A stretch of 64,000 nucleotides of DNA from Mumia flava (GTDB lineage Bacteria; Actinomycetota; Actinomycetes; Propionibacteriales; Nocardioidaceae), in NCBI RefSeq assembly GCF_002797495.1, contig NZ_PGEZ01000001.1, forward strand, positions 434,001 to 498,000, given 5' to 3'. How positions within the stretch are numbered: the stretch's first letter is position 1; each line of letters opens with the position of its first letter. Positions 1 to 64,000 of this stretch are shown one piece after another. Below the pieces are notes generated by a model that worked only from the letters and a program-made list of their open reading frames with translations, was not told the origin of the DNA and made no database searches. The translations under genes and the position numbers were made by a program.

Positions 1-254
1 ATGTCGATCCCGAGCGCCGGGACCTTCCGACGCGTGAGCGCCCCCGCGAGCCGGCCCGGACCGCAGCCGATGTCGAGGGTGAAGCCGGAGCAGCGGTCCA
101 CGAACAACCGGTGGTCGCCCTCGTCCGCGTCACCGCACCAGCGCCCGACCGGCAGCCGCAGCGAGGTGCCGTGGTCGGTCACGACCTCGGCGGACGCCCC
201 GGCGTACGCGTGGTCGACGACACTCCGGGAACGGCGGCCCCCGGCCTCGTCCAT
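1..254 (-). CDS. Class I SAM-dependent methyltransferase, N-terminal part (cut by window edge)
   Basis: Translating the minus strand from the ATG at 254 gives about 84 residues before the window ends. Near residue 60 there is a clear SAM-binding motif I, TLDIGCGPGRLAGAL, followed by a downstream LGID that fits the acidic end of strand beta 2. This is the Rossmann-like methyltransferase fold; the substrate cannot be read from the fragment. The ATG lies 17 bases after the stop of the DUF2064 gene, so it is probably the third gene of the GT2-DUF2064 operon. I see no convincing ribosome binding site before the ATG, and the true start could differ slightly. Placement next to DUF2064 and GT2 genes suggests a role in the same glycoconjugate pathway (inference). 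Confidence 0.75.
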   Translation of the reverse strand, partial: MDEAGGRRSRSVVDHAYAGASAEVVTDHGTSLRLPVGRWCGDADEGDHRLFVDRCSGFTLDIGCGPGRLAGALTRRKVPALGID

Positions 255-271
255 GGACGTGCGGAGCGCGG

Positions 272-982
272 TCACCGGGCTGCTCCGGCTCGCCGGCCGG
301 GCGTACGCCGGGCCGCCGCGATCGCCTGCACGGCCCTCGCCGTACGGGTCTGCGGCGCGGCCGACGCGATCGCGACCGCGTCGTCCCACGTGTCGAGGTC
401 GGACAGCGTGGGGCCGTACGCGACCCGCGCACCGGCGCGGGCGAGCGCGTCGCTGGTCCGTTCGCCGGTGTCGTGGCGCGACATCGGCACGTCGGCCAGC
501 GGCTCGGCCCAGCGCGCCGCCCGGACGCCGAGCACCCACCAGCCGCCGTCGGTCGCCGGCCCGAGGACCGCGTCGGCCTCGGCCAGACCGGCGCCGACGG
601 CCTCGAGGTGCGCGGGCGTCACCTGTGGCGTGTCCATCCCGATCTGCACCACGCCGTGCCCGTCGTCGGCGTCCGCGTGGGCCGCCGTGAGCCGCTCGGC
701 GAACGTCTCCCCGCGCTGCGCGACCACGCGGTACGGCGCGCAGGCGGCGGTGATCGCGTCGGCGTCCACCCCGTCGGCGAAGGACCCCGCGACCGCGATC
801 ACGACCGGCCACGGGCTGGTCGCGGCGACGTCGAGCGTGTCGAGCAGCGCAGCGGCGGCCACCGTCGCCGCGGCGCTCGCCCCGACGGTCGTCGCGAGCC
901 GGGTCTTCGCGACGCCGGGCACCGGGGCCTTGGCGACGACGAGCAGCGTCGGAGCGCCCGCCCGCGCCGGACGAGCGCTCAT
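272..982 (-). CDS. DUF2064 / TIGR04282-type glycosyltransferase-like protein
   Basis: This 236-residue protein opens with TLLVVAKAPVPGVAKTRLA, the signature of the DUF2064 family, whose members have a GT-A/nucleotidyltransferase-like fold. Further on it has MDTPQV (the acidic sugar-nucleotide site region), LGPATDGGWWVLG and SDLDTWDD, all typical of the family. It is full length. The ATG at 982 overlaps the stop of the upstream GT2 gene by 4 bases (ATGA), so translation is coupled. Family members occur in arsenosugar clusters and in the mycobacterial Rv0540 position; their exact reaction is not settled. Here I infer activation or transfer of a sugar made by the MTA phosphorylase and epimerase encoded further right. 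Confidence 0.88.
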   Translation of the reverse strand: MSARPARAGAPTLLVVAKAPVPGVAKTRLATTVGASAAATVAAAALLDTLDVAATSPWPVVIAVAGSFADGVDADAITAACAPYRVVAQRGETFAERLTAAHADADDGHGVVQIGMDTPQVTPAHLEAVGAGLAEADAVLGPATDGGWWVLGVRAARWAEPLADVPMSRHDTGERTSDALARAGARVAYGPTLSDLDTWDDAVAIASAAPQTRTARAVQAIAAARRTPGRRAGAAR

Positions 983-1641
983 CGGACGACCTTCGCGAAG
1001 TCCACCGCGACCCGCGCCGTCCCTCGTACCGAGCCGGAGACCTTCGAGCGTGTCCCGGCGGCACGTGGGCGGTACGCGACGTCGTGCTCGGTGATCGTCC
1101 AACCCGCCCCGCCGGCCTTGATCATGAGCTCGAGCGGGTAGCCGAACCGCCGGTCGCGCACGTCCAGCTCCAACAGCGCCTCGCGGGAGCAGACGCGCAG
1201 CGGCGCGAGGTCGTGGATGCCGAGCGCGCTCGAGCGCCGGATCCACCACGCCATCAACGCGGTCCCGGCCCGGGCGTGCCACGGCCACACGCCGCGCGCG
1301 ACCGGCCGGCGACGTCCGATCGCCATCGTGGCACGGCCGGCGAGCACGTCGTCGAGCAGCGGGTCGAGGTCGCGCGGGTCGAGCGATGCGTCGCCGTCGA
1401 TCACCGCGACGTACGGCGCGGTGGCCGCCAGCACACCGGCGTGCACCGCCGCGCCGTACCCCGGTGTCGGCTCCGCGACCACCCGAGCTCCGAGGCTCCG
1501 GGCCACGTCAGCGGTGCCGTCGCGCGAGCCGTTGTCGACGACCACGACACCGAACCGCCGCGGCACCTGTCGCAGCACCCCCGGCAGGGCCAGGGCTTCG
1601 TCTCGGCACGGCACCACGAGGTCGCACACCGGTTCGTCCAT
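979..1641 (-). CDS. GT2 glycosyltransferase, polyprenyl-phosphate sugar synthase type
   Basis: A 220-residue soluble family 2 glycosyltransferase. It starts with the usual LVVPCRDEALALPGVL strand, has VVVVDNGSRDGT at residues 33-43 and the metal-binding DGD at 82-84, followed by a C-terminal part with no membrane segments. Short GT2 enzymes of this shape normally transfer a sugar from a nucleotide donor to a polyprenyl phosphate, like dolichol-phosphate mannose synthase. It is the first gene of a minus-strand operon with DUF2064 and a methyltransferase. The ATG at 1641 was chosen because it fits the family N terminus and sits 6 bases after a TACGTT minus-10 hexamer, implying a leaderless message; the open frame upstream of it runs through tandem repeats and is not coding. 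Confidence 0.9.
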   Translation of the reverse strand: MDEPVCDLVVPCRDEALALPGVLRQVPRRFGVVVVDNGSRDGTADVARSLGARVVAEPTPGYGAAVHAGVLAATAPYVAVIDGDASLDPRDLDPLLDDVLAGRATMAIGRRRPVARGVWPWHARAGTALMAWWIRRSSALGIHDLAPLRVCSREALLELDVRDRRFGYPLELMIKAGGAGWTITEHDVAYRPRAAGTRSKVSGSVRGTARVAVDFAKVVR

Positions 1642-1647
1642 GTCTCG

Positions 1648-1702
1648 AACGTACGGACGGCTGCGCCGTTCCGCAGGCCGGAAGCGGTGACGAACCCGTG
1701 AC
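1648..1702 (-). promoter_or_regulatory. Leaderless promoter with 16-base direct-repeat operator for the GT2 operon
   Basis: Reading the minus strand, TACGTT (1653-1648) fits the actinobacterial TANNNT minus-10 and ends 6 bases before the ATG at 1641. At 1687-1702 the plus strand reads GTGACGAACCCGTGAC, two GTGAC boxes 11 bases apart centre to centre, the usual geometry of an OmpR-family dimer site. The same 16 bases occur at 4972-4987 before the operon that encodes the response regulator. Binding is inferred. Confidence 0.55.
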
Positions 1703-1765
1703 ACCGCGCCGACCGGGCCTGCGTGGGCCGGACCGCGCGCGGACCCGGCGCGGACGCGCCCGGCG

Positions 1766-1977
1766 GACTCCGTAGCCGGCTGGGGAGACCCGCACTGGGC
1801 ACGGGAAACCATCCGCGCCCACTGGCAGACTCCGTAGCCGGCTGGGCAGACCCGCACTGGGCACGGGAAACCATCCGCGCCCACTGGCAGACTCCGTAGC
1901 CGGCTGGGCAGACCCGCACTGGGCACGGGAAACCTTCCGCGCCCACTGGCAGACTCCGTAGCCGGCTGGGCAGACCG
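1766..1977. repeat. 62-bp tandem repeat, three full copies plus a partial fourth
   Basis: Units beginning GACTCCGTAGCCGGCTGGG start at 1766, 1828, 1890 and 1952, exactly 62 bases apart; the fourth stops after about 26 bases. Copies differ by only one or two bases. The array fills most of the 381-base gap between the GT2 gene start and the LuxR-type gene end. Its core GTAGCCGGCTGGG and the segment GGAAACCATCCGCGCC recur near 47.3 kb, and the core again near 50.36 kb, so it belongs to a dispersed intergenic family. No gene is visible in the gap. Confidence 0.95.
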
Positions 1978-2022
1978 CCACGGGCAGACCCTCAACCCGC
2001 AATCCGCAACCACCGCGTCCGG

Positions 2023-3660
2023 TCAGCCCCGCGTGACCAGCCGGTGCTCGTACGCGTACGCCGCCGCCGCGGTCCGCGAACCGACGTCGATCTTCGCGAA
2101 GATGTTGCTCAGGTGCCGAGCCACGGTGCGGTCGCTCAGGACCAGGCGGTCGGCGATCTCGGCGTTCCCCAGCCCTTCGGCGACCAGCGCCAGGACCTCG
2201 ACCTCGCGAGCCGTGAGGCCGTCGGGACGGGGCGGCGGCTCCAGCAGCGCCCGTGCTCGCGCCGCGGCGGGGAGTGCGCCGATCGCCGTCAGGTTCGCGC
2301 ACGCCTGGGCGAGCTCCTCGCGACCCGAGTCGACGTCACCGAGCGCGTGCACCGCCACCGCGCACAGCGCCTGCGCCATCGCGCTCTCGTACACCGCGCC
2401 GAGCGCGGCCCAGCTGCGCTGCGCCTGCCGACCGGCTTGCAGCGCCGCGCTCGGATCGCCACGGGCCCACGCGACCTGCGCATCGGCCCACGCCGACGAA
2501 GCCGCCAGCCCGTCGCACCCGAAGTCGTCGACGAGCTGCGTCAGCCGCGCGGCAGCCTCGGCCGCCTCGTCCAGCGCGTCGGCACCGATCAGGACCTCGA
2601 CCGCGGTGGGGAGCAGCCGAGCCTGCGCGAGCGGATCCGGGTCCTGCCCCACCGCACGGCGTACGGCGGCAGCCGCAGCCTGGTCGTCTCCCTCGTCGCG
2701 GATCAGGAGGGCCGCGCCGGGCTGCGGATCGAGCCCGAGTTCGCGAGCGAGCCGGTAGCAGCCTCGCGCGGCGGCCAGGTCCCCGCGGATCCGGTGCAGG
2801 TCGCCCCGCTCGCGGTGCACCGCCGCGACGGCGTCCACGTTCCCGACGGCCCGGTACCGATGTTCGGCCACGTCCAGCTCGGCGGATGCGTCGTCGTACG
2901 CGCCGCGCAGCCGCATGATCTGTGCCCGGTGGACGGCGCTCTGACCGGTGAACATCACCAGACCGGGCTGCCGGTCGCACCATGCCGACAGCTGCGCCGT
3001 CCAGGCGGCGGCGCGCGCGAGGTCCGTGACCTCCTGGCAGCCTTCGACGAGCATGCAGTACACCTCACCCGCGAAGATCAGATCGACCTCACCGGAACCC
3101 AGGTACACCATCGCCTCGTCCAGCAGGTCCACTCCCTCACGGATCCGTGAGAGGCGGATGAGCAGCCTTCCCTGCATCGCGAGGGACAGCGCGAAAAGCA
3201 CGGAATCGTGGAACCGGTTCGCGAGATGCGCGACGTCGAGCGCCGCCTCGTACGCCCCCTCGACGTCGCCGTGCCTGCGGCGCCGGTCGACGTCGTGCAG
3301 CATCAGGTAGCCGTGGCCCGCGAGCGGTTCGTCCTGCTCGTCGGCGAGGCGCCGCGCCCGCGCGAGACAGCCGGCGGCGACGGTGGGTTCGCCGCTCGTG
3401 ACGTACACCCGCGCGGCCAGGCTGCCGCAGCGCAGTGCACGGTCGACGTCACCGGCGGCCGCAGCAGCGTCGAAGGCCCGCTGGAACGCCTCCGCGCTGC
3501 GGCTGGTCCGGCCCAGCATGAACGCGGTCGTCGCGACCCGCTGGAGGTCGTCGGCGTCCATCTGCTCGTCCGGGACGGCCGACAGGGCGGTGCCCGCAGT
3601 CGCCCAGTCGCCCTGCTGGTACGCCTGCCGCGCGCGGTGAAGCTGCTCGACGATGCCCAT
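2023..3660 (-). CDS. LuxR-family regulator with long TPR-like sensor region
   Basis: A 545-residue protein. Residues about 480-545 form a LuxR helix-turn-helix: LTAREVEVLALVAEGLGNAEI, then RTVARHLSNIFAKIDVGSR. The preceding 470 residues are Ala/Leu-rich helical hairpins (QGDWATAGTALSAVP, ARGDPSAALQAGRQA) like TPR repeats. There is no Walker A motif, so it is not a full MalT/LAL ATPase regulator but resembles the many actinobacterial TPR-LuxR proteins of unknown signal. ATG at 3660 is preceded by GAGGG. It lies 59 bases downstream of the flavin monooxygenase gene on the same strand, so the two may be cotranscribed and this regulator may control it (inference). Confidence 0.88.
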   Translation of the reverse strand: MGIVEQLHRARQAYQQGDWATAGTALSAVPDEQMDADDLQRVATTAFMLGRTSRSAEAFQRAFDAAAAAGDVDRALRCGSLAARVYVTSGEPTVAAGCLARARRLADEQDEPLAGHGYLMLHDVDRRRRHGDVEGAYEAALDVAHLANRFHDSVLFALSLAMQGRLLIRLSRIREGVDLLDEAMVYLGSGEVDLIFAGEVYCMLVEGCQEVTDLARAAAWTAQLSAWCDRQPGLVMFTGQSAVHRAQIMRLRGAYDDASAELDVAEHRYRAVGNVDAVAAVHRERGDLHRIRGDLAAARGCYRLARELGLDPQPGAALLIRDEGDDQAAAAAVRRAVGQDPDPLAQARLLPTAVEVLIGADALDEAAEAAARLTQLVDDFGCDGLAASSAWADAQVAWARGDPSAALQAGRQAQRSWAALGAVYESAMAQALCAVAVHALGDVDSGREELAQACANLTAIGALPAAARARALLEPPPRPDGLTAREVEVLALVAEGLGNAEIADRLVLSDRTVARHLSNIFAKIDVGSRTAAAAYAYEHRLVTRG

Positions 3661-3719
3661 GGGCCCTCGCGCCTCACGATACGCGCGTCAGGTCCCCGTC
3701 CGCGGCCGTGTGCGGCTCC

Positions 3720-4835
3720 TCACGCCGCGACCGGTCGCCTGGTCCGACTGCGCACGCGCTCGTCGATCCGGCACGCGACGTACGCGGCGTCGCGCGAGGC
3801 CCCCGGCAGCAGCATCGACGCGAACCCGAACTGGAAGCTCAGCCCGCAGAAGTACAGCCCGGGCACGTCGGCGACCACACCGCGGTACTCGCGCGGCCAC
3901 CCGTCGTCGCCGATGACGTCGAGGTGGATCCAGTCGAACGCCTGACGGAACCCGGTGCACCACACGACCGCCGCCGCGTCCACGACCGTACCGTCGTCGA
4001 GCACCGGGCTTCCGTCGTCGGCGCCGGCGAACCGAGCCTCCGTCCGCACCACGCCGCGTGCTGCGAGGTCCGCCCGCTTGACGCGGAGCGCTGGCCCGCC
4101 GTGGTGGCGGACCTCGTCGAGCTTCTTGCGTCCGATCGGGGTCCTCCGGGTCAGCACGTGCCCGAACACGAACAGCAGCAGGGGGAAGACCGCCTTGAAC
4201 CGGCCCGACCCGAGCGTCACCGGCAGCTCGCCGACGTCACGTCCGCACAGGGTCACCGGACGCGACTCGGCGAGCTCGTAGGCGATGTCCGTGCCGGAGT
4301 GCGCCGCCCCGACCACCAGTATGCGCCCGTCCGGAAGCTGCCCGGGCCGCCGGTAGCGGCTCGAGTGCAGCTGCACGATCGCGTCGTCGAGCTCGGCCGC
4401 ACCGGCGGGGACGTACGGTGTGCGTCCGAAGGTGCCGGTGGCGACGACGACCTGGTCGGCCCGGATCAGCCCGTCCGAGGTGGTCGCGACGAACCCGCCG
4501 CCGCCGTCCGGGTCGAGCGCCCGGACGCGGGTGCCGAGCCGCACGGGCAACGCGTGGTGCTCGGCGTAGGCCTCGAGGTAGTCGGCGACGTCGTCCTTGC
4601 CGGGGAACGACCACGGGTCTCCCGGGAACGGCAGCCCGGGCAGCCCGTCGTACCGCGCCGGCGTGTAGAGCCGCAGCGAGTCCCACTGCCGGCGCCAGTT
4701 GTCGCCGACCCGTTCGTTGGCGTCGAGGACCAGGGCGTCGTGGCCCGTCCGCTTCAGGTGGTACGCGGTGGCGAGGCCGGTCTGGCCCGCTCCCACGATC
4801 AGGGTCTCGACGTTCTCGGTGGTGTGCCTGGACAT
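3720..4835 (-). CDS. Flavin-containing monooxygenase-like NAD(P)/FAD oxidoreductase
   Basis: A 371-residue protein with the FAD Rossmann motif VGAGQTG at residues 14-20 (first helix LATAYHLKRTG), the WDSLRLYTPARYDGLPG segment typical of CzcO/YUCCA-like monooxygenases, and a second dinucleotide motif VGAAHSG at 175-181 for NAD(P)H. VQLHSSRYR at about 154-162 matches the FMO/BVMO fingerprint region and WCTGF lies near the C terminus. It should be cytosolic and use NAD(P)H and O2; the substrate is unknown. The start at 4835 was chosen because GAGGAGG sits just upstream. It is divergent from the GT-C operon and followed by the LuxR-type gene. Confidence 0.88.
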   Translation of the reverse strand: MSRHTTENVETLIVGAGQTGLATAYHLKRTGHDALVLDANERVGDNWRRQWDSLRLYTPARYDGLPGLPFPGDPWSFPGKDDVADYLEAYAEHHALPVRLGTRVRALDPDGGGGFVATTSDGLIRADQVVVATGTFGRTPYVPAGAAELDDAIVQLHSSRYRRPGQLPDGRILVVGAAHSGTDIAYELAESRPVTLCGRDVGELPVTLGSGRFKAVFPLLLFVFGHVLTRRTPIGRKKLDEVRHHGGPALRVKRADLAARGVVRTEARFAGADDGSPVLDDGTVVDAAAVVWCTGFRQAFDWIHLDVIGDDGWPREYRGVVADVPGLYFCGLSFQFGFASMLLPGASRDAAYVACRIDERVRSRTRRPVAA

Positions 4836-4971
4836 GGCGTCCTCCTCGTTCGATTCGTCGGGGGACGTCCAGGACGCTACGGAGCGCACGGCGCCGGCCG
4901 CGTCGGCAGCGATGCGCACCTGCACGGCGGGCACGTGGGCAGGACTGCGTACGGCGCGCCGCGACCTCCCC

Positions 4972-5037
4972 GTGACGAACCCGTGACGCTCCCGCGCGCG
5001 GCCCGCGTCCGCCGCAGGCCGCCTCTACGCTGGGCGC
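4972..5037 (+). promoter_or_regulatory. Leaderless promoter and shared direct-repeat operator for the GT-C/RR/HK operon
   Basis: GTGACGAACCCGTGAC at 4972-4987 is an exact copy of the 16 bases at 1687-1702 and consists of two GTGAC boxes 11 bases apart, as expected for an OmpR-type regulator. TACGCT at 5026-5031 fits a TANNNT minus-10 element and ends 6 bases before the GTG at 5038, so the transcript is probably leaderless. There is no good minus-35, which suits an activated promoter. Autoregulation by the regulator at 6390-7154 is inferred. Confidence 0.6.
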
Positions 5038-6387
5038 GTGGCCTCCACCGAACGTCGTCGTACCCGCACGGCGCTGGCCGGGGCGGCCGCGGGCGCGGTG
5101 CTGGTCGCGGTCGCGACGGCCTGGCCGGCGCTGTCCGGGACCGACGTGCACATCGGGATCTCGGGCTGGCCGCGCTTCCCGCCCCTGCACGCCAACTGGC
5201 GCCCCGGCGTCACGGCCACGTCGATCCTCCCCGTCCTGGTCGGGATCGCGGTGATCGTGCTCTGGCCGCGGATCGCGCGGCTGCGCTGGCCGGCGTTCCT
5301 CGGCGCGCTGTTCGCGGCGACGTGGGCGTGGGTGATGTCGCTGGCGCTGGTCGACGGCCTCGACGGGCTCGGCGAGGTGTTCACCCGCAAGGGCGAGTAC
5401 CTCTACGACGCCGGCCGCGTCACCTCGATCCCCGCGATGCTGCCGGAGTTCGTCGACCGGATCCCGCTGTCGGCGCCGGACCACTGGTGGATCCACGTCG
5501 CCGGGCACCCGCCGGGCGCGCTGATCTCCTTCGTCGGCCTCGACCGGATCGGCATCAGCGACCCGGTGGCGGTCGGGTTCGTGGTCGCCACGATCGGCTG
5601 TACGGCGGTGGTCGCGGCCGCGATCACCCTGCGTCTGCTCGCCGGTGAGCACTGGGCGCGCCGTGCGGGGCCGTGGTGGGTGCTCGCGCCGGCCGCGGTG
5701 TGGATCGGCGTCACGGCCGACGCCGCGTTCGCTGCGGTCGCCGCCTGGGGGCTCGCCGCCCTGGCGTACGCCGGGGTCACCCGCAGCCGACTCCGTACAG
5801 CCGTGGCCGGGCTCGGCGCGGGGCTGCTTCTCGGGTTCTGCGTCTACCTCTCGTACGGGCTGGTGCTGCTCGGCATCCCGGCGGTCGCGATCCTCCTGCT
5901 CACGCGCCGCCTCGCGCCCTTGGCCTGGGCGCTGCTCGGCGCGCTGGCGATCGCGGCGGCGTTCACGCTCGCCGGGTTCGCGTGGTGGGAGGCGTACGGC
6001 GTGCTGCACGACCGCTACTACGCCGGGATCGCGTCGGACCGTCCGTACGGCTACTGGGTCTGGGCCAACGTCGCCGCGTGGACCTTCACGGTCGGGCTCG
6101 CGACCTGGGCCGGCCTGCCCGCGGCAGCATCGGCGCTGCTGCGGCGGCCGGTCGTACGAGACGGTCGGTTCGCGCTGTCTGCGATGGTCGCCGCCGGCCT
6201 GACCTGCATCGTCGCCGCGACGCTGTCGGGGATGAGCAAGGCCGAGGTGGAGCGGATCTGGCTCCCGTTCACGCTCTGGGTCCTCCCGGCCGCGGCGCTG
6301 CTCCCCGAACGCCTGCGCCGCCCGTTCCTGGTCGTGCAGGTCGTGACCGCCCTGCTGATCCAGCATCTCCTCATGACGCGGTGGTGA
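5038..6387 (+). CDS. GT-C-like polytopic membrane protein, probable lipid-linked sugar transferase
   Basis: A 449-residue integral membrane protein with about ten or eleven hydrophobic segments. Between the early membrane helices there is a long loop with KGEYLYD (E120, D124) followed by DHWWIHVAGHPPGAL (about 148-162); an acidic residue in the first loop plus an HPP motif is the pattern of GT-C enzymes such as ArnT and protein mannosyltransferases that use polyprenyl-phosphate sugars. Mycobacterial Rv0541c occupies the equivalent genomic position. GTG start at 5038 with a minus-10 hexamer 6 bases upstream. It is the first gene of an operon with a response regulator (2-base gap) and a histidine kinase. 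The enzymatic role is inferred from topology, motif and synteny. Confidence 0.75.
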   Translation: MASTERRRTRTALAGAAAGAVLVAVATAWPALSGTDVHIGISGWPRFPPLHANWRPGVTATSILPVLVGIAVIVLWPRIARLRWPAFLGALFAATWAWVMSLALVDGLDGLGEVFTRKGEYLYDAGRVTSIPAMLPEFVDRIPLSAPDHWWIHVAGHPPGALISFVGLDRIGISDPVAVGFVVATIGCTAVVAAAITLRLLAGEHWARRAGPWWVLAPAAVWIGVTADAAFAAVAAWGLAALAYAGVTRSRLRTAVAGLGAGLLLGFCVYLSYGLVLLGIPAVAILLLTRRLAPLAWALLGALAIAAAFTLAGFAWWEAYGVLHDRYYAGIASDRPYGYWVWANVAAWTFTVGLATWAGLPAAASALLRRPVVRDGRFALSAMVAAGLTCIVAATLSGMSKAEVERIWLPFTLWVLPAAALLPERLRRPFLVVQVVTALLIQHLLMTRW

Positions 6388-6389
6388 CG

Positions 6390-7154
6390 ATGGAGGCTGC
6401 CGCGACCGCCCACGTGCTCGTGATCGAGGACGACCCGAGCGTCCGCGACGTCGTGCGCCGCTACCTCGAGCACGACGGCCACCGTGTCACGGTCGCCGTC
6501 GACGGCGAGTCCGGCCTCCGTACGGCCCTCGACGACGCGCCCGATCTCGTCGTGCTCGATCTGATGCTCCCGGGGATCGACGGGATCGAGGTGTGCCGCC
6601 GGCTGCGCGCCGACCCCGCGCGCGGGACCACGCCGGTCGTCATGCTCACCGCGCTCGTCGAGGAGGAGCGCAGGATCGCCGGCCTCACCGTCGGCGCCGA
6701 CGACTACGTGACGAAGCCGTTCAGCGCGAAGGAGCTCGCGCTGCGGGTCCGCGCGGTGCTGCGCCGTACGGCGGGATCCGCCGCCGATCCGGGTGCCGCG
6801 CCCGCCCCGAGCCCGATGCGCGACGGCGACCTCGTGCTCGACCCGGCCGCCCGTACCGCCGAGCTCGGTGGGGAGCCGCTCGCGCTGACCGCGCGGGAGT
6901 TCGACCTGCTCGCGTTCCTGCTCGCGCGGCCCGGGCAGGTGTTCAGCCGGGCTGACCTGCTGGCGCAGGTCTGGGGTTGGTCGTTCGGCGACCACTCGAC
7001 CGTCACCGTGCACGTGAAGCGCCTGCGGCACAAGATCGAAGAGGTCCCGGCCGAGCCGCGCCGGATCGTCACGGTGTACGGGGTGGGCTACCGCTACGAC
7101 CGCGAGGCCGACGGGGAGCGCGAGCGGGAGGGGGTCGGCGATGGCGTCGGATGA
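6390..7154 (+). CDS. OmpR/PhoB-family response regulator
   Basis: A 254-residue two-domain regulator. The receiver has the acidic pocket EDD (13-15), phosphoacceptor D57 in [10 protein letters not shown]87 and K109 in VTKPF. A Pro/Ala linker (about 130-143) leads to a winged-helix effector domain with [19 protein letters not shown] and [14 protein letters not shown], the recognition helix region, ending [12 protein letters not shown] at 6390 follows the GT-C stop by 2 bases. It should be phosphorylated by the kinase encoded by the next gene, which overlaps it by 14 bases. Likely targets are the two promoters carrying the GTGAC direct repeats (inference). Confidence 0.95.
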
Positions 7155-8160
7155 CCTGCGGGCGGTTGCGCTGGGGATGCTCTGCTCCCTCATCGTCGTC
7201 GGCGCAGGAGCGCTGGCGCTGCGAGCCGTACGGCAGCGTGCGCTCGCCGTCTCGCTGCTGCTGCTCACCCTGGTCCCGCTGGTGGCGATCGTCGCCGGCG
7301 TGGCGGTGACCAGCGGGTTCATGTTCACCGCCGAGCTGCGCCGGACCACACTGGTCTGGCTCGGCGTCGCGCTCGTCTGCCTCCCGGCCGCGGTGCTGCT
7401 CGGCCGCATGCTCGCGCGGCGGATCGTCTGGGAGCGTGAGGCGCTGGAGCGCGAACGGGCCGCGGAGGCCTCGCGGCGCGAGCTGATGACCTGGCTGAGC
7501 CACGATCTGCGGACGCCGGTCGCCGGGATCCGCGCGATGAGCGAGGCGCTCGAGGACGGCATCGTGTCGGGGCCGCACGACGTACGCGACTACGCGCGGC
7601 GGATCCGTTCGGAGTCGGTGCGGCTCGGGCGGATGGTCGACGACCTGTTCGAGATGTCGCGGATCACCGCCCCGCGGTTCCGGCTGCTCACCGAGCCGGT
7701 CTCGCTCGCCATGCTGGCCGACGAGGTGGTCGCGTGGGCGCGGGCGCAGGCGGACGCCGGACGCGTGACGCTCGAGCGGCGCGGGGTCGACGCGATCGTC
7801 GTCGCCGCCCCCGACGAGCTCGCCCGCGCTCTGGCGAACCTCGTCGCGAACGCCCTGCGCCACACCCCCGCCGACGAGGTCGTGCGCGTGCTGACCGGCG
7901 TCGACGGGACCGCCGGTCGGATCGACGTCGTCGACGCGTGCGGCGGGATCCCCGAGGCGGACCTGCCGCACCTGTTCGAGCCGGGCTACCGCGGAACGCT
8001 GGCTCGCGAGACCGACCCCGGAGGCGAGTCAGGAGCCGGGATGGGCCTCGCGATCGCCGCCGGGCTGCTGCACGCGCAGGGCGGTGCGGTGGGTGTTCGC
8101 AACGTGCCCGGTGGGTGCTGCTTCAGCATCCGGATGCCGCTGGACCGCGTCCAGCCCTGA
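7141..8160 (+). CDS. Sensor histidine kinase partner of the 6390 regulator
   Basis: A 339-residue kinase with two N-terminal membrane helices (about 8-27 and 36-58) and a third near 71-88, with almost no extracytoplasmic loop, then a HisKA domain with H121 in [12 protein letters not shown], an N box [13 protein letters not shown] (231-243), G1 region [20 protein letters not shown] and G2 [10 protein letters not shown]. The first glycine of the usual DxGxG G1 motif is Cys267; I believe this variant is common in this kinase subfamily. The short extracellular part suggests it senses the membrane or a membrane partner, plausibly the GT-C protein or a lipid-linked sugar (inference). ATG at 7141 overlaps the regulator gene by 14 bases. 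Confidence 0.93.
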
Positions 8161-8182
8161 GCCCGTACGACCGGTGCCGCCT

Positions 8183-8201
8183 GCGCCCGTACGGCGGGCG
8201 C
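8183..8201. terminator. Hairpin between convergent genes
   Basis: GCGCCCG (8183-8189) and CGGGCGC (8195-8201) form a perfect 7-bp stem with a 5-base loop in the 52-base gap between the histidine kinase (plus) and the exported protein (minus). A bidirectional terminator is likely; no T tract is present, which is common in GC-rich actinobacteria. Confidence 0.5.
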
Positions 8202-8212
8202 CGGACAGCCGC

Positions 8213-9427
8213 TCAGCGGCGGCGGAGCTTCACCGCGCGGCTCTGCGCGCTCGGGCCTGCAGCCGACCGTGCCACCACGCGGCACCGGTACGCGCGATTG
8301 CGCTTCAGCCGCTTCACGACGATCTTCCGCTTCGCCGCTCCCGCCGACGCCTTCCGGCGGTGATGGCCGCGCGTCGCCTTGCACATCACCTTGTAGCCCT
8401 TGATCCGCGCCCCGCGAGCCTTCGACGCGCGGTACCGGACCGCACCCTTGCGCGCCTTGACGCGTTTCGCCCTCACCTTCGTCGGACGGGTCGGTGTGAC
8501 CGTGCCGCGGCGGATCCGCACGTTGCGTGCAGAGAACGTCATGTTGTCGAGCAGCACCTGCAGCTCGCTGCCGACGAGGCTGATCCGTACGGTGGCGCCA
8601 CCCGCACCCAGCACGTCGATCCCCGACGTCGTGAGCGTCGACGGGTCCGGCACGCCGTACGCCACCCGCAGGAACGCGTCCGGCACCACGAGCTCCGTAC
8701 GCCCGCGGACCACCGTGGTGCCGTCCTCACGGTAGTGACGGTTTGCGAGCAGGATCCGCAGCATCGCACGACCGGCGGGATCGTCCACGATCTCGGGCAG
8801 GCCGCTGCTGGCAGCGACGTTGGTGAAGAAGGTCATCCCGTACGACGCGGCGCGCTGGGTCGTGTTGCGCCACTGGCCGAAGTCGGTGACCTGGAAGTTC
8901 AGGGCGGCGTCCCACTCACCGTTCTCCACCGGGTCGGGGTCGTCGGCCCACTCCGGGCAGGTCCAGGGCCAGGACGACTGGTCGCACTGCCCGGAGATCG
9001 TCACCGGATCCAGCGCGAGACGCACGCGGTAGCCGCCCGGACGGCTGCGCTGCACCGCGACGTCGCGACCGCTCCCGGTGACCACACGCGGGATCATGCT
9101 GCCCGTCTCGAGCGTCACCACCCACCGGTGCCCGAGCTCGGACCCGCCGATGTCCGGGTCGCCGTTCTTCAGCAGCGACGCACCGATCACCCGGCCGCCC
9201 TCGTACGTCCAGCGGTGGACGTAGAGGTCCCAGACGGGGTGGCCGGCGGGGATCGCCACGCCGTCACGGGTCACGGACGCGACGCACGGCAGACCTGCGC
9301 CCGGCTCGCTGCAGCGCAGCACCTCGACGTCCACGCCGGCGGCCGGGCTGCTCACCGCCGTGACAGCAGCGGTCGGCGCCGCCAGCACCAGCGCGGCCGC
9401 CGCCGCGATCGACCTCAGTCGTCTCAT
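8213..9427 (-). CDS. Secreted protein of unknown function with basic Fn3-like C-terminal domain
   Basis: A 404-residue protein with a clear signal peptide (MRRLRSIAAAAALVLAAPTAAV, cleavage probably after an Ala near 25-30). The middle 270 residues are beta-rich, Trp/Asp-rich and contain several Cys; I do not recognise a family. Residues about 315-404 form a strongly basic fibronectin-III-like module (TKVRAKRVKARKGAVRYR, then GYKVMCKATRG, YRCRVVARSAAGPS), a decoration common on exported Nocardioidaceae proteins. It lies between two halves of the sugar locus on the minus strand, but nothing ties it functionally to them. The hairpin at 9588-9647 separates it from the epimerase upstream. Confidence 0.75.
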   Translation of the reverse strand: MRRLRSIAAAAALVLAAPTAAVTAVSSPAAGVDVEVLRCSEPGAGLPCVASVTRDGVAIPAGHPVWDLYVHRWTYEGGRVIGASLLKNGDPDIGGSELGHRWVVTLETGSMIPRVVTGSGRDVAVQRSRPGGYRVRLALDPVTISGQCDQSSWPWTCPEWADDPDPVENGEWDAALNFQVTDFGQWRNTTQRAASYGMTFFTNVAASSGLPEIVDDPAGRAMLRILLANRHYREDGTTVVRGRTELVVPDAFLRVAYGVPDPSTLTTSGIDVLGAGGATVRISLVGSELQVLLDNMTFSARNVRIRRGTVTPTRPTKVRAKRVKARKGAVRYRASKARGARIKGYKVMCKATRGHHRRKASAGAAKRKIVVKRLKRNRAYRCRVVARSAAGPSAQSRAVKLRRR

Positions 9428-9587
9428 CGTCGCTCCCCCGTCGGCACGATCGCCGCCGGACGAACCGCGGCGGCTCCGCGAGCGTAGCGGTGCCCGGGGA
9501 CCACTCGGGGCCGTCTTTCAGGGACGGCCGGGCCGGCACGACGCACGCGGACAGCACTCCACCCGGGCCGCGAGCTGCAGGGCATGT

Positions 9588-9647
9588 GTGCGTCTTGATT
9601 TGCTCGCACACCGTGCGCGTACGGTGTGCGAGGAAATCAAGACGCAC
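9588..9647 (-). terminator. 27-bp hairpin downstream of the epimerase gene
   Basis: Arms 9588-9614 and 9621-9647 are complementary at 26 of 27 positions around a 6-base loop; the stem contains a locally AT-rich patch (TCTTGATTT / AAATCAAGA). It begins 50 bases after the epimerase stop, so a strong terminator for the MTA phosphorylase-epimerase unit is the simplest reading. Its length and single central mismatch resemble the hairpin at 11737-11804 on the other side of the same pair. Confidence 0.6.
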
Positions 9648-9696
9648 GGTGCTCGTCGCACGGCGGGCTCAGCCGGCCCTTGCTCCGACGAGCTCG

Positions 9697-10740
9697 TCAG
9701 CGGGTGCGGAGCGGCGCGTGCGCGAGATCCGCCAGCCCCTCGGCGGGTGGGACCTCCGCCGTGAACCCGAGCTCGTCGTACGCCCGCTGCGGCGACGCGA
9801 CCACGTGCCGGACGTCGTACGGGCGGTGGTCGCCGGTGACCACCGGATCCGGACCGTCGCCGGCCGCCGCGAGGATCCGTGCCATCTCCCCCAACGTGCA
9901 CGGGTGGCCGGACGCCACGTTGTACGCGTGCAGGCCGCTGGCCAGGTCACCGACGCGTTCCAGGGCCGCGAGGTTGGCCCGCGCGACGTCGCGGACGTGC
10001 ACGAAGTCGCGCATCTGCTGCCCGTCCTCGAACACCCGCGGCGCCTGCCCGCGCTCCAGCGCCGAGCGGAAGATCGCCGCGACCCCGGAGTACGGGGTGT
10101 CTGCGGGCATCCCCGGCCCGTACACGTTGTGGTAGCGCAGCGCCACCGCCGAGCCGCCCTCGAGCGTGCACCACGCGGACGCGTAGTGCTCCTGCGCGAC
10201 CTTCGACGCGGCGTACGACGTGCGGGGCTCGAAGGCCGCGTCCTCGCCGACGTGCCGCCACGTCACCGGCGCTCCGCAGACCCCGCAGCCGGGGTCGAAC
10301 CGCCCCGCGTCCAGGTCGTCGACCCGCCGCGGCGCCGGCGGGACGTCGCCGTGCTCCGCACAGGTGTAGCGCCCGTCGCCGTACACGACCATCGACGACG
10401 CCAGCACGAGCCGCCCGACGCCGGCGCGCCCCATCGCGGCGAGGAGGACCGCCGTGCCGTGGTCGTTGTGGTCGGCGTAGGCGGGCAGGTCCTGCGCGTC
10501 GACGCCGTTGCCGACCATCGCGGCCTGGTGGCAGACCGCGTCGACGCCCTCGAGCGCCGCGTCGACGTCGGCGGCGCGCCGTACGTCGCCGTGGCGGACG
10601 CCGGGCGGTACGGGGGCCTGCGCGCGGTGTGCGGCGGGATGCATGAGGTCGAGCCCGACGATCTCGTGGCCGGCCTCGCGCAGCACCGCGCTGACGTGGG
10701 TCCCGATGAACCCGGCCGCGCCGGTCACCAGCACCCTCAT
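9697..10740 (-). CDS. NAD-dependent epimerase/dehydratase (extended SDR) with CxxC insertion
   Basis: A 347-residue extended short-chain dehydrogenase. It has the NAD motif GAAGFIG at residues 7-13, catalytic Ser115/116 in LASSMVVYG, and YxxxK as Y176-K180 in SYAASKVAQEHY, then RYHNVYGPG. Between strand 5 and the catalytic Tyr there is an unusual insertion with C127, H130, C152 and C155 (YTCAEHG ... PGCGVCGAP), a possible zinc site. It sits 37 bases downstream of the MTA phosphorylase gene; the homologous mycobacterial pair is Rv0535-Rv0536 (galE3). A reasonable role is 3-epimerisation of a nucleotide-linked methylthioribose to the xylo form (inference). Confidence 0.85.
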   Translation of the reverse strand: MRVLVTGAAGFIGTHVSAVLREAGHEIVGLDLMHPAAHRAQAPVPPGVRHGDVRRAADVDAALEGVDAVCHQAAMVGNGVDAQDLPAYADHNDHGTAVLLAAMGRAGVGRLVLASSMVVYGDGRYTCAEHGDVPPAPRRVDDLDAGRFDPGCGVCGAPVTWRHVGEDAAFEPRTSYAASKVAQEHYASAWCTLEGGSAVALRYHNVYGPGMPADTPYSGVAAIFRSALERGQAPRVFEDGQQMRDFVHVRDVARANLAALERVGDLASGLHAYNVASGHPCTLGEMARILAAAGDGPDPVVTGDHRPYDVRHVVASPQRAYDELGFTAEVPPAEGLADLAHAPLRTR

Positions 10741-10777
10741 CCGGCGCTCATCCGGTCCGGGCTCACAGCACGGTCGC

Positions 10778-11590
10778 TCACGGGAGCGTGATCGGCAGGT
10801 CGAGCCCGTCGAGCGCGTGACTGCACCCGCAGTCGCGGTCGGCGGGCACGGTCGCGGCCATGTCGCGCAGCGCGGGGCGGAGCCGGTCGAGGTGCTCCGC
10901 GAACACCCGGATCACCTCCGCATGACTCACCTCGTCGCCCGCCTCGACCCCGGCGTCGAGGTCCGTGACGAGGCAGACGGTGGCATAGCAGAGCGCGAGC
11001 TCGCGGGCGAGGATCGCCTCGGGGTGGCCCGTCATGCCGATCACCGACCAGCCGTTGCCGGAGTACCAGCGCGACTCCGCGCGGGTCGAGAACCGCGGCC
11101 CGTCGATCACCACGAGCGTCCCGCCGTCGACCGCGCCGCCCGGCGCGCCGGCGAGCAGCGTGTCGCGCAGCCGCGGGCAGTACGGGTCGGCGAACGCGAC
11201 GTGGACCGCGCCGTCGTCGTAGTAGGTCTGGATCCGCTTGGTGGTCCGGTCGACGAGCTGGTCGGGGACGACGAGCGTGCCCGGTCCGAGCTCGGGCTGG
11301 AGCCCGCCGACGGCGCACGGCGCGAGGATCTGGCGGACGCCGAGGCTGCGCAGGGCCCAGAGGTTCGCGCGGTACGGGACCCGGTGGGCGGGGAAGGCGT
11401 GGTGCTTGCCGTGGCGCGGGAGGAACGCGACGGTCCGCGGCCCACCGTCGGCGGCGACCGTACCGACCGTCACCGGCGCGGACGGCGGCCCGTATGGGGT
11501 GTCGACCTCCACCTCGGTGACGTCGTCGAACAGCGAGTAGAAGCCCGTCCCGCCGATCACGGCGACCTCGGGGATGCGCTCAGCGTCCAT
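10778..11590 (-). CDS. mtnP: S-methyl-5'-thioadenosine phosphorylase
   Basis: A 270-residue nucleoside phosphorylase of the MTAP/PNP family. Motifs are VIGGTGFYSL at residues 9-18 (phosphate-binding), PRHGKHH, VPYRANLWALRSLG, APCAVGGLQPELGPG, the DGPRFSTRAES phosphate/substrate loop and GMTGHPEAILARE. It would split methylthioadenosine with phosphate to adenine and 5-methylthioribose-1-phosphate, in purine and methionine salvage or, here, to feed a methylthiopentose pathway. Specificity for MTA over other purine nucleosides is family-based inference. ATG at 11590 was chosen by homology; the frame upstream reads only through an 18-bp tandem repeat. The epimerase follows on the same strand. Confidence 0.9.
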   Translation of the reverse strand: MDAERIPEVAVIGGTGFYSLFDDVTEVEVDTPYGPPSAPVTVGTVAADGGPRTVAFLPRHGKHHAFPAHRVPYRANLWALRSLGVRQILAPCAVGGLQPELGPGTLVVPDQLVDRTTKRIQTYYDDGAVHVAFADPYCPRLRDTLLAGAPGGAVDGGTLVVIDGPRFSTRAESRWYSGNGWSVIGMTGHPEAILARELALCYATVCLVTDLDAGVEAGDEVSHAEVIRVFAEHLDRLRPALRDMAATVPADRDCGCSHALDGLDLPITLP

Positions 11591-11632
11591 GGTCCCGCAG
11601 TCTGCCACCGGACCCCGACGCCGCGCAGGCGG

Positions 11633-11730
11633 CCCGCACCCCGCGTACGTCCCGCACCCCGCGTACGTCCCGCACCCCGCGTACGTCCCGCACCCCGCGT
11701 ACGTCCCGCACCCCGCGTACGTCCCGCACC
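11633..11730. repeat. 18-bp tandem repeat, five copies, upstream of the MTA phosphorylase
   Basis: Five perfect copies of CCCGCACCCCGCGTACGT run from 11633 to 11722, followed by an 8-base partial copy. The array ends 43 bases before the mtnP start codon on the upstream side. Each unit contains GTAC. It may lie in the promoter or leader of the mtnP-epimerase unit; copy-number change could alter promoter spacing (inference). Confidence 0.95.
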
Positions 11731-11736
11731 GACGCA

Positions 11737-11804
11737 CCGAGCGCGCCTTGCCGATTCCGAGCGCGTCTTGCAGGAAGCGCTCGGATTCGGCAAGGCGCGC
11801 TCGG
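11737..11804 (-). terminator. 28-bp hairpin downstream of the MMPL-DUF3046 unit
   Basis: Arms 11737-11764 and 11777-11804 match at 27 of 28 positions around a 12-base loop (GTCTTGCAGGAA). It starts about 30 bases after the DUF3046 stop codon on the minus strand and precedes the mtnP leader, so it probably terminates the MMPL-DUF3046 transcript and insulates mtnP. Confidence 0.65.
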
Positions 11805-11833
11805 ACGGTCCCCGACTGCCTAGCGCCGGCCGC

Positions 11834-12028
11834 TCAGCGCTCGGACGGCGGGAGGCCGAGGCGGGACCACACGGCGCGCCACACCACCTTCGGCGGCACC
11901 CCGGCGTCGAGCGCCTCGGCCGCAGTGCGCCCGTCGAGCTCGGCCAGCACCTGCTGGTCCGCCCACACCGGGGCGTACGCGGACCCGAGGTGCTGCTCCA
12001 TGCGTTCCCAGAACTCGCTGTGCCTCAC
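11834..12028 (-). CDS. DUF3046 small protein
   Basis: A 64-residue protein from the GTG at 12028: V/M-RHSEFWERMEQHLGSAY, then VWADQQVLAELDGRTAAEAL and VWRAVWSRLGLPPSER. This is the complete DUF3046 family, found widely in actinobacteria, usually next to recA-recX; its function is unknown. Here the GTG overlaps the stop of the MMPL exporter gene by 4 bases (GTGA), so it is translationally coupled to a transporter instead. No recA or recX is visible in the window. Confidence 0.9.
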   Translation of the reverse strand: MRHSEFWERMEQHLGSAYAPVWADQQVLAELDGRTAAEALDAGVPPKVVWRAVWSRLGLPPSER

Positions 12029-14214
12029 GGGGCCAGTATGCGTTCCGGCTCCACGTCCGAGCTCGCGGCCGAGCCCGTGACCGGCGCGGACGGCCCCTCG
12101 CGCAGCCCGTAGCGCTCCCACCAGCGGCGCATCGGTCCTGGGGCCCACCAGTTCGCACGACCCAGCAGCCGCATCGTGGCCGGGACGAGGACGAGCCGCA
12201 CGACGGTCGCGTCCAGGAGCACGGCGACGAGCATCCCGACGCCGATCATCTTCATGAACACGATCCCCGAGGTCGCGAACGCGCCGATCACGACCGCGAG
12301 AAGCAGCGCGGCGCTGGTGATGATCCGGCCGGTCTTCTGGACCCCGGCGGCGACCGCGGCGACGTTGTCGCCGGTCGCGTCCCACTCCTCGCGGATCCGC
12401 GACAGGAGGAACACCTCGTAGTCCATCGACAGCCCGAACAGGATCGCCGCCATCAGGATCGGCTGGGTGCCGTCGAGGTAGCCGGTCGAGGTGAACCCGA
12501 GGAGGCCCTCCAGGTGCCCTTCGGCGAAGATCCACGTCACCACGCCGAACGCCGCGCTGATCGAGACGATGTTGACGAGTATCGCCTTGATCGGCAGCAC
12601 CACCGACCCGAACGCGACGAACAGCAGCGCGAACATCGTCACCGCGATCAACCCCGCCATCCACGGCAGCCGCTCACCGATGCTGTCGAGCATGTCGACG
12701 GTCTGCGCGGTCGGTCCGCCGATCAGCACCTCGCCGGGCGCGGGGACGGACCGCAGCTCGTCGATCACGCACTGCGACGCCTCGCTCTGCGACGTCCCCT
12801 CCCACGAGACCCGCAGCAGCGACGGTGTCCCGTCGGCGGTCGCCTTCGCCTGCTCGGGCCCGGCGACCGGGGTCACCTCGTCGACACCGGGCACCGCGCC
12901 GAGACTCTGGGCGTACGCGGTGACGTCCGCCGGTGCGGCGTCCTCGACCAGCACCTCGGCCGACGACGTCTCCTGCCCTGCGACCTCGGCGAGCTTCTCC
13001 GCCGCGACCCGGGCGGGCGAGTCGGCGGGCAGCACGCGTTCGTCGACGCTCCCCCAGGCGACCTGGAGGAACGGCGACGCGAGCGCGATCAGCAGCGTGC
13101 CCGCAAGGACGAGTCCGACGACCGGGCGGCGCATCACCGCGTGGGCGAACCGCGCCCACCCGGTCGAGCTGCGCCGGGCCCGGCGGCGCCACGGCATCGC
13201 ACCGGCCTCGATCCGCCGGCCGAGCAGCATCAGCGTCGCCGGGAGCAGGGTCAGCGCGGCGACCATCGCGACGAGCACGGCGGCCATCCCGCCGTACGCC
13301 ATGGACCGCAGGAACGTCTGCGGGAAGATCAGCAGCGACGACATCGCCAGCGCGACGGTCAGGCCCGAGACGAGGACCGTACGGCCGGCCGTGACGATCG
13401 TGGTGCGGACGGCACCGGCGACCGCGTCGTCGCCGGTGCGGGCCGCGAGCTCCTCCCGGAAGCGGCTGACGACGAACAGCGCGTAGTCGATCGCCAGTCC
13501 GAGCCCGAGCAGCGTGATCACGTTGATCGCGAACACCGACACGTCCGTGACCGTGGTGAGCAGGCGCACCACCGCGAACGCGCCGAGGACCGCGACCATG
13601 CCGACCCCGACCGGCATCAGCGCCGCGACCACGCTCCCGAACACCACCAGGCTGAGCAGCAGCACCAGCGGCATCGAGATCATCTCGGCGCGCGCGATGT
13701 CGGCGGAGACGGTCTCGTTGACGTCGTCGAAGACCGCCCACTGCCCGGCGATGTCGGTCTCGAGCACGTCGGACTGCAGCGTCGGCGCGACCTCGTCGTA
13801 CGCCTCGAGGCGGGCGTCCTGGTCGCTGCCTGCGAGCGAGATCGTGACCGTGGCCGCGTGCCGGTCGTCGGAGACCAGCGCGCCGGGCCCCGGATCGAGA
13901 TAGCTGGTCACCGAGGTGACCGCGTCGGCAGGAAGGCCGTCGACCACGTCGGCCACCGCCGTACGGAACTGCGCGTCGTCGACCGTGAGGTCGTCCGACG
14001 AGTAGACCGCGACGACGTCGGGGTCGCGGTGGCCGAAGGCCTGCTCGGTCTGGACGGCGGCGCGTGCCGACTCGGCGTCCGGGTCGTCGAATCCCCCGTC
14101 GCTGAGCGAGCTGAACACCCCCGTCCCGTACAGCCCGGCCAGGACGACCAGGGCCAGTCCGAGGCCCAGCACGGCGCGTGCGTGCCTCGTGACGATGTCT
14201 GCCCAGCGATTCAT
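12025..14214 (-). CDS. MMPL/RND-family transporter
   Basis: A 729-residue membrane protein with the MMPL layout: one N-terminal helix (about 14-32), an extracytoplasmic domain (33-180), a block of helices (181-340, with GLAIDYALFVVSRFREE, the family proton-relay Asp-Tyr pair), a second extracytoplasmic domain (395-510) and a second helix block containing GLSMDYEVFLLSRIREEWD. Such proteins export lipids or hydrophobic drugs using proton motive force. It is divergent from a TetR-type regulator with an operator between them, which points to an inducible efflux pump. The shared GTGA junction links it with DUF3046. Confidence 0.92.
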   Translation of the reverse strand: MNRWADIVTRHARAVLGLGLALVVLAGLYGTGVFSSLSDGGFDDPDAESARAAVQTEQAFGHRDPDVVAVYSSDDLTVDDAQFRTAVADVVDGLPADAVTSVTSYLDPGPGALVSDDRHAATVTISLAGSDQDARLEAYDEVAPTLQSDVLETDIAGQWAVFDDVNETVSADIARAEMISMPLVLLLSLVVFGSVVAALMPVGVGMVAVLGAFAVVRLLTTVTDVSVFAINVITLLGLGLAIDYALFVVSRFREELAARTGDDAVAGAVRTTIVTAGRTVLVSGLTVALAMSSLLIFPQTFLRSMAYGGMAAVLVAMVAALTLLPATLMLLGRRIEAGAMPWRRRARRSSTGWARFAHAVMRRPVVGLVLAGTLLIALASPFLQVAWGSVDERVLPADSPARVAAEKLAEVAGQETSSAEVLVEDAAPADVTAYAQSLGAVPGVDEVTPVAGPEQAKATADGTPSLLRVSWEGTSQSEASQCVIDELRSVPAPGEVLIGGPTAQTVDMLDSIGERLPWMAGLIAVTMFALLFVAFGSVVLPIKAILVNIVSISAAFGVVTWIFAEGHLEGLLGFTSTGYLDGTQPILMAAILFGLSMDYEVFLLSRIREEWDATGDNVAAVAAGVQKTGRIITSAALLLAVVIGAFATSGIVFMKMIGVGMLVAVLLDATVVRLVLVPATMRLLGRANWWAPGPMRRWWERYGLREGPSAPVTGSAASSDVEPERILAP

Positions 14215-14233
14215 GAAGTCCCCCGTGATGGGC

Positions 14234-14277
14234 GTTCACTTTCGTGAACGGCGTTAACAGTTTACGGTGTTTACTAT
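14234..14277. promoter_or_regulatory. Operator/promoter region between MMPL transporter and TetR regulator
   Basis: GTTCACTTTCGTGAAC (14234-14249) is a perfect 6-4-6 inverted repeat. Next to it GTTAAC, GTTTAC and GTTTAC boxes lie about 10 bases apart (14253-14274), and TACTAT (14272-14277) is a good plus-strand minus-10; on the minus strand TAAACT is a candidate minus-10. An AT-rich inverted repeat covering divergent promoters is typical of TetR control of a pump (inference). Confidence 0.7.
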
Positions 14278-14345
14278 GGGAGGCGGCGCGGGAGGATGTC
14301 AAGCACCGTGCTGACATGAAGGGGCTGACAGGAGACGATGGGGTC

Positions 14346-15095
14346 ATGACGACGGCACCGACACGGCGCGAGACCCAGCGGCAGGCGACGCTCGACGAGA
14401 TCGTCGTGACGGCCCGCCGGATGGTCGCGGGCGGCGAGGAGATCTCGCTGCGCGCCGTCGCGACGGCGATGGGGATGACCGCGCCGGCCCTGTACCGCTA
14501 CGTCGACAACATCGAGGACCTCAGCCAACGCGTGGCCGGCTCGGTCTACGACGACCTGCTGGACCTGATGCTCGAGGCGTCGGGCCCGTACGCGCCGGAC
14601 CCCGCGTCCGAGATCGTCGCGGGTGCGGCCGCGTTCCGACGGTGGAGCCTCGCGCACCGCGGCGAGTTCGCGCTCACGTTCGCCAACCCGGTGATCGGTG
14701 CGTCGGCGTCGAAGCACGGCGAGGGGCCGTGCGCGGAGTCGGGGATGCGGTTCGGCGGGTTCTTCGGCGAGCGGGTCGCGCAACTGTGGAGCGAGCGCGG
14801 GTTCTCGGACCTGCCCGCCGCTCCGTCCGGGCCGGCCGACGCCGAGGCGATCGCGGCCGTGCACGAGAAGCCGGGGGTCGGGGAGCTGCCCGAGCGCGCG
14901 CAGTGGGCGTTCCTGCGGGCCTGGTCACGGCTGTACGGGACGGTGACCCTGGAAACGTTCGGCCACGTCTCCGACGGTGTGGTGGAGTCCGGGGCTCTGT
15001 TCCAGGACACGATGCGCGAGTGCGGCCGCCTGCTCGGGCTCGGCGACCGCGCCGACGAGCTCCAGGTCGTCGTCGACGCCGTCCTGTCGGCCTGA
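14346..15095 (+). CDS. TetR-family transcriptional regulator
   Basis: A 249-residue TetR-type repressor. The N-terminal helix-turn-helix region is recognisable from RETQRQATLDEIVVTARRMV through ISLRAVATAMGMTAPALYRYV (helices 2-3, about residues 35-60). The remainder is a helical ligand-binding domain with a WSLAHRGEFALTFANPV stretch as in TetR proteins carrying a WHG C-terminal domain. ATG at 14346 fits the family; an in-frame ATG at 14316 is possible. It is divergent from the MMPL transporter and probably represses it through the inverted repeat at 14234-14249. Confidence 0.92.
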   Translation: MTTAPTRRETQRQATLDEIVVTARRMVAGGEEISLRAVATAMGMTAPALYRYVDNIEDLSQRVAGSVYDDLLDLMLEASGPYAPDPASEIVAGAAAFRRWSLAHRGEFALTFANPVIGASASKHGEGPCAESGMRFGGFFGERVAQLWSERGFSDLPAAPSGPADAEAIAAVHEKPGVGELPERAQWAFLRAWSRLYGTVTLETFGHVSDGVVESGALFQDTMRECGRLLGLGDRADELQVVVDAVLSA

Positions 15096-15108
15096 AGCTG
15101 CTCCCCGC

Positions 15109-15272
15109 CCGTCGAGGCGCGAGCGCAGCACGCCCCCCGCTCGTCGAGGCGCGAGCGCAGCGAGGTCCCCCGCTCGTCGAGGCGCGAGCGCAGCGAGGAC
15201 CCCCGCTCGTCGAGGCGCGAGCGCAGCACGCCCCCCCGCTCGTCGAGGCGCGAGCGCAGCAAGCGATCGAGA
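15109..15272. repeat. 32/33-bp direct repeats with GTCGAGGCGCGAGCGCAGC core, five copies
   Basis: The 19-base core starts at 15111, 15143, 15176, 15209 and 15242, and the array ends with ATCGAGAC. It fills the gap between convergent tetR and vapC. The same core occurs twice at 46.26-46.30 kb next to an inverted copy. This resembles the REP-like intergenic elements common in high-GC actinobacteria; it probably does not encode anything. Confidence 0.95.
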
Positions 15273-15301
15273 CGCCGGCGGCCACCCGACGCTTCTCGTC
15301 C

Positions 15302-15730
15302 TCAGGTCAGTGCCCACGGGTCGAGGCAGGGGACGCCGAGGGGCTCGAAGTGCCGGGCGTTGCGCGTCACCACGACCATCTCGGCGGCTTGAGCGATGGC
15401 GGCGATCAGGGCGTCATCGAGCGGGGCTCGTTCGGGGACTCGGTAGGTGGCCAGGACCCGGGCCTCGGGCAGGCCGAAGGGCAGCACGCGTCCAGCGAAG
15501 GTGGGAAGCACGCGATCTTCCAACCACCGTCGCAGGACCTCGCCCTGAGCAGGGTCCGACCGCTCCTTGGCAACAACTCCACGCTCGATCTCGGCCACGG
15601 TCGGCGCTGCCACGAACTGGTCAGCGGCTGGAACCGACGCCGCCCAGGCTTCGACCGTTGGATTGCGCCCACGGACGCGCAGCGCAGAGACCACGTTGGT
15701 ATCCAGGACGTACCGCGTCGGGTCGGTCAC
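15302..15730 (-). CDS. vapC: VapC-type PIN-domain toxin (ribonuclease)
   Basis: A 142-residue PIN protein with D10 in YVLDTNV, E47 in TVAEIERG, D105/D106 in [11 protein letters not shown] and [15 protein letters not shown] at 119-133, giving the usual acidic metal site. VapC toxins cut tRNA or rRNA when free of antitoxin. The ATG overlaps the antitoxin stop by 4 bases (ATGA). The family call is firm; the target RNA is unknown. FitB is a close alternative label because the antitoxin is FitA-like. Confidence 0.92.
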
Positions 15731-15954
15731 AGCTCGGGCGTGCGAGCAGTGAGACCCAGACGGTCTGGCTCGAAATCGATGTCGGCGCCTTCGTCCGTGC
15801 TGAGCAGGTCGACGATCGTGACTGGATCGCGCTCGAGAGCGTCGGCGAGGATCTCTCGGGCTTCGGCCTCGACCGACCGGCGGTGATGCTCGGCGCGCGC
15901 CTTGAGCGCGGCCTTCGTCCCCTCGGGGAGATTGCGAATCAGGATCTGCTCCAC
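15727..15954 (-). CDS. vapB: VapB/FitA-like antitoxin (ribbon-helix-helix)
   Basis: A 75-residue antitoxin, [20 protein letters not shown] then [19 protein letters not shown], the FitA-type RHH fold that binds DNA as a dimer, with an acidic C-terminal tail ([14 protein letters not shown]) that would block the VapC active site. Two GTG codons are possible: the one at 15963 lies inside the GGAGGT ribosome site (15967-15962), so I choose the GTG at 15954, 7 bases downstream, which also gives the family N terminus. It overlaps vapC by 4 bases and probably represses its own promoter. Confidence 0.9.
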
Positions 15955-15967
15955 GACGACCACCTCC

Positions 15968-15987
15968 GATATCAGGTCAACGATATC
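15968..15987 (-). promoter_or_regulatory. Paired GATATC boxes upstream of vapB, candidate autoregulatory operator
   Basis: GATATC occurs at 15968-15973 and 15982-15987, 14 bases apart, just upstream of the vapB ribosome binding site in an AT-rich stretch. As each box is itself a palindrome, the pair could bind two RHH dimers. Autorepression by VapB or VapBC is inferred from family behaviour. Confidence 0.5.
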
Positions 15988-16078
15988 ACTTAGCGAGTCG
16001 GGTCGGCGGTTCCTCAGGTCCCGCCATTTCGCGTGCCTCGGCGAGCGTCATCTCGCCTACCAACAACACGCGCATCAC
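15986..16078 (-). CDS. Possible 30-residue peptide upstream of vapB
   Basis: A short frame from GTG at 16078 encodes M-MRVLLVGEMTLAEAREMA followed by GPEEPPTRLAK and stops in the GATATC box region. TCCTCCT on the plus strand (AGGAGGA on the minus strand) lies 9 bases before the GTG, a good ribosome binding site. It resembles nothing I can name. It could be a leader peptide of the toxin-antitoxin operon, the truncated start of another gene, or chance. Confidence 0.3.
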   Translation of the reverse strand: MMRVLLVGEMTLAEAREMAGPEEPPTRLAK

Positions 16079-16183
16079 GATCCGCGTCCTCCTCTCGGCC
16101 GGGATCAGACAGGTCTACCCATGGTTCCGATTCTCCTTGACTGACTCAGCTGTCCTGCCAGGAAATCTTGACGCGCGACGCTA

Positions 16184-16972
16184 CTACTTCTGAGTACACC
16201 CGACCGTGTTCCCACCTTCGAACGTCGAGATCTCACCCGACTCGTCGCTCGCAGCGATCGCCGAGTGCAACGGCGTGGCGAGCGCACGAGGGTTCTTCCC
16301 CGCAAATGCCTGCGCGACTGCGGGCCCGACATACTCGCCGTCCGCTGCGAATAGGTGACGAGCACCCTCATACTCACCGACGCCGATGACGCCGCCCCCC
16401 GCCGGCAGCACACCGCCGGTCCCGATGGCTGACCATCGCGCGGGGTAGTGTTCGTTGCCATCGCACTCGGCCCGCTTCCAGGTCAGCGCGAGAACGTAGT
16501 CCTGACCGACCTCAAGGCGGGATCCGCCTCGAGGTGCAACTTCGGTCTCAGCACCCGCAGCTGACCGAAGCCATCCGAAGCCGGGCATGCGGAAGGTAGT
16601 AGGGGCAGCAGGTTTCGCGGCCGGCGCCGCCCAGATGACGTCGGAAACCTGCAGGGTGACGTCCCTCCCCACGAGACCGCCGTCACTCGAACTCTCGGTC
16701 TCGGATGTGGGCGACGTCAGCCGCCTCTCGCCGGTGACCGTGGCCGCAACCACGTAGTCAGCCGTCCCAACCCAATCCTGCAGACTGCCTGACGGGACAG
16801 CCTCCAGGCCGGCCAGCAACGTCACGCCTTGCGCCCGCGGGCCTGCGGCGGCCTCATGGCCACCCTGTTCACCAACGTCGAGCGTTGTCCACGCGATGAC
16901 GGCGACAGCAACCCCGGCGAGGGTGAGGGGAGCGCAAGGTCCACCAGCGAGCCTTCTCATCCGCGAATGCAT
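16184..16972 (-). CDS. Exported or membrane-anchored protein of unknown function
   Basis: A 262-residue protein with an N-terminal hydrophobic helix (about residues 14-30, PLTLAGVAVAVIAW) after a basic start, so probably a signal anchor. The rest is hydrophilic, with LQDWVGTADYVVAATVTGE and DYVLALTWKRAECDG, reminiscent of small beta-barrel exported proteins but not assignable. It starts 12 bases after the stop of the metzincin-like gene on the same strand and may share its transcript. ATG at 16972 or the in-frame ATG at 16960 are both possible. Base composition here is visibly less GC-rich than the flanks. Confidence 0.65.
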   Translation of the reverse strand: MHSRMRRLAGGPCAPLTLAGVAVAVIAWTTLDVGEQGGHEAAAGPRAQGVTLLAGLEAVPSGSLQDWVGTADYVVAATVTGERRLTSPTSETESSSDGGLVGRDVTLQVSDVIWAAPAAKPAAPTTFRMPGFGWLRSAAGAETEVAPRGGSRLEVGQDYVLALTWKRAECDGNEHYPARWSAIGTGGVLPAGGGVIGVGEYEGARHLFAADGEYVGPAVAQAFAGKNPRALATPLHSAIAASDESGEISTFEGGNTVGCTQK

Positions 16973-16984
16973 CTCGGCTCAGCC

Positions 16985-17652
16985 TCAGTAGATCCAGTTG
17001 ATGTTCTGCTTGACGACGGCGCCTAGGCCCGGCGAATCGGTGCAGGACACCGAGGCACGCATGATTCCCATACGGTCCGCGCACTGACCCTGCACCGGCG
17101 ACGCCTCGGCACCGTGGACCAGACCGAACGCATGGCCCGCTTCATGACCGGCGATCTTCTGATTGTAGGTACCGGCCCCTCGAATTCGGATGTAGTGCTG
17201 ATCGCACCGATGTCTTGTTCCGTTGACTGGGTCGTTGCACCACGTGAGCCCCCTGAAGTAGTCGGGCATCCCGAACGCCCCCTCCTGCCAGATCGTGTCC
17301 GTCTCACCACCACCCGAGAAGACAGGAGTCGCGTCGTAGGTGATCGACAGATCGGTGTTGGTGCGGTACCGCGACAGCGCGGACTTGACGGCGTCCCGGT
17401 CGGGAGTCTCCAGCTCGAACTCCCCACTACTGTCCATGTAGTAGTACACGTTGGAGTCGTCGGTGAGACAGATCTCGGTGGGGCTCCGACCAGAGATGCA
17501 CTGCTGATCCCAGGTGCCGTCGGGATGATGATGTCGTACGCGGGCGCTGCGAAAGCGGGCGCCGCTAGCTTGACGGCGGCGGCTGAGAGAACGGCTGCCA
17601 AGAGCCATGCCAGCACGGTCACACGTCTTACGGACGAAGCAACCGCGCGCAC
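16985..17652 (-). pseudogene. Secreted metzincin-type zinc metalloprotease, frameshifted
   Basis: The GTG at 17652, with AGGAG 5-6 bases upstream, starts a good signal peptide (RVTVLAWLLAAVLSAAAVKL ending AFAAPAYD). That frame is then lost; the frame beginning at 17533 carries HPDGTWDQQC, EICLTDDSNVYYYMDSSG and the metzincin zinc motif HEAGHAFGLVHG with a Met-turn-like DRMGIMRAS, ending NINWIY at 16985. Joining signal and catalytic parts needs a one-base change near the CATCATCATC run at about 17526-17536. The intact gene would encode a secreted protease of about 220 residues. Either a real inactivating indel or a sequencing error in a short repeat explains this. Confidence 0.78.
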
Positions 17653-18170
17653 AGCTGCTCCTCACATCATCAGCCGCCCGGACGGCCGACGACTGCTCAA
17701 GAATCACATGGTGCAACTCTGATATGCAACAGCAAATACATGCGACCGTCCATCCCACTGAGTTGCAGTGGCTGGGCGACTCGGCTGCCGGTCACCGCAG
17801 GGCCTGGCTTGCGACAACGCGCCGGGCAGAGGCCGCCAGCGCGAGCAGCACTGACGTCAGGCCAGCTCCAGGCCGTCGTCGAGACAACCCAGACGAGAGC
17901 TCTGCTGAAGCCCGGACGAGATCTGCGACAATCCGTGAGCACCGGCCGCCGAAGCGCTTCGCGACTGCGCTCGCGCAGGACAGACCCCTCGCCGAGACGC
18001 CGCTCTCCGTTCGCCGAGGCGCCGACCGCACGCCCCCGGTCAGCGACGTTTCGGCACCGTCGGCGTCCTGGACGAACCACGCGCCGACGGGGCCGAATCG
18101 GCGCTGACCCCGAGTGGGGATCCGTCGCACGACCGCCGCGACACCTCGACGTGACCCGTGACCGATCGGG
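17653..18170. other. 518-base stretch with no recognisable gene
   Basis: Open frames exist on both strands but none has codon bias, a ribosome site or any family resemblance. The right half is full of short purine-poor runs and looks like degraded coding sequence. The left end holds the upstream region of the frameshifted protease. I see no repeat, tRNA or insertion-sequence end. Confidence 0.5.
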
Positions 18171-19034
18171 TCAGCGTGGTCGGCCGCCGTGGCGTACGGC
18201 GCCGGCGACCGTCCCGGCGATCCCGACCACCAGCAGACCGCCCACCAGCCACACGATCGCGACCACGTCGGCGAGGTCCGGCGGCGCGGCCAGGCAGGCC
18301 GTACGGACGAGCTCGACCGCCCAGCCCACCGGTGAGAGCGCAGCCGCCGCCGACAGCAGCGACGGAAGCGCACCCGGACCGGCCACTCCCAGCACCGCGA
18401 GGGCGAGCACGACGAGCCGGACCCCGCGCGCGGCGTTCTCGGTCCGCACCCACGCCACCACCGCCGCCGCAACACCCCCGGCCACGAACGCGACCAGCAT
18501 CAGCGCGGGAACGGCGACCAGTGCGCGCACGGCGTCCACGGCGCCGAGCGCGACAGCCGCGGCGAGCACGACCGCTCCCCCGAGGAACGCGCGCAGCGCG
18601 CCGAGCGCCAGGTCCGCCACCGCGAGGTCGACGGTCCGCAGCGGCGTCGCCTGCAACGTCGTCCGGTGACCGCCGACCGGTGGCACCGAGCCGTTCGAGG
18701 AGCCGTACGCGGGCCCGAGCCCGCCGCCGTGCACCGACCCTCCGTACGGGCGGGACGGCGTCGCGAGCGCCGTGACCGGCCAGAGGGCAGCCAGCATGGC
18801 CTGCACGACGACCAGCGCCGGGGCGACCCAGGCCGCGGCCGAGACCGCCGCCCCGTCGTACGGCGTGGCCGGCAACGCCGACGAGATCCCGGCGACGAAC
18901 GCGACCAGGACGAGCAGCACCGGCGCCAGCCCCGTCAGCGCTCGCGGCCACGCGGACTGCGCTGCCATGAGCTCGCGCGCCACGACCTGGGCCGGACCGG
19001 TCCGGCGCTCCGTCGCGACCTCCACCGGCCTCAT
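18171..19034 (-). CDS. ABC-2 type transporter permease (second)
   Basis: A 287-residue protein with six or so hydrophobic segments after a short cytoplasmic start (MRPVEVATERRTGPAQVVARE), arranged as in DrrB-like ABC-2 permeases; TPLRTVDLAVADLALGALRA and ENAARGVRLVVLALAVLGVAG are the coupling-helix and late-helix regions. A Gly/Ser-rich extracytoplasmic loop near residues 95-120 is unusual. The ATG at 19034 overlaps the stop of the other permease by 4 bases. Together with the permease and ATPase upstream it forms a three-gene minus-strand exporter; the substrate is unknown. Confidence 0.82.
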   Translation of the reverse strand: MRPVEVATERRTGPAQVVARELMAAQSAWPRALTGLAPVLLVLVAFVAGISSALPATPYDGAAVSAAAWVAPALVVVQAMLAALWPVTALATPSRPYGGSVHGGGLGPAYGSSNGSVPPVGGHRTTLQATPLRTVDLAVADLALGALRAFLGGAVVLAAAVALGAVDAVRALVAVPALMLVAFVAGGVAAAVVAWVRTENAARGVRLVVLALAVLGVAGPGALPSLLSAAAALSPVGWAVELVRTACLAAPPDLADVVAIVWLVGGLLVVGIAGTVAGAVRHGGRPR

Positions 19035-19804
19035 CCGGACCTCCGGACCGCCCGCTCGGCGAGCCAGCCTCCGGCAGCGGCGAACGCCAGCAGGACGACG
19101 ACGTGCCCGAGGACCGCCAGGTCGACCGGTCCGACGACCGCCGCGTGACCCACCGCCACGGCGTGCCTGGTCGGGAGCAGCCAGGTGGACGCGTCCACGA
19201 ACCCGGGCAGGACGAGCACGAACAGCGCCCCGCTGAACAGCACCACCGCCGGCACGACCACGCGCACGACGACCGTCCACGCCGGGCGCGCCAGACCGAC
19301 CGCCCCCGCGACCAGCAGTGGAGCGTGGGCGGCCAGCGCGAGCAGGGCCGCGGCCAGCAACCACGGCGTACGGCCGAGCCCGACCGTGCCGAGCACGAGC
19401 AGCACGACCAGCGACGCGAGCACGGCAGCGCCAGCCCGTACGGAGGCCGCCGCGACCAGCCCGGCGGTCCGCTCGGCCGGGCGGAGCGGGGTCAGGGCGA
19501 CCCAGGCCGTCCGCGGGTCGGCGGCATCGCTCGCCGCGACCGTCAGGGCGAGGACGCCCACGGCGACCACCGCTCCGGCGCCGAGCAGCGCCTCGGGGTC
19601 GAGCGCACCCTCCAGCCCCGCGACCAGCGCGGCGGTCGCCAGCATCGGCAGCACCACGTACAGCCCGACCTGGACGAGCCAGGACGCCACGCCGTACGGC
19701 CGCAGGCCCGGCACCTGGCGCGCGAGCGCGTCGGCCCAGCCGCCGGCCGTACGGTCGGGCGCGGTCGGCACTGCCTCAGCCGGCGGTTCGATCGGCGCCG
19801 TCAC
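19031..19804 (-). CDS. ABC-2 type transporter permease (first)
   Basis: A 257-residue integral membrane protein with six hydrophobic segments (for example VQVGLYVVLPMLATAALVAG and VVVRVVVPAVVLFSGALFVL) and a cytoplasmic N terminus. The GTG at 19804 is preferred over the GTG at 19819 because GGAGGT lies 7 bases upstream of it and because it overlaps the ATPase stop as GTGA. It partners the other permease and the degenerate ATPase. Low sequence signatures mean only the broad ABC-2 class can be given. Confidence 0.82.
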   Translation of the reverse strand: MTAPIEPPAEAVPTAPDRTAGGWADALARQVPGLRPYGVASWLVQVGLYVVLPMLATAALVAGLEGALDPEALLGAGAVVAVGVLALTVAASDAADPRTAWVALTPLRPAERTAGLVAAASVRAGAAVLASLVVLLVLGTVGLGRTPWLLAAALLALAAHAPLLVAGAVGLARPAWTVVVRVVVPAVVLFSGALFVLVLPGFVDASTWLLPTRHAVAVGHAAVVGPVDLAVLGHVVVLLAFAAAGGWLAERAVRRSG

Positions 19805-20742
19805 TCGACCGACCTCCACCGCCTCGCCTCGTCGTCGGCGAGCAGCCCGAGTGCTTCGTCCGGGGTGACCGGCCGGACCCGGGTGCCGTCCGGCGCGAGG
19901 CCGCCGGCGACCGCCCGCTCGGCGACGGTCAGGCCGTCGGACGTGTACGCGAGGACGCGGTCGCCGTGGACCTCGACCCGGTCGACCAGGTCCCCGAGGA
20001 CGGCGAGCGCGGCGCCGTCGGCACCGCAGGGCGTGCGGACCTCGACGACCTCCGAAGGGCGGTTCCCGGCGAGCAGCGACGAGGGCGCGCCCTCCACGAG
20101 CACCCGCCCCGCGTCCATCACGAGCACACGGTCGCAGACCCGCTCGGCCTCCTCGAAGGAGTGGGTGGCGAGCACGACGGCCCGCGCGGAGGCGCGCATC
20201 CGCAGCACGAGGTCACCGATCGCATCGGTGTCACGCGGCGAGCAGCCGGCGGTCGGCTCGTCGAGCAGGACGAGCTCGGGATCGTTGACGAAGGCGCGCG
20301 CGACCTGGAGGCGGCGGCGCTCCCCGCGGGTGAGGCGTCCGACGACCGTCCTCGCTCGATCGGTGAGCCCCGCGAACGCCAGCGCCGCGTCGGCGCGCCC
20401 GTGTGCGGCCCGCGCCGCGTACCCGAAGCAGCGCGCGTAGCTGCTGAGCTCGGCGCGCGCCCGCAGCCGCGGATCGAGGCTGTCGTGCTGGGTCGCGACC
20501 CCGGTGCGGCCGCGGATCCGGGGACCGTCGACGGCCGGGTCGAGCCCGAGCACGGACAGGTGCCCGGAGGTCAGACGCGTGGCCGTGGCGAGCATCGCCA
20601 GCAGGGCCGACGTGCCCGCTCCCCCGGCCCCGACGAGGCCCACGACCTCGCCCGAGCGCACCTCGAGATCGACGTCGCGGACGACGGCCGTGCCCGCGAC
20701 GTCGAGACGCAGACCGCGTGCCTCGACCACCAACGACGCCAC
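19801..20742 (-). CDS. ABC transporter ATP-binding protein lacking the Walker A lysine
   Basis: A 313-residue DrrA/NodI-like ATPase. The P-loop reads VGAGGAGTSALL (37-48): Thr44 stands where the essential Lys should be. Other parts are present: Q-loop VATQHDSLD, signature LTRGERRRLQVARA at 137-150 in place of LSGGQ, Walker B LVLLDEPTAG (157-166) and the switch His194 in LATHS. The C-terminal 90 residues match the DrrA-type extension. The missing Lys predicts weak or no ATP hydrolysis, unless a second ATPase encoded elsewhere supplies it. The GTG at 20742 is my start choice; no clear ribosome site is present and the message may be leaderless. Confidence 0.85.
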   Translation of the reverse strand: MASLVVEARGLRLDVAGTAVVRDVDLEVRSGEVVGLVGAGGAGTSALLAMLATATRLTSGHLSVLGLDPAVDGPRIRGRTGVATQHDSLDPRLRARAELSSYARCFGYAARAAHGRADAALAFAGLTDRARTVVGRLTRGERRRLQVARAFVNDPELVLLDEPTAGCSPRDTDAIGDLVLRMRASARAVVLATHSFEEAERVCDRVLVMDAGRVLVEGAPSSLLAGNRPSEVVEVRTPCGADGAALAVLGDLVDRVEVHGDRVLAYTSDGLTVAERAVAGGLAPDGTRVRPVTPDEALGLLADDEARRWRSVE

Positions 20743-20823
20743 GTCTCGACGGTACCCGCGCCTGGTTGCCTCCACCGATCTCACCGCCTGGTGATGTCGG
20801 TGGTGTGCGCGATGATGGAGGGC

Positions 20824-23800
20824 ATGTCAGCAGCCGACCCGCTCGACCGGTTCTCCGCGGCCACCGCCGCTTGGTTCCGCGGCGCGTTCCCGGCCCCGAC
20901 GGCGGCGCAGTCCGGCGCCTGGGAGGCGATCGCCGACGGCCGTCACGCGCTCGTCGTCGCGCCGACGGGGTCCGGCAAGACGTTGTCGGCGTTCCTGTGG
21001 GCGCTCGACCGGCTGGTCACCGGGGAGCCGGCCGAGGACCCGAAGCAGGCGACCCGCGTGCTGTACGTCTCACCGCTCAAGGCCCTCGCCGTCGACGTCG
21101 AGCGCAACCTCCGTTCCCCCCTGGTCGGGATCACCCAGACGGCACGCCGGCTCGCGGCCGAGGGCGCGTCGCCCGCGCCCCGGGACGTACGGGTGGGTGT
21201 TCGCTCCGGCGACACCACGCCGGCTCAGCGGCGGGCGCTCGCGACCCGGCCTCCCGACGTGCTGATCACGACGCCGGAGTCGCTGTTCCTGGTGCTCACC
21301 TCCGCCGCGCGCGAGACGCTGCGCGGGGTCGAGGCGGTGATCGTCGACGAGGTGCACGCGGTCGCGGGGACGAAGCGCGGCGCCCACCTCGCGCTGTCGC
21401 TCGAGCGACTCGACGCGCTGCTGGAGCAGCCGGCGCAGCGGATCGGCCTGTCGGCGACCGTGCGCCCGCACACGGAGGTGGCGCGGTTCCTCGGCGGCGC
21501 GGCGCCGGTCCGCGTGGTCGCGCCGGAGGCGGAGAAGCGGTGGGATCTGTCGGTGGTCGTGCCGGTGGAGGACATGACCGCGCTGGGCGGGGTGCCGTCG
21601 GCGCAACGTGGGGCGGACGGCGCGCACGGGGAAGGCGACGGGGGTACGACGGGGTTCGCGGGTCCCGACCCCGACGAGCTGGCCGACGCCGCGTTCGCGT
21701 CCGGTGACGAGGACCCGCGCGAGCGGGCGTCGATCTGGCCGCACGTCGAGGAGCGGGTGGTCGATCTCGTCGAGCAGGCGGGGTCCTCGATCGTCTTCGC
21801 GAACTCCCGTCGCCTCGCCGAGCGCCTCACCGCCCGCCTGAACGAGATCCACCAGGCCCGCCTCGGCGTGCCCGGTCCGGGGTCGCCCCCGGCGGAGGTG
21901 ATGGCGCAGGCCGGATCGACGACGACGAGGGACCCGCAGGCGGCGGCCGAGGGTCCGGTGCTCGCCCGTGCGCACCACGGGTCGGTCAGCAAGGAGCAGC
22001 GCGCCCTGATCGAGGACGACCTCAAGTCCGGGCGGCTGGCCTGCGTGGTCGCCACGTCCAGCCTCGAGCTCGGCATCGACATGGGCGCGGTCGACCTCGT
22101 CGTCCAGGTCGAGTCGCCACCGTCGGTCGCCAGCGGGCTCCAACGGGTGGGCCGCGCCGGGCACCAGGTCGGCGAGGTCTCCCGAGGGGTCGTCTTCCCC
22201 AAGCACCGCAGTGACCTCCTCCAGGCCACGGTCACGATCGAGCGGATGCGGTCCGGTGAGATCGAGGCGCTGAGCGTGCCGGCCAACCCGCTCGACGTCC
22301 TCGCCCAGCAGATCGTCGCGATCAGCGCGCTGGACGAGGTCGACGTCGACGAGCTGTACGACCTGGTCCGGCGCTCGGCGTCGTTCGCGACGCTGCCCCG
22401 CTCGGCGTACGAGGCGACCCTCGACCTGCTCGCGGGCCGCTACCCGTCCGACGAGTTCGCCGAGCTGCGGCCGCGGGTCGTCTGGGACCGCGTCGCCGGC
22501 ACGATCAGCGGCCGGCCGGGCGCGCAGCGGCTCGCGGTCACCTCCGGTGGGACGATCCCCGACCGCGGCCTGTTCGGGGTCTACCTCGCGGGCGCGGAGT
22601 CCAACGCCCGCGGCAGCGCCCGGGTCGGCGAGCTCGACGAGGAGATGGTCTACGAGTCGCGGGTCGGCGACGTGTTCGCGCTCGGGGCGACGAGCTGGCG
22701 GATCGAGGAGATCACCCACGACCGCGTGATCGTCACCCCCGCGTACGGTCTGCCGGGCCGGCTGCCGTTCTGGCGGGGCGACAACCCGGGCCGTCCGGTC
22801 GAGCTGGGCCGTGCCCTCGGCGCGTTCACCCGGATGATCGCGACCGGCGACCGTGACCAGGCGCGGTCGCGCTGCGAGGACGCCGGGCTCGACGCGTGGG
22901 CCGTCGACAACCTGATGGCGCTCGTCGACGAGCAGAAGGCCGTCACCGGGCGGGTCCCCGACGACCGGATGCTCGTGGTCGAGCGGTTCCGCGACGAGCT
23001 GGGCGACTGGCGGCTCGTGCTGCACTCTCCGTACGGTCTGGCGGTGCACGCCCCGTGGGCGCTGGCGGTCGGGGCTCGGGTCCGGGCGCAGTACGGGACC
23101 GACTCGGCGAGCATGGCCTCCGACGACGGGATCGTGGTCCGGCTCCCCGAGACCGACGCGGAGCCGCCCGGCGCGGAGCTCTTCGTGCTCGAGCCCGACG
23201 AGGTCGCCGACATGGTCACCGAGGAGGTCGGCGGGTCGGCGCTGTTCGCGTCGCGGTTCCGCGAGTGCGCCGCCCGCGCGCTGCTGCTCCCGCGCCGCGA
23301 CCCGGGCCGGCGCAGCCCGCTGTGGCAGCAGCGCCAGCGTGCGGCGTCCCTGCTCGAGGTCGCCCGTCGCTACCCGACGTTCCCGATCGTCCTGGAGACC
23401 GTCCGGGAGGTGCTGCAGGACGTGTACGACGTCCCGGCGCTCGTCGAGCTCGCCCGCGACGTCGAGCGCAAGCGGCTGCGGATCGTCGAGGTCGAGACGC
23501 CCGAGCCGTCGCCGTTCGCGAAGTCGCTGCTGTTCGGCTACGTCGCGACCTTCCTGTACGAGGGGGACAGCCCGCTCGCGGAGCGGCGCGCGGCCGCCCT
23601 GTCGCTGGACTCGTCGCTGCTGTCGGAGCTGCTGGGCCGCGCGCAGCTGCGCGACCTGCTCGACGCGGACGTGATCGAGCAGACCGAGGCCGAGCTCCAG
23701 CGGCTCGTGGACGACCGTTTGGCCCGCGACGCGGAGGGTGTCGCCGACCTGCTGCGCGTGCTCGGCCCGCTGACCAGCGAGGAGGTCGCGGAGCGCTGCA

Positions 23801-25539
23801 CCGAGCCGGCGAGCGCGTCGGCCTGGCTGGTGGCGCTGGCCGAGCGGCGTCGTGCGCTGCGGGTGTCGTTCGCCGACCAGCAGTGGTGGGTCGCCGTCGA
23901 GGACGCGGGGCGCCTGCGCGACGCGCTCGGCGTCCCGGTGCCGATGGGGGTGCCGGACGCGTTCATCGAGCCGGTCGCGGACCCGCTGGGCGATCTCGTC
24001 AGCCGCTTCGCCCGGACCCACGGGCCGTTCACCGGCGCCGACGTCGCGGAGCGGCTCGGGCTCGGGGTCGCCGTCGTCGCCGACGCGCTGAGCCGGCTCG
24101 CGGCCGCGGGTCGGGTGGCCGAGGGTGAGTACACCCCCGGCGTCGGCGGCTCGGAGTGGTGCGACGCCGAGGTCCTGCGCCGGCTGCGTCGCCGGTCGCT
24201 GGCCGCGCTGCGCCGCGAGGTCGAGCCGGTCGACCAGGCCACGCTCGGCCGGTTCCTCCCGGCCTGGCAGCACGTCGGCGGGAGGCTGCGCGGCGTCGAC
24301 GGCCTCCTCACCGCGCTCGACCAGCTCGCGGGCGCCGTCGTCCCGGCGAGTGCGCTGGAGACTCTGGTGCTGCCGTCGCGCGTCGTCGACTACTCACCCG
24401 CGATGCTCGACGAGCTGAGCGCGTCCGGGGAGGTCCTGTGGGTCGGGCAGGGCGCCCTGCCCGGCTCGGACGGCTGGGTCTCGCTGCACCTCGCCGACAC
24501 CGCCGCGCTCACCCTGCCGGAGCCGGTCGAGCTCGAGGTGACGCCGACCCAGGAGGCGCTGCTCGCGGTCCTCCAGCCCGGCGGCGCGTACTTCTTCGCC
24601 CAGCTCGCCGCCGCCGTGCGCGCGGGGCTCGACCCGACCGCGGCGCCGACGACCGGACCGACCGATGGCGAGATCGCGGACGCCTTGTGGGATCTCGCGT
24701 GGGCCGGGTTCGTCACCGGCGACACGCTCGCGGCGCTGCGTACGGTCGTCGGGTCCGGCTCGTCGTCGCACCGCACCCGGTCGCAGCCTCGCGTTCGTGC
24801 GCGGCGCCGTCCGTCGTTCGCGACGCCGGCCGGGGTCCGCGGCGGTCTGCGCAGCGCTCCCCCGACGGTGTCGGGCCGCTGGTCGCTGGTCGCGGCCACG
24901 GAGGTCAACCCGACCGTCCGGGCGCACGCCCGCGCCGAGCTGCTGCTCGAGCGTCACGGCCTCGTCACCCGCGGATCCGTGGTGAGCGAGGACGTGCCCG
25001 GCGGGTTCGCGGGCGTCTACAAGGTGCTGTCGGGGTTCGAGGACGCCGGCCGGGCCCGGCGCGGCTACTTCGTCGACGGTCTCGGCGCTGCCCAGTTCGC
25101 CACCACCGGGGCCGTCGACCGCCTGCGGACGTACGCCCGCGAGCCCGGCCAGGACCCGGAGCGCCGTGCTGTCGTGCTGGCGGCCACCGACCCCGCGAAC
25201 CCGTACGGCGCGGCGCTGGGCTGGCCCGAGACCGACGGCGGGCACCGCCCCGGTCGCAAGGCCGGGGCGCTCGTGGTCCTCGTGGACGGGTCCCTCGCGC
25301 TGTACGTCGAGCGCGGCGGCCGCACCCTGCTGACGTTCGACGCACTCGACAGCGACGAGGGAGCCGCCCGGCTGACCCCGGCGATCGACGCCCTCGCGGC
25401 CGCGGTCCGCGACGGTGCGCTCGGGCGGCTGACCGTCGAGAGGGCCGACGGCGCTTCCGTGCTCGGGACGCCGCTGGGCGAGGCGCTGGCCCGGGCCGGG
25501 TTCCATGCGACCCCGCGTGGGCTGCGGATCCGGGGCTGA
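20824..25539 (+). CDS. lhr: Lhr-family ATP-dependent DNA helicase
   Basis: A 1571-residue SF2 helicase. Walker A APTGSGKT is at residues 46-53, DEVH at 175-178, GLSATVRP at about 221-228, and the second RecA domain holds SSLELGIDMGAVDLVVQVESP and QRVGRAGHQVGEV. The Lhr core (winged helix and beta-sheet bundle) follows to about residue 870, then the long Lhr C-terminal domain. It is full length for the large actinobacterial Lhr. The helicase translocates 3'-5' on single-stranded DNA and unwinds RNA:DNA hybrids. ATG at 20824 has in-frame alternatives at 20812 and 20815. It is directly followed by nei2, as in mycobacteria (Rv3296-Rv3297), implying joint work in DNA repair. Confidence 0.95.
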   Translation: MSAADPLDRFSAATAAWFRGAFPAPTAAQSGAWEAIADGRHALVVAPTGSGKTLSAFLWALDRLVTGEPAEDPKQATRVLYVSPLKALAVDVERNLRSPLVGITQTARRLAAEGASPAPRDVRVGVRSGDTTPAQRRALATRPPDVLITTPESLFLVLTSAARETLRGVEAVIVDEVHAVAGTKRGAHLALSLERLDALLEQPAQRIGLSATVRPHTEVARFLGGAAPVRVVAPEAEKRWDLSVVVPVEDMTALGGVPSAQRGADGAHGEGDGGTTGFAGPDPDELADAAFASGDEDPRERASIWPHVEERVVDLVEQAGSSIVFANSRRLAERLTARLNEIHQARLGVPGPGSPPAEVMAQAGSTTTRDPQAAAEGPVLARAHHGSVSKEQRALIEDDLKSGRLACVVATSSLELGIDMGAVDLVVQVESPPSVASGLQRVGRAGHQVGEVSRGVVFPKHRSDLLQATVTIERMRSGEIEALSVPANPLDVLAQQIVAISALDEVDVDELYDLVRRSASFATLPRSAYEATLDLLAGRYPSDEFAELRPRVVWDRVAGTISGRPGAQRLAVTSGGTIPDRGLFGVYLAGAESNARGSARVGELDEEMVYESRVGDVFALGATSWRIEEITHDRVIVTPAYGLPGRLPFWRGDNPGRPVELGRALGAFTRMIATGDRDQARSRCEDAGLDAWAVDNLMALVDEQKAVTGRVPDDRMLVVERFRDELGDWRLVLHSPYGLAVHAPWALAVGARVRAQYGTDSASMASDDGIVVRLPETDAEPPGAELFVLEPDEVADMVTEEVGGSALFASRFRECAARALLLPRRDPGRRSPLWQQRQRAASLLEVARRYPTFPIVLETVREVLQDVYDVPALVELARDVERKRLRIVEVETPEPSPFAKSLLFGYVATFLYEGDSPLAERRAAALSLDSSLLSELLGRAQLRDLLDADVIEQTEAELQRLVDDRLARDAEGVADLLRVLGPLTSEEVAERCTEPASASAWLVALAERRRALRVSFADQQWWVAVEDAGRLRDALGVPVPMGVPDAFIEPVADPLGDLVSRFARTHGPFTGADVAERLGLGVAVVADALSRLAAAGRVAEGEYTPGVGGSEWCDAEVLRRLRRRSLAALRREVEPVDQATLGRFLPAWQHVGGRLRGVDGLLTALDQLAGAVVPASALETLVLPSRVVDYSPAMLDELSASGEVLWVGQGALPGSDGWVSLHLADTAALTLPEPVELEVTPTQEALLAVLQPGGAYFFAQLAAAVRAGLDPTAAPTTGPTDGEIADALWDLAWAGFVTGDTLAALRTVVGSGSSSHRTRSQPRVRARRRPSFATPAGVRGGLRSAPPTVSGRWSLVAATEVNPTVRAHARAELLLERHGLVTRGSVVSEDVPGGFAGVYKVLSGFEDAGRARRGYFVDGLGAAQFATTGAVDRLRTYAREPGQDPERRAVVLAATDPANPYGAALGWPETDGGHRPGRKAGALVVLVDGSLALYVERGGRTLLTFDALDSDEGAARLTPAIDALAAAVRDGALGRLTVERADGASVLGTPLGEALARAGFHATPRGLRIRG

Positions 25540-25542
25540 GCG

Positions 25543-26334
25543 GTGCCGGAGGGCGACGCGGTCTGGCGGACGGCGCGGCGTCTCGACCGGGCGCTGCACG
25601 GGCGCTTGCTCGACGCAGCGGACCTGCGCGTCCCCGCGTACGCCACGCTCGACCTGTCCGGGCGCACGGTCGAGGAGGTCGTGAGTCGCGGCAAGCACCT
25701 GTTCGCCCATCTCGGCGACCTCAGCCTCCACACCCACCTCGGGATGGACGGGTCGTGGCGCACCTACCGGTCCGGCGCCCGCTGGGACCGCCCGGCGTTC
25801 CAGGCCCGCGTCGTGCTGCGCGCCGGGCCGGTCGAGGCCGTCGGGTTCCTGCTGCCGGTCGTCGAGGTGCTGACGCCGGAGCACGAGAGCGCGGTCGTCG
25901 AACGCCTCGGCCCGGACCTCCTGGACCCCGCGTACGACGCCACCGAGGCGCTGCGCCGGCTGACCGTGGACCCGGCACGCTCGCTCGCGGACGCCCTCCT
26001 CGACCAGACCGTGGTCGCGGGGATCGGCAACATCTTCCGGATCGAGGTGATGTTCCTGCGCGGGCTCCACCCGGATGTCGCGATCGCCGACGACCAGGAC
26101 CCGGCGCGGACCCTCGACCTGGCCCGCCGGATGCTCCTCGTCAACCGCGAGACGTCGGCGATCGTCACGACCGGCGTCGACCGGAGGGGACAGCAGACCT
26201 GGGTGTACGGGCGGGGCGGCGCGCCGTGCCGCCGCTGCGGCACCCGGATCGAGCGTCGTGATCCCGTCGTCACGCAGTCGCGCGGCGCCGAGGAGCGGGT
26301 CACGTACTGGTGCCCGCACTGTCAGCCGGTCTGA
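25543..26334 (+). CDS. nei2: Nei2-type DNA glycosylase/AP lyase (Fpg/Nei family)
   Basis: A 263-residue bifunctional glycosylase. After removal of the initiator residue it starts PEGD, with Pro2 the catalytic nucleophile and Glu3. K51-like SRGKHLF and THLGMDGSW are the conserved N-domain motifs, VVAGIGNIFRIEVMF is the H2TH region, and a C-terminal zinc finger uses C229, C232, C257 and C260 (CRRC ... CPHC). It removes oxidised pyrimidines and nicks the strand. The GTG at 25543 is 3 bases after the lhr stop, so the two are cotranscribed. Confidence 0.93.
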   Translation: MPEGDAVWRTARRLDRALHGRLLDAADLRVPAYATLDLSGRTVEEVVSRGKHLFAHLGDLSLHTHLGMDGSWRTYRSGARWDRPAFQARVVLRAGPVEAVGFLLPVVEVLTPEHESAVVERLGPDLLDPAYDATEALRRLTVDPARSLADALLDQTVVAGIGNIFRIEVMFLRGLHPDVAIADDQDPARTLDLARRMLLVNRETSAIVTTGVDRRGQQTWVYGRGGAPCRRCGTRIERRDPVVTQSRGAEERVTYWCPHCQPV

Positions 26335-26421
26335 GCGTCCCTCCCGACCACGATTCGGGCGATTCGGTGAAGAGTACGCGCGGTGGTTCGTGCCCAGATC
26401 GCCCGAGTCGCGGTCGGTGCG

Positions 26422-26443
26422 TATGCTTAGGTTTATGCCTAAG
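26422..26443 (+). promoter_or_regulatory. Promoter and palindrome over the ArsR start codon
   Basis: CTTAGG (26426-26431) and CCTAAG (26438-26443) form a perfect inverted repeat around TTTATG, which includes the start codon at 26435. TATGCT at 26422-26427 fits a minus-10 for a leaderless message. The regulator would bind across its own promoter and start, so autorepression is likely (inference). Confidence 0.6.
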
Positions 26444-26776
26444 TATCACGACGAGCTCGACGCCGTGCTCCGCGCGCTCGCGGATCCCACGCGCCGGGCC
26501 GTCGTCGAACGCCTGGCGAAGTCCCCGGCCGTCGTGTCCGAGCTCGCGGAGCCGTACCCGATGTCCCTCCCGTCCTTCATGCAGCACCTGCGGGTGCTCG
26601 AGGACGCGGGCCTGGTGACGTCCGAGAAGCACGGGCGCGTCCGCACCGTGAGCCTGCGACCCGGCGCGCTCGACGTGCTGCACCTGTGGCTCGGCGAGCA
26701 GCGCACCCCCGCGGAGCACCAGGCCGACCGCCTGGGGATCCACCTGACCCGTACGACCGAGATCAAGGAATCCTGA
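26435..26776 (+). CDS. ArsR-family winged-helix regulator
   Basis: A 113-residue protein: LDAVLRALADPTRRAVVERL is the conserved first helix region of ArsR proteins, followed by PVVSELAEPYPMSLPSFMQHL type recognition helices (SFMQHLRVLEDAGLV) and the wing SEKHGRVRTVSL. There is no CVC metal motif, so it belongs to the non-metal subgroup often found before SRPBCC (AHSA1) genes, exactly as here. It heads an operon with a RibD-like reductase (1-base gap) and an SRPBCC protein. Confidence 0.92.
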   Translation: MPKYHDELDAVLRALADPTRRAVVERLAKSPAVVSELAEPYPMSLPSFMQHLRVLEDAGLVTSEKHGRVRTVSLRPGALDVLHLWLGEQRTPAEHQADRLGIHLTRTTEIKES

Positions 26777-26777
26777 G

Positions 26778-27434
26778 ATGACCCGTGTCCGCGTCAGCCT
26801 GTTCAGCTCGATCGACGGCTGCTCCACCACGACCGACCAGACCTCCGACAACCCGATGGGCGCGGACTGGGAGCGCCTGACGGCGGGCTACGCCGCCACC
26901 CGGACCTTCCGGCAGCGCGTCCTCCACGACACGAGCGGGTCCGGGACGACCGGCGTCGACGACCGCTACGCCGCACAGGAGGCCGAGGGCATCGGTGCCG
27001 AGATCATGGGTGCCGCGATGTTCGGTCTGCACTCCTTCCCCGACGATCCGGACTGGAAGGGCTGGTGGGGCGAGGAGCCCCCGTTCGGATATCCCGTCTA
27101 CGTGCTCACGAGCACGGCGCCGCGGCCGTCGATCACGATGGCCGGCGGCACGACGTTCCACTTCCGCGACGGAGCGATCGAGGACGTGCTCGCCGAGGCC
27201 ACCACGGCGGCCGACGGTCTGGACGTCCGGGTCGGCGGGGGCCTGGGCACCGCGCGGGCGTTCCTGCGCGCCGGCCTCGTGGACGAGATGCACGTGATGA
27301 TCGCGCCGATCGTCCTCGGCCGCGGCGCCCGCCTCTGGGACGACCTGCGCGGCCTTGAGCAGACCCACCACGTGACCTCCGAGGTCGCGGAGAGCGGCAC
27401 GATCCACGTCACCTTCACCCGTCAGGACGGCTGA
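26778..27434 (+). CDS. RibD C-terminal-domain (dihydrofolate reductase-like) protein
   Basis: A 218-residue NAD(P)H-binding reductase-like protein. It starts VRVSLFSSIDGCSTT, the family strand 1, and ends with GGGLGTARAFLRAGLVDE and MIAPIVLGRGARLWDDL, the RibD_C fingerprints. Such stand-alone proteins are abundant in actinobacteria and their substrates are unknown; they are distinct from FolA, which is encoded at 50447-50944. It lies between arsR and the SRPBCC gene in one operon. Confidence 0.88.
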   Translation: MTRVRVSLFSSIDGCSTTTDQTSDNPMGADWERLTAGYAATRTFRQRVLHDTSGSGTTGVDDRYAAQEAEGIGAEIMGAAMFGLHSFPDDPDWKGWWGEEPPFGYPVYVLTSTAPRPSITMAGGTTFHFRDGAIEDVLAEATTAADGLDVRVGGGLGTARAFLRAGLVDEMHVMIAPIVLGRGARLWDDLRGLEQTHHVTSEVAESGTIHVTFTRQDG

Positions 27435-27898
27435 TGCGCACCGAACGACGCCTGGCCCGCTCCGGGTTCGACCTCACCCGCACCTATCCCGTCCCGGTCG
27501 ACCGGGTCTGGGCGGCCTTCGCCGAGGAGGACCAGAAGGTGGCGTGGTTCGGCGCGGACGACGCCTTCGAGTCCGGCGCGTGGGCGTTCGACTTCCGGGT
27601 CGGAGGACACGACGTCGCTGAAGGCAAGTTCCACGGCGGCCCGCTCTCGCGCTACGAGGCGACCTACACCGACATCGTCGAGCACGTGCGGATCGTCACG
27701 ACGTACGACATGTGGCTCGACGGCGTGCACATGTCCACCTCGGTGGCCTCGTTCGAGTTCGAGCCGGTCGACGAGGGGACCCGCTTCACCCACGTGGAGC
27801 ACGGGGTCTTCTTCGACCGCTTCTGGGCCGACGGCCCCGACCGGGAGCTCGGGAGCCGCGGGCTGCTGGAGAAGCTGGCGACCCACCTGTCCGGGTGA
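27434..27898 (+). CDS. SRPBCC (AHSA1/START-like) protein
   Basis: A 154-residue helix-grip protein: LTRTYPVPVDRVWAAFAEED at the start, FGADDAFESGAWAFDFRVGG, and a late TRFTHVEHGVFFDRFW. The fold binds a hydrophobic ligand. Its ATG overlaps the upstream stop by one base (TGATG). ArsR-SRPBCC pairs are a common arrangement in which the regulator controls the ligand-binding protein; the ligand is unknown. Confidence 0.9.
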   Translation: MRTERRLARSGFDLTRTYPVPVDRVWAAFAEEDQKVAWFGADDAFESGAWAFDFRVGGHDVAEGKFHGGPLSRYEATYTDIVEHVRIVTTYDMWLDGVHMSTSVASFEFEPVDEGTRFTHVEHGVFFDRFWADGPDRELGSRGLLEKLATHLSG

Positions 27899-27933
27899 GC
27901 GAGGCCGCGGCGCCTGAACCACTCGGAGGCTAT

Positions 27934-27947
27934 TTGTGTAGATACAA
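27934..27947 (+). promoter_or_regulatory. Imperfect palindrome before the MarR gene
   Basis: TTGTGTAGATACAA has TTGT/ACAA ends and lies 4 bases before the ATG at 27952, overlapping an AT-rich minus-10-like TAGATA. It is a plausible MarR autoregulatory site; evidence is weak. Confidence 0.35.
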
Positions 27948-27951
27948 CATC

Positions 27952-28419
27952 ATGAAGTACCTTCACTATGTGACCGACCGAACCTCCCTCACCACCACGC
28001 TCGACAAGGTCCTGCACCTGTCGACGCTGCTGGCGGCCGACCAGGCGCGGTTCGAGCGCGAGACGGGCCTGACCTCCGCGCGCATCCACCTGCTGTGGGT
28101 GCTCGGTCTGCACGGACCGAGCACCCAGCAGGTGCTGGCGTCGGCGCTGGAGGTGACCCCACGCAACGTCACCGGCCTCGTGGACGGGCTGGTGGCCTCG
28201 GGCCACGTGACCCGGCAGCCGCATCCGAGCGACCGTCGCGCGACGCTCGTGACGCCCACCGCCTCCGGCGCACGCGCCATCCGCGATCTCCGGGAGTCCC
28301 ACGCGGACCTCGCGCAGCAGCTGTTCGCCGACGTCCCCGCGTCCCGCCTGGCGGCGTTCGACGCGACCCTCGACGAGACCATCGCGACCGTGACCCGGTT
28401 GATGAAGGACCACGCATGA
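27952..28419 (+). CDS. MarR-family transcriptional regulator
   Basis: A 155-residue winged-helix protein: helix LTTTLDKVLHLSTLLAADQ, TSARIHLLWVLGLHGPSTQQ, recognition region LEVTPRNVTGLVDGLVASGHV and wing QPHPSDRRATLVTPT, a standard MarR domain with the conserved DRR. ATG at 27952 probably on a leaderless message; the GGAGG further upstream is too far away. The stop overlaps the ATG of the next membrane protein by 4 bases, so it probably controls that gene. Confidence 0.92.
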   Translation: MKYLHYVTDRTSLTTTLDKVLHLSTLLAADQARFERETGLTSARIHLLWVLGLHGPSTQQVLASALEVTPRNVTGLVDGLVASGHVTRQPHPSDRRATLVTPTASGARAIRDLRESHADLAQQLFADVPASRLAAFDATLDETIATVTRLMKDHA

Positions 28420-29069
28420 CCGCCCGCCGCACGTCTCCCCGACGTCTCGTCGGGCTCGGCCGGCGCGCCGTCGTGCTCGAGCTCGCGCTCTATCGCGCGC
28501 TCGCGCGCTGGATCACACGCCGCCCCGACGTGCCCGCTGGCACGACACCGATCGGCTACGCCCAGCTGGCCGCACCGATGATGTGGCTGTGGATCTTCGG
28601 GTCGGCCACCGAGGTCGTCGTGGTCGAGGTCGTCCTGCGTCAGATCGACGCCGGGTGGGCCGAGGCGATCCGGCTGCCGATCCTCGTGATCGGGATCTGG
28701 GGTCTGGTGTGGATGCTCGGCATGCTCGCCGCCCACCGGGTCCGGCCGCACCTGCTGTCGGACGGCCTCCTGCGGATCCGGGCCGGCGCGCTCACCTGGG
28801 TCGAGCTGCCTCTGACTGCGATCGGGTCCGCCCGCACCGCGGAGCACCAGCTGCCGGGCGTGATCCGCGACCTGCACCACGAGGACGACCTGCTCCTGGT
28901 GGGCGTGAGCAGCCGCACCAACGTGGAGCTGCTCCTCGAGGGTCCGACCGTCCTCCGCACGTCGCAGGGAGAGATGCGCGCCGAGCGCGTCGGCCTCTGG
29001 GCGGACGACCCGCGCACCGTCGCCCGTACGCTGAGCCGCCGCGAGCCCGCACCCGATCGCCCGCAGTGA
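28416..29069 (+). CDS. Membrane protein of unknown function with PH-like C-terminal half
   Basis: A 217-residue protein. Two or three hydrophobic segments occupy residues about 45-110 (MMWLWIFGSATEVVVVEVVL, then LPILVIGIWGLVWMLGMLA). The C-terminal half (LLSDGLLRIRAGALTWVELP to VLRTSQGEMRAERVGLWADD) looks like a small beta-rich cytoplasmic domain similar to bacterial PH domains. It is translationally coupled to the MarR regulator. Function is unknown. Confidence 0.75.
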   Translation: MTARRTSPRRLVGLGRRAVVLELALYRALARWITRRPDVPAGTTPIGYAQLAAPMMWLWIFGSATEVVVVEVVLRQIDAGWAEAIRLPILVIGIWGLVWMLGMLAAHRVRPHLLSDGLLRIRAGALTWVELPLTAIGSARTAEHQLPGVIRDLHHEDDLLLVGVSSRTNVELLLEGPTVLRTSQGEMRAERVGLWADDPRTVARTLSRREPAPDRPQ

Positions 29070-29089
29070 TCGCCCGTCGGGTGTTGCAC

Positions 29090-29698
29090 TCAGCCGAGCG
29101 CGATGATCCCGTCCAGCACGTCGTCGGCCAGCACGCGGTCGGAGGACACGACGAGCTCCATCCCGGCGGTGATGCCGTCCGCCTCGACCGTCCCACGCCA
29201 CACCTCGGAGAGCCCGACCCGCTCGAGCACCCGGATCGAGGCCGGGTTCGCGGTGAGTGCGCGTGCCGTGAGCGGCAGGTCCGGCTGCACCCGAGCGGCG
29301 GCATCGCGCGCAGCAGCCGACGCCTCCGTCGCGATCCCGCGACCCCACGCCGACGGGTCGAGCCGATAACCGAGGTTGAGGACCACGCCGGCGTCGAGCT
29401 CGGCGCGCGTGACACCGACGATGCCGACGAACGCGCCGGCAGCGAGGCCCGGGACCGCGACCGCGCGTACGGCCCAGTCGCCGAGTCCCACGCGCTCCCA
29501 GCTCTCGTCCGAGCGCGTGACGAGGCGCTCGGACTGCTCGCGCAGGACGTACTGACCCGCCGGAAGATGCTGCCAGGTCGCGGGATCGCGAAACACCGCG
29601 TGCACGTCGTCGACGTCCCTCGACGTCACGCGGTCGAGGATCAGACGGTCCGTGAAGAGGGCCTCGACCCGCTCAGCCGGATCGAGGCCGGACCTCAC
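29090..29698 (-). CDS. GNAT N-acetyltransferase (RimJ/RimL-like)
   Basis: A 202-residue acetyltransferase starting from GTG 29698: LFTDRLILDRVTSRDVDDV at the start, VGIVGVTRAELDAGVVLNLGY in the central sheet, RLDPSAWGRGIATEASAAA (acetyl-CoA loop RGIATEA) and NPASIRVLERVGL. This is the RimJ/RimL-type family that acetylates proteins or small molecules. It starts one base after the clgR stop, so it may be read from the clgR transcript, and is convergent with the membrane protein gene to its left. Confidence 0.88.
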   Translation of the reverse strand: MRSGLDPAERVEALFTDRLILDRVTSRDVDDVHAVFRDPATWQHLPAGQYVLREQSERLVTRSDESWERVGLGDWAVRAVAVPGLAAGAFVGIVGVTRAELDAGVVLNLGYRLDPSAWGRGIATEASAAARDAAARVQPDLPLTARALTANPASIRVLERVGLSEVWRGTVEADGITAGMELVVSSDRVLADDVLDGIIALG

Positions 29699-29699
29699 G

Positions 29700-29996
29700 T
29701 CAGCCGACGCCCACCGAGTCGGACTCCGGCGACAGCGCCAGCGCAGTCTCCAGCGTCGACTGCTCCTGGATCTCCATCAGCGCGCTGACGTCGCGCAGGA
29801 CCTGCGACATCGGCACGTCGAGAGCCTCGCAGAGCGCGGCGAGCAGCTCGGAGCTCGGCTCCTTCTGGCCTCGCTCGACCTCGGAGATGTAGCCCAGGCT
29901 CACCCGAGCCGAGGCGGACACGTCGCGCAGCGTCAGGCCCTTGGCCATCCGTCGTGCGCGAAGCACCTCACCGATCAGTCGCCTCAGCACCGCCAT
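29700..29996 (-). CDS. clgR: ClgR-type XRE-family transcriptional regulator
   Basis: A 98-residue helix-turn-helix regulator: MAVLRRLIGEVLRARRMAK, LTLRDVSASARVSLGYISEV, ERGQKEPSSELLAALCEALD. This is near identical in layout to actinobacterial ClgR, which activates clp protease and other stress genes. The ATG at 29996 follows GGAGGTGG, so the longer upstream frame is discarded. Gene order clgR-pncC-pgsA-ftsK matches other actinobacteria. ClgR is often itself degraded by Clp through its C terminus; here the tail ends SVGVG. Confidence 0.93.
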   Translation of the reverse strand: MAVLRRLIGEVLRARRMAKGLTLRDVSASARVSLGYISEVERGQKEPSSELLAALCEALDVPMSQVLRDVSALMEIQEQSTLETALALSPESDSVGVG

Positions 29997-30096
29997 GGTC
30001 CACCTCCGCTCGCCACACCACGTACAACTCGCCATCGAGCCGACTTCTTCCCCCACCCTACGCGCTCACGGGTGAGCCGCACCAAGGTGGCGCGGG

Positions 30097-30648
30097 TCAG
30101 TCGTCGATCAGATGGCGCATCAGGAGCTCGAGCGCGCTCTCGACCGCGAGCGCACGGACCTGGGACCGGTCACCGTCGAGCCGGAGCGCGACCGACTCCG
30201 TCGCCGACGGTGTCGCGATCCCCAGGAACACCGTCCCGGCCTCGGCGCCGTCGGCCGGCCCGGGTCCGGCGACGCCGGTCGTCGCCAGGCCGTACGTGGC
30301 GCCCAGCCGGTCCCGTACGCCGGTCGCCATCTGCTCCGCGACCCCGGCATCGACCGGACCGGCCCGCGCGAGCAGGTCGGCGTCGACGCCGAGCAGGCTC
30401 GCCTTGAGATCCGTCGCGTAGGCGACGATGCCACCGCGCACGACGTCGGAGGCGCCCGCGACGTCGACCAGCCTCCCGGTCAGCAGGCCACCGGTCAGCG
30501 ACTCCGCCAGGGCGACGGTCTCCCCGCCCATCCGCAGCGCCTCGACCACACCCTGCGGGTCGATCCGAGGGTCCTCCGCGGGGTCGGCCGGCGGCTCGGG
30601 CGCGACCACTCCCGAGGTCGGACCAGACGCACCCGGCTCCGGCCTCAT
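30097..30648 (-). CDS. pncC: Nicotinamide-nucleotide amidase (CinA C-terminal domain)
   Basis: A 183-residue protein of the CinA C-terminal family. GETVALAESLTGGLLTGRLVDVAGAS contains the catalytic Ser-Thr region and the later VATTGVAGPGPADG-type stretch (LATTGVAGPGPADGAEAGTV) is diagnostic. It deamidates NMN to nicotinate mononucleotide in pyridine salvage. An extra acidic/Pro-rich N-terminal tail of about 30 residues precedes the domain. The ATG overlaps the pgsA stop by 4 bases. Confidence 0.92.
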   Translation of the reverse strand: MRPEPGASGPTSGVVAPEPPADPAEDPRIDPQGVVEALRMGGETVALAESLTGGLLTGRLVDVAGASDVVRGGIVAYATDLKASLLGVDADLLARAGPVDAGVAEQMATGVRDRLGATYGLATTGVAGPGPADGAEAGTVFLGIATPSATESVALRLDGDRSQVRALAVESALELLMRHLIDD

Positions 30649-31286
30649 CCCGTACGGTCGCCGCTCGAACCGGACGTCCCGGTCGTGGGCGCGTCACGCG
30701 AGTCGCGGACCATCCGGACGGCCTGCGCCACGTAGTCGAACCCGGTCACGAGGGTGACCACCACCGCAGCCGCCATCGTGAGGTAGGCGATCCAGAGCAT
30801 CCAGTCGGGCAGGAGCGCCTCGATCGGGAACACGTACATCGACAGCGCCACCGACTGGAGCACCGTCTTGATCTTGCCGCCCCGCGACGCCGGCATCACG
30901 CCGTAGCGGATCACCGCGAAGCGCATCGCCGTGATCCCCCACTCACGGGCGAGCACCACGATCGTCACCCACCACGGCAGCGCGTCGATGATCGAGAGAC
31001 CGACGAATGCCATCCCGGTCAGCGCCTTGTCCGCGATCGGGTCCGCGATCTTGCCGAAGTCGGTGATCAGGCCGCGGCTGCGCGCGAGGTTGCCGTCGAT
31101 CCGGTCGGTCGCCATCGCGACCACGAACACGACGAACGCGCCCAGCCGATAGCCGGTGCTCTCCCCGCCCTCGGTCAGCAGCAACCAGCCGAACACCGGG
31201 ACGAAGCAGATCCGCAGGACCGTCAGCGCGTTCGCGATGTTGTAGTTGCTCGGCGCCTGCGATGCCGCGGGCGTCGTCGGGTCCAT
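30645..31286 (-). CDS. pgsA: CDP-diacylglycerol-glycerol-3-phosphate 3-phosphatidyltransferase
   Basis: A 213-residue integral membrane enzyme with about six helices. The CDP-alcohol phosphotransferase signature is complete: D61-x2-D64-G65-x2-A68-R69-x8-G78-x3-D82-x3-D86. It makes phosphatidylglycerophosphate, the precursor of phosphatidylglycerol and cardiolipin. NYNIANALTVLRICFVPVF is the usual start. Short Ser/Thr/Gly tail at the C terminus. It is coupled to pncC and lies downstream of the RodZ-like gene after a 115-base gap. Confidence 0.94.
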   Translation of the reverse strand: MDPTTPAASQAPSNYNIANALTVLRICFVPVFGWLLLTEGGESTGYRLGAFVVFVVAMATDRIDGNLARSRGLITDFGKIADPIADKALTGMAFVGLSIIDALPWWVTIVVLAREWGITAMRFAVIRYGVMPASRGGKIKTVLQSVALSMYVFPIEALLPDWMLWIAYLTMAAAVVVTLVTGFDYVAQAVRMVRDSRDAPTTGTSGSSGDRTG

Positions 31287-31401
31287 CGATCACTCCTCGG
31301 CGTTCGTCTCGGGGCTCAGGGCGGCACTGCCCCGGTCGTCGCGACCAGCATCCACCCTAGCGTGGCGGCCCTGGGCTCCCCGCGCGCCTCAGGCCCCGGC
31401 C

Positions 31402-33414
31402 TCAGGCGATGCCGACCTCGCGGGTCGCCTTCGCGTCGTCCGGCCCGATCTTGCGGGTCTTCCGCCCGTCGACGGTGACCGTGACCGCATCACCGCGCGC
31501 GGCGGTCACCCGCGCCTTGCCGACCACGTCGACGCGCTGACGGTCGCCGCGTGCCAGACGCCCGCTCCAGACGGTCGCGCCGTCGCTGTCGCGCACCTTG
31601 ACGCGGGTGGGCTGCCCGTCCTTGCCCCGGAGCACGAGGTGGTTCGTCGTGGGACCCGCCAGAGGCGCCATCGACTTCGGCTTGCTGCCCTCGACGGGCG
31701 CGGCCGGAGCGCTGTCGAGGTCCGCCGGACCTGCGGACCCGCCGCCGTCGGTGACGACGCGACCGATCCCCCACACGATCGCCAGCACCAGGACCGCGGC
31801 GACGATCGCCATCCAGCTCCGGCCGCCGCGGGCCGGGCGGATCGCACCGGTCCCGCTGCGCCGCTCGGCCTCGAAGACCAGGCGCGCCGGCACCGGGTCC
31901 GAGGCGTGCTGGGTGTCGAACGCCTCGACGAGCGGAGCAGGGTCGGTCCGCAGAGCCGACGCGAGCGTCCGTACGTGTCCGCGCGCGTAGAAGTCGCCGC
32001 CGCACGGACCCGGGTCGTCGTCCTCCAGCGACTCGATCACGTGCTCGCGGACCTGGGTCCGCTCCGCCAGCGCGGCCACGGACAGACCGGCGTCCTCGCG
32101 CGCGGCCCGCAGGAGCGCGCCGAGGGACGGGCCGGGCTCCGGCTCGGGCTCGGGTGCGCTGCGCCGCCGGCCCCAGACCGTACGGCTGGGACGCGCGACC
32201 GCGTCGTCCGTCACCGTGTCGCCGGTCGCCGCGTCGGCCGTCACCACGTCGTCGGTGGCTGCCTCGGACCCCGCGCCCTCGGGCGCCGGCTGATCACGCA
32301 TCACGTCAGCGTCGTCCTCGGTCGCCGTGTCGCCGACGGGCTCGCCGGCCTCGACGGACGATCCGACCTTCCCGGGACCGAGGGCGCTGCTCGGCCACGT
32401 CCGCGGCTCCACCTTCTCGAGGACGAGCTCGGGTCGTCCTCCGACCGCACGCAGCGCGGTCACCGTTCGTACGTCTGGGTTCGCGGCGAGCGCCGTCGAT
32501 CCCTGGCTGCGGTGGACGTCGACGCGGCTCGGTCCGGCCGCGAGGGCCGGCGCGCTCACCGAGACGTCCTGCGGCTCGGCGGCTTCCACGAGCTCGGGTG
32601 CTGGCGCAGATGTCGTTCCCGCGCCACCCGACGGCGCCCCTCCGCCTGTCGGCTTCGCGCCATCAGTCGGCTTCCCGCCATCCTCCGGCTTCAGGCCAGC
32701 CTCCGGCTTCGCGCCGTCCTCCGGCTTCGTGCCGTCCTCCGGCTTCGCGCCGTCCTCCGACTTTGCGGCACCCGTCGGCGAAGCGTCGCCGACGATGTCG
32801 GCGGGCAGCTCACCGGTCTCCGGGTCCGAGTCGACCGCGCCTGCGCCGGCAGCATCGGCGGCCGGCGCCTCCACCACCGGCGGCTCCGGGACGACGACGA
32901 GGTCGGGATCACCGCTCAGGGTCGCGAGCACAGCAGCGGTGTCCTCGCGGCTCGCACGCACGGCGAGCCCGAGCGGGACCACGGACACCGAGCCGTCGTC
33001 GCCGACGACCTCGAGCGCACCGTCACGCAGCACACCACGCGACGGGACGAGCACGACGTGATCGACCTGCTCCCAGGGCAGACCGCGCCACGAGCGGCCG
33101 TGCCGGACCCGGATCCCGAGCCCGTCGGCCACCAGCAGCGGGCTGCGCGAGTCCACCCAGCCCCGCGCCGCGACGGCAGCGATCGCGGCCATCGTGACGA
33201 CGACGAGCAGCAGCGCAGGCGACTCGAACGCGCGCACCGTGTACGCGACGGCCAGCGCGGCCGACGCCAGCGCCACCAGCGCGAACACGCCGGTGCTGCG
33301 GCGGACCTCGAGCACCTCGTCGTGCGCGACCCGCACGTCGGACGTGGCCTCGTCGGCGCCCGACGTGACCGGGTCCTGCTCCACGGTCGTGGTTTTCTCC
33401 GGGCGACGACTCAT
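31402..33414 (-). CDS. RodZ-like helix-turn-helix membrane protein fused to N-terminal membrane/PH-like region
   Basis: A 670-residue protein in five parts. Residues 35-85 hold two membrane helices; 86-165 look like a PH-like domain (DGLGIRVRHGRSWRGLPWEQV); 165-425 are disordered, with KPEDG-type repeats at about 218-258; 428-500 form a RodZ-type HTH (SLGALLRAAREDAGLSVAAL, YARGHVRTLASAL); 533-555 is a single helix (SWMAIVAAVLVLAIVWGIG) followed by a DUF4115-like beta domain (LVLRGKDGQPTRVKVRDSDG). RodZ proteins link the cytoskeleton to wall synthesis. The gene follows ftsK by one base. I read it as a PH-like membrane protein and RodZ in one chain. Confidence 0.85.
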   Translation of the reverse strand: MSRRPEKTTTVEQDPVTSGADEATSDVRVAHDEVLEVRRSTGVFALVALASAALAVAYTVRAFESPALLLVVVTMAAIAAVAARGWVDSRSPLLVADGLGIRVRHGRSWRGLPWEQVDHVVLVPSRGVLRDGALEVVGDDGSVSVVPLGLAVRASREDTAAVLATLSGDPDLVVVPEPPVVEAPAADAAGAGAVDSDPETGELPADIVGDASPTGAAKSEDGAKPEDGTKPEDGAKPEAGLKPEDGGKPTDGAKPTGGGAPSGGAGTTSAPAPELVEAAEPQDVSVSAPALAAGPSRVDVHRSQGSTALAANPDVRTVTALRAVGGRPELVLEKVEPRTWPSSALGPGKVGSSVEAGEPVGDTATEDDADVMRDQPAPEGAGSEAATDDVVTADAATGDTVTDDAVARPSRTVWGRRRSAPEPEPEPGPSLGALLRAAREDAGLSVAALAERTQVREHVIESLEDDDPGPCGGDFYARGHVRTLASALRTDPAPLVEAFDTQHASDPVPARLVFEAERRSGTGAIRPARGGRSWMAIVAAVLVLAIVWGIGRVVTDGGGSAGPADLDSAPAAPVEGSKPKSMAPLAGPTTNHLVLRGKDGQPTRVKVRDSDGATVWSGRLARGDRQRVDVVGKARVTAARGDAVTVTVDGRKTRKIGPDDAKATREVGIA

Positions 33415-33415
33415 G

Positions 33416-35959
33416 TCACTCCCCTCGCAGGGTCGCCAGGACCTCGTCGAGGTCGTCCGGCTTGATCAGCACGTCCCGGGCCTTCGACCCCTCGCTCGGG
33501 CCGACCACCCCTCGGGACTCCAGGATGTCCATCAGCCGTCCGGCCTTCGCGAACCCCACCCGCAGCTTGCGCTGCAGCATCGAGGTCGAGCCGAACTGCG
33601 TGTTGACGACGAGCTCGACCGCCTGGAGCACGAGGTCCAGGTCGTCGCCGATCTCGTCGTCGAGCTCCCGCTTCTGCGTCTGCGGTGCAGTGACGTCGTC
33701 GCGGTAGATCGGTTTCAGCTGGTCCTTGCAGTGCGCGACCACGTCGTGGATCTCGTTCTCGGTGATCCACGCGCCCTGCATCCGCAGCGACTTGTTGGCG
33801 CCCATCGGCAGGAACAGCCCGTCGCCGCCCCCGACCAGCTTCTCGGCGCCGGGCTGGTCCAGGATCACGCGGCTGTCGGCCAGCGACGACGTCGCGAACG
33901 CCAGCCGGCTCGGAACGTTGGCCTTGATCAGACCGGTGACCACGTCGACGCTGGGACGCTGGGTCGCGAGCACCAGGTGGATCCCGGCGGCGCGGGCGAG
34001 CTGCGTGATCCTCACGATCGCGTCCTCGACGTCCCGGGGCGCCACCATCATGAGGTCGGCGAGCTCGTCGACGACCACGAGCAGGTACGGGTACGGCGCC
34101 AGCTCGCGCTCGCTGCCGGGCGGCACCGTCACCGACCCGGCCCGTACGGCCTTGTTGAAGTCGTCGATGTGCCGGAAGCCGAAGTTCGCGAGGTCGTCGT
34201 AGCGCAGGTCCATCTCGCGCACGACCCACTGGAGTGCCTCGGCAGCCTTCTTCGGGTTCGTGATGATCTGCGTGATGAGGTGCGGGATCCCCTCGTACGC
34301 CGTCAGCTCGACGCGCTTGGGGTCGACGAGGATCATCCGGACCTCGTCCGGCGTGGCCCGCATCAGGATCGACGAGATCATCGAGTTGATGAAGCTCGAC
34401 TTGCCCGAGCCGGTGGCGCCGGCGACGAGCAGGTGCGGCATCTTCGCCATGTTGGCGACCACGAAACCGCCCTCGACGTCCTTGCCGAGCCCGACCACCA
34501 TCGGGTGGTGGTCGCCGCGTGCCTTGCCGGAGCGCAGCACGTCGCCGAGGGAGACGGTCTCCTTGTCGGTGTTCGGGATCTCGATGCCGATCGCGGACTT
34601 GCCGGGGATCGGCGAGAGGATCCGGACCTCGTTGGACGCCACGGCGTAGGAGATGTTCTTCGCGAGCGCGGTGATCTTCTCGACCTTCACACCCTGGCCG
34701 AGCTCGATCTCGTACCGCGTGACCGTGGGACCGCGGGTGTAGCCGGTGACCTCGGCGTCGACCTTGAACTCCTCCAGCACACCGGTGAGCCTCGTCACGA
34801 CGCTGTCGGACGCCGACGTGCGCGCCTTGTGCGGGGTGCCCTCGCGGAGCATCTCGTTCGGGGGGAGGGTGTAGACGACGTCCCCGGACAGCGCGAGCTG
34901 CTCGGCGCGCGCGGGCAGCGGCGTCATCGGCGGCATCTCGCCCGGGTGGTCGTCGGAGTCCTTGCCGGTGGAGCTGGCCGCCGTCACGCCCGCGGCGGTG
35001 ACCGGGACCTCGCTCGTGTCGTCGTCGGCACCGCCGCCGGTGACGACGGTCGGCTCGTCCGGCCCGTCGACGAGCGCGGTGTCGTACGGCTTGTCGGTGC
35101 CGTCGGGAGCGGTCCCGCCGTCCTTGCGGCGCTTGCGACGCGACGCCTTGGACCCGTCCGCGCCCTCGGGGTCGAGCTCGGCCTCGTCGTCGTGGCGGCG
35201 CCCGAGCAGCAGGTCGCGCCCGGCCCGCAGGCGGTCGGGGATGCGGTAGACCGGCGTCCCCGTGATCACGAGCAGCCCGAAGAACGCGAGCAGGACGAGC
35301 AGCGGCACCGTCACGTACGGGGTGCGGAACAGGTCGTCGAGGAGCTGGGAGACGAAGTAGCCGATCGCGCCACCGGCCTCGCGGACCGCCGCACCCCCCT
35401 CGTCGGAGGGCTTCGGGATCCCGTGCGAGATGGACACGATCCCGAGCACCCCACCGGCGAGCGACGTCCAGCCGATCACCTGCCGCCCGACCGGGCCGTT
35501 CTCGTCGGGGTGCCGCATCGTCCGCCAGGCGATCACGAACAGTGCGAGCGGGACCGACCAGCCGAGCAGCCCGACGCTCGCGATCACGGCCTCGCGAACC
35601 CCGTCGGTCACCGGACTCTCGACCTGCCACCACACGGCGGCGATGACGACGACACCGGCGCCGATCAGCCCGAGACCGACCCCGTCACGACGGTGCTCGG
35701 GCTCGAGATCGCGGGCGGCACCACCGATGCTGCGCAGGATCGCGCCGATCGTGCGGGCGATCCCCATCCAGACCGCGGCGATCGCGACGCCGACCGCGCG
35801 CAGGCCGCGGACGACCGGACCAGGACCGGCGGGCAGCGGCGGTGGAGCAGGCTGACGCTTGCTCGACCGGCTCCGCGACTGCGACCGGGCCTGGCCACCG
35901 GACGACCGCGACGACCTCTTGGAGGCCGACCGCGGCGGGGAAGACGTACGGCTCGCCAT
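33416..35959 (-). CDS. ftsK: DNA translocase FtsK/SpoIIIE
   Basis: An 847-residue translocase. After a basic Ser-rich start come four membrane helices (about 85-240), an acidic/variable linker, then the motor with Walker A VAGATGSGKSSF at about 512-523, Walker B ILVDPKRVELTAYEGIPHL preceded by the usual strand, LVVVDELADLMM, and the C-terminal gamma winged helix (LQRKLRVGFAKAGRLMDIL, GVVGPSEGSKARDVL) that reads KOPS-like polarity sites. It moves chromosomes at the division septum. ATG at 35959. Followed one base later by the RodZ-like gene. Confidence 0.96.
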   Translation of the reverse strand: MASRTSSPPRSASKRSSRSSGGQARSQSRSRSSKRQPAPPPLPAGPGPVVRGLRAVGVAIAAVWMGIARTIGAILRSIGGAARDLEPEHRRDGVGLGLIGAGVVVIAAVWWQVESPVTDGVREAVIASVGLLGWSVPLALFVIAWRTMRHPDENGPVGRQVIGWTSLAGGVLGIVSISHGIPKPSDEGGAAVREAGGAIGYFVSQLLDDLFRTPYVTVPLLVLLAFFGLLVITGTPVYRIPDRLRAGRDLLLGRRHDDEAELDPEGADGSKASRRKRRKDGGTAPDGTDKPYDTALVDGPDEPTVVTGGGADDDTSEVPVTAAGVTAASSTGKDSDDHPGEMPPMTPLPARAEQLALSGDVVYTLPPNEMLREGTPHKARTSASDSVVTRLTGVLEEFKVDAEVTGYTRGPTVTRYEIELGQGVKVEKITALAKNISYAVASNEVRILSPIPGKSAIGIEIPNTDKETVSLGDVLRSGKARGDHHPMVVGLGKDVEGGFVVANMAKMPHLLVAGATGSGKSSFINSMISSILMRATPDEVRMILVDPKRVELTAYEGIPHLITQIITNPKKAAEALQWVVREMDLRYDDLANFGFRHIDDFNKAVRAGSVTVPPGSERELAPYPYLLVVVDELADLMMVAPRDVEDAIVRITQLARAAGIHLVLATQRPSVDVVTGLIKANVPSRLAFATSSLADSRVILDQPGAEKLVGGGDGLFLPMGANKSLRMQGAWITENEIHDVVAHCKDQLKPIYRDDVTAPQTQKRELDDEIGDDLDLVLQAVELVVNTQFGSTSMLQRKLRVGFAKAGRLMDILESRGVVGPSEGSKARDVLIKPDDLDEVLATLRGE

Positions 35960-36020
35960 GGTCGCGAGCCTACGAGCCGCGGACCCCGATCCCCGGTATC
36001 ACACGCCGCGTGGAGCCCGG

Positions 36021-36042
36021 CCGATCCAGACTGTCAGATCGG
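36021..36042 (-). terminator. Short hairpin downstream of the nitrate operon
   Basis: CCGATC (36021-36026) and GATCGG (36037-36042) pair across a 10-base loop, 13 bases after the CbiX-type stop codon. It is a weak but well-placed terminator candidate between the nitrate operon and ftsK. Confidence 0.4.
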
Positions 36043-36055
36043 GGGGCGCGGCGGG

Positions 36056-36757
36056 TCAGGCCACCACGCGGCGGTCGTTCTCGGCCGTACGGAACCGGTC
36101 GACCACGAGCGACACCAGCCGGGGGTCCGGCGGCTCGACCCCGAGCAGCGGCGCCGAGACCAGGTCCGCGCCCGTCTCGTCGAGCCGGTCGCGGAACCAG
36201 CCGGGAGCGAGCAGGTACGAGGCGATCACCACCCGGCGCGCCGGGTCGGACGCCCGCAGGTCGGACACGACCCGATCGATCGGACGGCCCGGGCCGCCGA
36301 CGTGGCCGAGCCCGACCGGTCGCCCGAGCAGCGCCGCCAGCCGGTTGCGGGCGGAGTCGGTGTCGCGCAGCGCGCCGGCGTCGGACGACCCCGACGCGGC
36401 CAGCACGACCCGGTCGTCGTCGCGCAACCCGGCCTGCACCAGACGGTCGGCGAGCACCTCGGTGAGCACCGGCGAGGGCCCGAGCGGAGGCGCGACCACC
36501 ACGTCCTCGCGGCCCGCGACCGCCTCGGCGATGTCGACGTGCACGTGGAACCCGGCCGACAGCAGCAGCGGGACCACGACGGCCGGACCGTCCGTGGCGG
36601 CGACCACCTCGGCCACCTGCGGTTGCTGGACGTCGACGAAGGTCTCGGCGACGTCGACCGGCGCCAGCCGGTGGCGTACCGCCGCGACGAGTCCGCGGAT
36701 CGCAGCCTGGCCCGCGTCGCTGCGGGTCCCGTGGGAGCAGGCGATGAGCGTGGTCAT
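36056..36757 (-). CDS. CbiX/SirB-type sirohydrochlorin chelatase
   Basis: A 233-residue protein with the family start LIACSHGTRS (metal-binding His8 in the SHGT motif) and a central VVPLLLSAGFHVHVDIAEAV with the second His pair; the second half repeats the fold (VIASYLLAPGWFRDRL). It inserts a metal into sirohydrochlorin; in a nitrite reductase operon the product would be siroheme (Fe2+). It is the last gene, with GAGGAGGTGA just upstream of its ATG and a 12-base gap from the UROS gene. SirC/CysG-type methylase and dehydrogenase genes are not in the window. Confidence 0.9.
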   Translation of the reverse strand: MTTLIACSHGTRSDAGQAAIRGLVAAVRHRLAPVDVAETFVDVQQPQVAEVVAATDGPAVVVPLLLSAGFHVHVDIAEAVAGREDVVVAPPLGPSPVLTEVLADRLVQAGLRDDDRVVLAASGSSDAGALRDTDSARNRLAALLGRPVGLGHVGGPGRPIDRVVSDLRASDPARRVVIASYLLAPGWFRDRLDETGADLVSAPLLGVEPPDPRLVSLVVDRFRTAENDRRVVA

Positions 36758-36769
36758 CGCGTCACCTCC

Positions 36770-37875
36770 TCATGCCAGGCGCAGGCGGTAGCCACGCTTG
36801 ACCACCGTCTGCACCAACGGTCGACCGGCCAGCGCGTCGCGCAGCCGGGCCACGGCCACCTCGGCCGTGTGCGGGTCCGAGGAGCACCCGGGCAGGACCC
36901 GGAGCAGCGCCTCCCGCGACACCACGGCCCCGGGCACCTTCGCCATGGCCCGCAGCACCGCGAGCCCGTTCGGGGAGATCGAGAGCACCTCGTGGTCGAG
37001 CGTCGCGCACCGGGCCCGCAGCCGCAGCGCGCCCGCCTCGGTCGCGATCTCCTCGTGCTCGTCGCCGAGGTGCATGATCATGGCGCGGACCAGCGACCCC
37101 AGCCGCCCCCGGTCGGGGATCAGCGGGTCGAAGCCGATCGAGCGCAGCGGGTCGGCCGTCACCGGCCCGACCGCCGCGAGGGTGAGCGCGCCGTCCTTCT
37201 CGAGCCCGCGGATCGCCTCGAGGACCCCCTCGTCGCGCGCGGTCGACACCCACGCGGCCGACGCCGGGGCGGAGGTGAACGCGACCGCGTCGTAGCACCC
37301 CGCCGCGGTGTCGCGCACGGACTCGCGCACCGCCTCGGGATCCGGCGGCGGGCCCCAGCGGTAGACGACCAGGCCGTACGGGTCGGCGCCGGCGGCGCGC
37401 AGCCGCGACTCGAGCCCGTCGTCGCCGGCGCCGTGGTGCTGGACCGCGATCCGCAGGCCGTCGACGCCCTCGGTGACGAGGAACTCCGCGATCTCCGCCG
37501 ACGTCTCCGACTCCGCCACCCAGTCCGGGGTCAGGCCGGCCGCCTGGAGCGCGCCGCGGGCCTTCGGGCCGCGCGCGACCAGCCGGGTGCTCTCCAGCGC
37601 GGCGACGAGCTCGTCACCGATCCCCGAGGCCTCCGCCGTGTCGAGCCACGACCGGAAGCCGATGCCGGTGGTCACGACGACCACGTCGGCCCCGGTGCTG
37701 ATCAGCGCGCGGGTGCGCTCCATCAGCACCTCCTCGTCGATGTGCGACTCGACCCCGAGCGCGGACGCGACCGCGACCGACGCCCCGCGACGCCCGAGGG
37801 CGAGCGCGAGGTCGTCCGCACGGCGCTGCGCGGTCACCAGGACGGCGCAGCCGGCGAGGACGGGGCCGAGCGACG

Positions 37876-37879
<4 letters not shown>
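36770..37879 (-). CDS. Uroporphyrinogen-III synthase fused to winged-helix DNA-binding domain
   Basis: A 369-residue fusion. Residues about 1-265 are a HEM4 uroporphyrinogen-III synthase domain (VLVTAQRRADDLALALGRRG, VVVTTGIGFRSWLD, AVAFTSAPASAAW, LTLAAVGPVTADPL). Residues about 275-369 are an OmpR-type winged helix (LSISPNGLAVLRAMAKVPGA, HTAEVAVARLRDALAGRPLV, VKRGYRLRLA). The same fusion exists in mycobacteria (Rv0260c) and other actinobacteria and has been called a nitrate-response regulator candidate. It may both make the siroheme ring and regulate. ATGA overlap with nirD upstream. Confidence 0.88.
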
Positions 37880-38369
<490 letters not shown>

Positions 38370-38373
<4 letters not shown>

Positions 38374-41024
38374 GCGCGAACCTCCAGCGTGGTCCCGGCG
38401 ATCAGGGTCGCGCGCTCGTCTGCGGTGGCGGGTCGTCGCTGACCGCGCTCCGGGACGTACGCGAGATCCGGGTCCGGGGTGTCGGGGCTGTTCACGAAGC
38501 TGGCGAACTTCCGCAGCTTCTCGGGATCCGCGAGGGTGTCGGCCCACTCGTCGGAGTACCCGTCGACGTGCGCCGCCATCGCCGCGTCGAGATCGTCGGC
38601 GATCCCGAGACTGTCGTCGAGCACCACCGATCGTACGTGATCCATCCCGCCCTCGACGACGTCGAGCCAGGCGGCGGTGCGCTGGAGCCGGTCGGCGGTG
38701 CGCACGTAGTACATCAGGAACCGGTCGATCGCCCTCACGAGCTGCTCGGTCGTCAGGTCCTCGGCGAACAGCCGGGCGTGCTTCGGGGTGAAGCCGCCGT
38801 TGCCGCCGACGTAGAGGTTCCAGCCCGCGTCGGTCGCGATCACGCCCACGTCCTTGCCACGTGCCTCCGCGCACTCGCGAGCGCAGCCGGAGACGCCGAG
38901 CTTGATCTTGTGCGGGGAGCGCAGCCCGCGGTAGCGCAGCTCCAGCGCGATCGCGAGCGCGACGGAGTCCTGCACGCCGTAGCGGCACCAGGTCGACCCC
39001 ACGCACGACTTCACCGTCCGCAGCGCCTTGCCGTACGCGTGGCCGGACTCGAACCCGGCGTCGACCAGCCGCTGCCAGATCGCCGGCAGCTGCTCGATCC
39101 GAGCGCCGAACAGGTCGATCCGCTGACCGCCGGTGATCTTCGTGTAGAGCCCGAACTCCTCGGCGACCTGCCCGATCGCGATCAGTCCGGCGGGCGTCAC
39201 CTCGCCGCCGGGGATCCGCGGCACCACGGAGTACGTGCCGTCCTTCTGCATGTTGGCCATGACGTGGTCGTTCGTGTCCTGCAGCGACGCGGCCTCGCCG
39301 TCGAGCACGTGCCCCGCACCGAGGGACGCGAGGATCGACGCCACCACCGGACGGCAGATGTCGCAGCCGCGGCCCGTCCCGTGCTGGTCGACGAGCTCGG
39401 AGAAGGTGCGGATCCCGGTCACGCGCACGATGTCGAACAGCTGCGCGCGGCTCATCGCGAAGTGCTCGCACAGCGCGTTGCTGGTCTCGATCCCAGCCGC
39501 GGTCAGCTCGTCGTCGAGGAGCCGCTTGACCAGCGGGAGGCACGAGCCGCAGCTCGTCCCGGCCTTCGTGCAGCCCTTGACCGCACCGATGTCGTGGCAG
39601 GCCTCGCAGCCGTCGCCGCGCACCGCCCCGCGGATCTCGCCGGCGCTGACGTTGTTGCAGGAGCAGACGTTCGCGTCGTCGGGCAGCGCTCCCCCGCTGA
39701 CCGGGGTGACGCCGTCGGGGACCAGCCACGCGGTCGGGTCGGCGCCGAGCTCGCTGCCGACCAGCGGCCGCAGCGACGCGTACGCCTGGGCGTCGCCGAC
39801 CAGCATGCCGCCGAGCAGCGTGGAGGCGTCGTCGCTCATCACGAGCTTCTTGTAGACCCCGCCGACCGGGTCGGCGTAGACCACCTCGAGGCTGCCGTCG
39901 GTCGCGGCGAACGCGTCGCCGAAGCTCGCCACGTCCACGCCGAGCAGCTTGAGCTTGGTCGACATGTCCGCGCCGGTGAACGCGGCGTCCCCGCCGAGCA
40001 GCCGGTCCGCGACCACCTCGGCCATCGTGTAGCCCGGACCGACCAGCCCCCACGTGCGGCCGGCGACGTGCGCGACCTCGCCGATCGCGTAGATCGCCTC
40101 GTCGTCGGTCCGGCACGCCTCGTCGCAGGTGACGCCACCGCGCTCGCCGACCGACAGCCCGGCCGCGCGGGCCAGCTCGTCGCGCGGCCGGACACCGGTC
40201 GCGAACACGACCACGTCGACGTCCAGGTGGCCGCCGCCGTCGGCGAAGTCCATCCGGCTCACCCGGCCGTCGCGCCCGGCGCGGACCCGCGAGGTCGCGG
40301 TCGCGGTGCGGACCTGCACGCCCAGACCCTCGATGATCCGGCGCAGCGTCCGGCCGCCGGCCTCGTCGACCTGCATCGGCATCAGCCACGGCGCGAACTC
40401 GATCACCGTCGAGGAGGCGCCGAGCGCCTGGAGCGCACCCGCCGCCTCCAGGCCGAGCAGCCCGCCGCCGACCACGGCGCCGCGAACCGGGCGGCCGAGG
40501 CGGTCGGCGGCGTCGTTGACCCACTGCCGCAGCTCCGCGACGTCGTCGACGGTGCGGTAGACGAAGCAACCCGGAGTCTCCGAGCCCTCGACCGGCGGCA
40601 CCACCGCGTACGACCCGGTGGCCAGCACGAGCGCGTCGTAGCGGTAGTCGCGACCGCGGGCCCGGACCGTCCGCGCCTCCCGGTCGATCTCGTGGGCCTT
40701 GACGCCGCGGTGGAGCCGTACGCCGGGGGTCTGCCACAGCGACGGCTCGCCGAGCAGCAGCTCGTCAGGATCGCGGTCGGAGAAGAACGAGGTGAGCGCC
40801 ACCCGGTCGTACGGCGGTCGGCTCTCCTCGCCGAAGACGTCGATCGTCCACGCGTCCGTCGCGCCGCGCTCGACCAGGGCCTCCACGAGGCGGTGGGCGA
40901 CCATGCCGGCGCCGATCACGGCGAGGCGCCGGCGGTCGCGGACCGCCTCGGTGGTCTCGGAGATCTGCGTGCTCTCGTCCATGGCGTCGACAGTAGGAAT
41001 CGGAGATTTCGCGTTCTGTGTCAT
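38370..41024 (-). CDS. nirB: Nitrite reductase (NADH) large subunit NirB
   Basis: An 884-residue siroheme enzyme that reduces nitrite to ammonium with six electrons from NADH. Order: FAD/NADH reductase part (VIGAGMVAHRLVEAL, VVGGGLLGLEAAGAL), two BFD-type 2Fe-2S regions (VCSCNNVSAGEIRGAV ... GTSCGSC), then the siroheme/4Fe-4S half with CVGSTWC and GVSGCARECAEARGKDVG, the four cluster cysteines. The ATG at 41024 is preferred over the GTG at 41036 because GAAGGG lies about 11 bases before it and because the GTG overlaps the previous stop. Four bases separate it from the FAD reductase gene. Confidence 0.95.
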
Positions 41025-41028
41025 GGCG

Positions 41029-42543
41029 TTACGCACCCTTCACAACGGGCTCACGGGCATCGGAGGTCGCGTGTGAGGTCGGCTCGGTGCCGGGATCGTC
41101 GGGGTCGCTGGCCTGGAGCCAGTCGACGATCCCGCAGACCAGCGAGCGGCACCCGCCGCAGCCGGTCGTCGCGCGGGTGTCCGCGGCGAGCGCGTCGAGA
41201 CTGGTCGCACCGCAGTCCCACGCGTGCACCAGGTCGCGCTTGGTGACCCCGTTGCAGCGGCACACCGTGGTGCTGCCCGGCATCGTCGTCGGCGAGCCGG
41301 CCGAGGCCGGAGCCGCCCCGGCGGTCGGCGCGAGCAGCGCGAGCGGGTCCAGCGGCAGCACGCCGCGGCGACCGAACTGCACGCTCAGCGACGCGGCCAG
41401 GTCGGCCGAGCCGAGGCAGGTCATCCCGACGAGCTCGTCGCCCTCGACGACGACCTCGACGTAGCGGCGCGCCGACGCGTCGTTGAGCGTCAGGACTCGG
41501 GCGTCGCCGGCGTTCGAGGCCTTGCGCCCCATCGCGACCAGGCTGACCCCGGCGGCCTTCAGCCGCATCGCCGCGCCGTCGAGCTGGACCGGCACGGCCT
41601 CGCTCGCGACGCCGTCGACCAGCCGGCGCGCGAGCGACCGCGCCTGGTCCCATCCCGGCGCCACGAGCCCGGCGGTGCCCGACGGCGTCTGCGCGCAGTC
41701 GCCGATCGCATGCACCCGCGGGTCCCGCGTGGTGGCCAGGTCGTCGCCGACGACGATCCCGTGCGCGGTCTCCAGGCCGGCTGCCGCAGCCAGCGCCGTC
41801 TCCGGGACGGCGCCGCAGGCCAGCACCAGCAGGTCGGCGGCGAGCGTACGGCCGTCGTCGAGCACCACCGCGTCCACGTGGCCGTGCTCGTCGACGCCGA
41901 CCGAAGCCAGCGCCGCCTCGCCGTGGAACCCGATCCCGAGGTCCGCGACCGCGTCGGCCAGCAGCCGGCCGGGTTCGGGGTCGAGGTCGCGGTCGAGCAG
42001 GTGCCCGGCGAACGAGACCACGTCGACGTCGACACCTCGCAGCCGCATCCCGCAGGCCGCCTCGACCCCCAGAGGTCCCCCGCCGATCACGACGGCGCGG
42101 CGCGCGTTCAGGGCGGCCGCGGTGATCCCGCGGGCGTCGTCGACGCTGCGCAGCACGAACACCCCGCCGGGCAGTCCTTCGACCGCCGGCCCGTCCAGAC
42201 CAGGGACCCGCGGGACTCGCGCCCGGGCCCCCGTCGCGAGCACCAGGTGGTCGTACGGCCAGGTCTCGCCGCCGGCCGTGACCGTACGGGCGTCGCGGTC
42301 GATCGCGCTCACCGGCGCTCCGCGGCGCAGAGTGATGCCGCTCGGGCAGAGCAGCGAGAGGCCGGACAGGTCGGCCCGTCCGGCGACGAGCTCGGTGAGC
42401 AGGATCCGGTTGTACGGCTCGTACTCCTCCTCCCCCAGCACCACGACCTCGAACCGGCCGTCCCGGTCGTCCTTGATCAGCTCCTCGGCGAACCGGACCC
42501 CGACCATGCCGGCGCCGACCACCACCACACGCTGTCGCGTCAT
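41029..42543 (-). CDS. FAD-dependent reductase with BFD-like 2Fe-2S domain, electron donor of nitrate reductase
   Basis: A 504-residue protein that resembles the N-terminal half of NirB: VVVVGAGMVGVRFAEELI (FAD), PYNRILLTELVAGRADLSGL, AVVIGGGPLGVEAACGMRLRG (NADH), and a C-terminal 2Fe-2S domain (TVCRCNGVTKRDLVHAWDCG ... TTGCGGC). The position between the nitrate reductase and nirB genes, with ATGA coupling to the former, suggests it passes NAD(P)H electrons to the molybdenum enzyme as NasC/NasB-type subunits do. It could alternatively help NirB. Confidence 0.88.
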   Translation of the reverse strand: MTRQRVVVVGAGMVGVRFAEELIKDDRDGRFEVVVLGEEEYEPYNRILLTELVAGRADLSGLSLLCPSGITLRRGAPVSAIDRDARTVTAGGETWPYDHLVLATGARARVPRVPGLDGPAVEGLPGGVFVLRSVDDARGITAAALNARRAVVIGGGPLGVEAACGMRLRGVDVDVVSFAGHLLDRDLDPEPGRLLADAVADLGIGFHGEAALASVGVDEHGHVDAVVLDDGRTLAADLLVLACGAVPETALAAAAGLETAHGIVVGDDLATTRDPRVHAIGDCAQTPSGTAGLVAPGWDQARSLARRLVDGVASEAVPVQLDGAAMRLKAAGVSLVAMGRKASNAGDARVLTLNDASARRYVEVVVEGDELVGMTCLGSADLAASLSVQFGRRGVLPLDPLALLAPTAGAAPASAGSPTTMPGSTTVCRCNGVTKRDLVHAWDCGATSLDALAADTRATTGCGGCRSLVCGIVDWLQASDPDDPGTEPTSHATSDAREPVVKGA

Positions 42544-44675
42544 GCCACGACCTCCCTCGCCGTCGCTGTGTCGATCACACCGGTGTCGTCCGCCTCGACG
42601 ACGACCGCGCACACCTTGAACTCCGGCATCCCGGAGATCGGGTCGGTCGCCGCGTTGGTGACCGAGTTGACCCGGCCGAGGCCGGAGAAGTGGAACGGCG
42701 CGAACACCGTGTCCGGCCGGATGTCGGCGCTGATCCGCGCCTGCGCCACCATCGAGCCGCGTGACGACGTGATCCGGACCGACTCGACGCCCTCGATCCC
42801 GAGCCGCGCCGCGAGGTACGGGTGCAGCTCGACGTAGGCCGCGGGCATCGAGCTGTTCAGCCGGTCGACCCGGCGGGTCTGCGCACCGGACTGGTAGTGC
42901 TGCAGCACCCGCCCGGTGACCAGGTAGACCGGGGCGTCGTCGCGCACGTCGTCCTCGGGACCGACCGGCGTCACGGCCACCATCCGGGCCCGCCCGTCCG
43001 GCGTCGCGAAGGAGTCGGTGAACATCCTCGGCGTGCCGGGGTGCGTGTCGTCGGGACACGGCCAGTAGAGCGCCTCGCCGGCGTCGAGCCGGTCGTAGCT
43101 GATCCCGGCGTAGTCCGCCTTGCCCCCGGCCGAGGCCCGACGCAGCTCGTCGAAGACCTCGCGCGGATCGGTCGGCAGCGCCACCCGCGCACCGAGCCGG
43201 GCACCGAGCGCGGCCATGATCTCCAGCTCGCTGCGCACCCCGGCCGGCGCCGCGACCGCAGCCCGGCGCCGGATCACCCGACCCTCGAGGCTCGTCATCG
43301 TGCCCTCCTCCTCCGCCCACTGGGTCGTCGGGAGGACGAAGTCGGCGAGGGCGGCGGTCTCGGAGGCGACGAAGTCGCAGACCACGAGCAGGTCCAGCGC
43401 ACGCAGCCGGTCGGTGACCGCACGCGCGTCCGGAGCGCTGACGACGAGGTTCGAGCCGTGCACGAACAACGCCTTCGGGCCCTCGGGCGTGCCCAGCCGG
43501 CGGAGCAGCTCGACGGCCGGGACGCCCGGCTCCGGCAGGCTGGCGGGATCGACTCCCCACACACCCGCCACGTGCTCCCGGGCGGCGGGGTCGGCGAGCA
43601 TCCGGTAGCCGGGCAGCTGGTCGGACTTCTGGCCGTGCTCGCGACCACCCTGGCCGTTGCCCTGCCCGGTCAGGCACCCGTACCCGCTGCGGTCGCGGCC
43701 CGGCAGGCCGAGGCACAGCGCCAGGTTGATCGCCGCGGTCACGGTGTCGGTGCCGTCGCGGTGCTGCTCGGCACCCCGCCCGGTCAGGACGTACGCGCCC
43801 CGTCCGCCGCGGTGCGGGGCCGCAGCAGCGAGCCGCCGCGCGACGCGGCGCAGCGTGGCCTCGTCGATGCCGGTGACCGACGCGACCCGCTCCGGCCACC
43901 ACGCCGCCACGCTTCGCCGTACGTCCTCGAAGCCCTGCGTCCGCGCGGCCAGGTAGTCGACGTCGGCGAGGCGCTCGGCGAGGACCACGTGCGTCAGCCC
44001 GAGCAGCAGGACCAGGTCGGTCCCGGGGACGGGCGCGAGGTGGATCCCGGCGCCGTCGTCGCACAGCGCTGCCGTCGCGCTGCGCCGCGGGTCGACGACG
44101 ACCAGACCACCGCGGTCCCGCGCGCCGCCCAGGTGCTGCACGGCCGGCGGCATCGTGTCGGCGATGTTGCTGCCGAGCAGCAGGACCGCCTCGGCGTCAC
44201 CCAGGTCGGTCAGCGGGAACGGCAGCCCGCGGTCGAGACCGAACGCACGGTTGCCCGCGGCCGCCGCCGACGACATGCAGAACCGGCCGTTGTAGTCGAT
44301 GTAGCGCGTGCCGAGCACGGTCCGGGTGAACTTCCCCAGCGCGTACGCCTTCTCGTTGGTCAGGCCGCCACCGCCGAACACCGCGACCGCGTCCGCGCCC
44401 TCCGCCTCCTGCAGCGCACGCACCCGTACGGCGATCTCGTCGAGCGCCTCGTCCCAGCCGACCTCGACGAACCGGCCCCCGTCGCGGCGCAGCGGCACGG
44501 TGATGCGCTCCGGGCTGTCCAACAGCTCGGCCGACGTCCAGCCCTTCTGGCACATCCCGCCGCCGTTCGTCGGGAACTCCCGAGGCGAGGCGGCCAGCCG
44601 ACCGCTCGCCTCGGGAGCCAGCCGCATCGCGCACTGGAGGGCGCAGTACGGGCAGTGCGTCTCGGCGACGGTCAT
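42540..44675 (-). CDS. narB: Assimilatory nitrate reductase catalytic subunit (molybdopterin enzyme)
   Basis: A 711-residue bis-MGD enzyme. The N-terminal 4Fe-4S motif is C8-x2-C11-x3-C15-x26-C42 (HCPYCALQC, MCQKG). YIDYNGRFCMSSAAAAGNRAF contains the likely Mo-ligand Cys, followed by LLLGSNIADTMPPAVQHL, GCLTGQGNGQGGREHGQKSDQ (shown in part) and the C-terminal dinucleotide-binding domain (LVTGRVLQHYQSGAQTRRV). It reduces nitrate to nitrite in the cytoplasm; there is no Tat signal. Names nasA, nasC and narB are used for such enzymes. ATGA overlaps with narK and with the FAD reductase gene. Confidence 0.92.
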   Translation of the reverse strand: MTVAETHCPYCALQCAMRLAPEASGRLAASPREFPTNGGGMCQKGWTSAELLDSPERITVPLRRDGGRFVEVGWDEALDEIAVRVRALQEAEGADAVAVFGGGGLTNEKAYALGKFTRTVLGTRYIDYNGRFCMSSAAAAGNRAFGLDRGLPFPLTDLGDAEAVLLLGSNIADTMPPAVQHLGGARDRGGLVVVDPRRSATAALCDDGAGIHLAPVPGTDLVLLLGLTHVVLAERLADVDYLAARTQGFEDVRRSVAAWWPERVASVTGIDEATLRRVARRLAAAAPHRGGRGAYVLTGRGAEQHRDGTDTVTAAINLALCLGLPGRDRSGYGCLTGQGNGQGGREHGQKSDQLPGYRMLADPAAREHVAGVWGVDPASLPEPGVPAVELLRRLGTPEGPKALFVHGSNLVVSAPDARAVTDRLRALDLLVVCDFVASETAALADFVLPTTQWAEEEGTMTSLEGRVIRRRAAVAAPAGVRSELEIMAALGARLGARVALPTDPREVFDELRRASAGGKADYAGISYDRLDAGEALYWPCPDDTHPGTPRMFTDSFATPDGRARMVAVTPVGPEDDVRDDAPVYLVTGRVLQHYQSGAQTRRVDRLNSSMPAAYVELHPYLAARLGIEGVESVRITSSRGSMVAQARISADIRPDTVFAPFHFSGLGRVNSVTNAATDPISGMPEFKVCAVVVEADDTGVIDTATAREVVA

Positions 44676-46042
44676 ACCCGCGCCTTGGTCATCTCCGCAC
44701 CCGGCCGCAGGTAGAAGAACCAGGTGACGGCGAGCATCACGGCGTACACCCCGATGTAGATCAGCATCGCCGGCTCGATCGTGCCGGCCCGGTCGGCGGC
44801 CATCGAGTAGATCCGCGGCACGAAGAACCCACCGAACGCGCCGAGCGCCGAGATGATGCCGATCGCCGCGGCCGCCTCGCGCTTCGAGCGCAGCTGCGCC
44901 TCGTCACCCTCACCGGCGGTGACCCGGAAGATCGACGGGATCATCCGGTACGTCGACCCGTTGCTGACGCCGGTCGCGACGAACAGGAGCAGGAACGAGG
45001 CGAGGAAGAACACGAACGACTCCGCCCGCAGCGCCAGGACCGCGAACCCGACCCCGCCGCCCATCACGACGAAGCTGAGCGCGGTCACCCGCGCCCCGCC
45101 CACACGATCGGCCCACTTGCCGCCGAACGGACGCGCCAGGGACCCGACGAGCGCCCCCAGGAACGCGTACGACGCGGGGTTGACGTCGGGGAACTCCATC
45201 TTGATGAGCATCGGGAACGCCGCGGCGTACCCCATGAACGACCCGAACGTCCCGATGTAGAGGAACGACATCACCCAGGTGTGCTTGCGCTTCGCGGCCG
45301 CGGCGGAGGTGGCGAAGTCGGCCTCGGCCGTACCGAGGTTGTCCATCATCTTCCACGCCAGGAATGCCGCGATCAGGATCAGCGGAACCCACATCAGGCC
45401 GGCACGCCACAGCACCAGTCCACCGCCCGCGGTGATCACGGCGGTCACGACGAACGGTGCCTGGACGACGGCGACGCCGATGTTGCCGCCGGCGGCGTTC
45501 AGGCCGAGCGCCCAGCCCTTCTCGCGGTCGGGGTAGAAGTAGGAGATGTTCGTCATCGACGAGGCGAAGTTGCCGCCGCCGAAGCCGGCCGTCGACGCGA
45601 TCGCCAGCAGCATCCAGAACGGGATCTGCGGGTTGGCCACCGCCCACGCCAGGCCGACCGACGGGATCAGCAGGAGGAGCCCGGACACGATCGTCCAGTT
45701 GCGACCTCCGAAGAGCCCGACGGCGAAGGTGTACGGGAGGCGCAGCGCCGCGCCGACCAGGCTCGGCATCGCCACCAGCCACAGCAGCTGGGAGTTGGTG
45801 AGCGAGAAGCCTGCGTTGTTGAGATTGACGGCGACGATGCTCCAGAGCATCCACACCGTGAAGCCGAGGTGCTCGACGACGATCGAGATGATCAGGTTGC
45901 GGCGGGCGATCGGACGACCTTCGGACTCCCAGAACTCGGAGTCCTCGGGGTCCCACTGATCGATCCAGCGTCCGGTCCGGCGACGTCGCGCGGAGGTCGT
46001 AGTCGTGGTGCCCGGCTCGGTGCCGGCGGTCGAGAGCGCCAT
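44672..46042 (-). CDS. narK: NarK-type nitrate/nitrite transporter (MFS)
   Basis: A 456-residue major facilitator with twelve hydrophobic segments. LRLPYTFAVGLFGGRNWTIV and the nitrate signature stretches GFGGGNFASSMTNISYFYP and ALVGSLARPFGGKWADRVGG, with the conserved nitrate-binding Arg in each half, place it in the NNP family. A 45-residue cytoplasmic N-terminal extension (WIDQWDPEDSEFWESEG) is typical of actinobacterial NarK. First gene of the operon; ATG at 46042 with AGGAGT upstream. Confidence 0.94.
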   Translation of the reverse strand: MALSTAGTEPGTTTTTSARRRRTGRWIDQWDPEDSEFWESEGRPIARRNLIISIVVEHLGFTVWMLWSIVAVNLNNAGFSLTNSQLLWLVAMPSLVGAALRLPYTFAVGLFGGRNWTIVSGLLLLIPSVGLAWAVANPQIPFWMLLAIASTAGFGGGNFASSMTNISYFYPDREKGWALGLNAAGGNIGVAVVQAPFVVTAVITAGGGLVLWRAGLMWVPLILIAAFLAWKMMDNLGTAEADFATSAAAAKRKHTWVMSFLYIGTFGSFMGYAAAFPMLIKMEFPDVNPASYAFLGALVGSLARPFGGKWADRVGGARVTALSFVVMGGGVGFAVLALRAESFVFFLASFLLLFVATGVSNGSTYRMIPSIFRVTAGEGDEAQLRSKREAAAAIGIISALGAFGGFFVPRIYSMAADRAGTIEPAMLIYIGVYAVMLAVTWFFYLRPGAEMTKARV

Positions 46043-46093
46043 GACGACTCCTGGTGGGAGGTGCCCCGGCCGTGTGCCGGGATCATGGCGCTG

Positions 46094-46148
46094 ACGCTAT
46101 GAACGGGGTGTTTCGCCCCCGTTGCCCTCGCGGTGGCGGGGCCGTAAC
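46094..46148 (-). promoter_or_regulatory. GlnR-like box and minus-10 of the nitrate assimilation operon
   Basis: On the minus strand GTTAC-6-GCCAC-7-GCAAC-6-GAAAC runs from 46148 to 46110. The published GlnR pattern is gTnAc-n6-GaAAc repeated; the first and last boxes fit well and the second pair spacing is one base long. TAGCGT (46099-46094) lies 10 bases further on as a TANNNT minus-10, so the box covers the minus-35 position as for an activator. GlnR control of nitrate genes is established in Streptomyces and mycobacteria; here it is inferred. Confidence 0.6.
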
Positions 46149-46208
46149 TCTTCTCGCACAGGACGGCAGGCGGCCGTGTGAGGGACGTGACGCGCATCAC
46201 GCCGCCGC

Positions 46209-46311
46209 GTCTCGATCCTCGCTCCGCTCGGCCTCGACGAACGGAACACCTCTTGGTCGAGGCGCGAGCGCAGCCCTCCCCGCTGGTCGAGGCGCGAGCG
46301 CAGCGAGGGAT
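46209..46311. repeat. REP-like element with inverted copies of the GTCGAGGCGCGAGCGCAGC core
   Basis: The core occurs at 46256-46274 and 46286-46304, ending in GAGGGATCGAGAC. To the left, TCTCGATCCTCGCTCCGCTC followed by GGCCTCGAC is a near-exact inverted copy, so RNA or cruciform folding is possible. With the GlnR region, it accounts for the 349-base gap between narK and hsp20; no gene is visible there. The same core forms the array at 15109-15272. Confidence 0.88.
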
Positions 46312-46391
46312 CGAGACCCCCCGGCCCCGAGCGCGGGCGTGGGCCTGGCACGAGCGCCGGGCCCACGCCCCTCGAGCAGGTCGAAGCGATC

Positions 46392-46814
46392 TCAGGCGCT
46401 GATCGCGCGCTGCGCGTCGTCGCCGTGCGTAACGGAGACCTTGCGCGGCTTCGCCTGCTCCGCCACGGGAACCGACAGGCGGAGGACGCCGTCGGCGTAG
46501 CGGGCCTCGATCCTGGACGCGTCCAGGCTGTCACCCAGGATCAGCTGCCGGCTGAACACGCCACGGGGCCGCTCGGCCGCCAGCAGCTCGGCCGTCCCTT
46601 CGCGGGCGGGACGGTCGGCTCGCACGGTCAGGACGTTGCGCTCGACATCGATGTCGATCGAGTCCGGGTCGACCCCCGGCAGGTCGAGCTCGACGACGAA
46701 CATGTCGCCGTCTCGCCACGCGTCCATCGGCATCGAGGCCGGTCGTGCCGTCGTCCCGAACACCTGCTGGCTCAGCCTGTCCAGCTCCCGGAAGGGGTCG
46801 GTGCGCATGAGCAT
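46392..46814 (-). CDS. hsp20: Hsp20/alpha-crystallin small heat-shock protein
   Basis: A 140-residue holdase chaperone: [20 protein letters not shown] at the start, [36 protein letters not shown], then [17 protein letters not shown] and [14 protein letters not shown], the complete alpha-crystallin domain. Three ATGs in a row precede MLMRTD; I choose the one at 46814, 8 bases after GGAGG and matching Streptomyces Hsp18. It is divergent from the hspR-like gene and shares overlapping promoters with it. Confidence 0.94.
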
Positions 46815-46865
46815 CATCATCACCTCCACAGAACGGCTGCGCTGGAGACGCAGAATCTGAAACAG

Positions 46866-46905
46866 TTGATAGAGGTTTTATAACCGATAGCATGAAGATG
46901 TTCAA
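46866..46905. promoter_or_regulatory. Divergent overlapping promoters of hsp20 and hspR with palindrome
   Basis: For hsp20 (minus strand) TTGAAC (46905-46900), a 17-base spacer and TATAAA (46882-46877) make a near-consensus housekeeping promoter. For the regulator (plus strand) TTGATA (46866-46871), 16 bases and TAGCAT (46888-46893) fit. The palindrome GGTTTTATAACC (46874-46885) lies over both and is a candidate operator. No canonical HAIR box (CTTGAGT-n7-ACTCAAG) is present. Confidence 0.7.
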
Positions 46906-46953
46906 GTGGAGACCAGCCCGGTTCCGGGTGGCGGCCGAGGGGAGGTGAGTGCG

Positions 46954-47247
46954 GTGGCCGAGCGACCGCTGTACGCGATCTCCGTCGCCGCCGAGCTGGC
47001 GGGGACGGCCGCCCAGAACCTCCGCGTGTACGAGCGTGAAGGCCTGGTCCGGCCCGCGCGGACCGACGGCGGGACGCGTCGCTACAGCGACAGCGACGTC
47101 ACCCGCCTGCAGCGCATCGTCGTGCTGCTCGACGCGGGCCTCAATCTCGCCGGGATCGCGATGGTCCTCGATCTCGAGGCGCAGAACGATGAGCTTCGTG
47201 CCGAGCTCGGCGCGCTCCCCCGTACGACCGGAGCCGAGCACACCTGA
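46954..47247 (+). CDS. hspR: MerR-family regulator, HspR-like
   Basis: A 97-residue protein: YAISVAAELAGTAAQNLRVY, EREGLVRPARTDGGTRRYSD and INLAGI-like LNLAGIAMVLDLEAQND, the HspR/MerR helix-turn-helix with a short coiled C terminus. The GTG at 46954 is chosen because GGAGGT lies 7 bases before it. HspR represses heat-shock genes, and the divergent hsp20 is the obvious target; it is shorter and more divergent than DnaK-operon HspR, so a RheA- or SoxR-like role is possible. Confidence 0.85.
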   Translation: MAERPLYAISVAAELAGTAAQNLRVYEREGLVRPARTDGGTRRYSDSDVTRLQRIVVLLDAGLNLAGIAMVLDLEAQNDELRAELGALPRTTGAEHT

Positions 47248-47293
47248 CCGCGTCCGCGCGGTGACCGAGTCCGATGCCGGCCCAACCTGGCAA

Positions 47294-47469
47294 CGCAGAC
47301 CCGCACCCGGCTGGGGAAACCATCCGCGCCGGGTGGGAGTCTGCGTAGCCGGCTGGGAAGACCGTCAGGCCTCGAGCCGCGCCGAGTGGGAGTCTGCGTA
47401 GCCGGCTGGGAAGACCGTCAACCTCGAGCCGCGCCGGGTGAGAGTCTGCGTAGCCGGCTGGGAAGACCG

Positions 47470-47482
<13 letters not shown>
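47294..47482. repeat. 52/53-bp tandem repeats overlapping the 3' end of rnj
   Basis: Units beginning GAGTCTGCGTAGCCGGCTGGG start at 47337, 47390 and 47442. The third runs into the last codons of rnj: the stop region TCAGGCCTCGAGC is present in the units as well. An upstream segment (47294-47330) carries GGAAACCATCCGCGCC as in the 1766-1977 array. It fills the 222-base gap between convergent hspR and rnj. Confidence 0.93.
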
Positions 47483-49161
<1,679 letters not shown>

Positions 49162-49165
49162 CGGG

Positions 49166-50083
49166 TCAGTCCTTCAGCAGCGCGGCCGTGTCCAGCACCT
49201 CACGGAGCCGATCGACCTGGTCGTCGGTGGCGTCGACGTACGGCGAGCGGACCGTGCGGTGCTCCAGCACCCCGCGGACCTGCAGCGCAGCCTTCGCCAT
49301 GATGGCCCCCTGCGACTCAGGCGACATGATCGTCGCCACCACGTCCAGCAGAGCCTCGTTGATCGCGCGCGCCTCACCGAGCTCGCCCGCGTCGATCGCC
49401 CGCACCATCGCGGCGTACTGGGCTGCGGCGACGTGCGACACGACCGACACCACGCCGGCGGCGCCGTGCGCCAGCCAGGCGAGGTTCAGGGCGTCGTCAC
49501 CGGAGTACCAGGCCAGGCCGGTGTCACGCATCAGCGTCGACCCGGACGCCAGGTCCCCGACCGCGTCCTTGACCGCCACGATCGCCTCGTGCTGCGCGAC
49601 CGCGTGGTAGGTCTCCGGCGCGATCCGCACGACCGCGCGACCCGGGATGTCGTACAGCATCACCGGCAGACCGTCGCCGGCGTCGGCCACGGTCAGGAAG
49701 TGGCGGAGCAGGCCGGCCTGCGGGGGCTTGTTGTAGTACGGCGAGACGAGCAGGGTGCCGTGGGCGCCCTCCGCCTTCGCCTGCCGGGCCAGGCGTGCGG
49801 ACGCCTGGGTGTCGTTGTTGCCGACGCCGGCCACGACGGTGGCCCGGTCGCCGACGGCGGAGAGCACCGCGGCGAGCAGCCTGCCGTCCTCGTCCGGGTT
49901 CGTCGTCGGGGACTCGCCGGTCGTCCCGGAGACCACCAGGCCGTCCGAGCCGGCGTCCACCAGCTTCTTCGCCACCTTCGCCGCCGCATCGAGGTCGAGG
50001 GCGCCGTCCGGGGTGAACGGAGTCACCATGGCGGTCAGCACCCGGCCGAAGGGGGCCGCAGGCGTAGCGAAGGGAGAGGTCAT
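49166..50083 (-). CDS. dapA: 4-hydroxy-tetrahydrodipicolinate synthase
   Basis: A 305-residue TIM-barrel aldolase: LTAMVTPFTPDGALDLDAA, VVSGTTGESPT (Thr54/55), YYNKPPQAGLLRHF, Y144 in MLYDIPGRA and Schiff-base K172 in IVAVKDAVGDL. It condenses pyruvate with aspartate semialdehyde, first step of the lysine/DAP branch, supplying peptidoglycan cross-links. The ATG at 50083 is preferred over the GTG at 50089. Cotranscribed with rnj; dapB is encoded separately at 54203-54955. Confidence 0.95.
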   Translation of the reverse strand: MTSPFATPAAPFGRVLTAMVTPFTPDGALDLDAAAKVAKKLVDAGSDGLVVSGTTGESPTTNPDEDGRLLAAVLSAVGDRATVVAGVGNNDTQASARLARQAKAEGAHGTLLVSPYYNKPPQAGLLRHFLTVADAGDGLPVMLYDIPGRAVVRIAPETYHAVAQHEAIVAVKDAVGDLASGSTLMRDTGLAWYSGDDALNLAWLAHGAAGVVSVVSHVAAAQYAAMVRAIDAGELGEARAINEALLDVVATIMSPESQGAIMAKAALQVRGVLEHRTVRSPYVDATDDQVDRLREVLDTAALLKD

Positions 50084-50190
50084 GTGCACGAGGCTACCGC
50101 CTGGTCCGGCTCCCGGCCCTCACCGGCTGGCCCGACCTCGGCCCGCTGTACGACCGGTGGGGCGGCCCGGCCGCGCCCGTACATGGAAGG

Positions 50191-50230
50191 TCCCGGCCCT
50201 GTCCGCTCGGGGGCCCGGACAGGACCGGGA
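50191..50230 (-). terminator. 15-bp hairpin downstream of folA
   Basis: TCCCGGCCCTGTCCG (50191-50205) and CGGACAGGACCGGGA (50216-50230) pair at 14 of 15 positions around a 10-base loop, in the gap after the thyA-folA operon. A terminator is likely. The rest of the 363-base gap holds an AT-rich stretch at 50272-50292, a repeat copy and the dapA upstream region; no gene. Confidence 0.6.
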
Positions 50231-50353
50231 CACTGGGACTATCGCCCGGCGGTCCGGAAGCGTTACACCCGATTTCAATTTTTCTTGAGCACGTGCCCGA
50301 GGACGGGCTCAGCAGCACCTCAGCGTCCCCGTCCGTACGCGGCGATCCTGGCG

Positions 50354-50440
50354 GTCTCCGTAGCCGGCTACGCAGATCCGCACCTGACCCTGACGGTATT
50401 CCCAGCCCGGTGCGGGTCTCCGTCGCCCGGTGCCCCGGCT
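50354..50440. repeat. Diverged copy of the GTAGCCGGCTGGG repeat family
   Basis: GTCTCCGTAGCCGGCTACGC continues into AGATCCGCAC, matching the start of the 62-bp unit at 1766; here CGTAGCCGGCTACG (50359-50372) is a perfect 14-base palindrome. A second, weaker copy (GCGGGTCTCCGTCGCCCGG) follows near 50411. It lies between folA and dapA. Confidence 0.75.
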
Positions 50441-50446
50441 GCAGCC

Positions 50447-50944
50447 TCAGCGGCGCGGGGCGACCCGCTCGTACGTCGCGATCCGGTAACCGTCGTACGC
50501 GGTGGTGCCGGTCTCGTCCCACTCCGACCAGTCGACCTCGGGAAACCACACGTCGCCCTCCGGCTCGGCGTCCACGTGGGTCAGCACCATCCGGTCCGCG
50601 AGCTCCAGCGCCTGGTCGTACACCTGCGCCCCGCCGATCACGAACACCTCGTCGTCGAGCTCGGCCCCCAGCTCCAGCGCGCCCTGCACGTCGTGGCTCA
50701 CCACGACCTCGTCGGGTCCCTGCCAGCCGGTCCGGCGCGTGATCACGATGTTGATCCGGTCGGGCAGCGGGCGGCCGATCGAGTCGTACGTCGCGCGTCC
50801 CATCACCACCACGTGACCGCCCGTGAGCTCACGGAACTGCTTGAGGTCACCCGTGCGCGGCCACGGCAGCGCGCCGTCGCGACCGATCACGCCGTTGCGT
50901 CCCAGCGCGGCCACGAGGGTGGTCCGCGCGCGCTTGCCTGCCAT
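50447..50944 (-). CDS. folA: Dihydrofolate reductase
   Basis: A 165-residue enzyme: TLVAALGRNGVIGRDGALPW at the start (Asp/Trp active site in ALPWPR), LKQFRELTGGHVVVMGRATY, GRPLPDRINIVITRR, and VIGGAQVYDQALELADRMVL with the NADPH loop. It regenerates tetrahydrofolate consumed by ThyA, whose gene lies 26 bases upstream on the same strand. ATG at 50944. About the usual length. Confidence 0.95.
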   Translation of the reverse strand: MAGKRARTTLVAALGRNGVIGRDGALPWPRTGDLKQFRELTGGHVVVMGRATYDSIGRPLPDRINIVITRRTGWQGPDEVVVSHDVQGALELGAELDDEVFVIGGAQVYDQALELADRMVLTHVDAEPEGDVWFPEVDWSEWDETGTTAYDGYRIATYERVAPRR

Positions 50945-50970
50945 CCGTACGCCGCCGTCCGTCCGTCGTC

Positions 50971-51783
50971 TCAGACCGCGATCGGGGCCTTGATCGCCGG
51001 GTAGGGGTCGTAGCCCTCGACCCGGACCGACTCCAGCGTGAAGCCGTCGATCGACGTCACCGACGGGTCCAGGTGCAGCGTCGGGAGCGGCCGCGGCGTG
51101 CGGGTGAGCTGCTCGCGGGCCTGATCGAGGTGGTTGAGGTAGAGGTGGGCGTCGCCGAGGGTGTGCACGAAGTCCCCCACCTCGAGCCCCGTGACCTGAG
51201 CGACCATGTGCGTCAGCAGGGCGTACGACGCGATGTTGAACGGGACGCCGAGGAACACGTCGCCGGAGCGCTGGTAGAGCTGGCAGGACAGCCGCCCGAG
51301 CCCGCCGTCGGGGCTCGGCGCGACGTAGAACTGGAACAGCGTGTGGCACGGCGCCAGCGCCATCGCGTCGAGGTCGGCGACGTTCCACGCGCTGACCAGG
51401 TGGCGGCGCGAGTCCGGATCGGTGCGGATCTGCTCGATCACGGCGGCGAGCTGGTCGACGTGCCGCCCGTCCGGTGCCGGCCAGGAGCGCCACTGGTAGC
51501 CGTAGATCGGCCCGAGCTCACCGTCCGGACCGGCCCACTCGTCCCAGATCGAGACGCCGTTGGCCTTGAGGTACGCGGTGTTCGTGCTGCCCGCGACGAA
51601 CCACAGCAGCTCGGCGACCACCGACTTCAGGTGCACCTTCTTCGTGGTGACCAGCGGGAACCCGGCACGCAGGTCGAACCGCATCTGGTGACCGAACACG
51701 CTGCGCGTGCCGGTGCCGGTCCGGTCCCCCTTCTCCACGCCGTCGTCGAGGATCCGCTGCACGAGATCGAGATAGGCCTGCAC
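50971..51783 (-). CDS. thyA: Thymidylate synthase ThyA
   Basis: A 270-residue enzyme: [39 protein letters not shown], and the catalytic Cys146 in [32 protein letters not shown] and the C-terminal APIAV are also diagnostic. It methylates dUMP with methylene-tetrahydrofolate. Many actinobacteria use ThyX instead or in addition; only ThyA is seen here. First gene of a two-gene operon with folA. Confidence 0.96.
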
Positions 51784-51893
51784 GTCGTCAGGCTAACCCC
51801 CGGGGCGTGCGCTCGTACGCCGGCCGCGCCGACCCGTGCGCCTGGCCGCGCCCGCCCGTACGGCGTGTCGGCGCCTCCTGGCACAATCGCCAG

Positions 51894-52451
51894 ATGCCCA
51901 CCGCCGACACCAGCGTCCGCGTCGCGTGGAGCGCCGACGCCGACGCGATCGCCGCGCTGCAGGCTCAGGCCTGGCGGACCCGGTACGCCGAGGTGCTGCC
52001 CGCCGACCTGCTGGAGCAGATCACCGCGGAGCTGTTCGCACCGAAGTGGGAGGCGTCGCTGACCAAGCCCGGCGACGCCCGCAATCGCGTGCTCGTGGCG
52101 CTCGAGCGGGCCACGGTCCGTGGGTTCGCCATCGTCGGGCCGTCCGGTGACGAGGACGCCGACCCCGTCGCCGACGGGGAGGTCGCCGAGCTGATCGTGG
52201 ACCCGGAGCACACCGGCGCCGGTCACGGCTCGCGGCTGCTGCAGGCGTGCGCGGACACGCTGCGGGCCGACCGGTTCCGCCGCGCGACGATCTGGCTGGA
52301 CGCGACCGACGACGCGCTGCGCTCGTTCGTCACCGGCACAGGGTGGGCTCCCGACGGCGCGCACCGCGAGGTCGACCCGGTCGGCGACGGGACACGGCTG
52401 AAGCAGGTCCGCCTCCACACCGCGCTCGTCGGTGAGGACGACGATGGCTGA
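51894..52451 (+). CDS. GNAT-family acetyltransferase
   Basis: A 185-residue protein: VRVAWSADADAIAALQAQAW, a central VAELIVDPEHTGAGHGSRLL with the acetyl-CoA loop H/T-GAGHGS, and ATIWLDATDDALRSF. Substrate unknown. The ATG at 51894 is preceded by CACAAT ending 6 bases upstream, which looks like a minus-10 for a leaderless transcript. It overlaps the DUF2461 gene by 8 bases. Confidence 0.88.
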   Translation: MPTADTSVRVAWSADADAIAALQAQAWRTRYAEVLPADLLEQITAELFAPKWEASLTKPGDARNRVLVALERATVRGFAIVGPSGDEDADPVADGEVAELIVDPEHTGAGHGSRLLQACADTLRADRFRRATIWLDATDDALRSFVTGTGWAPDGAHREVDPVGDGTRLKQVRLHTALVGEDDDG

Positions 52452-53094
52452 CGCGGTGGCGGGCTCCGCCCCGGTGGGCTTCACGGTCGCCGCCGCCGAC
52501 TTCTACGAGGACCTGGAGAACGACAACACCAAGTCCTTCTGGACTGCGCACAAGCAGGACTACGAGACCCTCGTGCGGGCTCCGATGGTCGCGTTGACCG
52601 ACGCGCTCGCGGACGAGTTCGGGCCGGCGAAGATCTTCCGTCCGTACCGCGACGTCCGGTTCAGCGCGGACAAGACCCCGTACAAGACCCACCAGGGCGC
52701 GTACGTCGCCACCGCCGACTCGACCGGCTACTACGTCCAGCTCGACGCGTCCGGCCTGCGGGTCGGCGCCGGCTGGTACGGCGCGGACTCCCGCGCGAAG
52801 ACCCGCTATCGCGAGGCGGTCGACGGTCGTGCCGGGGCGGCCCTGGAGCGGATCCTGGCCGGCCTCACCGACGCGGGGTACGCGCTGGGTGGAGACAAGG
52901 TCAGGACGCAGCCCCGCGGCTGGCCCGCCGACCACCGCCGGATCGAGCTGCTCCGGCACAACACGCTCACACTGATGCGCTCGTACGGCACGCCCGACTG
53001 GATGAGCACGCCCGGTCTCGCCGTCCGGGTAGCGGAGGACTGGCGTGCCCTGACGCCGCTGCTGGAGTGGCACCGCAAGCATGTGGCGGCCTGA
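52444..53094 (+). CDS. DUF2461 family protein
   Basis: A 216-residue protein with the DUF2461 pattern: AAADFYEDLENDNTKSFWTA, FGPAKIFRPYRDVRFSADKT, PYKTHQGAYV and YYVQLDASGLRVGAGWY. The family is widespread and uncharacterised; genes often neighbour methyltransferases or transporters. Start at ATG 52444 overlaps the GNAT stop by 8 bases and the stop overlaps azlC by 14 bases, so all four genes to azlD form one operon. Confidence 0.9.
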   Translation: MADAVAGSAPVGFTVAAADFYEDLENDNTKSFWTAHKQDYETLVRAPMVALTDALADEFGPAKIFRPYRDVRFSADKTPYKTHQGAYVATADSTGYYVQLDASGLRVGAGWYGADSRAKTRYREAVDGRAGAALERILAGLTDAGYALGGDKVRTQPRGWPADHRRIELLRHNTLTLMRSYGTPDWMSTPGLAVRVAEDWRALTPLLEWHRKHVAA

Positions 53095-53830
53095 CCTCGC
53101 GCCGGGTGACCGATCCGTCGTCGTCGACTCGCTCGGGGTCGGCCTCGCGACCGGCGCGTACGGGATCTCCTTCGGCGCGATCGGCACCGCGTCCGGCCTG
53201 TCGGTCCTCCAGACGTGCGTGCTGTCGCTGCTGATGTTCAGCGGGGCGTCGCAGTTCGCGTTCGCCGGGGTCGTCGCCGCCGGCGGCAGCGCCGTCACCG
53301 GGGGTGTCACGGCGGTGCTGCTCGGCAGCCGGAACATGTTCTACGGCCTCGGACTCGCCCCGCGCCTGCGCGTCGGCGGGTGGCGGCGGCTCGTGGCCGC
53401 GCAGATCGTGATCGACGAGTCGACGGCGATGGGGGTGGCGCGCGAGACCGACCGGCACGCGCGGATCGGGTTCTACGTGACCGGGACGTCGGTGTTCGTG
53501 CTCTGGAACCTCATGACGTTCCTCGGCGCGCTCGCCGGCAACGCCCTCGGCGACCCCCGGACGTACGGCCTGGACGCCGCGGTCGGCGCCGCGTTCCTCG
53601 CGCTGCTGTGGCCGCGACTGACGGCGTGGCCGCAGCGGCTGGTCGCGCTCAGCGGTGCGCTGGTCGCGGTCGGGACGGTGCCCGTGACGCCTGCGGGCGC
53701 ACCGATCATCGTCGGCGGCGCGGTCGCCGTCGTCGTCGGGCTGTGGCTGACCCGCCGCCGCGGTGCCGACGCGATCGCCGACGAGCTCGAGCACCCCGAC
53801 GATCCGCACCACGGCGGGGGTGCACCGTGA
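53081..53830 (+). CDS. azlC: AzlC family branched-chain amino acid exporter subunit
   Basis: A 249-residue membrane protein with about seven helices; GVGLATGAYGISFGAIGTAS, VLSLLMFSGASQFAFAGVVA and GSRNMFYGLGLAPRLR are the AzlC hallmarks. With AzlD it exports branched-chain amino acids or related compounds. ATG at 53081 overlaps the DUF2461 gene by 14 bases, and its stop overlaps azlD by 4 bases (GTGA). Confidence 0.92.
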   Translation: MWRPDLAPGDRSVVVDSLGVGLATGAYGISFGAIGTASGLSVLQTCVLSLLMFSGASQFAFAGVVAAGGSAVTGGVTAVLLGSRNMFYGLGLAPRLRVGGWRRLVAAQIVIDESTAMGVARETDRHARIGFYVTGTSVFVLWNLMTFLGALAGNALGDPRTYGLDAAVGAAFLALLWPRLTAWPQRLVALSGALVAVGTVPVTPAGAPIIVGGAVAVVVGLWLTRRRGADAIADELEHPDDPHHGGGAP

Positions 53831-54126
53831 TCTGGTGGGCGCTGATCGCCGCGTCGCTGGCCTGCTACGGGCTCAAGCTGGTCGGGCTGTCGGTGCCGCA
53901 GCGGGTGCTCGAGCACCCCACGACCGTACGGGTCGCCGCGCTGATCCCCGTGGGGCTGCTCGGGGCGCTGGTCGCGGTGCAGGTGTTCGCCGACGGGACC
54001 GCTCTGGTCCTCGACGCGCGGCTCGTCGGGATCGGGGTGGCGGTCGTGCTGCTCGTGCTGCGAGCGCCGTTCCTCGTGATCGTGTTCGCGGCCGCCCTCG
54101 CCACCGCCCTCGTCCGCCTCCTCTGA
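53827..54126 (+). CDS. azlD: AzlD family branched-chain amino acid exporter subunit
   Basis: A 99-residue protein with three or four helices (LIAASLACYGLKLVGLSVPQ, IPVGLLGALVAVQVF, VVLLVLRAPFLVIVFAAALA), the usual AzlD partner. GTG start at 53827 overlapping azlC. It is the last gene of the operon, convergent with dapB across a 22-bp repeat array. Confidence 0.9.
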   Translation: MIWWALIAASLACYGLKLVGLSVPQRVLEHPTTVRVAALIPVGLLGALVAVQVFADGTALVLDARLVGIGVAVVLLVLRAPFLVIVFAAALATALVRLL

Positions 54127-54128
54127 CC

Positions 54129-54194
54129 GCGAGTCGCCCATGGCGGGGTCGCGAGTCGCCCATGGCAGGGTCGCGAGTCGCCCATGGCGGGGCC
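54129..54194. repeat. 22-bp tandem repeat, three copies, between azlD and dapB
   Basis: Copies of GCGAGTCGCCCATGGCGGGG plus TC start at 54129, 54151 and 54173; the second has one change and the third ends CC. Each carries the palindrome CCATGG. The array fills the gap between convergent genes and may have replaced a terminator. Confidence 0.95.
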
Positions 54195-54202
54195 GCGACG
54201 GG

Positions 54203-54955
54203 TTAGTCGAGGCCGAGCACCGCGTCGAGACCGACGGTGAGCCCGGGGCGGCCGACGACACCGCGGACCCCGGCGACGACGCCGGGCATGAACGACGAGC
54301 GGTGGACGGAGTCGTGTCGGATCGTCAGGGTCTCGGCCTGGTCGCCGAGCAGCACCTCCTGGTGCGCGACCAGCCCGCGGGACCGTACGGCGTGCACGTG
54401 GACGCCGTCGACGACGCCACCGCGCGCGCCGAGCGGGTCGGACGTGGTCGCGTCCGGGATCGGCGCCGAGCCTGCCGAGCGGCGTGCGGCGGCGATCATC
54501 TCCGCGGTCCGCGTCGCCGTGCCCGACGGGGCGTCGACCTTGTCGGGGTGGTGCAGCTCGACGATCTCGACGGACTCGAAGTACGGAGCCGCGATCGCCG
54601 CGAACCGCATCATGAGCACGGCGCCGATCGAGAAGTTCGGCACGATCAGCACGCCGACGTCCTCGCGGTCGGCGAGCATCGTGGACACCTCGGCGAGGCG
54701 GTCGTCGTCGAAGCCGGAGGTGCCCACGACGGCATGGATCCCGTGCTCGATGCAGAACCGCAGGTTGTCCATCACGACGCTCGGGTTCGTGAAGTCGACG
54801 ACGACCTGCGCACCACCGTCGACCAGGGCGTCCAGCGCGTCGTCCGCGTCGACCTGCGCCACCACGGTCATGCCGTCGGCCTCCTCCACCGCGCCGACCG
54901 CTTCCGACCCCATCCGCCCGCGCGCGCCCAGCACGCCCACCGTGATCTCGCTCAT
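54203..54955 (-). CDS. dapB: 4-hydroxy-tetrahydrodipicolinate reductase
   Basis: A 250-residue enzyme: GVLGARGRMG with the NADPH motif at residues 7-16, VVDFTNPSV, VVGTSGFD, NFSIGAVLMMRFA and the catalytic HHPDKVDAPSGTA (His135/136, Lys139). It reduces the DapA product in the DAP/lysine pathway. It is not adjacent to dapA here (4 kb apart), as in several actinobacteria. Divergent from the NYN gene. Confidence 0.95.
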   Translation of the reverse strand: MSEITVGVLGARGRMGSEAVGAVEEADGMTVVAQVDADDALDALVDGGAQVVVDFTNPSVVMDNLRFCIEHGIHAVVGTSGFDDDRLAEVSTMLADREDVGVLIVPNFSIGAVLMMRFAAIAAPYFESVEIVELHHPDKVDAPSGTATRTAEMIAAARRSAGSAPIPDATTSDPLGARGGVVDGVHVHAVRSRGLVAHQEVLLGDQAETLTIRHDSVHRSSFMPGVVAGVRGVVGRPGLTVGLDAVLGLD

Positions 54956-55067
54956 GCGCCGATCCTCTCATCGCGGCGCGCGAACCCCTCGCGGGCACCG
55001 GGTCGGGCAGACTGGCACGCAGACCCGCCGGCGTACGACCGACCGGTCGCGGACAGGAGGAGCACGC

Positions 55068-56099
55068 ATGGCCGAACCGGGAGACACCCGCGTCGCCGTC
55101 TACATCGACTTCGACAACATCGTGATCTCGCGCTACGACCAGGTCAACGGTCGCAACCAGTTCCAGCGGGACCGCCAGAAGGTCTCGGTGCCGGCCGGGA
55201 CCGACCCCGATCCGGAGGTCACCGAGAAGCTCGAGCGGGCCGGCGTCGACATCGGCGCGATCATCGACTACGCCTCGTCGTACGGCACGCTCGTCCTGAC
55301 CCGGGCGTACGCGGACTGGTCGGCGCCGATCAACGCCGACTACCGCGGCCAGCTCGTCGGGCGGGCCGTCGATCTGGTCCAGCTCTTCCCCGCGGCGGCG
55401 TACGGCAAGAACGGCGCCGACATCCGGCTCGCCGTGGACGCGGTCGAGGACATGTTCCGGCTGCCCGACCTGACCCACGTAGTGATCGTGGCCGGCGACT
55501 CCGACTACATCGCGCTCGCGCAGCGGTGCAAGCGGCTCGGCCGGTACGTGGTGGGGGTCGGCGTCGCGGGTTCGACCAGCAAGTCGCTGGCGGCGGCGTG
55601 CGACGAGATGATCACGTACGACGCGCTGCCCGGGATCGAGCCGCCGCCCGCAGCCGAGGCTGCCCCGAAGAAGTCCACGCGCAAACGGACCACGAAGAAG
55701 GCCACGCACGACGAGGCGGAGACCGCCGAGCCGGCTGCTCCCGAGGAGGCGGCGGCACCCGCGCGGGGGCGCTCCGGTGCGAAGAAGCGGACCAGCAGCG
55801 CGCAGGCCCCGGTCTTCACCGAGCCCGGGAGCGACGAGCAGGAGCCGGAGCCCGAGGACCTGCAGGCGGTCGCGACGCGGCTGCTCGCCCGCGCGCTGCG
55901 GCTCGGCCACGAGAAGGACGATGCCGACTGGCTGCACAGCTCGGTGGTGAAGAGTCAGATGAAGCGGATGGACCCGTCGTTCAACGAGAAGGCGCTGGGC
56001 TACAAGTCGTTCTCGGACTTCGTGAAGTCGCGCGACGACCTGGCCGAGCTCGACGAGTCCAGCACGGCCCGGCTGGTACGGCTGCTCGCCCGTTCCTGA
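55068..56099 (+). CDS. NYN-domain RNase-like protein with C-terminal LOTUS/OST-HTH domain
   Basis: A 343-residue protein. Residues about 8-195 are a NYN (PIN-like) nuclease domain: VAVYIDFDNIVIS (D14, D16), GADIRLAVDAVEDM (D118, D124) and AGDSDYIALAQRC (D144, D146). A Lys/Ala/Glu-rich linker (about 200-265) leads to a LOTUS-type domain (DLQAVATRLLARALRLGHEK, FNEKALGYKSFSDFVKSRDD). The two-domain type is known in bacteria and thought to bind and cut RNA. AGGAGGAG lies just upstream of the ATG at 55068. Divergent from dapB. Confidence 0.9.
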   Translation: MAEPGDTRVAVYIDFDNIVISRYDQVNGRNQFQRDRQKVSVPAGTDPDPEVTEKLERAGVDIGAIIDYASSYGTLVLTRAYADWSAPINADYRGQLVGRAVDLVQLFPAAAYGKNGADIRLAVDAVEDMFRLPDLTHVVIVAGDSDYIALAQRCKRLGRYVVGVGVAGSTSKSLAAACDEMITYDALPGIEPPPAAEAAPKKSTRKRTTKKATHDEAETAEPAAPEEAAAPARGRSGAKKRTSSAQAPVFTEPGSDEQEPEPEDLQAVATRLLARALRLGHEKDDADWLHSSVVKSQMKRMDPSFNEKALGYKSFSDFVKSRDDLAELDESSTARLVRLLARS

Positions 56100-56128
56100 C
56101 GCCGACCGGCGCAGGACCGAACGACCGC

Positions 56129-56194
56129 GCGGACGTACAGCCCGGGGCGACACGCCGGCACTCGAGACGTGAAGGCCTCGCATCGTACGTCCGC
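56129..56194. terminator. 10-bp inverted repeat between convergent NYN and kynU genes
   Basis: GCGGACGTAC (56129-56138) and GTACGTCCGC (56185-56194) are exactly complementary but 46 bases apart. A terminator role is possible but the long loop makes it weak. Confidence 0.3.
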
Positions 56195-56209
56195 ACGGGT
56201 TGTCCGTCG

Positions 56210-57427
56210 CTACCGCTCCTCGACGATCCGCCGGGTCACGTCGAGCGCGGTCCACAGCTCGGCGTACGAGGTGGTCAGGGGCGACAGGCCGAGCCGGATC
56301 ATGTCGGGATTGCGGTAGTCCGGGATCACCCGGGCCTGCGTCATCGCGTCCGCGACCGCCCGCGCCCCGGGACCGCGGACCGTGATGTGGCTCCCCCGGC
56401 GGGCCGGGTCCCGCGGCGACGCGACCCTGAACCCGTGCGGCTCCAGCCAGGCGTCCGCCAGCTCCACGCACAGCGAGGTGAGGGCGACCGACTTCGCGCG
56501 GATCGCCTCCAGCCCGGCCTCCGCGACCACCTCCGCCGACGCGTCGACGGCGACGAGCCCCGGCACGTACGCCGTGCCGGACAGCATCACGCGGATCGAG
56601 GGTGCGGGCTCGTACGTCGGGCCCATCGCGAACCGGTCGGCGACTCCCCACCAGCCGGTGATCGGCTGGCGGACCGCACCGATGTGGCGCTCCGCGACGT
56701 ACAGGAACGCCGGGGCGCCCGGCCCGCCGTTGAGATACTTGTAGGTGCAGCCGACCGCGAGGTCGACGCCGTCGGCGTCGAGTGCGAGCGGCACCGCGCC
56801 GGCGGAGTGGCAGAGGTCCCACACGGCGAGCGCGCCGGCGTCGTGGGCGAGCGCGGTGATCGTGGGCAGGTCGGCGAGCGCGCCGGAGCGGTAGTCGACG
56901 TGGCTGAGCAGCACGAAGGCGGTCCGCTCGGACAGCGCCGCCCGTACGTCCTCCGGCTCGACGCCGACGACGAGGTCGGGGCTGAGCCACCGCACCGTCA
57001 TGCCGCGAGCGGCGGCGACGGACTCGACCAGGTAGCGGTCGGTCGGGAAGTCGGTGTCGGTGGCGACGATCTCGTCGCGACCCGGGCGCAGGTCGCAGGC
57101 GGCGTGCAGCAGCTTGAAGATGTTCACCGACGTCGACTCGGCGACGACGGTCTGGCCGGGCGCCGCTCCCAGGCTCGCGGCCGCAAGCCGGTCGCCGACC
57201 TGCTCGGGCAGCTCGAGCCAGCCGTCCTCCCAGCCGCGGATCAGGCGCCCGCCCCACTCGCGGCGCATCAGGTCCTCGACCCGAGCGAGGGTGCGCAGGG
57301 GCGGGCGGCCGAGCGAGTTGCCGTCGAGGTAGGCGACGGGGTCGTCGCCGATCAGGAACTCGTCTCGGAAGCGGCCGAGCGAGTCGTCGCGGTCCAGGGC
57401 ACGGGCGTCGTCGAGCGTGATCGTCAC
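56210..57427 (-). CDS. kynU: Kynureninase
   Basis: A 405-residue PLP enzyme. YLDGNSLGRPP (32-42), GWEDGW, TDTDFPTDRYLVESV, the D204 motif AVWDLCHSAGAVPL and PLP-binding K230 in CTYKYLNGGPGAPAFLYV match kynureninase. It splits kynurenine to anthranilate and alanine in tryptophan breakdown. No kynA or kynB is in the window. GTG at 57427 overlaps the P-type ATPase stop by 4 bases (GTGA). Confidence 0.93.
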   Translation of the reverse strand: MTITLDDARALDRDDSLGRFRDEFLIGDDPVAYLDGNSLGRPPLRTLARVEDLMRREWGGRLIRGWEDGWLELPEQVGDRLAAASLGAAPGQTVVAESTSVNIFKLLHAACDLRPGRDEIVATDTDFPTDRYLVESVAAARGMTVRWLSPDLVVGVEPEDVRAALSERTAFVLLSHVDYRSGALADLPTITALAHDAGALAVWDLCHSAGAVPLALDADGVDLAVGCTYKYLNGGPGAPAFLYVAERHIGAVRQPITGWWGVADRFAMGPTYEPAPSIRVMLSGTAYVPGLVAVDASAEVVAEAGLEAIRAKSVALTSLCVELADAWLEPHGFRVASPRDPARRGSHITVRGPGARAVADAMTQARVIPDYRNPDMIRLGLSPLTTSYAELWTALDVTRRIVEER

Positions 57428-60144
57428 TCTGCGACTCTGCCACGCGCCGCGATCCAGCGGTCGGTCGCCTTCCCCGCCTCGACCAGGAGGAACACCACGA
57501 CGGCCAGCAGCGCCGTCCACGCCCACACGTCGAGCCCGATCGGTGCGGAGGCGAACCACGTGTTCATGAACGGCAGGTACACGAACCCCAGCTGCGCGAC
57601 CAGCATCGCGGCGGACGCGCCCCAGACGGCCCGGTTGCCGCGCAGCACCGCCGGCGTGAGGCTGCTGCGGTCCAGGAACCGGCTGTTGAAGAGGTACGCG
57701 AGCTGACCCAGCGCGAGCATCGTGACCGCAGCGGTCTGCGCCTCGTCCAACGGGACGCCGCGGTCGTCGCTGCGGTAGAAGACGAAGAGCGCGGCGCCGC
57801 CGATCAGGAGCGAGACGATCACGATCCGCCGCCCGTACGTGAGGTCGACGACTGAGGTGCCGGGATCGCGGGGCGGCCGGTCCATCACTCCCGGCTCCGC
57901 CTTCTCGTACGCGAGGGCGAACGAGAGCGACACGGCGGTGACCATGTTGATCCACAGCACCTGGACGGGTTGGAGCGGGAGCGTCAGCCCGAACACCACG
58001 GCGACGAGCATGACCAGCGCCTGCGCCCCGTTGGTCGGCAGCAGGAACAGCACGGACTTGCGCACGTTGTCGTAGATCCGGCGGCCTTCCTCGACGGCCC
58101 GTTCGATCGTGGCGAAGTTGTCGTCGGTGAGGACGACGTCGGCGGCCTCCTTGGTCGCCTCGGTGCCCTTGATCCCCATCGCGACGCCGACGTCGGCCTG
58201 GGTGAGTGCCGGCGCGTCGTTCACCCCGTCGCCGGTCATCGCGACCACCTCGCCGTGGTGCTGGAGCGCGGAGACGATCCGGATCTTGTGCTCCGGGCTG
58301 GTCCGGGCGAACACGTCGACGTCGCGTACGACCGCGCGCAGCTGCTCGGTGCTCATCGCCTCGAGATCCGCCCCGGTGAGGACCTCGGGTCCGCCTTCTC
58401 CGACGATCCCCATCTCCCGCCCGATCGCCACGGCGGTCCCGGCGTGGTCCCCGGTGATCATCTTGACCCGGATCCCCGCCCGGCGGCACTGCGCGATCGC
58501 GTCGACGGCCTCCGGGCGTGGAGGGTCGACGATGCCGACGAGGCCGAGCAGGACGAGGTCCTCGTCCACGTCACCGTCGCGGATGGTGGAGCCGTCGCCG
58601 TGGCGGACCGGCCGCAGCGCTGCCGCGAGCACTCTCAGCCCGTCCGCGCCGAGCCGGTCGATCTCGGACTCCCACCACGCACGGTCGAGCGGCTCCACGC
58701 GGCCGTCGGCACCGTGCTGGCGCGCGCAGCGGTCGAGCACCCGGTCCGGCGCCCCCTTCACGCAGAGCGTCCGGGCCCCGGTCGGGTCCCGCTCCAGGGT
58801 CGCCATGTACTTGGTCTCGGAGTCGAACGGGATCTCGTCGAGCCTCTCCCACCCGTCCTCGGAGAGTCCCGCCTTCAGACCGAGCACCCGCAGCGCTCCA
58901 TCGGTGGGCACTCCGACCAGCGACCAGCGTCCGTCGGACTCGTGGACCTCGGCGTCGTTGCAGCGGCCCATCACGGTGACGACGGCGTTCAGGTCGCGGT
59001 ACGTCGCGAGGTCGGCCGGCTCTTCGTCGAGCAGCACGCGCCCCGTCGGCGCGTACCCGATCCCCTCCACGTCGTACGCGTGGGCGCGCGTCACGACGAC
59101 GCGCGCCGTCATCTCGTTCTTCGTCAGGGTCCCGGTCTTGTCCGAGCACACCGTCGTCACCGAGCCGAGCGCCTCCACGGCGGGCAGCCGCCGTACGATC
59201 GCCCGCCGCGCCGCCATCTGCTGCACGCCCAGCGCGAGGATGATCGTGACCAACGCAGGGAGGCCCTCCGGAACGGCGGCGACCGCGAAACCGATCGTCG
59301 CGGAGACCAGGTCCGGCACCGAGAAGTCGTGGATCAGGCGTCCGATCAGCACCATCACGAGGGCCATCACGACGATCAGCAGCGCGAGCGCCTTGCCGAA
59401 CGCGTCGAGCTGCCGACTCAGCGGGGTCTCGACCGGTTCGACCTCCTGGACCAGGGTCTGGATCCGGCCGACCTCGGTCGCCGGGCCCGTCGCGGTGACG
59501 ACTCCCTGGCCGCTGCCGGCGGTGACGAGCGTGCCGGAGAACAGCATGTCGTGCCGGTCCCCCACCCCGGCGTCCTGCGCGACCTCACCGACGCTCTTCG
59601 CGGTCGGCACGGACTCACCGGTCAGGGCCGACTCCTCGGCCTGGAGGTTCGTCGCCGCCAGGACGCGCAGGTCCGCCGGGACCTTGTCGCCGCCACGCAG
59701 GCGCACCACGTCCCCGGGGACGAGCAGGTCGGCGTCGAGCCGGGTCCAGGCGCCGTCACGCAACACGTCGGCCTGGACGGACAGCATCGCGCGGATCCCG
59801 TCGAGCGCCTTCTCGGCGCGGCCCTCCTGGATGAGCCCGATCGCCGCGTTGATCACGGCCACGGCCATGATCACGGCGAAGTCCACCCAGTCCTCGAGCA
59901 GCGCCTTCGCCGCCGCGGACGCGAGCAGGATGTAGATCAGGGTGTCCTGGAACTGCGCCAGCACGCGCTTCCACCAGGGCACGCGCGCGGCCGCCTCGAG
60001 CCGGTTCGGACCGACCTCGCCGTACCGCCGGTCGGCCTCGGCCGCCGTCAGCCCGTCGTGGCTCGTGCCGAGGTCGTCCAGAACCTCACCGGCGGTACGG
60101 GCCCACACCGGCGGGGCCTCGGCGCGTGTCTCCATGGAGACCAT
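57424..60144 (-). CDS. P2-type cation-transporting ATPase (SERCA/CtpF-like)
   Basis: A 906-residue pump with the P-ATPase N-domain start ([20 protein letters not shown]), LTGES in the A domain, M4 motif [15 protein letters not shown], phosphorylation site [20 protein letters not shown] in the nucleotide domain, MITGDH and [20 protein letters not shown]. Helices number ten. The PEGLPA and late M5-M6 ([20 protein letters not shown]) suit Ca2+ or related cations, as in mycobacterial CtpF. ATGs at 60144 and 60135 are both possible. Translationally coupled to kynU, for which I see no logic. Confidence 0.93.
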
Positions 60145-60202
60145 CGAACCGCCCCGGGCGCCGGCCCGCACGGTGTACGGGCGGGCGCGACCCGTGTGGG
60201 GC

Positions 60203-61531
60203 TCAGCCGGTGACGTCGTCGAGCGAGTCGAACGGCCCGACGACCGCCAGCGACGGCTTGCCGGCGAACGCGACGGCCATCTCGTTCGCGTCGTCCAGCG
60301 TGACCGCGTCGATCCGGCGCAGCATCTCGTCCAGCCCGGTCAGCTCGCCGTTGAGCAGGTCGGCCTTGCCGATCCGACTCATCCGGGACGCCGGGTCCTC
60401 GAGACCGAGCACCATCCCGCCCTTGAGCTGGCCCTTGCCCCGCTCGAGCTCCTCGGCGGACAGGCCACGCTCGGAGAACGTCGCGAGCTCGTCGGTGACC
60501 ACCTTGAGCAGGTCGCGCAGCTTCGCCGGCGCGCACCCGGCGTACACGCCCAGCATCCCGGCGTCGCTGTAGCTCAGAGCGAAGGAGTACACCGCGTACG
60601 CCAGTCCGCGCTTCTCGCGCACCTCCTGGAACAGGCGTGACGACATGCCACCGCCGAGGACGGTGTTCACGACGCCGAGGGTGTGCCGCCGGTCGTCCCC
60701 GCGTGCCAGCCCGGGCAGACCGATCACGACGTTCGCCTGCTCGGTCGGCCGGGTCACCAGCCCCCGGGCCCGCCGGAACCGGGAGCCTCCGGAGCGGCGG
60801 CGGGTCGTCGCGCTCGCCGTGGCACCGGCGTCGTCGGTCAGGAGCGGCGCGAACGCGTCCGCGACCTGCTCCACGACGCGCTCGTGGTCGACGTTGCCGG
60901 CCACGGCCACCACCATCGACGACGCCGTGTAGTGCCGGCGGTAGAACCGCTGGACCTGGCTGCGGCGCAGCGTCCGGACGGAGCCGGGGTCGCCTGCCAC
61001 CGGGCGGCCCAGCGGGGTGTCGCCCCAGGCCAGGCCGGTGGCGAGCTCGTGCACGACGTCGTCCGGGTCGTCCTCGCTCATCGCGATCTCCGAGAGGATG
61101 ACGTCCCGCTCGGCCTCGACGTCGTCGGTCGCGATCGTCGACGAGGTCAGCATGTCGGCGAGGACGTCGACCGCGAGCGGGAGGTCGTCGTCGAGCACAC
61201 GCGCGTGGTAGCACGTGTACTCCTTGCCGGTGAAGGCGTTCATCTCGCCACCGACAGCCTCCAGGGCGGCAGAGATCTCCCACGCGTCGCGACGCTGCGT
61301 CCCCTTGAACAGCAGGTGCTCGAGGAAGTGCGAGGCGCCGCTCAGCGAGGGCTTCTCGTCACGGGACCCGACGCCGACCCAGATCCCGATCGTTGCGGTC
61401 CGCACGCCCGGCATCGCCTCCGAGACCACCCGCAGCCCCCCGGGGAGCACCGTCCGTCGGACGAGGCCCCCCTCGGTGAGGAGCGTACGGGTGGTCCCGG
61501 CAGGCTGAGCCGGGTCGAGCGGCACGCTCAC
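60203..61531 (-). CDS. M16-family zinc protease (pitrilysin-like)
   Basis: A 442-residue peptidase with the inverted zinc motif H68-F-L-E71-H72 and the third ligand E147 in ILSEIAM; FGKGT-like LLFKGTQRR and [20 protein letters not shown] are typical, and the second half is the inactive homologous domain. The GTG at 61531 overlaps the pnp stop as GTGA. pnp followed by this protease is a conserved actinobacterial pair; the peptide substrate is unknown. Confidence 0.93.
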
Positions 61532-63750
61532 TCGTCGTCGGACGCGGTGTCGTCGGAGGAGTCGGACGCGGAGTCGTCGACGGCCGGAACCAGCGAGAGC
61601 TTGCCGCGGTCGTCGATCTCGGCGATCTGGACCATGACCTTCTGGCCGACCGACACGACGTCCTCGACGGCCTCGACGCGCTTGCCGTCGTTGAGCTCGC
61701 GCAGCTTGCTGATGTGCAGCAGGCCGTCCTTGCCCGGCAGCAGCGAGACGAACGCACCGAAGTTCGTCGTCTTCACGACGGTCCCGAGGTAGCGCTCGCC
61801 GACCTCCGGCATCGTCGGGTTGGCGATCGCGTTGATCGCGGCCCGCGCGGCCTCGGCGGCGTCGCCGGACTCCGCACCGACGTAGACGGTGCCGTCGTCC
61901 TCGAGCGTGATCTGGGCGCCGGTGTCGTCCTGGATCTGGTTGATGACCTTGCCCTTGGGCCCGATCACCTCGCCGATCTTGTCGACCGGGATCTTGATCG
62001 TGATGATCCGCGGCGCGAACAGCGACATCTCGTCCGGCTCGGCGATCGCCTCGCCCATCACGTCGAGGATCGCGAACCGGGCGTCGCGCGCCTGGGTCAG
62101 CGCCCCCGCGAGCACCGAGGCCGGGATGCCGTCGAGCTTGGTGTCGAGCTGCAGCGCGGTGACGAACTCGCGCGTGCCGGCGACCTTGAAGTCCATGTCG
62201 CCGTACGCGTCCTCGGCCCCGAGGATGTCGGTGAGCGTCACGTACTCGTCCTTGCCGTCGACCTCACCGGAGATGAGGCCCATCGCGATGCCTGCGACCG
62301 GAGCGCGCAGCGGCACGCCGGCGTTCAGCATGGCCATCGTCGAGGCGCAGACCGAGCCCATCGAGGTCGAGCCGTTCGAGCTCAGCGCCTCGGAGACCTG
62401 GCGGATCGCGTACGGGAACTCCTCGCGCGTCGGCAGCACCGGCATCAGCGCGCGCCCGGCGAGGGCGCCGTGGCCGATCTCGCGACGCTTCGGCGAGCCG
62501 ACCCGGCCGGTCTCACCGGTCGAGTACGGCGGGAAGTTGTAGTTGTGCAGGTAGCGACGCGTCTTCTCCGGGGAGAGCGTGTCGAGCTTCTGCTCCATCG
62601 TCAGCATGTTGAGCGTGGTGATGCCCAGGATCTGGGTCTCGCCGCGCTCGAACAGCGCCGATCCGTGCACGCGCGGGACGGTGCCGACCTCGGCGTGCAG
62701 GGTCCGGATGTCGGCCAGGCCGCGGCCGTCGATGCGGACCTTGTCGGTCAGCACGCGCTGGCGGACGAGCTTCTTGGTGACCGCGCGGACCGCGGCGCCG
62801 AGCTCCTTCTCGCGACCGGCGAACTGCTCGCCGAGCCGGTCGAGGACGTCGGCCTTGATCTCGTCCAGACGGGCCTCGCGCTCGGACTTGCTCACGATCG
62901 TGAGCGCCTCGCGCAGCGGCTCGGTCGCGACACCCTCGACGGCGTCGAGCGCGTCGTCGGCGTAGTCGGGGAAGACCGGGAACTCCTCGACCGGCTTCGC
63001 GGCCGACGCCGCCAGCGCCCCCTGCGCCTCGCACAGGGTGCGGATGAACGGCTTCGCGGCCTCGAGGCCCTCGGCGACGATCTCCTCGGTCGGGGCGGTC
63101 GCGCCGCCGCGGACCAGCTCCCAGGTCGACTCGGTCGACTCGGCCTCGACCATCATGATCGCGACGTCGTCGTCAGCGATCCGGCCGGCGACGACCATGT
63201 CGAAGACGGCGTTCTCGAGCTGGCTGTGGGTCGGGAACCCGACCCACTGGCCGTCGATCAGAGCGACGCGGACGCCGCCGATCGGGCCGGAGAACGGCAG
63301 CCCGGAGATCTGCGTCGACGCCGACGCGGCATTGATCGCCAGCACGTCGTACGCGACGTCGGGGTTGAGCGCCATCACGGTGATGACGACCTGGACCTCG
63401 TTGCGCAGGCCCTTGGTGAAGGACGGGCGCAGCGGACGGTCGATGAGGCGGCAGGTGAGGATCGCGTCCTCGCTCGGCCGGCCCTCGCGGCGGAAGAACG
63501 AGCCGGGGATGCGGCCCGCGGCGTACATCCGCTCCTCGACGTCGACGGTCAGGGGGAAGAAGTCGAAGTGCTCCTTCGGGTGCTTGCCGGCGCTGGTGGC
63601 CGACAGCAGCATCGTGTCGTCGTCGAGGTAGGCGACGACGGCGCCGGCAGCCTGGCGAGCCAGGACTCCGGTCTCGAAGCGGATCTCACGCTTGCCGAAC
63701 GACCCGTTGTCGATGACGGCAGTCGTGGAGTGGATCTCGGGTCCCGTCAC
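61528..63750 (-). CDS. pnp: Polyribonucleotide nucleotidyltransferase (PNPase)
   Basis: A 740-residue enzyme: [20 protein letters not shown], RNase PH core 1 ([20 protein letters not shown]), helical linker, core 2 ([41 protein letters not shown]), KH ([20 protein letters not shown]) and S1 ([19 protein letters not shown]) with an acidic Ser tail. It degrades RNA phosphorolytically and adds 3' tails. The GTG at 63750 is chosen because AAGGGG lies 6 bases upstream and because Streptomyces PNPase starts there; the longer frame to 63804 is unlikely. First of the coupled pair with the M16 protease. Confidence 0.95.
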
Positions 63751-64000
63751 GGGATACCCCTTTCTCACGCGCATCTGTGCACGTGGTCCTCGCGGAGCAG
63801 TCACGCGAGCGGTCGCACCCGGGGTGCGAGGAGTTGCCTCGGTGGGCGTCGGTCTTCGATCGAGGTCCGCGCAGTGCGATCCGGCCTGAGCCGGGTCACC
63901 ATCCGCGGACCACTACCGAGGACCGAACATCGACCGTGCGCTGCTCCGTCTGCTGGATGGTCGTGCGATCTGTTCAGTTGTTGTCGCGGGTCGACTTCAG
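63751..64000. other. Upstream region of pnp
   Basis: No gene is visible. CCGGC-CTGA-GCCGG at 63881-63894 makes a short hairpin, and the region is slightly less GC-rich at the right end. In many actinobacteria rpsO lies directly upstream of pnp; its end may lie beyond the window. A minus-strand stop at 63974-63976 closes a frame that enters from the right, but only eight codons are visible. Confidence 0.5.

What the first reader, a model, noticed from the sequence alone, without database searches (positions are those of the whole stretch)
1..11590. A two-component-controlled methylthiopentose (MTX-like) glycoconjugate locus
MTA phosphorylase, NAD epimerase, GT2, DUF2064 protein and a GT-C-like membrane protein occur together. 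From memory, the same five families sit in the Mycobacterium tuberculosis Rv0535-Rv0541c region, which was linked to the 5-methylthioxylose cap of lipoarabinomannan. A pathway follows: MTA is phosphorolysed to methylthioribose-1-phosphate, activated (DUF2064 is a candidate), epimerised, loaded on polyprenyl phosphate by GT2 and transferred outside by the GT-C protein. Here the set is embedded with a response regulator/kinase pair and a methyltransferase, and the host is probably outside the mycobacteria. If correct, this lineage makes an uncharacterised methylthiosugar-decorated envelope glycan under two-component control.
Basis: partly seen in the sequence, partly recalled or inferred. Interest (0 to 1): 0.85.

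Follow-up and report, generated by a model that had tools for sequence, protein, structure and literature searches.

The report
Expanded methylthio-sugar envelope gene cluster
This actinobacterium carries a fuller version of the gene set that tuberculosis bacteria use to put a sulfur-containing sugar on their surface, and the extra genes suggest that such sugars are common in the group and may be kept in repair by their own metal enzyme.

Summary
MTA phosphorylase, SDR epimerase, GT2, DUF2064 and a GT-C protein lie together with an OmpR-type regulator/kinase pair and the start of a methyltransferase gene. All five are counterparts of the five genes at a menE-linked mycobacterial locus, the M. 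tuberculosis mtx arrangement. The GT-C fold is confirmed. The host lacks MtnA, so phosphorolysed MTA has no known methionine-salvage outlet. The methylthiopentose reading is well supported but not wholly new: from memory, the 2017 mtx paper already noted conservation in Actinomycetes. Just outside the window lie a Sco3746-type heme-b/molybdenum membrane enzyme and a small membrane protein. In 60 full-length named loci fetched by the GT-C, methyltransferase is in 49, molybdoenzyme 40, regulator and kinase 32, MTAP 25. In 396 phylum genomes the molybdoenzyme occurs in 47 of 55 with the GT-C and 14 of 341 without, in some about 390-500 kb away. Methylthioxylose and its sulfoxide both occur in LAM. 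I propose that the molybdoenzyme repairs the sugar's sulfoxide; untested, and fold searches do not separate reductase from oxidase.

The parts
10778..11590 (-). MTA phosphorylase (MtnP-type, Rv0535-like): MTA + Pi to 5-methylthioribose-1-phosphate + adenine (inferred reaction)
   Evidence: NCBIfam NF005876 426 bits, cut-off 306; the better of 2 matches to that model in the genome; 59% identical to the L084 copy
9697..10740 (-). SDR-family NDP-sugar epimerase (Rv0536-like), proposed C3 epimerase
   Evidence: PF01370 159 bits; best hits in 6 other genomes are all cluster genes, 317-430 bits, next hits at most 76
7141..8160 (+). sensor histidine kinase of the cluster
   Evidence: in 24 of 41 loci and 32 of 60 loci
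6390..7154 (+). OmpR/PhoB-class response regulator of the cluster
   Evidence: in 24 of 41 and 32 of 60 loci
5038..6387 (+). GT-C membrane glycosyltransferase (MtxT/Rv0541c-like): proposed transfer from polyprenyl-phosphate sugar to an envelope acceptor outside the membrane
979..1641 (-). GT2 (MtxS/Rv0539-like): proposed polyprenyl-phosphate methylthiopentose synthase
   Evidence: PF00535; closest NCBIfam models are N-glycosyltransferase AglJ and dolichyl/polyprenyl-phosphate sugar synthases, all below cut-off; best hits in 6 other genomes are the cluster genes
272..982 (-). DUF2064 / CofC-like protein (Rv0540-like), proposed nucleotidylyltransferase for the sugar-1-phosphate
   Evidence: PF09837 88 bits; TIGR04282 116.5 bits (cut-off 134); F420 CofC weak, 30 bits; one match in the genome
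1..221 (-). class I SAM methyltransferase, 5' part; gene continues outside the window to -411. Next to it, outside the window: heme-b/Moco enzyme (-1697..-408) and small membrane protein (-2179..-1697)
   Evidence: family above 200 bits against under 42 for other methyltransferases; in 49 of 60 loci

Best explanation
The locus is an expanded mtx-type cluster that makes a 5-deoxy-5-methylthio-pentose and hangs it on an envelope glycan. Steps inferred from family and from published mycobacterial work: MTA phosphorylase gives methylthioribose-1-phosphate; the DUF2064 protein activates it to a nucleotide sugar; the SDR protein epimerises it; the GT2 loads it on polyprenyl phosphate; the GT-C protein transfers it outside the membrane. 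Shown here: the genes are counterparts of the mycobacterial five-gene set, the GT-C protein is predicted to have the GT-C fold, and the host has no detectable methionine-salvage isomerase. New part, shown as an association: the wider set is methyltransferase + Moco/heme enzyme + small membrane protein + two-component pair. Inferred: the Moco/heme enzyme faces outwards (Sec/Tat assembly), takes electrons from menaquinol and reduces the methylsulfinyl (sulfoxide) form of the sugar back to the methylthio form, much as MsrPQ repairs methionine sulfoxide; the methyltransferase further methylates the sugar or its acceptor; the two-component pair regulates the set, perhaps in response to oxidants.
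For: Orthology and synteny. MTAP above cut-off. No MtnA by PF01008 or TIGR00512; 44 of 59 GT-C-positive genomes tested lack MtnA. GT-C fold. Moco enzyme searched on its own: full-length copies in 47 of 55 GT-C-positive and 14 of 341 GT-C-negative genomes (Fisher p 7e-40; by genus 23 of 31 against 6 of 215), and present though about 390-500 kb from the GT-C in G289, G556, G588 and G621. Enzyme build: invariant His69, His144, His158, Arg239-Arg240 and Cys331 in 29 rows, five long helices, the same architecture as Sco3746, described as dual Sec/Tat-inserted and as a distant homologue of MsrP/MsrQ (PMC5449189, passages). The sulfoxide of MTX is reported in LAM (PMC8531672, passages). MsrP-type enzymes are described as likely all reductases fed from the quinone pool, and msrPQ as under a two-component system (PMC7759655, passages).
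Confidence: 0.6

Rival explanations
1. The sugar is another 5-modified pentose, not plain methylthio: for example 5-deoxyribose from 5'-deoxyadenosine, which MTA phosphorylases can also cleave, or an O-methylated relative made with the cluster methyltransferase.
For: The methyltransferase is nearly as conserved as the core (49 of 60) and absent from the M. tuberculosis-type loci L084, L116 and L117, though G289 has it elsewhere; the MTX-Man antibody is negative in genera that carry the cluster (PMC6258851); a 5'-deoxyadenosine salvage paper, PMC8102628, was seen as a listing with the start of its abstract only, and use of MtnP-type enzymes there is recalled.
Against: MTAP matches the curated MTA phosphorylase model strongly; the nine protein groups that recur in 11 or more of the 41 loci are the ones named in this report, with no radical-SAM protein among them; the M. 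tuberculosis pathway with the same five families gives MTX.
Confidence: 0.2
2. The Moco/heme enzyme is a sulfite dehydrogenase or another oxidase, linked to the cluster for a different reason, for example as an oxidase that deliberately makes the sulfoxide, or a detoxifier of sulfur species.
For: Fold and sequence matches to sulfite oxidases are as strong as or stronger than to MsrP; NCBIfam SoxC model 43 bits and MsrP model 42 bits, both far below cut-off.
Against: No Mo-co dimerisation domain was found (E up to 0.01; that sulfite oxidases have it and MsrP does not is recalled); the best MsrP stretch covers the Mo-Cys region while the best chicken sulfite oxidase stretches are confined to the C-terminal end; a b-type di-heme membrane part linked to menaquinol would favour reduction (potentials recalled, not tested).
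Confidence: 0.3
3. Ordinary purine/MTA salvage gene that happens to lie beside unrelated envelope glycosylation genes and a two-component system.
For: MTAP is not in every cluster (25 of 60) and many genomes without the GT-C carry MTAP (124 of 341 over cut-off).
Against: MTAP is inside the cluster in 14 of the 24 genus-level labels sampled and is enriched in GT-C-positive genomes (45 of 55); no MtnA in the host.
Confidence: 0.05

Closest known systems
M. tuberculosis mtx cluster (Rv0535, Rv0536, Rv0539/MtxS, Rv0540, Rv0541c/MtxT), methylthioxylose cap of lipoarabinomannan
   Same: The five core families in one locus, matched gene by gene to the mycobacterial-type locus L084 (menB/menE-linked) at 41-63% identity. 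MtxS and MtxT are named for Rv0539 and Rv0541c in a figure legend of PMC8780516; the primary paper (ACS Chem Biol 2017) is not held and is recalled, as are the other three gene numbers.
   Different: Adds methyltransferase, Moco/heme enzyme, small membrane protein and a two-component pair; host is not a mycobacterium; acceptor unknown. No comparison with H37Rv sequences themselves was made.
Sco3746 family (Sec/Tat dual-inserted heme-b/molybdenum-cofactor protein of Streptomyces coelicolor)
   Same: Five transmembrane helices, twin arginine before the fifth, three conserved haem histidines, C-terminal Moco domain with Cys (PMC5449189, passages). In Streptomyces violaceoruber L167 such a gene sits in this cluster.
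   Different: The family had no assigned function in the passages read; the link to the methylthio-sugar genes is proposed here.
MsrP/MsrQ methionine sulfoxide reductase
   Same: Moco domain plus b-type haem membrane part, Moco domain outside; reduction of a thioether sulfoxide is the proposed chemistry; msrPQ is also described as under a two-component system (PMC7759655, passages).
   Different: Here one fused chain; MsrP model cut-off not reached; fold no closer to MsrP than to sulfite oxidase.
Three-component pentofuranose side-chain systems (PMC11127046)
   Same: Polyprenyl-phosphate pentofuranose donor and GT-C transfer outside the membrane.
   Different: Donor starts from PRPP there and from MTA here; the paper says it is unclear whether MTX modification exists outside LAM assembly (passage).

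Membership tests
mtx-type methylthioxylose cluster | MTA phosphorylase of the mycobacterial type (PRK07823) | tested here: met
   NF005876 426 bits, cut-off 306; L084 copy 480 bits
mtx-type methylthioxylose cluster | SDR epimerase and GT2 orthologous to the mycobacterial cluster genes | tested here: met
   Best hits in 6 of 6 other genomes (two of them mycobacterial-type) are the cluster genes with wide gaps; the reverse direction was not run
mtx-type methylthioxylose cluster | DUF2064 protein in the cluster | tested here: met
   52 of 60 loci
mtx-type methylthioxylose cluster | MtxT-like GT-C transferase | tested here: met
   41% to L084 copy; predicted GT-C fold
mtx-type methylthioxylose cluster | Product is 5-deoxy-5-methylthio-xylofuranose | not testable with these tools
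   needs glycan chemistry
mtx-type methylthioxylose cluster | Acceptor is the mannose cap of LAM | not tested
   No search for arabinan/LAM genes of the host was made; that Nocardioidaceae lack LAM is recalled only
Sco3746-type Sec/Tat heme-b/Moco protein | Five transmembrane helices with twin arginine before the fifth | tested here: met
   Arg239-Arg240 invariant in 29 rows; helices 18-46, 59-92, 99-130, 140-171, 239-261
Sco3746-type Sec/Tat heme-b/Moco protein | Three conserved haem histidines in the membrane part | tested here: met
Sco3746-type Sec/Tat heme-b/Moco protein | C-terminal molybdopterin domain with Mo-ligand cysteine | tested here: met
   PF00174 90 bits; Cys331 invariant; that this Cys is the Mo ligand is inferred from the family
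MsrP methionine sulfoxide reductase | Reaches the curated MsrP model cut-off | tested here: not met
   NF003767 41.8 bits, cut-off 207
MsrP methionine sulfoxide reductase | Moco-domain fold closer to MsrP than to sulfite oxidase | tested here: inconclusive
MsrP methionine sulfoxide reductase | Sulfoxide reductase activity | not testable with these tools
   needs enzyme assay

The most novel reading that the evidence does not exclude
Actinomycetota have a dedicated, self-repairing thio-sugar system: MTA, a waste product, is turned into a methylthio (and often further methylated) pentose on an envelope glycan, and a fused heme-b/molybdenum enzyme outside the membrane reduces the sugar's sulfoxide with menaquinol. 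As far as I know it would be the first glycan sulfoxide reductase, giving a function to the Sco3746 family and explaining the MTX/MSX pair in lipoarabinomannan; the thioether would act as a renewable oxidant trap under two-component control.
Probability: 0.3. Interest if true: 0.85.

Novelty: new variant of a known kind. Interest (0 to 1): 0.6.

Why it matters
Whether methylthioxylose-type decoration exists outside lipoarabinomannan is stated as unclear in PMC11127046 (passage). Clusters of this kind occur in Aeromicrobium, Nocardioides, Streptomyces, Brevibacterium, Microbacterium, Rhodococcus, Gordonia and others, so the question can be asked in harmless laboratory strains. The statistical link between the cluster and the Sco3746-type molybdoenzyme gives a testable function for an orphan enzyme family and a possible origin for the balance between methylthio and methylsulfinyl sugar.

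Tried and rejected
Rejected: LuxR, FAD oxidoreductase, FN3 and MMPL genes as parts of the system (0 of 60 loci). Rejected: arsenosugar biosynthesis, suggested by the TIGR04282 name of DUF2064; the score is below its cut-off (116.5 against 134) and no ArsS-like protein is among the recurrent groups. Led nowhere: the scan of viral contigs gave no GT-C relative; sequence search of the PDB with the GT-C protein gave only chance matches and with its profile none; only the fold search did. The PDB neighbours of the methyltransferase (9khp, 9klx) give no substrate. Attempt to show that the S. violaceoruber L167 Moco gene is Sco3746 itself from residues named in the eLife paper: 4 of 5 residues fit at one offset, no offset fits all 5, so it is called Sco3746-type only. 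Of the 14 genomes with the Moco enzyme but no GT-C hit, three were examined (G328, G430, G440) and carry the cluster with a GT87-family transferase nearby instead of the GT-C; the other 11 were not. In the phylum searches only the best few candidates per genome were scored (4, at most 6), so absences there are less certain. Of the 80 named loci, 20 shorter than 20.5 kb were left out of the counts. Paper searches for prior art were made; their listings showed no paper linking the Moco enzyme to methylthio sugars, but they list only the best hits, and the primary 2017 mtx paper and most subscription papers are not held.
Full report
Observation. The window is G000:C1:434001-498000 of a 4.40 Mb, 99.75% complete genome. 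Gene reading across the left edge and family scans give, from right to left: MTAP, epimerase, FN3 secreted protein, kinase and regulator (opposite strand), GT-C (opposite strand), FAD oxidoreductase, LuxR regulator, GT2, DUF2064, methyltransferase, then outside the window a Moco/heme enzyme and a small membrane protein, then recA.

Orthology. With window proteins as queries, the best hits in six other genomes are the cluster copies: GT2 177-233 bits against at most 71 for any other gene, epimerase 317-430 against at most 76. In L084 (genome G289) the five core genes lie in the arrangement of the M. tuberculosis locus: GT-C beside menE (o-succinylbenzoate-CoA ligase), and a menB whose best solved match is 1q51 (654 bits over all 300 residues). 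Identities to the window are 41% (GT-C), 49% (DUF2064), 55% (GT2), 63% (epimerase) and 59% (MTAP). The genome search flagged one stop inside the G289 epimerase match, but the L084 frame reads open over 347 residues. No H37Rv sequence was compared directly. MtxS and MtxT are named for Rv0539 and Rv0541c in PMC8780516 (figure legend).

Spread. The GT-C was found in 49 of 147 order genomes, 39 of them strongly, the other ten at about 20-28 bits (counted in 104), in 55 of 396 phylum genomes and in 158 of 198 genomes of the genus of G289, a few of these weak or fragmentary. A scan of named genomes kept the best 80 loci of at least 562 relatives. In the 60 full-length named loci, under 24 genus-level labels set by hand from record titles, the counts are: GT2 52, DUF2064 52, epimerase 51, methyltransferase 49, small membrane protein 41, Moco enzyme 40, regulator 32, kinase 32, MTAP 25, and LuxR/FAD/FN3/MMPL 0. 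An earlier set of 41 loci, window included, gave methyltransferase 36, GT2 36, DUF2064 36, epimerase 34, Moco enzyme 33, small membrane protein 27, regulator 24, kinase 24, MTAP 18. These loci were fetched by the GT-C, so the numbers describe neighbourhoods, not independent co-occurrence. Ten of the 60 lack at least one of GT2, DUF2064 and epimerase. Aeromicrobium (L121, L124) and Gordonia (L196) have the window's order without the inserted genes. The two-component pair is therefore a widespread part of the cluster, not a local addition; but L034, from the window's own genus, has the core without it.

Methyltransferase. The family is sharply set off: members score above 200 bits, other methyltransferases below 42. 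Of 18 GT-C-positive genomes tested, 16 have it; 0 of 8 mycobacterial-genus genomes without an intact GT-C do. Four further genomes without a clear GT-C that had it turned out to carry the rest of the cluster. Its substrate is unknown.

Metabolic setting. The host has no MtnA by PF01008 or TIGR00512. Of 59 GT-C-positive genomes tested, 15 have MtnA, 11 of them in the large-genome genus g22, probably Streptomyces. MTAP over its cut-off occurs in 45 of 55 GT-C-positive genomes and 124 of 341 others.

Mechanism. The core pathway follows the published mycobacterial scheme, which I know partly from passages (PMC11127046: MTA as the starting metabolite, polyprenyl-phosphate donor, GT-C transfer) and partly from memory. 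The added proposal is that the Moco enzyme repairs the sulfoxide form: MTX and MSX are both reported in LAM (PMC8531672), group-1 sulfite-oxidase-family enzymes are said to be likely reductases fed from the quinone pool (PMC7759655), and the enzyme travels with the cluster. This is inference.

Against the reading. An MTX-Man antibody does not bind the nonmycobacterial LAM producers tested, among them Nocardia, Gordonia and Rhodococcus, nor fast-growing mycobacteria (PMC6258851). If their clusters are active, the sugar, its methylation or its acceptor must differ from the M. tuberculosis cap. MTAP is often outside the cluster, and 8 of 55 GT-C-positive phylum genomes, as well as one of the window's own genus, lack a full-length Moco enzyme.

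Verdict. A real, conserved locus; a new variant of a known kind. The conservation of the five-gene set in Actinomycetes was, from memory, already noted in 2017. The larger module with the molybdoenzyme, methyltransferase and regulator is what adds interest.

Noticed in passing
window 1762-1976 and 47324-47482: 62-bp array (3.5 copies, 98%) just upstream of the GT2 gene, and a 53-bp array elsewhere sharing part of its sequence.
   Followed up: no
window 15103-15260, 46253-46300; L002:12893-13063: A repeat with the core GTCGAGGCGCGAGCG occurs at two places in the window; a closely similar 54-57 bp array lies inside the Moco enzyme gene, in frame, lengthening the linker before the last membrane helix.
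   Followed up: partly
window 11633-11730: 18-bp perfect tandem array (5.4 copies) just upstream of the MTA phosphorylase gene.
   Followed up: no
L002:9504-11723 (window -4496..-2277): recA reads as a 739-residue protein, much longer than the 390-401 residues in the relatives L034 and L041; the extra middle part looks like an intein (not scanned).
   Followed up: no
G597 and G628 (3.3 Mb genomes of the genus of G289): Only weak fragments of the GT-C remain, with no methyltransferase family member or Moco enzyme: the system seems to have decayed in these reduced genomes.
   Followed up: partly
L107, L108, L109, L112: Streptomyces-type loci where a GT87-family membrane transferase stands next to the methyltransferase or Moco enzyme in place of the usual GT-C.
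   Followed up: partly
G003:C1:153770-155121: The GT-C gene of this relative reads in two adjoining pieces, so it may be broken or mis-assembled.
   Followed up: no
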